Shown piece by piece: positions 1-35,407 of a stretch of DNA of 35,407 nt. The stretch comes from Bacteroidales bacterium (GTDB lineage: Bacteria; Bacteroidota; Bacteroidia; Bacteroidales; UBA7960). The stretch covers positions 1 to 35,407 of the forward strand of contig SKVW01000008.1 in the NCBI GenBank assembly GCA_007129255.1. The letters run 5' to 3'. Numbering within the stretch: the first letter of the stretch is position 1; each line of letters starts with the position of its first letter. The position numbers and the translations under genes are program-made. The notes under the pieces are model-generated. The model made no database searches. It was not told where the DNA came from and saw only the letters and a list, made by a program, of their open reading frames with translations.

Positions 1-1433
1 AATTCCCCGTTGCGAATATTTAAAAGCCCCATACGGTCTTTTTCAGTCAGGGAGTGTTGTTTTTCCATTCGGGAAACAAATGCGTCAAAATCATCTATAT
101 CCCGCATTGCACTCAACTCATCAAGCAACACTTTCTCTACCGGTCCGCATACATAATCTCTCATCACATAATACCTTTCCCCGAATATTTTCCGGCTTCT
201 GTTTAAAGGAAACTCTTTAAAGGGGTTGGCATAGGAAACCCGGTCATAAAGGCTGGAACAGGCATAACTTATATGCAGACCTTCAGATATTCCCTGGAGC
301 AAGGGCCAGTGTTTCAGCCGGAAATAAAGGGCATTTGACCTGGGATGCCAGGCGTATTCGCCCTCAGAAATGCGATTATCAAAAAGTAGCTGCCGGGCTT
401 GCTCAGCCAGGGTTCCCTTCAGAGAAATTTCTCTGATAAAACCCGACGGGGTTATATCTTCCCAGGGCCGGCACATGTCTGCAGCGATCCGCTTCCTGGC
501 GGCAAGATTCTGATGGGTATGCTTAAAAATAAAGCTGCAATAGTTTACATGAACGGAAAGGTTTTCTTCAAGCACTTTTTGCATCACCTTCAGGGCTGTG
601 ACTTCCGATCCGGCAACCAGCAGTTTGCCTGCATGAATAAAGTTACTGCCTCGTTTTACCAGTTTTTCTGCATTGTGTGCGGTACATCGCATCTGGTGAA
701 GGTTCAGAAACTTTACCCCTGCGCTGCCTAGCAAGGGAAGCGCTTCCAGCAAGCGGTCAAGGTGGTGGGGCACGGCCGGGATCTCCACCGTGACGTTGGG
801 GATATAACGGGCAGCCAATGCCGGCTTTTCCGCCTTATAACCCAAAGCGGCAATATCAAAGCGTATTTCATCGAGTCCTGCATCCCTGAGTGCAGCTAGT
901 TTTGGCTCATCTGCCAAAAGCCCGTTGGTATAAAGCCAAACATACATCCCTGAACCAAACCGGTTTTTAATACTCCGGACATACCTTAGGGTCTTATCAA
1001 AAACCAGGAAAGGTTCTCCTCCACTGATGCTGCAACCTTTGAAATTAAACTTTTCAAGGTAATCAATGTAGTCTACCGGATGGGAAAAGGTAAGGTTGTT
1101 GGTGGAAGGCTCGGCATGCTGGTTCTGGGGGGCCGGGCAATAAAAGCAGTCTGCATTGCAGCGGTTGTTAATAAACAGGCAGGACCAGTGCCCTTCCCCG
1201 CAAATGCGGCATCCAGGAGACAGGTTGCGGCAATCCAGCTTGGTGTTGCTAAAACCAAATGTAGCACCCAGGTTGCTCAGGCGTTCCAACAAAAAGCGGC
1301 GCTGTTGTTCCAGGTTTTTAAGTTCCTTCTCACCGGCAATTGGCAATTGCCCGTAACTTAATCCGTATTCCCTGCGGGTACGTTCCCTGAGCAAAGCCTT
1401 TTCAAAAGGGACAACCGGTGATACATATTTCAT
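1..1433 (-). CDS. Radical SAM protein, COG2108-like, C-terminus beyond window
   Basis: An open frame without stop runs from an ATG at 1431-1433 to the left edge, giving at least 477 residues. The radical SAM cluster motif CNADCFYC (Cys92, Cys96, Cys99) should bind the 4Fe-4S cluster that cleaves S-adenosylmethionine. The SAM-contact motif GGEP follows about 45 residues later. Four more cysteines lie just before it (Cys68, Cys75, Cys78, Cys85), in CRNLSPGCRICGEGHWSC. This arrangement, with a CxxC ahead of a hydrophobic strand and the CxxxCxxC, resembles COG2108 proteins, which are related to pyruvate formate-lyase activating enzyme. The extra cysteines could hold a second metal site, but that is inference. 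The substrate is unknown. It is transcribed divergently from the GNAT gene at 1572, with 138 bases between them. The family call is secure; the subfamily is likely. Confidence 0.85.
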   Translation of the reverse strand, partial: MKYVSPVVPFEKALLRERTRREYGLSYGQLPIAGEKELKNLEQQRRFLLERLSNLGATFGFSNTKLDCRNLSPGCRICGEGHWSCLFINNRCNADCFYCPAPQNQHAEPSTNNLTFSHPVDYIDYLEKFNFKGCSISGGEPFLVFDKTLRYVRSIKNRFGSGMYVWLYTNGLLADEPKLAALRDAGLDEIRFDIAALGYKAEKPALAARYIPNVTVEIPAVPHHLDRLLEALPLLGSAGVKFLNLHQMRCTAHNAEKLVKRGSNFIHAGKLLVAGSEVTALKVMQKVLEENLSVHVNYCSFIFKHTHQNLAARKRIAADMCRPWEDITPSGFIREISLKGTLAEQARQLLFDNRISEGEYAWHPRSNALYFRLKHWPLLQGISEGLHISYACSSLYDRVSYANPFKEFPLNRSRKIFGERYYVMRDYVCGPVEKVLLDELSAMRDIDDFDAFVSRMEKQHSLTEKDRMGLLNIRNGE

Positions 1434-1466
1434 CGGGGATAAATTAATTTTGTATGGTGAACGTTT

Positions 1467-1506
1467 TAATTTCCGGGGCCGGTTTAAAACTGGCCCTGAA
1501 ATTAAT
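1467..1506. repeat. Imperfect inverted repeat in a divergent promoter region
   Basis: TTAATTTC (1467-1474) pairs perfectly with GAAATTAA (1499-1506). Inside it, a GC-rich arm pairs imperfectly with its partner around a TTTAAAA loop. The two flanking genes are transcribed away from each other, so a transcription terminator makes little sense here. It could be an operator or a leader hairpin; nothing proves a function. Confidence 0.35.
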
Positions 1507-1571
1507 TAAATAATTTGTTGGATTTGGGCTAATTTTAGAAAAAATTCCCGGAATCCCTGTTTTCAATAGCT

Positions 1572-2276
1572 ATGGTTATGGTAAAAAAGATCCTAACGTC
1601 CCGTGGGGAGTTTTTACTCGAAAGGGTTTTCCATGAAAAGGAAATACAGCAAATTAAGGAGCTTGACGATGCCCTGTTGGCTCCCCATCAGGGCATATCT
1701 TATGAAGTCCTTAGGGCCATAGCATTGCAGGGAGGTCTTATTGCCTGCAAGAAAAGAGAAAAACTGGCCGGTGCAGGCATGCTGGTTCTTGAGTCAATCC
1801 CTCCGCGTATTTTTCTGGAAAAAACTACGGCATTGTTATACGGCACCATGTTAATGCCAGATTACAGAAGGTTAAAACTGGGCAGCGCCATGGGCCGTGA
1901 GCAGGAAAAAACCGCCTTGGAACATAATAAAACCAGGCTGCTGCTTTCGGTCAGACCGGAAAACATGGCCAGCATCATTATGCGGTTGCAATCAGGTTTT
2001 GATATTGTGGATTACCGTATGGATTATTTTGGGAATGATCCTGTAAGGGATGCAAGGTTCATTATGGAAAAAAAACTGAATAAAAATCCTTTGAAAAGAA
2101 AGTTGCCAAAACCTGAAAATACCCAGACTACAGAAATAATGGCCGGAGAAAAACCTGATTTTAAAGCCAGGGAAAAAATCGCCAGGCTTTTTTCGAATGG
2201 ATTTTTGGTTAAAGCTTATTTGAAGGTCCCTGGCCAAAAAAAGGCAAGGATTATTTTTTCCAGGCAGGCAGACTAA
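1572..2276 (+). CDS. GNAT family N-acetyltransferase
   Basis: A 234-residue protein with one GNAT fold at about residues 15-155. The acetyl-CoA binding motif A is visible as a strand ending in LMPDYRRLKLGSAMG (residues 94-108), where the basic loop and glycines fit the pyrophosphate of CoA. It is followed by a helix and the strand TRLLLSV, then an Asn that begins the usual next helix (PENMASIIM). The last 80 residues are lysine-rich, unlike the core, and I do not recognise them. The acceptor substrate cannot be told. A second in-frame ATG two codons later is an equally possible start. The stop overlaps the stop of the convergent kinase gene by four bases (CTAA at 2273-2276). Confidence 0.8.
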   Translation: MVMVKKILTSRGEFLLERVFHEKEIQQIKELDDALLAPHQGISYEVLRAIALQGGLIACKKREKLAGAGMLVLESIPPRIFLEKTTALLYGTMLMPDYRRLKLGSAMGREQEKTALEHNKTRLLLSVRPENMASIIMRLQSGFDIVDYRMDYFGNDPVRDARFIMEKKLNKNPLKRKLPKPENTQTTEIMAGEKPDFKAREKIARLFSNGFLVKAYLKVPGQKKARIIFSRQAD

Positions 2277-3049
2277 GAGATATCGCCCTTTGCCATTCCC
2301 AGGCTTTTTTTAAAAACCTCTTTCTTTTCTTTAAAACTTACAAAGCGTCGGGCATGGCGCCATATCTGGTCAAACACTTCCCTATGCGGCATACCTGACA
2401 GGCGGGCATATTCATCGCTGATCAGGACTGCAATTTCTTCGGTGATGGCTACCCGTGAAAAGTTTTTCAGACGGGTTTTCATATTCATCCCTTTGCGGAA
2501 TTTCATCCGGTTAAGATCGATCAGGTAAAAATCATAGCGCTTGCCGGGCTCATTAATCTTAATAAGGGTGTTGTGCGGAGAGTGGTCCAGGAGTTCAATT
2601 CCATGCTCATGCAAACGAAAAGTCATCCGGGTAAATTCGCGTACAATTCTTTCCCGGTGGGGGTAACCGGGATCGTCAATCAGGTCATTAAAAACCAGAT
2701 CAGGATAAATATGTTCGCAAATGTAATAACTGGACTTGAAAAGAAATCCTCCCGATTCTTCCACAAAACCGATGGGTGCCGGGGTACTGAATCCGTTTTT
2801 CAGCAAAAAGCATGCATATTCATATGAACGCTGTGCTTTGGATTTACGGAAATAACGGTAAGCTATCTGGTTTAAAAAAATAGGAACCTGGAATTTTTTG
2901 ATATTGATATCCGGATTGGGAGTGCGAAAAACCTTTACGGTATTCCTTTTGCCGGGACCGCACTCCTCACCCTCCTGATCAAATTTCCTGATCAGCTTCA
3001 GAATCATGGATTTTTGATCTTTATACTCCGGAGAAAAAATTATCCTCAT
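2273..3049 (-). CDS. WaaP/KdkA-like lipopolysaccharide kinase family protein
   Basis: A 258-residue protein with a small protein-kinase-like fold. The catalytic loop LLDHSPHNTLI gives Asp155 and Asn160, and the metal-binding motif YLIDLNRMKF gives Asp178. A lysine pair, Lys51-Lys52 (NIKKF), and Glu77 (SYEYA) fit the ATP-anchoring positions. Known relatives are WaaP, which phosphorylates heptose, and KdkA, which phosphorylates Kdo of the lipopolysaccharide inner core at the cytoplasmic face. A Kdo kinase role fits a Bacteroidota core, but the substrate is inferred. It lies 142 bases after hemG on the same strand and may be read from that operon or its own promoter. Its 3' end overlaps the GNAT gene tail to tail. 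Confidence 0.75.
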   Translation of the reverse strand: MRIIFSPEYKDQKSMILKLIRKFDQEGEECGPGKRNTVKVFRTPNPDINIKKFQVPIFLNQIAYRYFRKSKAQRSYEYACFLLKNGFSTPAPIGFVEESGGFLFKSSYYICEHIYPDLVFNDLIDDPGYPHRERIVREFTRMTFRLHEHGIELLDHSPHNTLIKINEPGKRYDFYLIDLNRMKFRKGMNMKTRLKNFSRVAITEEIAVLISDEYARLSGMPHREVFDQIWRHARRFVSFKEKKEVFKKSLGMAKGDIS

Positions 3050-3191
3050 CTGCTACCAATTATCTTTTCCTGCCCAAAGAATTCGCAAAAATTTCTTCAG
3101 GTTTTCAGCTAACAACAAAGACCAATAGCGAAAATAATATAATATTTTGATATGCTTGGTTTTCCGGCTTAAAAAACCCGGAAGTGCTGTT

Positions 3192-4595
3192 TCAGGGATA
3201 ATCAACAAAACCCTGGGCAATCCGCATGCCCTGGGCAATCCGGTCGGCCATGCCGATCCCTTCGTGAATGTTCCCGGCAAGAATCAAACCCGGATAAGAT
3301 TGTTGCAGTTTTAAAATGGTATCGATCCTTTCCTGTGAATCTTTCCCGTATTGGGGAATCGCATGTTTATACCGGAAAACCTCTACAAGAGCAGGATTAA
3401 ATTCCTGCAGTTCCATCATCTCCAGGAGTTCCTCTTTTACAATCCGAATAATCTCCTGGTCAGAGAGCCCGAAGTAATCTGGGTTTCTCATCCCTCCCAG
3501 GAATACATTCAGCAAGGCACCCCCATTCGGGGCGCGCCGGCTTAAAAAGGAAGAGGTAAACAATACACCCAGAATTTTTCTTTTTTCCCGCGATGGCACC
3601 AGCCCGCCAAAAGCATTGAGATTGCATCCGGTCCAGTTGTCAAACCCAAGGACCATCTGGACAATCCCTGCATATTTCAACTGCCCGAGGATATTTATAT
3701 CACGGGGAGGGATGAAAGGGAAAAGTTCAGTCAGGTGGTAGGCTCCCACCGTAGATACAAGAGTTTGGGCATCTATTTCAATTTGTTGGCCGGAGGCAAT
3801 CGTTTGTACTTTGTAGCCGCCTGGCGCAACCCCTGCCCGGGTTTGGCCGGCACCATAAAATATGTTTTGTTTACCAACCCGGGTTTCCAGTGCTTTTATC
3901 AGGTTTTCCAGGCCTCCCTCCACAGAGAAAACCTCCTTGGGCGGCTGGGGTATTTTTTCAACCAGCTTTTTTCTCAATGCTCCCCGGATGAAACTGCCAT
4001 AGGTTTGCTCCAGGTTGTAAAGTTTTGGCAAGGCATAGCGGGTGATAAGGTAGTCAGGATCTCCGGCATAAATACCGGAAATGAAAGGATCTACGGCATA
4101 ATCCAGGAAACTTTTGCCCATGCGCCGCTTTACCAGCCCGGCCACACTTTCCAAAGGCTGCTTTCCCCTTGAGCGAAATGGCTCGCCCAGCAAACGCAAT
4201 TTATCAGAAAAGGTAAACAAAGGGGTTTTCACTGCCTGTGATAATCCTGCAGGTAAGGCATGCCAACTATCTTTTTTCCAGATCAGACGCCGTTTGGCTT
4301 CCGGATTGGCAATTTCAAGCCTGCATTTCCCTTCCAAATCCCGGAAGAGTTCCACCGACTCAAAGTTGCTCAGAACTCCGGTATTGGGCCCAGCCTCATA
4401 GACAAACCCTTTTTCCTGAAAAGTCCTGATGACTCCCCCGGGTCGCTCTTCTTTCTCTAAAATGATAAAATCTATGTCCTTTTTTTTCAGGTAATAAGCC
4501 AGGGTCAGCCCGGTTAGTCCGGCACCTATGATCAATACCCTGGTCTGTCGGTATGTTTCCATCATATGATTGTTTTTCTCTGGATAAAGTTTCAT
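3192..4595 (-). CDS. hemG: Protoporphyrinogen oxidase (HemY/HemG type, FAD-dependent)
   Basis: This 467-residue flavoprotein oxidises protoporphyrinogen IX (or coproporphyrinogen) in the late heme pathway, usually at the inner membrane. The N-terminal dinucleotide fold reads VLIIGAGLTGLTLAYYL (Gly24, Gly26, Gly29), followed by an acidic ribose-binding residue in IILEKEERPGG. The C-terminal FAD motif is LILAGNIHEGIGMADRIAQG. Length matches oxygen-dependent PPOX enzymes of about 460 residues. The annotated ATG leaves a ten-residue tail before a double Met (4565 and 4562) that would give a more typical start just ahead of the flavin fold. It begins 26 bases after the permease stop, so it is probably in an operon with the TonB receptor and permease. 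Many amine oxidases share the fold, but overall similarity favours PPOX. Confidence 0.85.
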   Translation of the reverse strand: MKLYPEKNNHMMETYRQTRVLIIGAGLTGLTLAYYLKKKDIDFIILEKEERPGGVIRTFQEKGFVYEAGPNTGVLSNFESVELFRDLEGKCRLEIANPEAKRRLIWKKDSWHALPAGLSQAVKTPLFTFSDKLRLLGEPFRSRGKQPLESVAGLVKRRMGKSFLDYAVDPFISGIYAGDPDYLITRYALPKLYNLEQTYGSFIRGALRKKLVEKIPQPPKEVFSVEGGLENLIKALETRVGKQNIFYGAGQTRAGVAPGGYKVQTIASGQQIEIDAQTLVSTVGAYHLTELFPFIPPRDINILGQLKYAGIVQMVLGFDNWTGCNLNAFGGLVPSREKRKILGVLFTSSFLSRRAPNGGALLNVFLGGMRNPDYFGLSDQEIIRIVKEELLEMMELQEFNPALVEVFRYKHAIPQYGKDSQERIDTILKLQQSYPGLILAGNIHEGIGMADRIAQGMRIAQGFVDYP

Positions 4596-4621
4596 CTTTT
4601 CTGGTTATCGTCAATCAGGCT

Positions 4622-5869
4622 TTATGGACTTTGTTCGTTTTTATTCTCTGAGGAGGTTTTTTGCCCGGGATGTTCATCCTTTCCGAAAAAACGAAACCAG
4701 GCCAGCAGAAATGTGAATATCCCCAGTAGGATGCTGAAAAAGAAAAGGCCTTCATAGGAAAAGGTTCCGGCGATTTTACCGCTCAATACGGCCAATGTAA
4801 GGCTGCCCAGGTGAACGATCACAATTTGAAGAGTAAAGTCCGTTCCTTCGCGGCAATGCCGCACCCGGTCCATGGCGATGGTAAAAACGAACACCATTCC
4901 CATTCCATAAGTTCCCCATAAAAAAGCCACCCCGGCAAACATCAATGGAGGGAGCCAAATAAGGGGGCTCATGATCAGAAAAAATAAACCCGGCAAAATA
5001 TTCAGGGCGGCAAAAAGCAGGGCGGACCGGCGGCGGTTGATTTTTCTCATGATCCATCCTGCTAACATGGCAAACAGGGCTCCCATGGCGGTGCCAAAGA
5101 CCCCGGAAATGATCCCGATATCTTTTACGGTATACCCCAGATCGATCATAAAAGGCTTTACCATGGTCATGATGCCAATGAGGCTAGAGTGAAAAACTGC
5201 CAGCAAAGCCAACTGCGGCCAGATCCCCGGCTGTGAAAAAAAACTTCCAATATCTTTAAATGACACGGATTTGCTTCGGGGCCGTTTGCGGATAACGGTT
5301 TCGGGTCTGAAAAAAACCAGGGGCAGCAAGGCTGCCAGTACCACCAACGATAAACCCAGCAGCAGCCAAAACCAACCCAGGTAATGATAAACCACCAACA
5401 GTGCACCGCTGCCAATCATGGATCCAAAAAAAGAACCCATTGACTGCATACTGTTTCCCAGACTGCGTTCTTCTTTTTTGAGGGTGAGAATGGCCCATGC
5501 ATCGGTGGCAATATCCTGGGTAGCAGATGCAGTAATGGCCAGTACCATCATTACAATGATAACGGTAAACTGATGCTCCAGGCTGAAAAAGGCTATGGCT
5601 GCAACCGTGATTGCATAAAATCCCTCCGAAAAGAAAATCCATTTTTTATAACCGCCGGTAGAACTCCCTGTGCGATCTACCAATGGTGCCCATAAAAACT
5701 TAAGGACCCAGGGCAATTTCACCAGTTGCATCAACCCGATGGCTTCCAGGGAGTAGTGCTGCTGCCGCATAATTACCGGCACCACTGTAGTAAAAAAGCT
5801 CATCGGGATGGCCTGGGCCATATATAAGCTGAGCAGGGTAAAGAGTTTTCCGTTTCGTTGAGAAAGCAT
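4622..5869 (-). CDS. MFS permease, AmpG/RhtX-FptX-like
   Basis: A 415-residue inner-membrane protein with about twelve hydrophobic helices. The start, LFTLLSLYMAQAIPMSFFTT, and the following LPWVLKFLWAPLVDR (from about residue 53) are typical of the AmpG/SLC33-like branch of the major facilitator superfamily. Family members import muropeptides (AmpG) or ferric siderophores (RhtX, FptX). Location decides between these: it begins three bases after the stop of a TonB-dependent receptor and precedes hemG by 26 bases. It therefore probably carries the receptor's ligand across the inner membrane. A siderophore, ferric chelate or tetrapyrrole are all possible. The transporter class is secure; the substrate is inference. 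Confidence 0.8.
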   Translation of the reverse strand: MLSQRNGKLFTLLSLYMAQAIPMSFFTTVVPVIMRQQHYSLEAIGLMQLVKLPWVLKFLWAPLVDRTGSSTGGYKKWIFFSEGFYAITVAAIAFFSLEHQFTVIIVMMVLAITASATQDIATDAWAILTLKKEERSLGNSMQSMGSFFGSMIGSGALLVVYHYLGWFWLLLGLSLVVLAALLPLVFFRPETVIRKRPRSKSVSFKDIGSFFSQPGIWPQLALLAVFHSSLIGIMTMVKPFMIDLGYTVKDIGIISGVFGTAMGALFAMLAGWIMRKINRRRSALLFAALNILPGLFFLIMSPLIWLPPLMFAGVAFLWGTYGMGMVFVFTIAMDRVRHCREGTDFTLQIVIVHLGSLTLAVLSGKIAGTFSYEGLFFFSILLGIFTFLLAWFRFFGKDEHPGQKTSSENKNEQSP

Positions 5870-5872
5870 CCG

Positions 5873-7993
5873 TTAAAAATTGTAACGCAGGTTCATACCA
5901 AAAGTTGCCTGTCTTCCCTGCTGTACATAATTGTTTCCCAAAGCTGAAAAAGAAAAGGAATGATAATCTTCTGAGGCAATATTTCTGGCCCAAAGGTCAA
6001 CAAAAAAGTTTCTCATTTCTAATGTGAGCATGGCATTGATCAGTCCGTAAGCAGGTTGATGAAAAGAATTGGCTTCATTCCAGTAATGCCTGCCCACAAC
6101 CTGGTATCCGCCATTGATCAATAAAGCTTCCAGGATTCGGGCATTTACCGGTAAACGGTATTGCAACCCTCCAAAGAAAGTGAACCTGGGGATATAGGGA
6201 ATATAATTGCCGGAATAGTCCGCCCCATCATGGGGCTGGTTTTTGCTGAAGGTAGCATGGGTATAGCCATAATTTGCGGTAAGCTTTAACCGGGAAGTCA
6301 GCAATGCCCTTGCCTGGACCTCTGCGCCTTTGGAAACAGATGCCCCGGCATTGCTCAGCATAGCGCCCTGTCCGCTTGGAAGCATTTGATAAATCTGTTG
6401 GTTTTTCCAGTCAATATAAAACAGGGCCGTTTCCAGGTTCAGGCGGTTGTCTAAGAAAACGCCCCTGATCCCAATCTCATAATTCCAGGAAAACTCCGGA
6501 TCAAAACTCCGGTCTTGCTCACTTTCAAAAATCACGTTAAATCCGCCCGTTTTATATCCACGGGTAATGGCCGCAAAAAAGTTTGTCTCATCGAAAAGGT
6601 CGTATAGCAGGGCAAACCGGGGCAACACCTCATAAAAATCAAGGGCGCTTTCAAAATCAACCGGTGGGGGTGTTTCAAAATCCGCCTCCATATATCCCAG
6701 ATGATCGAGGGTGGCTTTTTCATAATCCAGCCTGACTCCTGCAGTCAGTGACAGTTTCGGCAGGATTAAACCTTTAAGTGTTGATTGATGAAACACTGCG
6801 GCTCCGTGGATCCTGTTGGAGGAATATTGCAGGCGCGACATCTCTGCGGGTACCATACCGAAAGCCACTGCATCTTCTCCAAATTGTATATCCAGATCGT
6901 TGTCCAGCTGCTGGTAAAAGCCAAAAACCCCAAAAACCCATTGATAGCGATCGTTGTGATTGCTTCGGGCGGTTATTTCCTGTGAAAGCATGTATTGTGA
7001 TTGTTCCTGTATCGCAAACACCAGGTCGGCCGGGGTAAAGTCCTGGTCAATAGACTGGTTGTCGCTAAAAAATTGAAAAGCCGAAACCGACTGCATCATG
7101 ACCCGGGGGGTGGAATAATTAAAAAGCAAGCCATTGGAGTTCATCAGGCGTGAATAGGATGAGGGGTCATTGTAACTTACTTCAGAGGTAACCCCTGTTT
7201 GTTTGTCGTGCAATGCATAAGGATATCCTCCCTGATCAAGGTATTCGGAATGGGTGGTGAACTCTGCAAGCCATTCAGGCGATAATTGCCAGGAAAGTCT
7301 TACACGGCTGCCGGCAGAAAAGTGCTGATCGGCCATATTGCCTGTATATTCATTTTTAAAAAATCCATCGTGACGGTTTAACCCTGCACTTACCGAAAGG
7401 CCGGCATTGTCCGAAAGCAATTGCTGGTGTGATACCCCGGTGTTCAGATAGGCAGGATTCCCTCCGGTCAGGTGCAGGTGGGTGCCCTGGAATTTAAAGG
7501 GCGAAGTACTGTAAACGTTGATCAGCCCTCCCATGGTATTTCGACCATAAAGAGTGCCCTGCGGACCCCTTAAAACCTCTATCCTTTCTACATTCAACAG
7601 GTTAAATTCAAATACCGACTTTTCAAAATACGGGATGTTGTCAACATACAACCCCACCGAAGGGGCATTGATCCTGGAGCCGATACCGCGAATGTATACC
7701 GGAGAAGTAAGCCGGGAACCATAATCGGGCATAAAAAGGTTAGGAATAAAAGTGCCGGTTTCTTTCAGGGAGTTTGTCTGCTGACGATGCAGTTCCTGCA
7801 TATCCAATACACCCGCGCTCAGGGGAAGGGCACTGATGCGGCCCGACTCCCGCATGGAAGTTATTTCTGTTTCTTCCAGGTATACTTCGGGTAAACGTGT
7901 GGTATCGCTTGCTTCGTAAACGATCTGGGCATTTAAGCTGGGAAAAATATGCAACAGTATAATGAACGGTACAAACCATCCGATTTTTTTCAT
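5873..7993 (-). CDS. TonB-dependent outer membrane receptor
   Basis: A 706-residue outer membrane receptor with signal peptide (MKKIGWFVPFIILLHIFPSL, cut near NAQ). The plug domain spans about residues 50-165, with the conserved segments VYIRGIGSRINAPSVGLYVD and VERIEVLRGPQGTLYGRNTM. The barrel follows and ends in an aromatic residue (NLRYNF), as needed for BAM insertion. There is no N-terminal carboxypeptidase-like domain, so it is not a SusC-type glycan importer. The plug resembles the FyuA/ferric-siderophore group. It is the first gene of a tight cluster with an MFS permease and hemG, which suggests uptake of an iron chelate or porphyrin. I found no riboswitch or clear promoter in the 156 bases upstream. 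Confidence 0.88.
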   Translation of the reverse strand: MKKIGWFVPFIILLHIFPSLNAQIVYEASDTTRLPEVYLEETEITSMRESGRISALPLSAGVLDMQELHRQQTNSLKETGTFIPNLFMPDYGSRLTSPVYIRGIGSRINAPSVGLYVDNIPYFEKSVFEFNLLNVERIEVLRGPQGTLYGRNTMGGLINVYSTSPFKFQGTHLHLTGGNPAYLNTGVSHQQLLSDNAGLSVSAGLNRHDGFFKNEYTGNMADQHFSAGSRVRLSWQLSPEWLAEFTTHSEYLDQGGYPYALHDKQTGVTSEVSYNDPSSYSRLMNSNGLLFNYSTPRVMMQSVSAFQFFSDNQSIDQDFTPADLVFAIQEQSQYMLSQEITARSNHNDRYQWVFGVFGFYQQLDNDLDIQFGEDAVAFGMVPAEMSRLQYSSNRIHGAAVFHQSTLKGLILPKLSLTAGVRLDYEKATLDHLGYMEADFETPPPVDFESALDFYEVLPRFALLYDLFDETNFFAAITRGYKTGGFNVIFESEQDRSFDPEFSWNYEIGIRGVFLDNRLNLETALFYIDWKNQQIYQMLPSGQGAMLSNAGASVSKGAEVQARALLTSRLKLTANYGYTHATFSKNQPHDGADYSGNYIPYIPRFTFFGGLQYRLPVNARILEALLINGGYQVVGRHYWNEANSFHQPAYGLINAMLTLEMRNFFVDLWARNIASEDYHSFSFSALGNNYVQQGRQATFGMNLRYNF

Positions 7994-8156
7994 GGTAACT
8001 TCTTTTGCCGGAGAAAGTTATGCTCCGGGAATAAAACATTTAATTTTTTGAAGGATAGTGCCCGACAATTTGAATTAAACTGAATTTAACATGTATCCGG
8101 CTCATACCGGAAAAAAATCAATCAGCCAGAACAGACTTGCGGGTCACCAGGGCGTA

Positions 8157-8501
8157 TTAAAGAAAGGAAAAAGCAGGCGGAGGCCTGGAAAGAAGAGGGG
8201 TTACAAGTTTCCGGGAATTTAAATCCAGGGGTGGATCAATAAGGAGAAAAAAACCTGAAAAAGTCAATATCGAAAGTTGATCTTCAACAATTTCATCCTG
8301 AATTTCCGAAAAATAAAATACAGGATTTTCCTCCTTTTCCGGAATTTCAAAGGAAGTATATTCCTGTTGGTTTTCCTGCCGTTCAGGATCATTCTCTACT
8401 GCTGATTTACCCTGCAGGTAAACCATGGCATATCCCGACATCGAAAACAACATCAGCAGGATATATGGCAGTGGTGAGGCAAAAAAACCAAACAAAAACA
8501 T
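8157..8501 (-). CDS. Small membrane-anchored hypothetical protein
   Basis: A 114-residue protein that I do not recognise. It has an N-terminal hydrophobic helix (about residues 3-28), an acidic middle (PEKEENPVFYFSEIQDEIVE) and a hydrophobic then proline-rich tail ending SRPPPAFSFL. Its ATG directly abuts the TAA of the preceding DUF4491 gene (8502), so the two are surely co-transcribed. It also lies 156 bases upstream of the TonB receptor on the same strand. Short proteins with PP-containing tails occur near metal or TonB-linked transport genes in Bacteroidota, but I cannot claim homology. It is probably real because of the tight spacing. Confidence 0.55.
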   Translation of the reverse strand: MFLFGFFASPLPYILLMLFSMSGYAMVYLQGKSAVENDPERQENQQEYTSFEIPEKEENPVFYFSEIQDEIVEDQLSILTFSGFFLLIDPPLDLNSRKLVTPLLSRPPPAFSFL

Positions 8502-8828
8502 TTATCTTCTATTTTTTTTTTTGACACGCCGGGGATACCAGCCTTTATTAACCCGTTCTTCCTGTTCAATGACTTCGTGTATGCCCCAAAGATTGGCAAA
8601 ACCAAAAACGGCAAAAATAGCAGAAACCAGCAAATTTCCTATTATCAACGAAAAAAGGACCCCAGCCAAACCAAATAGTAAGAAAACATAACGAAAACTT
8701 CTTCTGAAATAATACTCGCCCCTTATGCAGGCATAGCGTGTAAGCCATATGATAAACAGGGTGGCGGCCCCGGCAAGCAGCCCATCCAGATTCATTCCTC
8801 CAACAAGCCACGAACTGGTTTCAATCAT
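8502..8828 (-). CDS. DUF4491 family membrane protein (copy 2)
   Basis: A 108-residue inner-membrane protein with about three hydrophobic helices and a basic tail (RRVKKKNRR). The pattern LDGLLAG...RGEYYFRRSFRYVF...NLWGIHEVIEQEERVNKGWYP matches DUF4491, a Bacteroidota and gut-bacterial family of unknown function. The start overlaps the previous stop by eight bases (ATGATTGA at 8821-8828), a sign of translational coupling. An internal Met at residue 12 would align better with the N-terminus of copy 1 and is an alternative start. The sequence between the conserved ends has diverged from copy 1. Confidence 0.75.
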   Translation of the reverse strand: MIETSSWLVGGMNLDGLLAGAATLFIIWLTRYACIRGEYYFRRSFRYVFLLFGLAGVLFSLIIGNLLVSAIFAVFGFANLWGIHEVIEQEERVNKGWYPRRVKKKNRR

Positions 8829-9120
8829 AATCGTTCCTTTTGGGATTGCGTTTTGCCCTGCCCTTTAATACTCTTTCATGCTGGTAAAACATTTCAAGAG
8901 TACTCCAAAAAAAAGAAAAACCCAGGCAACCAAGAAGAATGGAAACCAGGGAAGAAAAAAACAAAGAAGCCATTACGCATAAAACTCCGGGTATGAAAAG
9001 TGCCCACCAGCTTTTACGGCCAAAATGGTATTCCATTTTGATCACTACCGGATGAAATACTCCGATCATGAAAAAAGCGGCCAGCCCTATCAAAAAACCC
9101 TGCCAGTTGATTGCTTCCAT
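8821..9120 (-). CDS. DUF4491 family membrane protein (copy 1)
   Basis: A 99-residue protein starting MEAINWQGFLIGLAAFFMIG, then FHPVVIKMEYHFGRKSWWAL, and ending in FFWSTLEMFYQHERVLKGRA. These segments are characteristic of DUF4491, and this copy is closer to the family norm than the next gene. Three membrane helices are predicted by eye. It is first in a three-gene string of small membrane proteins reading toward the TonB receptor. A possible -7 box (TATTTTTG on the minus strand, 9138-9145) lies about 20 bases before the start, without a good -33 partner. Function is unknown. Confidence 0.8.
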   Translation of the reverse strand: MEAINWQGFLIGLAAFFMIGVFHPVVIKMEYHFGRKSWWALFIPGVLCVMASLFFSSLVSILLGCLGFSFFWSTLEMFYQHERVLKGRAKRNPKRNDYD

Positions 9121-9251
9121 CTCGTTTTGTTTCTTTGCAAAAATAACAGAAAACCTTTACAATTTAAGCCATTCGGTACCTTTTATCGTAAAGCATAGAC
9201 TGCCAGCGGTTTATTATAACACATGAACGCTAACAATAAATAAATTTGTCA

Positions 9252-9259
9252 TATATTTG
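9252..9259 (+). promoter_or_regulatory. Possible -7 promoter box
   Basis: TATATTTG matches the Bacteroidota -7 consensus TAnnTTTG and sits 22 bases before the glycosyltransferase ATG. A second match (TAAATTTG) lies at 9241-9248. No TTG is seen at the -33 distance for either, so support is limited in this AT-rich stretch. Confidence 0.35.
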
Positions 9260-9281
9260 TTTCAGGTAAAAGCCCGCTTTC

Positions 9282-10181
9282 ATGCTCAGCATCTGCATTC
9301 CTGTATATAATTTTGACATTACCAGGCTGGTAAAGGACCTGCATCGCCAAGCCCTGGAACTGGATAAAGCCATTGAGATCCTTTTGCTGGATGACGGGTC
9401 ATCTGAAGATTTCAAGATCAGGAACAGGGTACTGAAAAAGCTTCCCCTGGTCAGGTACGAGGAGCTTCCTGAAAATACAGGCCGCAGCAAAATACGTAAT
9501 CTTCTGGCAGCAATGGCCCGCTATCCCCATCTTATTTTTATGGATTGCGATTCTGCCGTGCCCGACAATCACTACCTTGGCCGATACCTGGATGTTGCTC
9601 CTGAAAACCCGGTAGTATGTGGTGGACGGAGTTACCAGCCCGACCCACCAAACGACAATACCTACCTGCGTTGGCTTTTTGGAGTAAATAGGGAAGTAAA
9701 AAGCGCTGCCGAGCGAAGTAAAAATCCCAACCATTCCTTCATGACCAATAATTTCCTGATCTCTAAAGAACTGGTGAAAAAATTCCCTTTCAATGAGAAC
9801 CTGAAAGGTTATGGGCATGAAGACACTTTGTTTGGGTTTGAACTGAAAAAAAATGGTATTGCCATCCATCATATTGAAAACCCCCTGCTTCATATCGGTC
9901 TGGAAACCGCAGAAGAGTTTCTGAGAAAAACCAGGGAGGGCATTAAAAACCTGGTAAAGATCTATCACATGATGGATAAAGACCCCGAACTGAGCAATAT
10001 GGTCAGGGTATTAAAAACCTATGAGAATTTGCGCAGGTTTTACTTTTACAGGGTTTATGGCCTTATTTTCAATTTGATGGAAAAACCCATTGTAAAACAC
10101 CTCAACGAACCTCCTTCACGTCTTTTCTTTTTTGACCTTTATAAACTGGGCATCATCTGCAGACAGGCAAGCATCCGTTAA
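9282..10181 (+). CDS. Glycosyltransferase family 2
   Basis: A 299-residue GT-A glycosyltransferase that transfers a sugar from a nucleotide-activated donor. It begins directly with the first strand (MLSICIPVYN). The nucleotide-binding motif is LLLDDGS (Asp37, Asp38), the metal-binding DxD is MDCDSAV (Asp88, Asp90), and the catalytic-base region is GYGHED (Glu180, Asp181). The C-terminal 90 residues are helical and basic, with no transmembrane helix, so the enzyme is cytoplasmic or peripheral. There is no polysaccharide cluster around it, so the acceptor cannot be inferred. It may act in cell-surface glycan or protein glycosylation. Confidence 0.85.
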   Translation: MLSICIPVYNFDITRLVKDLHRQALELDKAIEILLLDDGSSEDFKIRNRVLKKLPLVRYEELPENTGRSKIRNLLAAMARYPHLIFMDCDSAVPDNHYLGRYLDVAPENPVVCGGRSYQPDPPNDNTYLRWLFGVNREVKSAAERSKNPNHSFMTNNFLISKELVKKFPFNENLKGYGHEDTLFGFELKKNGIAIHHIENPLLHIGLETAEEFLRKTREGIKNLVKIYHMMDKDPELSNMVRVLKTYENLRRFYFYRVYGLIFNLMEKPIVKHLNEPPSRLFFFDLYKLGIICRQASIR

Positions 10182-10199
10182 ACATTCACACATCTTTAG

Positions 10200-10231
10200 C
10201 TGTTTAAAAGTCAAATAAAATAGTTAAACAG
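10200..10231. repeat. Perfect spaced inverted repeat before the peroxidase gene
   Basis: CTGTTTAA (10200-10207) and TTAAACAG (10224-10231) are perfect 8-base inverted copies, 16 bases apart. The right arm ends directly at the ATG of the glutathione peroxidase gene. The position suits an operator or a leader hairpin covering the start region. The GT2 gene stops only 19 bases upstream, and there is no T-tract, so it is a poor terminator. Confidence 0.35.
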
Positions 10232-10801
10232 ATGTATCCAAAAGTCCTTAAATATATGTCTATTTTATCAATGTTTGGCATGATGTTCAGCTGTGGCGTA
10301 AAAAAGAAGCCGGAAGCAGCACAGAGCAAAACCTCGTTTTACGAGCTGAAAACCACTTCCCTTTCAGGAGAACCCATACACTTTTCCGACTTTAAAGGCA
10401 AAAAGGTAATGGTGGTAAACACCGCTTCTGAATGTGGTTTCACACCGCAATATGAAGGACTGGAAAACCTTCACCAAAAACATGGAGAAGATCTTGTTAT
10501 TATTGGATTTCCGGCCAATGACTTTTTGGGGCAGGAACCCGGCAACAATGAGGAGATCGCTGCTTTCTGCCAGAAAAATTACGGGGTAAGTTTTTTGATG
10601 AGTGAAAAGATGTCGGTAAAAGGAGACAACAAGCACCCGGTTTTTCAATGGCTGACCGATAAAAACCTGAACGGATGGAACAGCAGAGCCCCCAAATGGA
10701 ACTTTTACAAATACCTGGTGGATGAGTCCGGCGAATTGCTTGCCGTATTTCCATCGCGCACCAAGCCGGAAGATAAAAAAATAACCAGCATGATTGAATA
10801 A
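10232..10801 (+). CDS. Glutathione peroxidase family lipoprotein
   Basis: A 189-residue thiol peroxidase that reduces hydroperoxides. The N-terminus has a lipoprotein signal with lipobox Cys21 (MMFSC), so it should be anchored in an envelope membrane. The peroxidatic Cys68 lies in NTASECGFTPQY. The catalytic Gln101 is in FLGQEPG, and Trp156-Asn157 are in KWNFYKYLVD. Cys113 in AAFCQKNYG matches the resolving cysteine of thioredoxin-dependent members, so it likely uses thioredoxin-like donors, not glutathione. The usual FPCNQF segment reads FPANDF, losing the nearby Cys. An SRPBCC gene starts eight bases after its stop. Confidence 0.88.
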   Translation: MYPKVLKYMSILSMFGMMFSCGVKKKPEAAQSKTSFYELKTTSLSGEPIHFSDFKGKKVMVVNTASECGFTPQYEGLENLHQKHGEDLVIIGFPANDFLGQEPGNNEEIAAFCQKNYGVSFLMSEKMSVKGDNKHPVFQWLTDKNLNGWNSRAPKWNFYKYLVDESGELLAVFPSRTKPEDKKITSMIE

Positions 10802-10809
10802 AAAACTGC

Positions 10810-11280
10810 ATGGCGATTCATCATCTTTTCCGAAAGCAACTTGTACCTATCAGCCCCGAAAAAGCCTGGAAATTTTTCAGCGATCCATATAACCTCCAGA
10901 AAATTACCCCGGAAGACATGGGCTTTGTGGTACGCTCATATTCAGGTCCGAAGAGACTGCACCCCGGACAGATCATTGTTTATACTGTGAAACCCCTTTT
11001 GGGTATCCCCCTGACCTGGGTCACCGAGATTACCCACGCTCTGGAACCTGAATTTTTTGTGGACGAACAGCGCCTTGGGCCATACATGTTCTGGCATCAT
11101 AAGCACTACATCCGTAAGGTGGAAGGGGGCGTGGAAATGATCGACAGCATCCACTACAAGGTTTTATACGGCTGGATCGGTTCAGTAATCAACCGCCTGA
11201 TGGTTGAAAAAAAGCTTAAGAAAATTTTTGATTACCGCGCCCGAAAAATCAAATCCCTGTTCGGAGAATTTCCTGCCTGA
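10810..11280 (+). CDS. SRPBCC/START-like family protein
   Basis: A 156-residue soluble protein with the helix-grip fold of the SRPBCC superfamily, which binds hydrophobic ligands. Evidence is the N-terminal strand followed by ISPEKAWKFFSDPYNLQKIT (residues 14-33), the central strands with many aromatics (GPYMFWHHKHY), and the long C-terminal helix rich in lysine (VINRLMVEKKLKKIFDYRAR). It resembles the COG4276-type proteins often labelled ligand-binding or SulA-like, but cell division control should not be assumed. It begins eight bases after the peroxidase gene, so the two are probably co-transcribed. Confidence 0.75.
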   Translation: MAIHHLFRKQLVPISPEKAWKFFSDPYNLQKITPEDMGFVVRSYSGPKRLHPGQIIVYTVKPLLGIPLTWVTEITHALEPEFFVDEQRLGPYMFWHHKHYIRKVEGGVEMIDSIHYKVLYGWIGSVINRLMVEKKLKKIFDYRARKIKSLFGEFPA

Positions 11281-11318
11281 AACTGGATAAGTCAAATGAT
11301 TATAAAAAAAGGGTTAAT

Positions 11319-12299
11319 TTATTTTATATAAGACTCCAGCACCCTGCAGGGTTTATCCGGAATCAGCTCAACGGCTTTTATTTCCGCAGGCAGCACCACA
11401 GCTTCACCATTTTTTACCTTTTCACTGCCCCCGGGATAAACGATTCTGAAATCCCCTTCCAGGCAAACGAAAATCACAAAGGAATCCAGGAAAAAATAAT
11501 CGCTTTGAATTTTACGGTTAAAGTTCAGCAGGTTGGTAGTAAAATAGGGGCAATCAACCAATGGAGCAGATCCGTTGGTTTCTTCCCGGTAAAGGGTTTT
11601 GTATTCCGGCAGGCTTTTAAAATCCAGGGCATTTAATGCCTCATCGGTATGCAGTTCACGCAGCTTGCCATCCTGCCCGGGACGATCCCAGTCATACACC
11701 CGGAAAGTGATATCGCTGGTTTGCTGAATTTCGCAAAGGGTAATGCCTGAACCAATGGCATGGATCCTTCCGGCCGGAATATAGAACACATCCCCGGGCC
11801 GGGCTTCCTCCACATTCAGAATTTCTTTAAGGGTATTATTTTCCAGGTGATGCAAATACGTATCGGGATCCACATCATGCTTGAATCCGGCAATGATCTC
11901 TGCCCCGGGATCGGCATGAACCACATACCACATCTCACTTTTCCCTTTGCTTTTATAGCGTTCCCGGGCAAGTTTGTCATCGGGATGCACCTGTATGGAA
12001 AGGTAATCGTTGGTGTCAAGGAATTTTACCAGCAAAGGAAAAGTATCACCAAATTGCCCAAAAACTTTTTCACCAACCAGGTCACCCATATATACCTCAA
12101 TAAGTTCCTGAAGGTTGTTGTCTTCCAGAAAGCCATTTTGTACCAGGGAAACATTGCCTTTAACCCCGGAGATTTCCCATGACTCTCCACAGTTGGGCAA
12201 GGGAGAAAAATCCTTACCAAAAAGCTTATGCAGGCGTTGTCCGCCCCATACTTTGTCTTTAAAAATGGGTTTAAATTTAAGGGGATATAATTTTCTCAT
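11319..12299 (-). CDS. manA: Mannose-6-phosphate isomerase, class I
   Basis: A 326-residue cytoplasmic zinc enzyme interconverting mannose-6-phosphate and fructose-6-phosphate, feeding GDP-mannose synthesis or mannose use. The cupin zinc site is intact: Gln103 and His105 in SIQVHPDD, Glu122 in KSEMWYV, and His180 in PAGRIHAIG. The N-terminal KDKVWGGQRL and GESWEISG motifs are typical of the short (about 320 residue) Bacillota/Bacteroidota form. The catalytic Arg is in FRVYDWDR. It stands alone, convergent with the SRPBCC gene. Confidence 0.92.
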   Translation of the reverse strand: MRKLYPLKFKPIFKDKVWGGQRLHKLFGKDFSPLPNCGESWEISGVKGNVSLVQNGFLEDNNLQELIEVYMGDLVGEKVFGQFGDTFPLLVKFLDTNDYLSIQVHPDDKLARERYKSKGKSEMWYVVHADPGAEIIAGFKHDVDPDTYLHHLENNTLKEILNVEEARPGDVFYIPAGRIHAIGSGITLCEIQQTSDITFRVYDWDRPGQDGKLRELHTDEALNALDFKSLPEYKTLYREETNGSAPLVDCPYFTTNLLNFNRKIQSDYFFLDSFVIFVCLEGDFRIVYPGGSEKVKNGEAVVLPAEIKAVELIPDKPCRVLESYIK

Positions 12300-12368
12300 G
12301 AAATGGGTTCTTTCATGGGGTCATTATTGCCTGAAACCATAAAATAAAAACTTTCTACACCACTATTA

Positions 12369-12824
12369 TTACGGCCAAAGCACTTTTTCATTGTCATCCA
12401 TGGCCACCGCCCAGCTCACCAAAATAAGGTCATCGTTTTCAAATACGAATTGCATGTGGGCATCCGGGAAAAAAATGATCAGTTCTTCGTCTTCTTTTTC
12501 TTCCTCTTGAGTTTCATAACCTTGTTCTTTCATTAACCCCACAATCTCTTCTTTTGATAATGAAAAAACTTCTTTGCCAAAAAGGGTGGCGGTTTCATTA
12601 TCCGTTTCAAAGTTCGAACAGATATCCTTAAGTTCTTTCTCAAAATAAACAGAATGTCCCTGGTCCCAATAGCTCCAGACTTCTACTTGCCCGTCTTCTC
12701 CTTCCATATCAAGGGTTTCCACTTCCTGGGGAGAGCCAAAGAATTCCTCTACTTCTTTTTTGGTTGCGCCAAATTTGAGGTCACCAAAACCAATCAACGG
12801 CTTAATTGCTAAATTCTCTTTCAT
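12369..12824 (-). CDS. Acidic conserved hypothetical protein
   Basis: A 151-residue soluble, very acidic protein that I cannot assign. The N-terminal segment FGDLKFGATKKEVEEFFGSP follows the pattern G-x-T-x-x-E-V-x-x-x-x-G-x-P, seen in several small folded domains that compare an expected and an actual value. The rest alternates short strands and acidic loops (QEEEKEDEELIIFF). There is no signal peptide or membrane helix. Its own promoter is plausible (see 12865). No operon partner: manA starts 69 bases downstream on the same strand. Confidence 0.6.
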   Translation of the reverse strand: MKENLAIKPLIGFGDLKFGATKKEVEEFFGSPQEVETLDMEGEDGQVEVWSYWDQGHSVYFEKELKDICSNFETDNETATLFGKEVFSLSKEEIVGLMKEQGYETQEEEKEDEELIIFFPDAHMQFVFENDDLILVSWAVAMDDNEKVLWP

Positions 12825-12864
12825 GGGAATATAATTTTTGGGTTGGAATTGCTATCATTAATAA

Positions 12865-12872
12865 CAAATATA
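12865..12872 (-). promoter_or_regulatory. Possible -7 promoter box
   Basis: TATATTTG on the minus strand matches TAnnTTTG and lies 41 bases before the ATG of the acidic hypothetical gene. No TTG is visible at the -33 spacing. A chance match is possible in AT-rich DNA. Confidence 0.3.
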
Positions 12873-12917
12873 AATATTTATTCCTTGCCGTCCTTTAATT
12901 TATCGGAAAAATGCAGA

Positions 12918-13733
12918 TCACTTCAAAGGCGTATCGGGTTCTTTGGCCAGGTGGTCAAACACCAGTTTGTCCACCCATACGGGAAAAAATTTATTCAGCA
13001 AAACGGTAAGTTTTCCCTGGCGGGTAAGCACCAGAGTCTGTTTTTGTTTTTGGATTGCCCTAAGGATATGCCAGGCGGCCAGCGGTGCCGACATCATTCT
13101 GCTCTCTTCCCTTGGAGATTCCCCCTGTGGGTTGCCATCGCTACCCAGCGCGGTTTTTCGAATATTGGATGCGGTAAACCCGGGACAGGCAATAAGCACA
13201 TGCAAGCCATTGTTTCGGTTTTCAATGCGCAGGGATTCCAAAAACCCCTGCAGAGCAAACTTGGAAGCGGAATAACCCGTCCGCGCAGGGAGGCCCTTGT
13301 ACCCGGCAATGGAGGAAACTCCCACCACGCTGCCTTTAGATTTCAACAACCAGGGTAGGGCAAAATGAGTGCAATATACTGCACCCCAGAAATTTACTGT
13401 CATGAGCTTTTCTATCACCGAAAGCCCGGATTCTGAGAACAATGCCCGCATAGAAATCCCGGCATTATTGATCAAAATATCAATACCCCCAAAATGCTCA
13501 ATGGTTTTTTCAATCAGTGTTTTGCATTCCTGCTTTTGGGAAACATCGGCCTTAACAATCAAATAGTTTTCTGGCAGGAAATTGTTTTCCTCCACCAACT
13601 GTTTCATGGCATCAAAATTCCTCGCAGCCATCACCACTCTGGATCCCCGGGAAAGTGCTTCTTCAGCCAGGGCTTTTCCAATTCCCGATGATGCTCCGGT
13701 AATGATTATTACCTTGTTTCTGAGGTCCTTCAT
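12918..13733 (-). CDS. Short-chain dehydrogenase/reductase (SDR)
   Basis: A 271-residue NAD(P)-dependent oxidoreductase. The Rossmann motif TGASSGIG is at residues 12-19, the NNAG motif at 89-92, and the catalytic triad is Ser140/141, Tyr154 and Lys158 in YSASK. Residues AARN after the second strand suggest NADP preference. It is a classical SDR of the DltE-like type, often acting on lipids or ketones; the substrate is not evident. A single-gene unit; a -7 box is seen at 13752. Confidence 0.88.
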   Translation of the reverse strand: MKDLRNKVIIITGASSGIGKALAEEALSRGSRVVMAARNFDAMKQLVEENNFLPENYLIVKADVSQKQECKTLIEKTIEHFGGIDILINNAGISMRALFSESGLSVIEKLMTVNFWGAVYCTHFALPWLLKSKGSVVGVSSIAGYKGLPARTGYSASKFALQGFLESLRIENRNNGLHVLIACPGFTASNIRKTALGSDGNPQGESPREESRMMSAPLAAWHILRAIQKQKQTLVLTRQGKLTVLLNKFFPVWVDKLVFDHLAKEPDTPLK

Positions 13734-13751
13734 GGTACTTATATTTTAACA

Positions 13752-13759
13752 CAAACCTA
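13752..13759 (-). promoter_or_regulatory. Possible -7 promoter box for SDR gene
   Basis: TAGGTTTG on the minus strand matches TAnnTTTG, 19 bases before the SDR ATG. This implies a short leader. No exact -33 TTG is seen. Confidence 0.4.
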
Positions 13760-13825
13760 CGGAGATTTTTTATATCCTGTAAATTTCCGTGTAAAAAAAA
13801 CCTTTCCAAAAGATTAAGGAATATT

Positions 13826-13833
13826 TACATTTG
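13826..13833 (+). promoter_or_regulatory. Possible -7 promoter box
   Basis: TACATTTG matches TAnnTTTG and sits 20 bases before the ATG of the large GNAT-like gene. The -33 region is T-rich but lacks TTG. Confidence 0.4.
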
Positions 13834-13853
13834 TATAATTCAAATTGTAAATT

Positions 13854-15020
13854 ATGCAATTAAAAGAAGTAAACACCCGGGAAGATGCCAAAGAATTTTT
13901 GCAGGTACCCCGCTTCATTTATAAAGCAGATAAAAACTGGATACCTCACCTTGAAAAGGACATTGAGGCCGTATTTGACCCTGCAGAAAACCCCCAGTTT
14001 GAGAACGGGGAAGCCATCCGCTGGATTCTGAAAGATGAGCAGGGCCGGCTGATCGGCCGGGTAGCGGCATTTATTATTGGAAAACTTGCCTATACTTTTA
14101 AGCAGCCAACCGGCGGCATGGGTTTTTTTGAATGTATCAATGACCAAAAAGCCGCCTTCCTGCTTTTTGACCGCTGCAAGGAATGGCTCTCAGAAAGAGG
14201 AATGGAAGCCATGGACGGTCCTGTTAATTTTGGGGAAAAAGAAAGATTCTGGGGTTTGATGGTGGAGGGGCAGGAAAAACGCCCCCCCTACCTGATGAAC
14301 TATAATCCCCCCTATTACAAAGATCTTTTTGAAGCCTATGGGTTTAAAAATTTTTACAATCAATATATTTACCGGATTAATACAAATGCCGTACTTCCTC
14401 CCATTCTTGAAAAAAAATACGAACGCCTGATCAGTACCCAGGGCTATTACTTTGAGCATATGAAGCTCAAAAATATCAACAAGTATGCAGAGGATTTCAT
14501 GACCATCTATAATCAGGCATGGAGTAACTCTCACAAGCATTTCAAACCCATGACCAGGGAGCAGGCCCTGAAAACCTTTCACAACATGAGGCAGGTGGTG
14601 GATGAGGAACTGGTGATCTTCGGTTACCACGAAAACCGTCCGGTTGCATTTTTTGTAAGTATTCCCGAATTGAACCAACTTTTTCGATATGTTAATGGAA
14701 AACTTGATTTATGGGGCAAATTAAAATTCCTTTACCACCGCTGGAGGGGTAAATGCCGCACTATCTACGGACTGGTATTTGGTATTGTTCCCGAATACCG
14801 CAACAAGGGGCTGGAAAGCGCCCTGATCATGACCTTGAAAAACATTGTGGAGAAAAAACAATTTTACAAAGACCTTTACATTACCTGGATTGGCGATTTC
14901 AACCCCAAAATGATCAATATCATTGAGCACATCGGCTCAAAAAAAGCATTCACGCTGGTAACCTACCGTAAGCTATTCAACGAAAAGGCTGAATTTGAGC
15001 GACATGAGGTTTTAGAGTAG
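13854..15020 (+). CDS. GNAT-superfamily protein, about 390 residues
   Basis: A 388-residue cytoplasmic protein. The C-terminal part has the acetyl-CoA motif in VFGIVPEYRNKGLESALI (about residues 308-325), then a strand and the Asn-Pro-Lys-Met helix expected in GNAT enzymes. The N-terminal half carries conserved aromatic segments (YKADKNWIPHLEKD, PVNFGEKERFWGLMV, PYLMNYNPPYY) seen in a Bacteroidota and Proteobacteria family that may contain a second degenerate GNAT domain. Some database entries call relatives GTP cyclohydrolase, for which nothing here gives support. Substrate unknown. The tRNA-Lys pair follows downstream on the same strand with its own promoter. Confidence 0.75.
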   Translation: MQLKEVNTREDAKEFLQVPRFIYKADKNWIPHLEKDIEAVFDPAENPQFENGEAIRWILKDEQGRLIGRVAAFIIGKLAYTFKQPTGGMGFFECINDQKAAFLLFDRCKEWLSERGMEAMDGPVNFGEKERFWGLMVEGQEKRPPYLMNYNPPYYKDLFEAYGFKNFYNQYIYRINTNAVLPPILEKKYERLISTQGYYFEHMKLKNINKYAEDFMTIYNQAWSNSHKHFKPMTREQALKTFHNMRQVVDEELVIFGYHENRPVAFFVSIPELNQLFRYVNGKLDLWGKLKFLYHRWRGKCRTIYGLVFGIVPEYRNKGLESALIMTLKNIVEKKQFYKDLYITWIGDFNPKMINIIEHIGSKKAFTLVTYRKLFNEKAEFERHEVLE

Positions 15021-15083
15021 GTAGGTTATAATCCCTGGTATCAGCCACAATCAGGTGATTAGAAAATTTAATCCCAAAAAAAC

Positions 15084-15114
15084 TTTGCTTTTTTCGGATT
15101 AGAAATTACCTTTG
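15084..15114 (+). promoter_or_regulatory. Bacteroidota housekeeping promoter for tRNA-Lys genes
   Basis: TTTG (15084-15087) and TACCTTTG (15107-15114) reproduce the Bacteroidota consensus TTG-N19-TAnnTTTG with exactly 19 bases between boxes. Transcription would start near 15121, about 53 bases before the first tRNA. It is the only site in the window where I found both boxes at proper spacing. Confidence 0.75.
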
Positions 15115-15173
15115 CACTCTCAAAAAAACAGGGTACTTTCTTTCGTTCTTATTAAATTCCTGCGACAAAAAAT

Positions 15174-15246
15174 GACTCGGTAGCTCAGCTGGTAGAGCAC
15201 ATCCCTTTTAAGGATGGGGTCCTGGGTTCGAACCCCAGCCGAGTCA
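15174..15246 (+). tRNA. tRNA-Lys (anticodon UUU)
   Basis: A 73-base gene folding into a full cloverleaf. The acceptor stem is GACTCGG/CCGAGTC with discriminator A. The D arm is GCTCAGCTGGTAGAGC. The anticodon stem CATCC/GGATG encloses loop CTTTTAA with TTT at positions 34-36. The T arm is CTGGG-TTCGAAC-CCCAG. The CCA end is not encoded. It reads lysine codons AAA and AAG. Confidence 0.97.
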
Positions 15247-15279
15247 CTTTTTTATTTTTATCTGTCTTATAACAATCAG

Positions 15280-15352
15280 GACTCGGTAGCTCAGCTGGTA
15301 GAGCACATCCCTTTTAAGGATGGGGTCCTGGGTTCGAACCCCAGCCGAGTCA
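15280..15352 (+). tRNA. tRNA-Lys (anticodon UUU), second copy
   Basis: Identical base for base to the copy at 15174-15246, after a 33-base AT-rich spacer without its own promoter boxes. Both are probably cut from a single precursor. CCA is not encoded. Confidence 0.97.
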
Positions 15353-15410
15353 CAAAAAAACATTGCCAATCCGATTTTCGCCGGGTTGGTTTTTTTTTGG
15401 AAAAGTTGCT

Positions 15411-16631
15411 TTAAAAGGCAGCCATCAGCAAGTCAATATCCTGGTAGGGCAGGTTAAAGCATTCCCCGATATATTGATTGGTAAGTATTCCGTTAAAGAG
15501 GTAAGCGCCCTGCCTTACTCCCGGATCCCGTTTGAGCATGTTTTCCAGGCCTCCTTCCTCCCCAACGGATAAAAACACAGGAACAAAGAAATTACTGAAA
15601 GCATAGGAAGCAGTATGCGGAACCCTGGAGGCTATATTGGGAACGCAATAATGCGTAACATCATACTTTTTAAATACCGGATCTTTGTGATTGGTCACCT
15701 GGCTGGTTTCAATGCAACCTCCCTGGTCAATGCTCACATCCACAATCACGCTGCCAAATTTCATCTGGCTGACCATTTCTTCGGTTACCACAATGGGGGT
15801 TCGTCCCCTGGAGGAATGCAATGCGCCGATCACCACATCGGCCGTTTTCAGGGCCTTGGAAAGCACCTTGGGCTGTATGATAGAGGTAAAAATGGGCACA
15901 TTCAAAGAACTTTGCAGCCTGCGAAGCTTGTAAATGGAATTGTCAAAAACCTTGACCATGGCACCCAGCCCCATGGCTGCGCGTACCGCATATTCCCCTA
16001 CGGTACCGGCACCAAGAATAACCACTTCAGTGGGGGTAATTCCGGAAAATCCGCCAAACATGCGTCCTTTTCCGTATTTTTTATTACTCAGGTATTCAGA
16101 GGCAATGAGAATGGAGGTATTACCGGCTATCTCGCTCATGCCTCGCACCAATGGAAAGGCGTTGGTTTTATCACGGATGTATTCGAAGGCAAAGGCAGTA
16201 ACTTTCTTTTTGATCAGGGCTTTAAAGTAATCTTCCTTTTGCATGGGCAGGGCAACCGTGGAAAAAATAACCTGCCCGGGCCGGATATATTCCAGCTCTT
16301 TATCGGTAAGCGGTGCGACTTTCAGAATGATGTTGGATTTAAAGACCTCTTCCGGCGAATGGACAATCCTGGCACCGGCTTCATTGTATTCTTTATCCGG
16401 AAAATAGGCAGCATCACCGGCTTTGGATTCAATGCAGATCTTGTGGCCGTTTTGTACCAGAAGAGACACCGCCTGAGGGGCCAGGGCCACCCGCGTTTCC
16501 TGGTAGGCCGTTTCGCGGGGAATACCAATTACCAGGTGGTTTTTACGCTTTCTTACTTCCAGCATTTCTTCCTGGGGCATAAACTGCCCTCCCCTGCTGA
16601 ATAATACATAATCTTTTCCCGAACGTTCCAT
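15411..16631 (-). CDS. ald: Alanine dehydrogenase-like protein
   Basis: A 406-residue member of the alanine dehydrogenase/transhydrogenase family, which converts L-alanine to pyruvate and ammonia with NAD. The N-terminal domain begins near residue 33 (HLVIGIPRE, with Arg47 in ETRVALAP), after an extra 30 residues. The NAD-binding fold is VVILGAGTVGEYA (residues 203-215). The segment VDVSIDQGGCIETS and the conserved NIASRVPHTASYA near the C-terminus are family signatures. The usual strand ending in LHLA, whose His is catalytic, reads FSTVALPM here, so the His is replaced (about Ala127). The preceding KVKEP reads KVAP. It is third in a likely operon with porX and tsaE. The family is secure; activity as alanine dehydrogenase is less so. 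Confidence 0.8.
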   Translation of the reverse strand: MERSGKDYVLFSRGGQFMPQEEMLEVRKRKNHLVIGIPRETAYQETRVALAPQAVSLLVQNGHKICIESKAGDAAYFPDKEYNEAGARIVHSPEEVFKSNIILKVAPLTDKELEYIRPGQVIFSTVALPMQKEDYFKALIKKKVTAFAFEYIRDKTNAFPLVRGMSEIAGNTSILIASEYLSNKKYGKGRMFGGFSGITPTEVVILGAGTVGEYAVRAAMGLGAMVKVFDNSIYKLRRLQSSLNVPIFTSIIQPKVLSKALKTADVVIGALHSSRGRTPIVVTEEMVSQMKFGSVIVDVSIDQGGCIETSQVTNHKDPVFKKYDVTHYCVPNIASRVPHTASYAFSNFFVPVFLSVGEEGGLENMLKRDPGVRQGAYLFNGILTNQYIGECFNLPYQDIDLLMAAF

Positions 16632-16674
16632 GGTTTTGTTTTTATCGGGTATTTTGTTTCAAAAAAATATGAGA

Positions 16675-17094
16675 TCAAAATTCAATCACTCTCTCCCCTT
16701 CTTTTTCCTGCATATAAACCTTTTTACAGGAATCCGGGAGCAAAGGTTCTACTTTTTCCGGCCATTCAATAAAACAATAGTTTCCGGAATAAAAGTAGTC
16801 TTCATATCCAATGTCATAAACTTCCCTGAGGTTTTTGATGCGATAAAAATCAAAATGAAAAATACTTTCCTCCCCCTGCGTAAGGTATTGGTTAACAATA
16901 GAAAAGGTGGGGCTGCTAACTATTTCATCACTCCCAAGCACCCGGCACAGGGCTTTAATAAAGGTGGTTTTCCCAACACCCATGGGGCCATAAAAAGCAA
17001 AGAGCCTGGTTTCTGGGTGGGTGATCAATAATTTTTCAGCCACTTCCACAAGCTGATCAATATGCTTTACCTGATGAGCTTCCCTGGTTTCCAT
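16675..17094 (-). CDS. tsaE: tRNA threonylcarbamoyladenosine biosynthesis ATPase TsaE
   Basis: A 139-residue P-loop ATPase of the TsaBDE complex that makes the t6A modification at position 37 of ANN-decoding tRNAs (including the tRNA-Lys encoded nearby). The Walker A motif is GPMGVGKTT (residues 36-44). The conserved SSPTFSIVNQY and HFDFYRI segments follow, then CFIEWPEKVE near the end; all are TsaE hallmarks. Length is standard. It lies eight bases after porX and 43 before ald, all on the minus strand. Confidence 0.93.
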   Translation of the reverse strand: METREAHQVKHIDQLVEVAEKLLITHPETRLFAFYGPMGVGKTTFIKALCRVLGSDEIVSSPTFSIVNQYLTQGEESIFHFDFYRIKNLREVYDIGYEDYFYSGNYCFIEWPEKVEPLLPDSCKKVYMQEKEGERVIEF

Positions 17095-17102
17095 ATTAAA
17101 GA

Positions 17103-18653
17103 CTACCTGGCGGTTAAGTGTACAAAAGGAATAAGCATTTCATCCATAGAAACACCCCCGTGTTGAAAAGTATTGCGATAATAATTTACAAAGTAGTTGT
17201 AATTATTCGGATAAACAAAATACCGGTTTTCAAGCGCAAAAATAAACCCTGAGCTTACCGATGTTTTTGGGAGGAAGATTTCTGCAGGGTTTTTTACCTC
17301 GAACACTTCATCGGGATCGTACTGCAAGTTTCGCCCCACCTTATACCGAAGGTTGGTATTGGTATTCTTGTCGCCTACCACCCTGGTAGGTACATTTACC
17401 CTGATAGACCCATGATCGGTGGTTAGTAGGATATTGATCTTTTTTTCGGCAAGAAAACGGATGATCTCTTTGAGCGGGGAATGATCAAACCAGCTCATGG
17501 TAAGTGAACGGTAAGCTGCCTCATCATCAGCCAGTTCTTTGATTACTTCCATATCGGTGCGGGCATGGGAAAGCATATCCACAAAATTGTAAACCAATAC
17601 ATTAAGCTTTGCAGTAGTATAGTTGCTCAGGTTTTCCAACAGCCTTTTACCCGCCCCCAGGTTTAATATTTTATGATAATGGAATTTCAGATTCACTCCC
17701 AGCCTTTGCAGCTGTTCGCCAAAAAGTTCAGGTTCAAATTGATTGCGCGTACCTTCTTCACCTTCCCCAATCCAGTATTTGGGATACCTCTTGGCAATTT
17801 CGCCTGGCAACAAACCTGCAAAAAATGCATTTCGCGCATACTGGGTGGCCGTTGGCAAAATACCGCAATAGATATCCTCTTTGGCCACACGGTAATACTC
17901 TTCAAACAAAGGTTGCATAACCTTCCATTGATCATAACGCATATTGTCGATAATGATCAGGAAAGTTTTTTCATCTTCTTTAATAATAGGCAGGAATTTT
18001 TCCCTGAAAGCCGTATGGGATAAAACCGGCTTTTCATCTGCACTTCCATCCAGCCAACCCCGGTAATTTTTTCCCACAAAAGAAGAGAACACATTGTTGG
18101 CCTCACTTTTCTGACTGCGAAAAATTTCTTTAAGGTTGCTGTCCTGCGATTTTTCAAGTTCCAGTTCCCAGTAAACCAATTTGCGGTAAATGTCCTTCCA
18201 ATCTTCAAAAGAAAGCCGGCCACCCAAAGACATGCTGATTTCCCTGAATTGCTGCTGGTAGCCCATGGCGGTTTTCTCCCCTACCAGTTTTTTATTTTCC
18301 AGGTTCTTTTTTAAAGACAAAAGTATTTGGTTGGGATTGACCGGTTTGATGAGGTAGTCGGAAATACTGCTCCCGATGGCCTCGTTCATAATGGTCTCCT
18401 CTTCACTTTTGGTGATCATGACTACGGGAAGCCCCGGCCGGCTGCTTTTCATCTTGGTTAGGGTTTCTAAACCGGGCAGGCCGGGCATGTTTTCATCCAG
18501 AAATACAATATCAAAATCTTCTTCATCAACCAGGTCAATGGCTTCGTCGCCGCTTGTTGCGGTAGTAACTTCATACCCCTTTTCTTCCAGGAAAATAATA
18601 TGGGGCCTTAGCAGATCTATTTCATCATCTACCCACAATATGGATACGCTCAT
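17103..18653 (-). CDS. porX: PorX: response regulator with PglZ phosphodiesterase domain
   Basis: A 516-residue regulator of the type IX secretion system. The receiver domain (residues 1-115) has acidic Asp9 and Asp10, phospho-acceptor Asp53 in FLDENMPG, switch Thr81 and Lys103. A helical linker leads to a PglZ alkaline-phosphatase-like domain. Its zinc site and nucleophile are visible: Asp236 (IIIDNMRYDQ), Thr270 (LPTATQ), Asp359 and His363 (NFVDMLSHAR), Asp413-His414 (LLTTDHG). In Porphyromonas and Flavobacterium, PorX works with the kinase PorY and sigma factor SigP to control secretion genes. It heads a porX-tsaE-ald operon. A type IX cargo protein is encoded at 28059, showing the pathway is likely in use. 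No porY is in the window. Confidence 0.9.
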   Translation of the reverse strand: MSVSILWVDDEIDLLRPHIIFLEEKGYEVTTATSGDEAIDLVDEEDFDIVFLDENMPGLPGLETLTKMKSSRPGLPVVMITKSEEETIMNEAIGSSISDYLIKPVNPNQILLSLKKNLENKKLVGEKTAMGYQQQFREISMSLGGRLSFEDWKDIYRKLVYWELELEKSQDSNLKEIFRSQKSEANNVFSSFVGKNYRGWLDGSADEKPVLSHTAFREKFLPIIKEDEKTFLIIIDNMRYDQWKVMQPLFEEYYRVAKEDIYCGILPTATQYARNAFFAGLLPGEIAKRYPKYWIGEGEEGTRNQFEPELFGEQLQRLGVNLKFHYHKILNLGAGKRLLENLSNYTTAKLNVLVYNFVDMLSHARTDMEVIKELADDEAAYRSLTMSWFDHSPLKEIIRFLAEKKINILLTTDHGSIRVNVPTRVVGDKNTNTNLRYKVGRNLQYDPDEVFEVKNPAEIFLPKTSVSSGFIFALENRYFVYPNNYNYFVNYYRNTFQHGGVSMDEMLIPFVHLTAR

Positions 18654-18961
18654 TATACTTGAATATTTTTGGGGGACTTTAAGAATGCCATGGTTTTAAG
18701 AACCTTTGCAGCATAGCATTATCAAACATCCCGGATTTATATCAAAAAAAATAGCGGCTGAAAAAACGTTGCTTTGGGATATCTTACCTTACTCCAAAAA
18801 GAGAACCGGATCATTACCGGTTCCATTCAGGGAAAAACACCCTGTTTTACTGTGTGCTAATTTTACTCTCAGCCAGAACAAATTTAACTAAAAATACCGA
18901 TATTTGAGCTTTGTAAGCCTTAAAAAATCCCAAAAGGAATCCCGGCCCAAACCCAATTCTT
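18654..18961. other. Intergenic region, porX and HD gene divergent promoters
   Basis: 308 bases between divergent genes. I see no convincing gene: the only open frame (61 codons) needs a TTG start and has unremarkable content. Two neighbouring inverted repeats are present: GAACCGG/CCGGTTC (18803-18823) and CAGGG/CCCTG (18828-18844), the latter followed by TTTT. No complete promoter was found, though transcription must start in both directions here. Confidence 0.5.
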
Positions 18962-20206
18962 ATGTCCGATAAAACCGTAAACAAGTTAAAAATTTTCAAC
19001 GACCCGGTTTACGGCTTCATCAATGTACCCAATGAAGCCGTTTTCGACCTGATCGAAAATCCTTTTTTTCAACGGCTGCGGCATATCAAGCAACTTGGTC
19101 TCACCCACCTGGTTTACCCGGGAGCTCTGCATACCCGGTTTCATCATGCCATGGGTGCCATGTACCTCACCACACAGGCATTGGAAATCTTACGGTTTAA
19201 AGGCCATGAGATAAGCGAAGAAGAAGCCCTGGGGGTCACACAGGCCATATTGCTTCACGATATTGGCCACGGACCCTTTTCTCATGCCCTTGAAAACGCC
19301 CTGGTGCATCAAATGAATCATGAAGACCTTTCGGAAATGTTTATGTACCGGCTCAAGGACCAGAACCACGAGGGCATGGATACGGCCATCAGTATTTTTA
19401 AAAACAACTATCCTAAGAAATTTCTTCATCAGCTGGTAGCCGGCCAACTGGATATGGACCGGCTTGATTACCTGAACCGGGACAGCTTTTTTACAGGAGT
19501 ATCGGAAGGGGTGATCAGCTGGGACCGTATTATCAAAATGCTCAATATTGTGAAAGACCAACTGGTAATTGATGAAAAAGGCATTTACAGTATTGAAAAA
19601 TTTATCATCGCCCGAAGGCTGATGTACTGGCAGGTATACCTGCACAAAACCGTAATTGCCGCCGAAACCCTGCTCACCAGTATCCTTAAGCGGGCAAAAG
19701 TGCTTGCCCTTGCCGGTGAAGATCTTTTTTCCACGCCACCCCTGAAAAGACTGCTCCGGAAAAAATACTATAAAGCCGATTTTGAAAAAGACCCTACCCT
19801 GCTCGAAGATTTTTCGCTACTGGATGATTATGATGTTTATGCATCCATTAAAGTGTGGGCAGAACATAAAGATCAGGTGCTTAGCCGTTTGTGCAAAAAC
19901 CTCACCAACCGCACGTTATTTCGCATAGAAATGCAAAGAACCCCTTTTCCGGAAGAATACATAGAAAACATCAGGGTGCATACCAGCAGATTATTTGATA
20001 TTTCCCATGCTGAAACCGATTATTTTGTAATTCACGGGTCCACCCGCAACAATGCTTATGACCCGGCGGTGGGAAGCATCCGCATCCTTTCCCGTACCGG
20101 GGACCTGACCGATATTGCCAGTGCAAGTGACCAGCTCAATATCAGTGTGCTTTCCCACACGGTTGAAAAGTATTTTTTATGCTATCCTAAAGGGGTGCTG
20201 CCATAA
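18962..20206 (+). CDS. HD domain phosphohydrolase (dNTPase/SAMHD1-like)
   Basis: A 414-residue cytoplasmic protein of the HD superfamily. The metal site is complete: His61/His62 in RFHHAMG, His99-Asp100 and His103 in LLHDIGHGPFSH, and Asp164/Asp166 in GQLDMDRLDYL. The N-terminal DPVYGFINV and NPFFQRLRHIKQLG motifs are the hallmark of the COG1078 group, related to dGTPases and SAMHD1. Known relatives hydrolyse dNTPs or phosphomonoesters, but the substrate here is undetermined. It sits directly upstream of lpxD (117 bases), a neighbourhood I recall as recurrent in Bacteroidota, suggesting a link to envelope synthesis or just shared expression. Confidence 0.85.
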   Translation: MSDKTVNKLKIFNDPVYGFINVPNEAVFDLIENPFFQRLRHIKQLGLTHLVYPGALHTRFHHAMGAMYLTTQALEILRFKGHEISEEEALGVTQAILLHDIGHGPFSHALENALVHQMNHEDLSEMFMYRLKDQNHEGMDTAISIFKNNYPKKFLHQLVAGQLDMDRLDYLNRDSFFTGVSEGVISWDRIIKMLNIVKDQLVIDEKGIYSIEKFIIARRLMYWQVYLHKTVIAAETLLTSILKRAKVLALAGEDLFSTPPLKRLLRKKYYKADFEKDPTLLEDFSLLDDYDVYASIKVWAEHKDQVLSRLCKNLTNRTLFRIEMQRTPFPEEYIENIRVHTSRLFDISHAETDYFVIHGSTRNNAYDPAVGSIRILSRTGDLTDIASASDQLNISVLSHTVEKYFLCYPKGVLP

Positions 20207-20323
20207 TTAACAACCTAAAAAACCTCCCCATTTGACAAAAATGAGGAAAGCCCCTTTAAAAAAACTTCTTTGTCATACAATCAAATATTGGTAACTTGCA
20301 CCCGGAAAAACCAACCAAAATCA

Positions 20324-21358
20324 ATGGAATTTTCAGCCAGACAGATAGCAGATTTTCTTCAGGGTGAGGTTGAGGGAAATCCTGAAGAAAAGGTGAGTAA
20401 GATTGCCAAAATAGAAGAGGCAACTAAAGGAAGCTTGACATTTCTATCAAACCCGGCATATACTCCTCATATTTACAAAACAGGAGCCAGCATTGCCCTT
20501 GTTAGTAAAGAATTCAAGCCTGAGCAACCCCTGAATTGCACCCTTGTCAGGGTAAAAGATCCATACGATGCCCTTGCCAGTCTCCTTGAACTTTACAAAA
20601 GCAGTATTCCTGAAAAAAACGGTATTTCAGAACTGGCATTTATTTCCCCAACAGCCTCCATAGAGGGTGCTGCCTATATTGGAGAGTTTGCATACATTGG
20701 GGATAACGTATCCATTGGAAAAAATGTAAAAATATATCCCCATTGTTACCTTGGTGACCATGTGACAATAGGTGACAATAGCACTCTTTTCAGTGGTGTT
20801 AGAATTTATGAAAATGGCAGCATTGGCCGTGAATGTACCATTCACTCCAATGCGGTAATTGGTGCCGATGGCTTCGGTTTTGCTCCCCAGTCGGATCAGA
20901 ATTACCGTAAGGTAGCCCAGATTGGCAACGTGATCATTGAAGACCTTGTAGAGATTGGGGCCGGAACCACCATTGACAGAGCCACTATGGGGTCCACCAT
21001 TATCAAAAGAGGGGTAAAACTGGACAACCTGATCCAGATCGGACACAATGTAGTGATTGGCGAAAATACGGTCATGGCTGCGCAATGCGGTGTAGCCGGC
21101 TCCTCAAAAGTTGGAAAAAACTGTATGATCGGCGGACAGGTTGGTTTGAGCGGCCACATTACCATTGGTGACAACGTAAAAATGGCTGCTCAAACGGGCG
21201 TCCCCTCCAACGTTAAAGACGGGGAAATCATAATGGGCTCTCCGGCCATGGAAGCCTCCAAATATCGAAAAGCTTTTATTTACTTCCGCAATTTTGAAAA
21301 ACTCGCCAAAAGAATTGATGAACTTGAAAAGGAGATAAAAAAACTTAAATACCTATAA
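20324..21358 (+). CDS. lpxD: UDP-3-O-acylglucosamine N-acyltransferase LpxD
   Basis: Third step of lipid A synthesis: adds a 3-hydroxyacyl chain from ACP to the amine of UDP-3-O-acylglucosamine. The ATG at 20324 gives 344 residues starting MEFSARQIADFLQG, the usual LpxD N-terminus. An upstream TTG (20270) would add an unlikely 18-residue tail. The N-terminal uridine-binding domain (1-100) is followed by about ten hexapeptide repeats forming a left-handed beta helix, with catalytic His241 in IQIGHNVVIG and the core ADGFGFAP. The C-terminal helix (FEKLAKRIDELEKEIKKL) is the trimer and ACP-binding element. The lpxC-fabZ gene follows after 129 bases. Confidence 0.93.
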   Translation: MEFSARQIADFLQGEVEGNPEEKVSKIAKIEEATKGSLTFLSNPAYTPHIYKTGASIALVSKEFKPEQPLNCTLVRVKDPYDALASLLELYKSSIPEKNGISELAFISPTASIEGAAYIGEFAYIGDNVSIGKNVKIYPHCYLGDHVTIGDNSTLFSGVRIYENGSIGRECTIHSNAVIGADGFGFAPQSDQNYRKVAQIGNVIIEDLVEIGAGTTIDRATMGSTIIKRGVKLDNLIQIGHNVVIGENTVMAAQCGVAGSSKVGKNCMIGGQVGLSGHITIGDNVKMAAQTGVPSNVKDGEIIMGSPAMEASKYRKAFIYFRNFEKLAKRIDELEKEIKKLKYL

Positions 21359-21404
21359 ATCAAACAGAACACACAGGTCTTTTTTTCTTATAAAAAATAT
21401 ATTC

Positions 21405-21412
21405 TATATTTG
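21405..21412 (+). promoter_or_regulatory. Possible -7 promoter box for lpxC-fabZ
   Basis: TATATTTG matches TAnnTTTG, 75 bases before the lpxC-fabZ ATG and within the 129-base gap after lpxD. The -33 region is a T-run without TTG. It could give the lpxC part of the cluster separate expression. Confidence 0.4.
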
Positions 21413-21487
21413 CCTGTTTTTTCCGGTGCTTTTTACAAGGATTGGCTTTTTTTTAGCAGTTAACAGACAATTATTCTTTTTTTAGGT

Positions 21488-22879
21488 ATGAATGAAAAAC
21501 AAAAAACCATAAAACAGCCGGCAAAAGTAAAAGGAGTTGGCTTACATACTGGTAATACCGTTACCCTTACTTTCAGGCCTGCGGAAGAAAATACCGGTAT
21601 CCGGTTTTTACGAAGTGATATTGGAGAAGATGCCTACCTCGAGGCTGATGCAAATTTTGTAGTGGATACCGCAAGGGGTACCACGCTTGAAAAAGACGGG
21701 ATCAGGGTGGCAACGGTAGAGCACGCCCTGGCAGCCCTTACCGGTATGGGAATCGATAATGCCATTATAGACGTAGACTGCCCGGAAACGCCCATTCTGG
21801 ATGGCAGCAGCCGGTTTTATGTAGAAGCCATTGAAGAGGCCGGAATCGTGGAACAAAATGCCCTGAAAGAATATTTCGAGATAAAGGAGCCCATTCGCTT
21901 CTATCATAAAGAAAAGGACTGTGAACTGATCGCCCTTCCCGATGATCAATACCGCATCACCTGCCTGATCGATTACCAATCAAGAGTTTTGGGACATCAG
22001 CATTCCAGCCTCAATCACATCAATGAATTTAAAGATCAAATAGCACCCTGTCGCACTTTTGTATTCCTGCATGAGCTGGAATACCTCCTTTCCAAAGATC
22101 TGATCAAAGGAGGCGACCTGAGCAATGCCATCGTATTTGTTGACCGCCAGGTTTCACAGGAAGAACTTGACCGCCTGGCCACTTTGTTTAACAGGCCATC
22201 GGTTGCCGTGCGCGATGAAGGCATCCTGAACAACCTGGAACCTTATTTCGTAAACGAACCTGCCCGCCACAAACTCCTGGATGTTATCGGAGATCTTACT
22301 TTGGCGGGCAAACCCATAAAAGGACATATCATTGCCAGCAAACCCGGGCATGCGTCCAATGTACTTTTTGCCAAAGAGCTGAAAAAACACATCAAAGCCT
22401 CACTGGAGCAGGAAAGCATTCCGAAATACAACCCAGATGCCCAGCCCGTTTACGACATCAACCAGATTAAGAAGTTCCTGCCTCACCGCCCACCTTTCCT
22501 GCTTGTGGATAAGATTACGGAAATGGGAGATTCCTATGTGGTGGGAATGAAAAACGTCACCATGAATGAGGCCTTCTTTGTTGGGCACTTCCCCAAAGAA
22601 CCCATAATGCCCGGGGTCCTCATCATTGAAGCCATGGCCCAGGCCGGAGGCATCCTGATATTGTCAACTGTGGAAGATCCGGAAAATTACAACACTTACT
22701 TTCTGAAAATAGATAAAGTTCGCTTTAAACAAAAAGTGGTTCCCGGTGACACCCTGGTGTTTAAAATGAGTCTTATTGCTCCGGTCAGAAGGGGCATCTG
22801 TCACATGCGCGCTGTGGCCTATGTGGGAAGCAAATTAGTTACAGAGGCCGAACTAATGGCCCAAATCAGCAAAAAATAA
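21488..22879 (+). CDS. lpxC/fabZ: Bifunctional LpxC deacetylase / FabZ dehydratase
   Basis: A 463-residue fusion. Residues 1-305 are LpxC, the zinc deacetylase that commits UDP-3-O-acyl-GlcNAc to lipid A. The zinc ligands fit His79 (VEHALAAL), His261 and Asp265 (HKLLDVIGD), and the general acid-base His288 (KPGHASN) is present. Residues 320-463 are FabZ, the 3-hydroxyacyl-ACP dehydratase of fatty acid synthesis, with active-site His367 (VGHFPKEPIMPG) and Glu381 (IEAMAQAGG). The two enzymes compete for the same 3-hydroxyacyl-ACP pool, so the fusion may balance lipid A and phospholipid. The fusion is known in Bacteroidota. lpxA starts 13 bases later. Confidence 0.95.
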   Translation: MNEKQKTIKQPAKVKGVGLHTGNTVTLTFRPAEENTGIRFLRSDIGEDAYLEADANFVVDTARGTTLEKDGIRVATVEHALAALTGMGIDNAIIDVDCPETPILDGSSRFYVEAIEEAGIVEQNALKEYFEIKEPIRFYHKEKDCELIALPDDQYRITCLIDYQSRVLGHQHSSLNHINEFKDQIAPCRTFVFLHELEYLLSKDLIKGGDLSNAIVFVDRQVSQEELDRLATLFNRPSVAVRDEGILNNLEPYFVNEPARHKLLDVIGDLTLAGKPIKGHIIASKPGHASNVLFAKELKKHIKASLEQESIPKYNPDAQPVYDINQIKKFLPHRPPFLLVDKITEMGDSYVVGMKNVTMNEAFFVGHFPKEPIMPGVLIIEAMAQAGGILILSTVEDPENYNTYFLKIDKVRFKQKVVPGDTLVFKMSLIAPVRRGICHMRAVAYVGSKLVTEAELMAQISKK

Positions 22880-22891
22880 TTTTTTAGTATA

Positions 22892-23680
22892 ATGAATCAA
22901 CCTTTAGCATACGTTCATCCACAGGCAAAGATTGCCCGAAATGTAGTTATTGAACCCTTTGTTACCATCCATAAAAATGTGGAAATTGGTGAAGGCACCT
23001 GGGTGGGGTCTAACGTCACCATTATGGAAGGAGCCCGTATTGGTAAAAACTGCAGGATCTTTCCGGGAGCCGTTATCAGTGCCATTCCCCAGGACCTGAA
23101 GTTCGACGGGGAAGAAACTACTGTTGAGATTGGCGACAATACTACCATCAGGGAGTTTGTGACCGTGAACCGGGGTACCAAAGCCAATAACAAAACCGTG
23201 GTCGGAAAAAACTGCCTGCTGATGGCATACGTGCATATTGCCCACGACTGCGTGATCGGGAACAACTGTATCCTGGCCAATGCCGCCAACCTTGCCGGCC
23301 ATATCAACATTGACGATTTTGCCATTTTGGGAGGGCTTTCTGCTGTTCACCAGTTTGTGAATATCGGCTCCCATGTGATGATATCAGGTGGTTCACTGGT
23401 GAGAAAGGACGTTCCTCCTTTTACCAAAGCCGCACGCAACCCCCTGTCTTTTGTCGGAATAAACTCTATCGGGCTTAGAAGAAGAGGATTTTCCAGCGAA
23501 AAAATCAATGAGATCCAGGATATTTACCGGGTGATCTACCTGAAAAACCTTAACGTGTCCCAGGCCATCACCTACATTGAAACCGAATTGCCCGCCTCAA
23601 GCGAACGGGATGAGATTCTCAGTTTTATTTCCCAGTCCAGCCGGGGAATTATGAAGGGATACGCATATAATGAAAAATAA
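22892..23680 (+). CDS. lpxA: UDP-N-acetylglucosamine O-acyltransferase LpxA
   Basis: A 262-residue hexapeptide-repeat enzyme performing the first acylation of UDP-GlcNAc in lipid A synthesis. The start (QPLAYVHPQAKIARNVVIEP) and the left-handed helix are typical, as is the interrupting loop AIPQDLKFDGEETTV. The catalytic His118 lies in YVHIAHDCVIGNN, and the GGLSAVHQFVNIG segment is an LpxA signature. The C-terminal helices (SSEKINEIQDIYRVIY) complete the trimer. Length equals that of E. coli LpxA. It is packed between lpxC-fabZ and an ABC ATPase (14-base gap). Confidence 0.96.
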   Translation: MNQPLAYVHPQAKIARNVVIEPFVTIHKNVEIGEGTWVGSNVTIMEGARIGKNCRIFPGAVISAIPQDLKFDGEETTVEIGDNTTIREFVTVNRGTKANNKTVVGKNCLLMAYVHIAHDCVIGNNCILANAANLAGHINIDDFAILGGLSAVHQFVNIGSHVMISGGSLVRKDVPPFTKAARNPLSFVGINSIGLRRRGFSSEKINEIQDIYRVIYLKNLNVSQAITYIETELPASSERDEILSFISQSSRGIMKGYAYNEK

Positions 23681-23694
23681 ACCTGCCTGAAATC

Positions 23695-24306
23695 ATGCAG
23701 GTAAAATTGACCAACATTGGCAAGAAATTCCATGATAAATGGGTTTTCAAAAATCTGAACATGGATTTTGAACCCGGATTGCATCATGTTATTCTCGGAA
23801 AAAACGGTTCCGGAAAATCAACTCTCATTAAGATCATTGCAGGTTATCTGTCTGCAACCCGTGGCGAAGTTACCTGGCAATTGAGCCACCATCCTGTGCC
23901 TCCGGAAAAGGTGTTCAGGCAAATATCCATAGCTTCTCCTTACCTTGAGCTGATCCAGGAATTTAATTTAAGGGAAGCCATCAGGTTTCAGAAAAAATTC
24001 AAACCTTTTTTGGAAGGATATTCCGAAAAAGACCTGGAAGAACTTTCCGGATTAAAAGTCCATTATAACAAACCACTCAAACACTTTTCTTCCGGTATGC
24101 GACAACGGGTTTCCCTCCTGCTTGCCATCATGTCTTCAGCAAAACTTCTTTTGCTTGACGAGCCCTGCGCCAATCTCGACAGCGATGCCACCGGGTGGTA
24201 CAAAGATCTTGTAAAGGAATTTTGCCGCAACCGTACCCTGATTATCGCTTCTAACCATTATCCTGCAGAATATACCTCCTTTAGTAAAATCCATTCACTG
24301 GCATAA
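23695..24306 (+). CDS. ABC transporter ATP-binding protein, possible CcmA
   Basis: A stand-alone 203-residue ABC ATPase. Walker A is GKNGSGKST (35-43), signature FSSGMRQRV (131-139), Walker B LLLLDEP (151-157), and the switch His lies in IIASNHYP. No membrane domain is fused, and no permease gene adjoins it. Its size equals that of CcmA (about 205 residues), the ATPase partner of CcmB. A ccmB gene lies 3.6 kb away, without an adjacent ATPase. I therefore suggest, without proof, that this is the CcmA of the Ccm cluster. Alternative partners, such as an envelope or lipid exporter, fit its place after lpxA. Confidence 0.8.
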   Translation: MQVKLTNIGKKFHDKWVFKNLNMDFEPGLHHVILGKNGSGKSTLIKIIAGYLSATRGEVTWQLSHHPVPPEKVFRQISIASPYLELIQEFNLREAIRFQKKFKPFLEGYSEKDLEELSGLKVHYNKPLKHFSSGMRQRVSLLLAIMSSAKLLLLDEPCANLDSDATGWYKDLVKEFCRNRTLIIASNHYPAEYTSFSKIHSLA

Positions 24307-24354
24307 AAATTACGCCCACAGCTTACTAAAATCCAAGGTGCCAATTATTTTTAT

Positions 24355-24362
24355 TAATTTTG
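24355..24362 (+). promoter_or_regulatory. Possible -7 promoter box for efp
   Basis: TAATTTTG matches TAnnTTTG and lies 39 bases before the efp ATG in a 95-base gap. No clear -33 TTG. Confidence 0.35.
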
Positions 24363-24401
24363 TGCCCGAAAATTTAAAAATAACCTGACGCGTAACTTTT
24401 T

Positions 24402-24965
24402 ATGGCAACAACTTCAGATTTCCGAAACGGACTATGTCTTGAACTTAATAACGAATTATACACCATTGTTGATTTTCAGCACGTGAAACCCGGAAAGGGA
24501 GGGGCATTTGTTCGCACCAAGCTGAAAAACCTGAAAACCGGTAAAGTGCTCCCCCACACTTTCAATGCAGGGATGAAGGTAAATATCGCAAGGGTTGAAA
24601 AACGTCCTTACCAGTTTTTGTATAAAGACGATATAGGCTATCATTTTATGCACACTTCCACTTTTGAGCAGATCATGATTCCTGAAGAGATCATCAATGC
24701 CCCTCAATTGCTCAAAGAAGGCCAGGAAGTTGATATCACTTTTCATGCCGACACCGAAACTCCTTTGAGTTGTGATTTACCCGCCTTCGTTGAGCTGGAA
24801 GTTACTTATACTGAACCCGGTGTTAAAGGCGATACCGCAACCAATACCCTGAAGCCGGCCACTATGGAAACCGGTGCCGTGGTTAATGTTCCCCTGTTTA
24901 TTGAAATTGGAGAAAAAATAAAAGTTGATACCCGCGACAATTCTTATTCCGAAAGAGTAAAATAA
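24402..24965 (+). CDS. efp: Elongation factor P
   Basis: A 187-residue translation factor that enters the ribosomal E site and relieves stalling at proline stretches. It has the three-domain EF-P layout, with the tip loop [15 protein letters not shown] (Lys32 takes the place of the modified lysine of E. coli EF-P). The C-terminal signature reads [19 protein letters not shown], followed by [16 protein letters not shown]. Modification genes are not in the window. lpxD2 starts 11 bases after the stop, so the two are probably co-transcribed. Confidence 0.96.
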
Positions 24966-24976
24966 ACCCATAACTC

Positions 24977-25909
24977 ATGCAATTATCCCCTGCCCTTACC
25001 CTGAAAAAGGTTGCCGGTATTATCAATGCTGAATTTGACGGAGATCCGGATTTTGAAATCAGCGGGATCAATGAGATCCATAAAGTGGAAAACGGAGACC
25101 TCACATTTGTGGATCATCCCAAATATTATAACAAGGCGCTGTCTTCAGCAGCTTCCACCATTATTATAAACAAAAAGGTTGCTCCACCCAATGGAAAGGC
25201 ACTCCTGTTTTCCGATGACCCTTTCCGGGATTTTGTTTCCCTGATCAAAAAATTCAGGCCCTTCGAACATGCCAGCGGCATGATCAGTCCTACGGCCTAC
25301 ATTGGGGAAGGAACGGTTATTCAACCGGGTGTCTTTATCGGCAACCATGTTACCATTGGAAAAAACTGCCTGATTCATCCCAATGTTTCCATATACGATC
25401 ATTCGGTAATTGGCGACAATGTGATCATTCATTCGGGCACGGTGATCGGGGCAGATGCTTTTTATTTCAAGCGCCGGGAAAAATTCTATGACAAGCTGGA
25501 AAGCGGAGGAAGGGCCGTTATTGAAGACAATGTGGAAATTGGAGCCTGCTGCACCATTGACAAGGGAGCATCCGGAGATACCATTGTAGGATGGGGCTCC
25601 AAACTGGACAATCACATCATGGTAGGGCATGATACGGTGATCGGAAAAAACTGTCTTTTTGCCGCGCAGGTTGGAATTGCAGGCTGCGTGAATATTGAAG
25701 ATGACGTTATTTTGTGGGGACAGGTGGGCGTTCAGAAAGACCTTACCATTGGCAAGGGGGCCGTGGTGCTGGGTCAGTCTGGTCTGTCCAAATCTATTGA
25801 AGGGGGAAAAACCTATTTTGGAAGCCCGGTGCAGGAAGCCCGGGAAAAAATGAAGGAACTGGCCATGGTGAAAAAACTTCCGGAAATTATTGAGAAGCTC
25901 AGATCATAA
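24977..25909 (+). CDS. Second LpxD-like N-acyltransferase
   Basis: A 310-residue paralog of LpxD. It has the same N-terminal domain (LTLKKVAGIINAEFDGDPDF; also GDLTFVDHPKYYNKA) and a long hexapeptide helix. His218 in IMVGHDTVIG matches catalytic His241 of the first LpxD. The LpxD core ADGFGFAP is replaced by ADAFYFKRREKF, and the C-terminal helix is shorter. So it probably transfers a different acyl chain, or acts on a different amino sugar nucleotide. A non-lipid-A sugar is an alternative. It follows efp by 11 bases and ends at a strong terminator. Confidence 0.8.
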   Translation: MQLSPALTLKKVAGIINAEFDGDPDFEISGINEIHKVENGDLTFVDHPKYYNKALSSAASTIIINKKVAPPNGKALLFSDDPFRDFVSLIKKFRPFEHASGMISPTAYIGEGTVIQPGVFIGNHVTIGKNCLIHPNVSIYDHSVIGDNVIIHSGTVIGADAFYFKRREKFYDKLESGGRAVIEDNVEIGACCTIDKGASGDTIVGWGSKLDNHIMVGHDTVIGKNCLFAAQVGIAGCVNIEDDVILWGQVGVQKDLTIGKGAVVLGQSGLSKSIEGGKTYFGSPVQEAREKMKELAMVKKLPEIIEKLRS

Positions 25910-25927
25910 AAAATTTCTATAAGCTAC

Positions 25928-25962
25928 AAAGGCATGATCAGGTAATGGTCATGCCTTTTTTT
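25928..25962 (+). terminator. Rho-independent terminator after lpxD2
   Basis: A perfect 10-base stem, AAAGGCATGA/TCATGCCTTT, with an 11-base loop (25928-25958) is followed by a T-run to 25962. It ends the plus-strand lpx/efp cluster. The T-run overlaps the stop codon of the convergent ccmE gene. Confidence 0.88.
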
Positions 25963-26362
25963 ATTGTGCTGCAAATTCTGTAGTTCCTTCCCCTTCGGGA
26001 TTGTATTTGGAAGGGCATTTCAGCAGCAAACTGGATGCGATAAAAACATCCTTTTCAAAACGACCAATCATTACTACCTGGTCTATCTTTTCAAAATCCT
26101 GGGGTTTGGGGCCGAAATAGGTCACCTGGTTTTCCTCACCCTGGTTATCGGTAAGAAAAAAAGTCAACAACAGGGTATTGTCAACTACCTTTTCCTCGAT
26201 GGGTTTATCCCTCACAAGCTCACCAATGATCTGAAACTCACGCCCCGGATGCTCCCTGGCTTCCGAAAAATTGGAATAGGTGTCGGCATTGTAAACGGTG
26301 CTGATGATGGCGCCAATGGCAATAACCACAAACAATAAGCCTGCTATATGTGATTTTTTCAT
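25961..26362 (-). CDS. ccmE: Cytochrome c maturation heme chaperone CcmE, CxxxY type
   Basis: A 133-residue periplasmic heme chaperone anchored by one N-terminal helix (HIAGLLFVVIAIGAIIS). It has an OB-fold with REFQIIGELV and VTYFGPKPQDF segments. In classical CcmE the heme-binding residue is a His in HxxxY; here the motif reads CPSKY, so Cys116 takes its place with Tyr120 retained. That CxxxY form is known from archaeal and Desulfovibrio-type System I variants. The start is the ATG at 26362. An upstream TTG at 26401 would add 13 residues and overlap the ccmD-like gene. It is last in the ccmB-C-D-E order. Confidence 0.88.
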   Translation of the reverse strand: MKKSHIAGLLFVVIAIGAIISTVYNADTYSNFSEAREHPGREFQIIGELVRDKPIEEKVVDNTLLLTFFLTDNQGEENQVTYFGPKPQDFEKIDQVVMIGRFEKDVFIASSLLLKCPSKYNPEGEGTTEFAAQ

Positions 26363-26397
26363 TCTGTAATTTTTATTAAAAAAACCAAAACCCTTTT

Positions 26398-26583
26398 TCA
26401 ATGTCTTGAAGGCTGCGGTTCTTTATTTTGATCCGGTTGATCCATTGATTCTTCCAATTCCCGGAGTTTTTTTTCAGCTCTTTTTAAGCGATACTCAAGG
26501 AAAAACAAAAACGCGGCAATACCAATAAAAATTATGGCCATAACCAAAGCCACCACCCATATTTTACCGTCCTGTTCTAGCAT
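26398..26583 (-). CDS. ccmD: CcmD-like small membrane protein
   Basis: A 61-residue protein with one transmembrane helix (WVVALVMAIIFIGIAAFLFF) followed by a charged helix likely to form a coiled coil (RLKRAEKKLRELEESMD). This size, topology and place between ccmC and ccmE are those of CcmD, which stabilises the CcmC-heme-CcmE complex. CcmD sequences are too short and variable for a firm match, so location carries most of the weight. It begins six bases after ccmC. Confidence 0.75.
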   Translation of the reverse strand: MLEQDGKIWVVALVMAIIFIGIAAFLFFLEYRLKRAEKKLRELEESMDQPDQNKEPQPSRH

Positions 26584-26589
26584 AATTAT

Positions 26590-27273
26590 TTAATTTTCTG
26601 ACAATTCCTTTATCTTTTCCTCCACCTGCCCGATTCGAAAGTAAACCGAAAACACCCACCATGCAAAAATAAACCATCCTGCCATGGCAGGGAAAAACAC
26701 CATTCGCATCCGGGGGTCAAGATCGCCGGTGGCCAGGGCAGGGTTGCCGTCTAATCCCGGATGGATTGAAGCGGTAGCCATCCTCGGGAGGATCATAATA
26801 AAAACAAAAAACAACACAAAGGCAAATACATTGTAAACGGCGGCAAGCCTTGCCCTTTTGTCCTGATCTTCCACCGATCCCCTGAGCAAAAGATAGGCAA
26901 GATAGGTGAGCATCCCCACCGCGGCCCCATTTAACTTTGGATCGTTTACCCAGAAAACACCCCAGGTAGCTTTAGCCCAGATCATACCGGTTACCAACCC
27001 AAATACACCAAATACCAATCCTGTTTTTACCGCTGCAAGGGCTTTTTGATCATCTATTGGCCGAAACCGGCGAAGGTAACGAATGCTATAGACCAGTGCA
27101 ACAAATAAAATAAACATCATGGCAAACCACATCCCTACATGGAAATAAATGTTTCTAATGGTTTGCTGAACTACCGGCAAAGCAGGTACTTCAAATAACA
27201 ACCCCCCAAAAATGACATAGATCAAAAGGAGAATCCCAAGTAATTTCCACCAGTTATGTTTCAAAAATTGCAT
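26590..27273 (-). CDS. ccmC: Heme-handling protein CcmC
   Basis: A 227-residue integral membrane protein with six helices. The heme-handling tryptophan-rich (WWD) domain is WAKATWGVFWVNDPKLNG (99-116), facing the periplasm. Flanking histidines His45 (YFHVGMWF) and His171 (ASIHPGLDG) are the expected axial heme ligands. CcmC attaches heme to CcmE with CcmD's help. Length is typical. The gene follows ccmB by 10 bases. Confidence 0.9.
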   Translation of the reverse strand: MQFLKHNWWKLLGILLLIYVIFGGLLFEVPALPVVQQTIRNIYFHVGMWFAMMFILFVALVYSIRYLRRFRPIDDQKALAAVKTGLVFGVFGLVTGMIWAKATWGVFWVNDPKLNGAAVGMLTYLAYLLLRGSVEDQDKRARLAAVYNVFAFVLFFVFIMILPRMATASIHPGLDGNPALATGDLDPRMRMVFFPAMAGWFIFAWWVFSVYFRIGQVEEKIKELSEN

Positions 27274-27283
27274 CAGTAAAAAG

Positions 27284-27940
27284 CTATTCCTTCCAAATAT
27301 AAGGAAATAATAAATTAGATAAAACCAGGGTAATGCCTGTCAACAGCAAAATGATCAAAAGGTCGGAGAAGTGTTCCGAAATAACTGCTCCCTGCATGGC
27401 CGCACCACTCACCCGGATAAGTACCAGCAACAAAGGCAAAACCAAAGGGAAGCTTAATACGGCCATCAGCGTGAAATTATTCATGGCTTTGGAAGCAATG
27501 GCAGAAACCATGCTCAGCACCGCCGAAAACCCTATAACCCCCAAAATCATATTCAGGAAAAATAAAGCCTTGTTTTGTACCACATCTCCCATAAAAACAG
27601 CAAACACAAAAAAACCGACCAGGGAAAGCACCGCCATCAGCACAGCATTGTATATGATCTTTGCATTGATCACCCCATGCGGACTGGACAAGGTATAGTA
27701 ATAAAGCATGCGCCCCTCCCCTTCCATCAAAAAGCTTTTTAGTATGGCATTAATGGAGGCAAACAATAAAATAATCCAGAATAAGGCATTCCAGGCACGT
27801 GTGCCTATGGTTCCTTCAAAAGCCAGGTATCCGACAAACACTGTGGAAATGATATACAGCAATACCCCGTTGAAAGCAAATTTTTGCTGCCATTCCAGGA
27901 ATATCTCTTTGTATATTAACGCCTTAATTTCGGAAACCAT
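27284..27940 (-). CDS. ccmB: CcmB, ABC-type permease of cytochrome c maturation
   Basis: A 218-residue membrane protein with six helices. It starts MVSEIKALIYKEIFLEWQQK, the amphipathic N-terminal helix typical of CcmB, where an ATPase docks. FEGTIGTRAWNALFWIILLF and later YTLSSPHGVINAKIIYN are CcmB signatures. With CcmA it drives release of heme-loaded CcmE from CcmC. A TTG at 27967 would add nine residues; the ATG at 27940 fits the family better. First gene of the ccmB-C-D-E cluster. No ccmA lies next to it. Confidence 0.85.
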   Translation of the reverse strand: MVSEIKALIYKEIFLEWQQKFAFNGVLLYIISTVFVGYLAFEGTIGTRAWNALFWIILLFASINAILKSFLMEGEGRMLYYYTLSSPHGVINAKIIYNAVLMAVLSLVGFFVFAVFMGDVVQNKALFFLNMILGVIGFSAVLSMVSAIASKAMNNFTLMAVLSFPLVLPLLLVLIRVSGAAMQGAVISEHFSDLLIILLLTGITLVLSNLLFPYIWKE

Positions 27941-27964
27941 TCCAGAATTTTTTTTGTATTCAGG

Positions 27965-27972
27965 CAAAAATA
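27965..27972 (-). promoter_or_regulatory. Possible -7 promoter box for ccm operon
   Basis: TATTTTTG on the minus strand matches TAnnTTTG, 25 bases before the ccmB ATG and downstream of the terminator at 28004-28037. No exact -33 TTG was found. Confidence 0.4.
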
Positions 27973-28003
27973 AACCAAATTACCCGAAAAAGCATCCCTG
28001 CCC

Positions 28004-28037
28004 AAAAAAAACAGGCTGCCTTTTGCAAAGCAGCCTG
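28004..28037 (-). terminator. Rho-independent terminator after the type IX cargo gene
   Basis: A perfect 8-base GC-rich stem, CAGGCTGC/GCAGCCTG (28012-28037), is followed on the minus strand by eight T residues (28004-28011). It closes the 1200-residue cargo gene, 21 bases after its stop, and separates it from the ccm operon. Confidence 0.93.
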
Positions 28038-28058
28038 CAAAACAAATCTGTTTAGAGA

Positions 28059-31000
28059 TTACCGTTTGATAATTTTATGGTTGATCATTAAGCCTGTTCC
28101 TGATATATTAAGAACGTATACTCCCGGATTCAGCCCACTGAGGAATAAGGTCATCTGTTCTCCGGCTGCAAAATTACGTGACCCCATATTCCTGATGGGC
28201 TTCCCGTTTATATCCAGCAGGGAAACGGATAGCTTCCCGCTGCCGGGATTTTCAAACCTGATGTGCAAATGGTCATCCACAGGATTGGGATAAATGGTAA
28301 TATCAGGTCGGGCGGAGAGGTCATCCATGTTTGTCGTGCCAAGATTAAAGGTCTTTACCACGGTGCATCCCGAATCATCGGTAACCATTACCGTGTAATC
28401 TCCCACCGGCAAATTGTAAATCGCAGGGTTGTTAGATCCATTGCTCCAGGTGTAGGTATAGCCGCCGGTTCCTCCTGAAACTTCAAGTTCAATGCTTCCA
28501 TTGCTTTGCCCGGGATCGGGTATTACCACCTCCGCGTCCACCACGATCATATCGGGTTCAAGCACTTCAAAAGCGCGATCATAGGTGCAATAATGGTAAT
28601 CGGTAACCATAACCGAATAATTTCCGGCCGTAAGGCTGTCGATAACCGGGCCTACCTTTCCGCTGGTCCAGTAAAAACTGAATGGACTGGTACCGCCGGT
28701 TGCCTGCAGTGCAATTTTTCCATCATCTTTGCCATAACAGGAAACGTGGGTTACCACATAATCCACTCCAAGCAGGTCGGGTTCGATGACCTCGTATGTT
28801 TCTGCAGCAACGCAATCCCCATCGGTTACTGTTAAGGTGTACCATCCGGCAGGCAGATCATCAATTGAAGGGGTATTATCTCCGGTGTTCCAATTAAACT
28901 GGGGATCGTTTGCATCCTCATCCATGGTGATCTGAATGGCACCATCAGTTTCTCCATGGCAGGAGATATGTGTGATGTGAGAATTAATACCGGGTGAACC
29001 ATCATCATTGACATAAAAAGTTTTTTCCAGCAAACACTGGTACTGGGGTTCAGTAATCTCAGCAACATAGGTACCGGCAGGCAGATTTTCAATGGCCGGG
29101 GTTTGCTCTCCACCCGACCACAAATAATCGTAACCGGCTTCGGGATCAACAGGGGTTAAGTTTATGGAACCCCCGCTTTGACCGCATCCGGGAGAATGGG
29201 TTACCTGTGCTTCTACCTGCGGCTGCTCGCCCTGGTTGGTAATTTCAAAAGAAGCTTCCCGGTAGCAACCATAAATATCTGTTACAGTAACTTCATAGGT
29301 GCCTGCTCCCACGTTTTCCAGAACAGGTCCCTCATGCCCGGTATTCCAGAAGAAGTTTAACGGTTCTTCTCCACCCGTAACATTCAGATCGATCATGGCA
29401 TTTTCTTCCTGGCAGGTTTCATTGGTAACGGCCGGCTGCAATTCCAATCCGGTATCTTCCGTTTCCAGGGTAATTTCCATCTGGGATTCGCAATTTAACT
29501 GATCATAAACCATAACCGAATAGGTGCCGGCTGGAATATTTTCTAGGTAGCCGGTATCCACCCCCGGGAAATCATCCCATTCAAAAACAAAGGGCGGATT
29601 ACCTCCCACCGGTTCAAGCAAAATACTTCCGTTTGTAGCAGTGCAATAGGGATTTTGTGAAGTGATGTCCACAAGCAGGTAATCATTTTCTTCCACGGTA
29701 ACCTCTGCAGTTCCCTCACAACCCGAACTGTCCGTAACCAATACCGAGTAGGTTCCAGGCAAAAGTCCTTCCGCGGTCTGGGTAGTTTGTGGAGGATCCG
29801 TATCCCACAAATAAGTATAGGGTTCCATCCCTTCCACCGGTATTACGGTGGCTTGCCCGTTGGGAGCTCCGCACCCGGAAGGTATGCTTTCGGTTTCCAG
29901 CATCAGCTCCTGGTTGCCAATTTCAACAACAATAATATCCTGGCAACCGGTAGCATCGGTAATTTCCACTTCATAAAAACCTGCAGAAAGGCCAGTAGCA
30001 GTGGGTCCGTTTTGGGGGGGATCGGTCTGCCAGGAAAAGGTATAGGGGGAAAAACCGGTAAGCGGGTAAATGGTGGCTTCCCCATCTTCGGCTCCGCAAT
30101 AGGCATCGGTTACCTCCGCCTCAAAAAGGATCTGACATTCGCCCATATTTTCGCCGAAGTTCATGCGAATGAGCGGGGTTTTGGGTTCAGATTGCCAAAA
30201 ACCTTCCAAACGAGTAAAAGCCCCGTTAGAGATTTTACCACCCGGCATTTCAGCTGCAACCACGGCAGGGTAATCTCCTCCTGCAAACTCAATGGCTGCA
30301 AGGTATTCCGATCCTTCTTCCAAAAGCAGGTCATTCCCGGTAAAGGAAAAAGTAACCCAAACTGCTTCCTGATCAGGTGCATTGGAAATATCCCCGGGTT
30401 GCAGAAGGTAATATTCCGATTGGGCAATTGCAGAAAAGTTGCCTCCCTGCTTTTTATAAAGCCTTGCCCTTACCGGTGCATCTGCCGCGGAGTTTTCATG
30501 AAAAGCCGCTGCAACCGATGTCAGCTGCACATTCTGGGAAATTCCAAAACGGTTACCGGTAATATAGGTTGCATCTTCACCTCCCCATATGCCTTCACCT
30601 GAATAAATTCCCCGGTCGCGGGCATAAATTGTGTCGGTAACCTGAAGGTTTATGGCCAAAAGGTTATTGGAAGGATTTTGGTCTTCCTGGTCTTGTTTTA
30701 CAACATACTCTATTTCATACAATCCTTTGAAAGGAAGAGTAAAAGTAGTTCCTACCTTCAGCACTTCTGATGCCCCGGATGGCAGAGAAGCAATGGGGCC
30801 GCCAATTTCCTGGAAAAGAAATTCATTTATTTTTACTTCAAGTTTTACATTGGTCTGGGGATTAGCGCCGAGGTTTCTTACCCCTGCACCCGGAATAAAA
30901 GCCTGTTGCTGTCCTCCGGGGATCATGGTATACCCGCCATAATCCGGTTGAAAAACTTCCAGGTCATTTTCCAGGGAAGCAGAAATTTTTACATCATCAA

Positions 31001-31661
31001 TCATCCAGAAATAATGCGATGCCCCAACCTTGCGAAACCGTATCCAAACCTCAGACTGCCCACCGGCCACTTCGGTAATGTTTACATACTGGTGAAGGGG
31101 ATTGGGGCTGAGGTTGTTGGGCAAAATACCGTTTTTAACGTCAAAGGAGGTCCAGTTTTCGCCGTCGTTACTTACCTGAACTTCCATGATGGTATTCTCA
31201 AAACTGCAACAGTACCTGAAAAAATGTTGAAAAGACAACATTACGCTTGAATGGGCCGAAAGATCAATGGGCGGACTTTGCAGGTAAGCATCGGTTAACC
31301 CATCGGGGTTGTTGTCCCAGCAAACATCGCTGTCAAGTATCATAAATCCATTGTGGGCAGAAACAGAGTTGATGGGCGGCACACCCTGGGAAAAAGGCCC
31401 TTGGGGTCCATCGTAGGTATGCTCAAAGGCACAGAAGTCATTCTCATCAACACTGAGCCATCCATCCGGCAAACCCCCGTCAAAATCTTCATACCAAATA
31501 ACTTCCTTTTGCTCCAGGGATTTTTCCCCGGAAATTCCGGCATGAGAATTTACAAAAGCAGGCCGGGGATAATAAATAGATTGGGCAGAAGTGAAATTAA
31601 CCAGCAAGGCCCCAAAAAAAATGGTTAAAAACACATGGCGGAAAGAAATATTCGTTTTCAT
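28059..31661 (-). CDS. Type IX secreted protein with SprB repeats
   Basis: A 1200-residue exported protein. The signal peptide (residues 1-26) ends at SAQ. Residues 50-235 form a choice-of-anchor-J/MAM-like jelly roll (VIWYEDFDGGLPDGW, then FFRYCCSFENTIMEVQVS). A middle CARDB-like and beta-rich part follows (about 240-510). Then come eight SprB-like repeats of about 75 residues, each with the pattern C-x(3)-G, a YxWxxG-type strand, LPAGTYxVxVTD and a Cys. The last 85 residues are a type A type IX sorting signal (ITIYPNPVDDHLHI, GVYVLNISG, ending HKIIKR). It should be exported to the surface and cut and anchored, or released, by the secretion machine. SprB relatives are adhesins of gliding bacteria, but this protein is far shorter. 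Role: likely surface adhesin or matrix protein. Confidence 0.88.
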   Translation of the reverse strand: MKTNISFRHVFLTIFFGALLVNFTSAQSIYYPRPAFVNSHAGISGEKSLEQKEVIWYEDFDGGLPDGWLSVDENDFCAFEHTYDGPQGPFSQGVPPINSVSAHNGFMILDSDVCWDNNPDGLTDAYLQSPPIDLSAHSSVMLSFQHFFRYCCSFENTIMEVQVSNDGENWTSFDVKNGILPNNLSPNPLHQYVNITEVAGGQSEVWIRFRKVGASHYFWMIDDVKISASLENDLEVFQPDYGGYTMIPGGQQQAFIPGAGVRNLGANPQTNVKLEVKINEFLFQEIGGPIASLPSGASEVLKVGTTFTLPFKGLYEIEYVVKQDQEDQNPSNNLLAINLQVTDTIYARDRGIYSGEGIWGGEDATYITGNRFGISQNVQLTSVAAAFHENSAADAPVRARLYKKQGGNFSAIAQSEYYLLQPGDISNAPDQEAVWVTFSFTGNDLLLEEGSEYLAAIEFAGGDYPAVVAAEMPGGKISNGAFTRLEGFWQSEPKTPLIRMNFGENMGECQILFEAEVTDAYCGAEDGEATIYPLTGFSPYTFSWQTDPPQNGPTATGLSAGFYEVEITDATGCQDIIVVEIGNQELMLETESIPSGCGAPNGQATVIPVEGMEPYTYLWDTDPPQTTQTAEGLLPGTYSVLVTDSSGCEGTAEVTVEENDYLLVDITSQNPYCTATNGSILLEPVGGNPPFVFEWDDFPGVDTGYLENIPAGTYSVMVYDQLNCESQMEITLETEDTGLELQPAVTNETCQEENAMIDLNVTGGEEPLNFFWNTGHEGPVLENVGAGTYEVTVTDIYGCYREASFEITNQGEQPQVEAQVTHSPGCGQSGGSINLTPVDPEAGYDYLWSGGEQTPAIENLPAGTYVAEITEPQYQCLLEKTFYVNDDGSPGINSHITHISCHGETDGAIQITMDEDANDPQFNWNTGDNTPSIDDLPAGWYTLTVTDGDCVAAETYEVIEPDLLGVDYVVTHVSCYGKDDGKIALQATGGTSPFSFYWTSGKVGPVIDSLTAGNYSVMVTDYHYCTYDRAFEVLEPDMIVVDAEVVIPDPGQSNGSIELEVSGGTGGYTYTWSNGSNNPAIYNLPVGDYTVMVTDDSGCTVVKTFNLGTTNMDDLSARPDITIYPNPVDDHLHIRFENPGSGKLSVSLLDINGKPIRNMGSRNFAAGEQMTLFLSGLNPGVYVLNISGTGLMINHKIIKR

Positions 31662-32071
31662 ATAAAACGGTTTTTTTTGATATTCGCATAAATCTTGATA
31701 GGATTATGTTTTTTCAAATTGCTGTAAATATCTAAAAAAAAGATACTTACAAAAATTTGATTCATCCCTCCGAAAAACGGAAATGGAGTATAATCCGGAT
31801 TTAAAACTAATTAATTCTCATACCCTGATTATACGTAAAATACGGAAAGTAAAGTTTCTTTTTAAGGGAGGAATTCACCTGTTTTCGGCAGATACATATT
31901 CCGGGAGAATACTTAAGGGAGATAAAAATGTGACGATAATAAACGGGAAAGAAGAATTACCCAGTCCTTAAAATTTTTCCGTAAAACCGAACACGGGAAA
32001 TCCTTCCCGAATCTAAAGAATTTGGATTTTAAGGTTTATACCAGGCAAAAGAAGAAATCAGGGAAAACAAC
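31662..32071. other. Intergenic region
   Basis: 410 AT-rich bases upstream of the cargo gene. An ATG-initiated frame of 62 codons runs on the plus strand at 31783-31971 (contains KVKFLFKGGIHLFSADTYSG). It has no recognisable relatives, no promoter box and no partner, so I do not call it a gene. No strong hairpin or promoter is visible for the cargo gene, although its promoter must lie here. Confidence 0.5.
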
Positions 32072-32650
32072 TTATTTTTTAAGGGTTTTGCCTATTTGGT
32101 AGGCATCTCCGACTTTTTCACCTACTTTTCGGTACTCCCTTACCCCGCCAATATAAATTAGCGGGTTAAAGGCATCAATATCTATGGATCCATAATTTTC
32201 AGGATCCTTCAATTTATCGGTATCAATGTGAACTTCCAGTATTTCACCCACAAAATGATTGGTTCGGCCAACAATGCCGGAGTCCACCAGCTTGCATTCA
32301 AAGTTCAGTGGGCATTCTTTAATAATTGGTGACTGAATATGCTTGGAGGGCATTTTGGTTAGACCGCTTTCTTTAAACTTGTCTATATCCTTACCCGAAG
32401 TGATCCCACAAAAATCGGCTTGCTTCATGATCTCTATCGTGGCAATGTTAACGGTAAATTCTTTATTCTTTTTGATGGCCTCTCCGGAGAAACCCTTTTG
32501 CCCGACAGAAATACCAAGAGTTGGCGGCTGGCTGGTAAGCAGGCTTACCCAGGCGATGGTCACAATGTTTGCATTTTCCATATTACCGGTTACCACCAGG
32601 GAGGTGGGACAGGGAAACATGATCTTTTTGGGGCCAAAAGTTGTTTTCAT
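32072..32650 (-). CDS. Flavin reductase family protein
   Basis: A 192-residue FMN-binding split-barrel protein. The N-terminal PCPTSLVVTG, IVTIAWVSLLTSQPPTLGIS and the strand EFTVNIAT are typical of the flavin reductase-like (COG1853) family. That family includes FMN:NAD(P)H reductases and flavoredoxins. The ATG at 32650 gives MKTTFGPKKIMFPCP, the usual start. The frame extends to 32719, but the extra 23 residues are hydrophobic and unlike the family. A -7 box lies in that extension (32684), which supports the inner start. Electron partner unknown. Confidence 0.82.
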   Translation of the reverse strand: MKTTFGPKKIMFPCPTSLVVTGNMENANIVTIAWVSLLTSQPPTLGISVGQKGFSGEAIKKNKEFTVNIATIEIMKQADFCGITSGKDIDKFKESGLTKMPSKHIQSPIIKECPLNFECKLVDSGIVGRTNHFVGEILEVHIDTDKLKDPENYGSIDIDAFNPLIYIGGVREYRKVGEKVGDAYQIGKTLKK

Positions 32651-32683
32651 ATCAAAAAATTTTTGAATTATTGCCTTAAAACA

Positions 32684-32691
32684 CAAAAATA
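32684..32691 (-). promoter_or_regulatory. Possible -7 promoter box for flavin reductase gene
   Basis: TATTTTTG on the minus strand matches TAnnTTTG, 34 bases before the ATG at 32650. It lies downstream of the alternative start at 32719, which argues against that start. The -33 box is not clear. Confidence 0.4.
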
Positions 32692-32735
32692 TAAAACCCA
32701 TTGCAAAATGCCACTCCATTTAAGGTATTTTATGA

Positions 32736-32771
32736 CCGGTTGTAGTAGAGAAGCCGGAATGTATCAACCGG
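32736..32771 (-). repeat. Inverted repeat after SLC13 gene, possible terminator
   Basis: CCGGTTG (32736-32742) and CAACCGG (32765-32771) are perfect inverted copies, 22 bases apart, starting 15 bases after the transporter's stop. The long loop and weak T-tract make it only a modest terminator candidate. Confidence 0.3.
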
Positions 32772-32786
32772 CGGAATTTATCCGTT

Positions 32787-35138
32787 TTAGCCTCCGGGAG
32801 GCCAGAATACAGGAAGAAGCAACAGGGCCATGATCATGGCCACCAGGGAGAGGGGCACGCCAATCTTGATGTAATCGGTAAACCGGTATCCTCCGGGCCC
32901 CATTACCAGCAGATTGGCCGGGTGTGAAACCGGGCTCATAAAGCTGGAAGCCGCAGCAATGGCAATGGCCATCATGATGGTATAAGGGGAAATGTCAAAA
33001 CCTGCCGCAGCCTGCAGTGCCACCGGGGACATTACAACTACCAGAGCAGGAGGAGGAATGGCAAGGGTCCCTAAACTGGTAATAAGGTATAATCCGATGA
33101 TAATGCCCCACGGCCCGAATCCTCCCAGCAGATCTACCATTCCTTCGGCAATGTAGCTGGCAGCCCCCGATTGCTGCATAGCAGTGCCAAGTGGCAGCAT
33201 GCCGGCAATAAGAAAAACGGCGCGCCATTCTATGGCACGATAGGCTTCTTCCATGCGCAGACAGCCGGTGAGCACCATCAGGGCAATGCCCACCACCGCC
33301 GAAATGACCAGTGGAATCAAGCCAAGGAGAACAGGAAGGATCACCACTGCCATGACCAGAAAAGCAGAAAGGGCCTTATTGGTTCTCAGGGGTTTTTCAA
33401 GGGTTTCGGATAAGAGGATAAAATCGGCGTCTTCCTGTAATATTTCCAGTTTTTCCCTTTTTCCGTATAACAGCAGTGCTTCACCTGGGCGTAAAGGCAC
33501 ATTATGCAAATTGGTGCGGTAGGCTCTGCCTTCACGCCAGATGGCCAAAACCGTAAGGCCGTATTTTTTACGAAAGTTGATCTCTCTTAAGGTTTTTCCT
33601 GCCAACAGGGAACGCGGGGCAAGCACCACTTCGGCAAGCTGCACCTGATCCGTTTCCAGCACATGGGGCTCCGGTGTTTCCTCACTGGTCAATTCCAGGT
33701 CTTTCAACCCTTTAATTAATGGAAGATCGTTGATATTGCCCTTGACCAAAAGCCGGCTTCCAGGCTTTAACTTTTCTTTGGGTGAAGCCGCCACCAATTT
33801 TTTGCCGGGTTGAATCACGCCCAGAATACTCAAGCCAAAGGCACTGCCCAGCTGGCTCTCCTCAATGGTTTTTTCAGAGAGCCCGGAGTCTTTCCCAATA
33901 TCCATCAGGAATAAAACCTCATGAAGACGATAAACCCTGATCAGTTCATTGGGTGAAACCGGTTGAACATTTTCCAGCCCCCCACCCCGGAACTCCCCTC
34001 CCGGCCGCTGAAACAAAACCACGTCCCCGCTTTCCAAAACAACATCCTGCAGCATGCTCCTTTTCACCTCATCTCCTTTCCGAACAGCCAATAAATGAGC
34101 ATCGTGTTTTCTGAAAAAGTCTATTTCTCTTAATGGTTTTCCTGAAAGGGATGCGTTTTCCCCGATTATTGCCTCAAAAAACTCTAATTCGTAGGTAAGA
34201 AATTCCCGGGTATTAAAATCTGACTCCCCGGGTAAAAGGATTTTGCAATCTTTAAGGTTCTGCAGGGCTTCCCAGCGGCCCTGAACAAAAAGTTTATCAT
34301 TTCCCCTGATGACCAGGTCGGGGCCGGGATCCAAAAGGATTCCACCCCCCTCCCGTTTTACCGAAAGTACATTGATGCTCAGGGCTGCTCTTAATCTGCT
34401 TTCGGAAAGTGTTTTCCCGACCAGGTGGGAGGAGGGATGAACAATCAGGGTAAATGTTCGTTCACGAAGAGAGTAAGAATCGGGAAGTTGCTGGTTTTTC
34501 CTGGGGTCTGAAGATTTGAGGGTTTTATGGGTGGGCAAAAGGTGCCTGCCCACCAGGGCAATAAAACCTATCCCACCGATCATTACCCCAAGGCCCACCG
34601 GTGTGTAATCAAATAGCCGAAAAGCTTCGAACCCTCCATCCTGTAGTGCAAAGCTGATGAGCAGATTGGGCGGGGTGCCAATCAGGGTGGTCAGGCCCCC
34701 GAGCAGACATCCGTAAGCCAGGGGCATAAGCAATCGGGAAGGGCTTCGCCCGGTAGAACGGGCGATATCCATCACCACAGGCAGCATCAGGGCTGCGACC
34801 CCAATATTGTTCATAAATGCCGACATGACCCCTGAGGAAATCATGATCACCACCACCATCCCGAATTCAGTTTTCCCGGCAAGCTTAAGCACCTGCTTAC
34901 CAATAATGCGGGCCACACCCGTCTGGTATAAGCCCGCACTAAGGATAAACATGGCCCAAACCGTAATCACTGCAGGGTTGCTGAAACCTGCAATAGCCTC
35001 TGCAGGCGTAATTAAGCCGGTAATCGACAGGGTAGCCAGCACCAGCAAGGCGGTGATATCCATACGGATCCAGCCCGAAAAAAACAGCACAAGGGCGGAA
35101 AGCAAAATAAAAAGTACCAGACCAATCTCAAAGGTCAT
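32787..35138 (-). CDS. SLC13/DASS-type transporter with four RCK_C-like domains
   Basis: A 783-residue inner-membrane transporter. Residues 1-200 and 590-783 hold the two halves of a CitT/ArsB-like permease, with FMNNIGVAALMLP and TLIGTPPNLLIS in the first half and SPVSHPANLLVMGPGGY in the second. Between them, a cytoplasmic region of about 350 residues carries four TrkA-C (RCK_C)-like domains, near 225-295, 315-380, 405-475 and 495-565. Each reads as LxGKTLxE...GLTVLAI...LxPGDxLLLxG. Bacterial relatives carry sulfate, dicarboxylates or other anions with sodium. Two RCK_C copies are common, so four is notable. Substrate unknown. A -7-like box (TATTTTTG, 35194-35201) lies upstream. Confidence 0.85.
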   Translation of the reverse strand: MTFEIGLVLFILLSALVLFFSGWIRMDITALLVLATLSITGLITPAEAIAGFSNPAVITVWAMFILSAGLYQTGVARIIGKQVLKLAGKTEFGMVVVIMISSGVMSAFMNNIGVAALMLPVVMDIARSTGRSPSRLLMPLAYGCLLGGLTTLIGTPPNLLISFALQDGGFEAFRLFDYTPVGLGVMIGGIGFIALVGRHLLPTHKTLKSSDPRKNQQLPDSYSLRERTFTLIVHPSSHLVGKTLSESRLRAALSINVLSVKREGGGILLDPGPDLVIRGNDKLFVQGRWEALQNLKDCKILLPGESDFNTREFLTYELEFFEAIIGENASLSGKPLREIDFFRKHDAHLLAVRKGDEVKRSMLQDVVLESGDVVLFQRPGGEFRGGGLENVQPVSPNELIRVYRLHEVLFLMDIGKDSGLSEKTIEESQLGSAFGLSILGVIQPGKKLVAASPKEKLKPGSRLLVKGNINDLPLIKGLKDLELTSEETPEPHVLETDQVQLAEVVLAPRSLLAGKTLREINFRKKYGLTVLAIWREGRAYRTNLHNVPLRPGEALLLYGKREKLEILQEDADFILLSETLEKPLRTNKALSAFLVMAVVILPVLLGLIPLVISAVVGIALMVLTGCLRMEEAYRAIEWRAVFLIAGMLPLGTAMQQSGAASYIAEGMVDLLGGFGPWGIIIGLYLITSLGTLAIPPPALVVVMSPVALQAAAGFDISPYTIMMAIAIAAASSFMSPVSHPANLLVMGPGGYRFTDYIKIGVPLSLVAMIMALLLLPVFWPPGG

Positions 35139-35266
35139 CTCCCAGAATTTTTAATTAAAGGTAATGACATCAAACTTTAATGCACTTTTAAACCAAAAAT
35201 ACAACTATAAAAAAAAAGCGGAAAATCCTCTGGTGTAAAAAAAAGAAAAAATTGACCGGAATCCTG

Positions 35267-35407
35267 CTATTCCACCAATTTTAATTTTTGCAGGATCATT
35301 TTAAAATCTTTTTCCCTGACCGGTTTGGTAAGATATTCATCCATGCCCATAGACATATATTTTTCACGGTCGCCCTCAAAAGCATTGGCACTAAGGCCAA
35401 CAATGGG
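35267..35407 (-). CDS. Response regulator receiver domain, C-terminal end (partial)
   Basis: The last 46 codons of a minus-strand gene that enters from the right edge and stops at 35267-35269 (TAG). The translated piece has [20 protein letters not shown] then [13 protein letters not shown], the conserved end of a CheY-like receiver: the switch Ser in LSAN and the Lys of TKP. The wording is typical of receivers at the C-terminus of hybrid histidine kinases, so the full protein is probably one. Upstream domains lie outside the window. It ends 128 bases before the SLC13 gene. Confidence 0.85.

Follow-up and report, generated by a model that had tools for sequence, protein, structure and literature searches.

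A receptor-permease-protoporphyrinogen oxidase operon in Bacteroidales and its probable role in porphyrinogen salvage

A compact operon on the minus strand of a Bacteroidales contig (GenBank assembly GCA_007129255.1, contig SKVW01000008.1; the window hereafter is the whole stretch of 35,407 nucleotides that was analysed) joins membrane transport to an enzyme of heme synthesis. Three open reading frames, at 5873-7993 (706 aa), 4622-5869 (415 aa) and 3192-4595 (467 aa), encode in order of transcription a TonB-dependent outer-membrane receptor (TBDT), an inner-membrane MFS permease and a protoporphyrinogen oxidase (PPOX), with intergenic gaps of 3 and 26 nt. Their coordinates and profile matches bear out the three-gene operon described in an initial annotation of this DNA. 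The operon is longer than that, and its upstream extension lay outside the earlier claim: two DUF4491 membrane genes (8502-9120) and a leader ORF (8157-8501) precede TBDT-MFS-PPOX on the same strand. The first gene of the tandem pair, type A (8821-9120; HP...MEYH ... QHERV), scores 110.1 bits against PF14898 and overlaps the following gene by 8 nt; the second, type B (8502-8828; R..CI.GEY ... QEERV), scores 97.6 bits (cut-off 27 for both) and ends at the leader start with a gap of 0. An Rfam scan of positions 2000-9400 returned a single match, far below its gathering score, the Bacteroidales promoter pattern matched once in the window, away from the operon (1.8 expected), and sigma-70 and terminator scans gave 11 and 14 matches versus 9.6 and 9.0, respectively, in shuffles. 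Our search of the open-access literature found no description of a TBDT-MFS-PPOX operon, of DUF4491 in connection with heme, or of the leader, which is not proof of absence from print.

By membership in TIGR00562 (266.4 bits, cut-off 97.85, profile positions 2-463 of 470) the product of 3192-4595 is a protoporphyrinogen oxidase, and it fits the model of the FAD-dependent, HemY-type enzyme. Its nearest solved structure is the PPOX of Myxococcus xanthus (2ivd, E 3e-53). Judged by its sequence the enzyme is fully conserved: of the 97 columns in which 82 other PPOX rows agree to 90% or more it retains all 97, the GxGxxG FAD motif is present, and one arginine, a substrate-side residue, is invariant in 87/87 rows.

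The permease (PF07690) had been labelled "AmpG/RhtX-like", a fair description, as it scores 149.8 against the RhtX/FptX model TIGR02718 (cut-off 356.15) and 145.6 against the AmpG model TIGR00901 (cut-off 350); membership in either family was rejected, both scores lying below the cut-off. Clear relatives (E < 1e-40) occur in 13 of 118 related genomes, and named genomes contain at least 562 stretches with one. Similarly, the receptor possesses Plug and barrel domains (PF07715, PF00593), and its assignment to the TonB-dependent siderophore receptors (TIGR01783, 163.7, cut-off 223.5) or heme receptors (TIGR01785, 48.7, cut-off 316.85) was rejected on scores below both cut-offs. FRAP and NPNL-type motifs, characteristic of heme receptors, were found in 0/87 receptors of this kind. 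The structure model of the receptor (pLDDT 86.8, pTM 0.84) has as its nearest PDB fold the siderophore receptor FyuA (4epa), which is also the best match by sequence; other siderophore receptors likewise top the fold ranking, and the first heme receptor, PhuR, appears at rank 35.

The leader ORF encodes 114 aa, with a hydrophobic N-terminus (MFLFGFF..), a variable middle and the C-terminus ..LSRPPPAFSFL-stop; the next gene after it is the receptor. At E 0.001 the leader matched nothing in Pfam or NCBIfam. A terminator-like hairpin at 8187-8174 overlies its RPPP codons. R(P/A/G)PP is a class of ribosome-arrest motifs; in the window RPPP stands 5 residues before the stop codon, which agrees with the R-x-P-P near the C-terminus that marks RAPP-type arrest peptides encoded upstream of a regulated gene. 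Most relatives of the leader likewise have R(P/A/G)PP at their end (RAPP in 2, RGPP in 3). All 35 R(P/A/G)PP-type ends among the 3,835 small ORF segments scanned precede either this receptor or hemA. Folding of the leader mRNA with the downstream start was stronger for own than for swapped pairs (-10.5 vs -7.3 kcal/mol, 0/20,000 permutations); p <= 0.05 was reached in 8/24 loci against shuffles, but in 0/24 when the controls were random windows from within each locus, and in 0/4 hemA loci. From HMM and motif scans, the leader is a candidate nascent-chain arrest regulator.

Gene order was compared in the 118 relatives and in 77 named loci holding the permease, taken among the matches listed. 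The linkage TBDT-MFS-PPOX is found again in five further members of the family (G003, G014, G034, G046 and G007, the last with the copy divided between two contigs); in six genomes from other families it appears with HemN inserted between permease and PPOX. Among the matches listed, the receptor adjoins the permease in 72/77 named loci, and HemN-PPOX continues the cluster in 50/77, Bacteroides fragilis included, either without HemH (HemN-PPOX, 34) or with it (HemN-PPOX-HemH, 16). Because it recurs in same-family and other-family genomes and in named loci, the linkage is more than chance. In three Prevotella-type loci the pair is embedded in HemE-TBDT-MFS-HemD on one strand. Both MFS and PPOX are missing from a genus mate of the window's genome (G001, 73% complete), a point against the salvage reading given below. 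The best reading of these comparisons is that the window operon is a reduced form, in which PPOX alone would be left of a HemN-PPOX(-HemH) set.

The genome from which the window derives (G000) is a 95% complete draft, and all gene absences given here rest on draft genomes. It has no HemB, HemH or HemN over cut-off, and likewise none is found in any of the six genomes of its clade, all of which (6/6) keep PPOX in the operon. Heme is needed nonetheless, since G000 encodes an SdhC/FrdC cytochrome b558 (197 bits) and the window contains CcmB/CcmC-like genes. Among the 38 PPOX-bearing relatives the permease is found in 11/16 without HemB vs 1/22 with HemB (Fisher 3.6e-5), the sole exception (G059) keeping just a remnant of the receptor. 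Over all 118 relatives MFS and HemB loss are not associated (p 0.18), and a tree-aware test of the two gave nothing significant, tree-aware tests lacking power here. The initial annotation had considered that an order confined to close relatives with a full heme pathway would speak against precursor import. We find instead that HemB is missing in 12/13 relatives carrying the permease and in 38/49 named MFS genomes searched; its retention in the other 11/49 counts against salvage.

We consider it probable that the operon serves porphyrinogen salvage in anaerobe-type Bacteroidales that lost de novo tetrapyrrole synthesis. The receptor would move a late heme precursor across the outer membrane and the permease would carry it across the inner membrane; both ligand and direction of transport are inferred here, alongside observed gene content, order and conservation and the non-detection of HemB, HemN and HemH. 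PPOX would then turn the imported precursor into protoporphyrin IX by oxidation. Heme would be completed by insertion of iron without HemH, a step for which we favour the DUF4491 pair as candidate, with expression probably under control of the leader, whose R-P-P-P end resembles ribosome-arrest peptides. Most relatives carry HemN (often HemH) in the operon, so that import there would be of coproporphyrinogen III, while the window's clade lost HemN and would therefore import protoporphyrinogen IX. Import of a porphyrin or precursor followed by PPOX, as originally suggested, is thus the best-supported reading, with the qualifications that the receptor is closest to FyuA and that the operon is larger than first described; in its favour the TBDT-MFS pair recurs beside successive pathway enzymes (HemN-PPOX, HemN-PPOX-HemH, HemE/HemD). 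Against it, PPOX would be needless were protoporphyrin IX itself imported. The other early suggestion, co-regulation with heme synthesis, is strengthened by the presence of leader ORFs of this kind in front of hemA operons.

The nearness of the receptor to FyuA in fold and sequence, and of the permease to RhtX/FptX, would suit a siderophore or metallophore receptor-permease pair (FptA/FptX or FyuA-like) to which hem genes are joined just by shared iron/heme regulation. We regard this as unlikely: neither protein passes the family cut-off, and among the neighbours that recur we noticed no siderophore gene. What the pair adjoins is specifically enzymes from the late or middle part of the heme pathway, HemE/HemD included, and most of the genomes concerned lack HemB. 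Without import these enzymes would be orphans deprived of a substrate, which weakens the siderophore explanation. Alternatively, the pair could import heme itself, PPOX being a relic or detoxifying leaked porphyrinogens. Consistent with this, 72/118 relatives have none of MFS, HemB, HemN, PPOX and HemH although 106/118 have the b558 gene, so that most relatives presumably import heme whole, and G000 itself has no HemH; the complete conservation of PPOX, including its invariant arginine, its persistence in the operon throughout the clade and the HemN of other copies, which has no role in heme import, make this explanation quite improbable for the window. Finally, the coproporphyrinogen ligand implied by the operon's relatives and the lack of HemN in the window could mean that coproporphyrinogen III is imported and turned by a CgoX-like PPOX into coproporphyrin III for use as such, e.g. 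as a metallophore, a very remote prospect given that the enzyme is closer to M. xanthus (184 bits) and plant PPOX (167) than to that of Bacillus subtilis (3i6d, 135 bits) and that no PF00762 chelatase was found in G000 to continue from coproporphyrin.

Porphyrinogen salvage would call for another means of iron insertion in G000, with 0 matches to HemH (PF00762) and 0 to CobN-type chelatases, the latter leading us to reject CobN/HmuS as the window's chelatase. Of the PPOX-bearing relatives, 8/9 without HemH vs 0/29 with HemH have a DUF4491 pair at the PPOX locus, on the basis of which the pair is a candidate for the ferrochelatase reported as missing in Bacteroides and Prevotella. Among named HemH-less genomes DUF4491 lies near the operon in just 3/28 (p 0.25), and tree-aware pairs for DUF4491 and HemH loss stand at 3 to 0 (p 0.25). 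We know of no activity of DUF4491. A bolder proposal, which we hold to be doubtful, is that HemH-less Bacteroidales use a new membrane ferrochelatase of two DUF4491 subunits (with conserved His, Cys and Glu-Tyr), together with an R(P/A/G)PP-stalling leader shared by hemA and TBDT-MFS operons; the window would then be the smallest complete module to import, oxidise and insert iron.

Bacteroides and Prevotella of the gut and mouth depend on porphyrin supplied from outside. The operon names a candidate transporter pair for porphyrin precursors, with B. fragilis among the carriers, and such clusters in common gut bacteria are candidates for long-missing parts of heme metabolism, DUF4491 offering a concrete gene pair as candidate for the missing chelatase of HemH-less relatives. 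If salvage holds true, porphyrinogen exchange among bacteria in oxygen-free places would become a genetic trait readable from genomes, and the leader would bring arrest-peptide control into heme metabolism.

Among known systems, FptA/FptX, RhtA/RhtX and FyuA share with the window a receptor beside an AmpG/RhtX-type permease; unlike them, the window pair falls below the family cut-offs and has heme-pathway enzymes as partners. HemH ferrochelatase and HmuS dechelatase, which insert iron into protoporphyrin IX or remove it, act at the step proposed for DUF4491, which is unrelated to either by Pfam sequence families; gut and oral Bacteroides and Prevotella are reported to be without HemH and nevertheless to form heme from protoporphyrin and iron via an unidentified ferrochelatase (PMC6460266). 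The leader resembles the RAPP-type arrest peptides ApdA/ApdP and the upstream ORFs CruR (itself found upstream of a TonB-dependent transporter) and CutF in being a small upstream ORF with a localisation-signal-like N-terminus and R-x-P-P near its end, although most of the RAPP-like motifs that the same study took from unrelated proteins were inefficient at arrest (PMC10987492). The known peptides and ORFs concern Sec/YidC, sucrose regulation or copper, while the window leader belongs to tetrapyrrole operons and to no Pfam family. The Hus system of Porphyromonas gingivalis, consisting of the hemophore HusA, the receptor HusB, the proposed MarR-type regulator HusC and HusD of unknown function, is, by its description, likewise a Bacteroidales porphyrin uptake via a TonB receptor, whereas the descriptions cited name no MFS permease or hem enzyme (PMC4222909, PMC10100897). 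P. gingivalis is stated to keep HemD, HemN, HemG and HemH (PMC13227078), and its growth is reported to be supported by coproporphyrin III and not by uroporphyrin III (PMC6173696), which gives a precedent for reading the window operon as one of porphyrinogen salvage.

Three open reading frames (ORFs) on the minus strand of the window, encoding a protoporphyrinogen oxidase (PPOX, 3192-4595), an MFS permease (4622-5869) and a TonB-dependent receptor (5873-7993), lie exactly where the initial annotation placed them, with gaps of 26 and 3 nt as it reported. The same strand carries further genes upstream: the operon is headed by a pair of genes of family DUF4491 (PF14898; 8821-9120 and 8502-8828, both minus), followed by a leader ORF of 114 aa (8157-8501, minus) that matched no family, and the spacing from DUF4491 through leader, receptor and MFS to PPOX is, in order, -8, 0, 163, 3 and 26 nt. 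PPOX scores 266.4 bits against TIGR00562. The permease matched both the RhtX/FptX and the AmpG models, and the receptor a siderophore-receptor model, all below their cut-offs. The underlying draft genome (G000; contig C48 is the window's) comprises 3.14 Mb in 247 contigs and is 95% complete.

We surveyed heme genes in 118 genomes, the window's own and its relatives, and detected HemB (PF00490) in 29, HemH (PF00762, over cut-off) in 32, PPOX (TIGR00562) in 38, HemN (TIGR00538, over cut-off) in 32 and a CobN-type chelatase in four. In G000, PPOX alone was detected among these five (HemH and HemN being judged over cut-off). This genome nevertheless uses heme, as indicated by the b558 subunit of succinate dehydrogenase/fumarate reductase (197 bits) and by CcmC- and CcmB-like cytochrome c maturation genes in the window (26590-27967, minus); a search of G000 for cytochrome bd gave no match. 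MFS and PPOX without HemB, HemN and HemH recur in six genomes, all from the window's family, so that a draft-genome gap in a single genome is an unlikely cause.

We compared the permease with the early hem genes, as the initial annotation had proposed: clear MFS relatives (E under 1e-40) occur in 13 of the 118 genomes, 12 of which lack HemB. Among the 38 PPOX-bearing relatives, MFS is present in 11/16 without HemB versus 1/22 with it (Fisher 3.6e-5), and among the 32 HemN-bearing ones in 6/10 versus 1/22 (p 0.0014); these tests ignore kinship, and independent pairs are too few for a tree-aware version. Across all 118 genomes the association is absent (p 0.18), because 72 of them carry none of these genes. 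In the sole HemB-bearing genome among the 13 with MFS (G059), the receptor is reduced to its last 58 residues, behind a leader. Of 49 named genomes with MFS, HemB is missing from 38 and HemH (over cut-off) from 28.

The order receptor-MFS-PPOX is conserved within the window's family, but six genomes from other families have HemN between MFS and PPOX, and G065 has receptor-MFS-HemN without PPOX. Scanning named genomes with MFS gave at least 562 relatives; we retained the 80 best, which left 77 loci once three duplicates were dropped. Among these 77, the receptor adjoins MFS in 72; receptor-MFS-HemN-PPOX is found in 34 and the same order plus HemH in 16, with HemH ahead of PPOX in two more, and the sorting rule leaves 11 as receptor-MFS alone, some of them because contigs end there. 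For example, Bacteroides fragilis Q1F2 has receptor-MFS-HemN-PPOX (HemN 435.6 bits, PPOX 240.4 bits), and neither HemB nor HemH was detected in its genome. Three Prevotella-type loci (L130-L132) show HemE-receptor-MFS-HemD on one strand; in L130 and L132 HemE passes TIGR01464 and HemD PF02602, while in L131 both are assigned by similarity clustering only. HemD immediately follows MFS in L102 and L106; in L117, HemE and HemD lie on the other strand. HemB was absent from all three genomes searched among these loci (L106, L130, L132). The HemE-receptor-MFS-HemD order of L130-L132, found without HemB in L130 and L132, points to possible salvage of a compound from earlier in the pathway.

The six PPOX-only members form one group in the MFS tree (support 100); their neighbours, a weakly supported placement in a tree whose root is uncertain, are of receptor-MFS-HemN-PPOX-HemH type. 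In the PPOX tree the six again group together (99), separate from the PPOX of full-pathway members of their family (group support 100). Since L062 and L084 read DUF4491-DUF4491-leader-receptor-MFS-HemN-PPOX, the window's order is that arrangement minus HemN, which was probably lost in its lineage. The window's PPOX retains every one of the 97 columns with 90% or higher conservation across 82 other PPOX rows, is nearer to the Myxococcus xanthus and plant enzymes than to that of Bacillus subtilis, and shares the arginine matching M. xanthus PPOX KRRYV, a substrate-side residue (invariant, 87/87 rows). PPOX is required only where porphyrinogen, not porphyrin, is what arrives, and porphyrinogens persist in oxygen-free places. 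The most economical reading of the operon is porphyrinogen import, the linked enzymes marking the point of pathway entry, which would be HemE/HemD, HemN-PPOX or, in the window, PPOX alone.

The main evidence against a porphyrin ligand is the predicted fold: the AlphaFold model of the receptor (pLDDT 86.8, pTM 0.84) is nearest to FyuA (E 9e-42), then PiuA, Fiu, FptA and FhuA, with PhuR at rank 35, though such a fold class leaves the ligand unfixed. In the porphyrinogen-import account, the direction of transport, the ligand and the step of metal insertion are inferred.

For that last step we propose the DUF4491 pair as candidate chelatase. The pair heads all six PPOX-only loci as well as L062, L084 and L115 (a fragment remains in L058, and L113 has a single gene 3' of PPOX). 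It also lies immediately 5' of HemN-PPOX in G050 and, fused into one 207-aa protein, directly ahead of HemN-PPOX in G109. Both genomes (98 and 99% complete) have HemB, HemN and PPOX and lack HemH, so they should make protoporphyrin but lack the classical enzyme for inserting iron into it. Among the 38 PPOX-bearing relatives the pair occurs in the fetched PPOX locus, in some cases only 3 kb long, of 8/9 without HemH (G104 being the exception) versus 0/29 with it (Fisher 1.8e-7); in the named set DUF4491 is near the operon in 3/28 versus 0/21. In the PPOX tree each of the 11 rows with DUF4491 lacks HemH, but these yield just three independent pairs. Types A and B both retain Glu-Tyr and Gln-x-x-Arg-Val, with additional His-Pro in A and Arg-x-x-Cys-Ile in B. 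A different role, such as passing on porphyrin or electrons, is possible.

The leader opens with a hydrophobic stretch (MF.FG.F.S..PY type), varies in its middle part and closes with sequences such as SRPPPAFSFL; in the window RPPP lies beside the stop codon. We scanned 3,835 ORF segments of 60-200 aa, from loci all picked around the operon or heme genes, for PPP preceded by R, K, N, Q, H or S, or for RAPP, RGPP or RAGP, no more than 10 residues from the stop. Of the 35 segments found, 30 lie directly upstream of a receptor on the same strand, one (L044, of G059) before the receptor remnant and four before HemA, with none elsewhere in the scanned loci (Fisher 1e-46 for upstream versus other positions, in loci so chosen). 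R precedes the prolines in most (N in L045, K in L063); the ending is RAPP in two and RGPP in three. A profile search of whole genomes found the leader in 14 of the 118, namely 10 of the 13 MFS genomes plus G016, G038, G039 and G087. In these last four it sits immediately 5' of HemA, the first gene of a HemA-HemC-HemD-HemB-HemL run (Pfam was used to check HemA and HemC; the G038 copy is interrupted by a stop). The same kind of ORF heads the hemA operons of relatives in L175, L176, L178 and L179. With the motif scan counted in, a leader is present at 31 of 90 operon loci, with none seen in those of Bacteroides, Parabacteroides and Prevotella.

The leader end tends to pair with the start region of the receptor gene in its own locus (-10.5 versus -7.3 kcal/mol when swapped; 0/20,000 permutations), a result on which controls disagree. 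A terminator-like hairpin (8174-8187, minus) overlies the RPPP codons, in a scan whose total count is not above chance. The window also encodes elongation factor P (24402-24965, plus), which resolves ribosome stalls on consecutive prolines; its presence near the RPPP leader is probably a coincidence. The ribosome may arrest at the leader end: R-A-P-P type ends are described as known arrest motifs in PMC10987492 and PMC10951233, and, as the former presents it, CruR, from another group, is an upstream ORF with RAPP that precedes a TonB-dependent transporter, just as the window's leader precedes the receptor.
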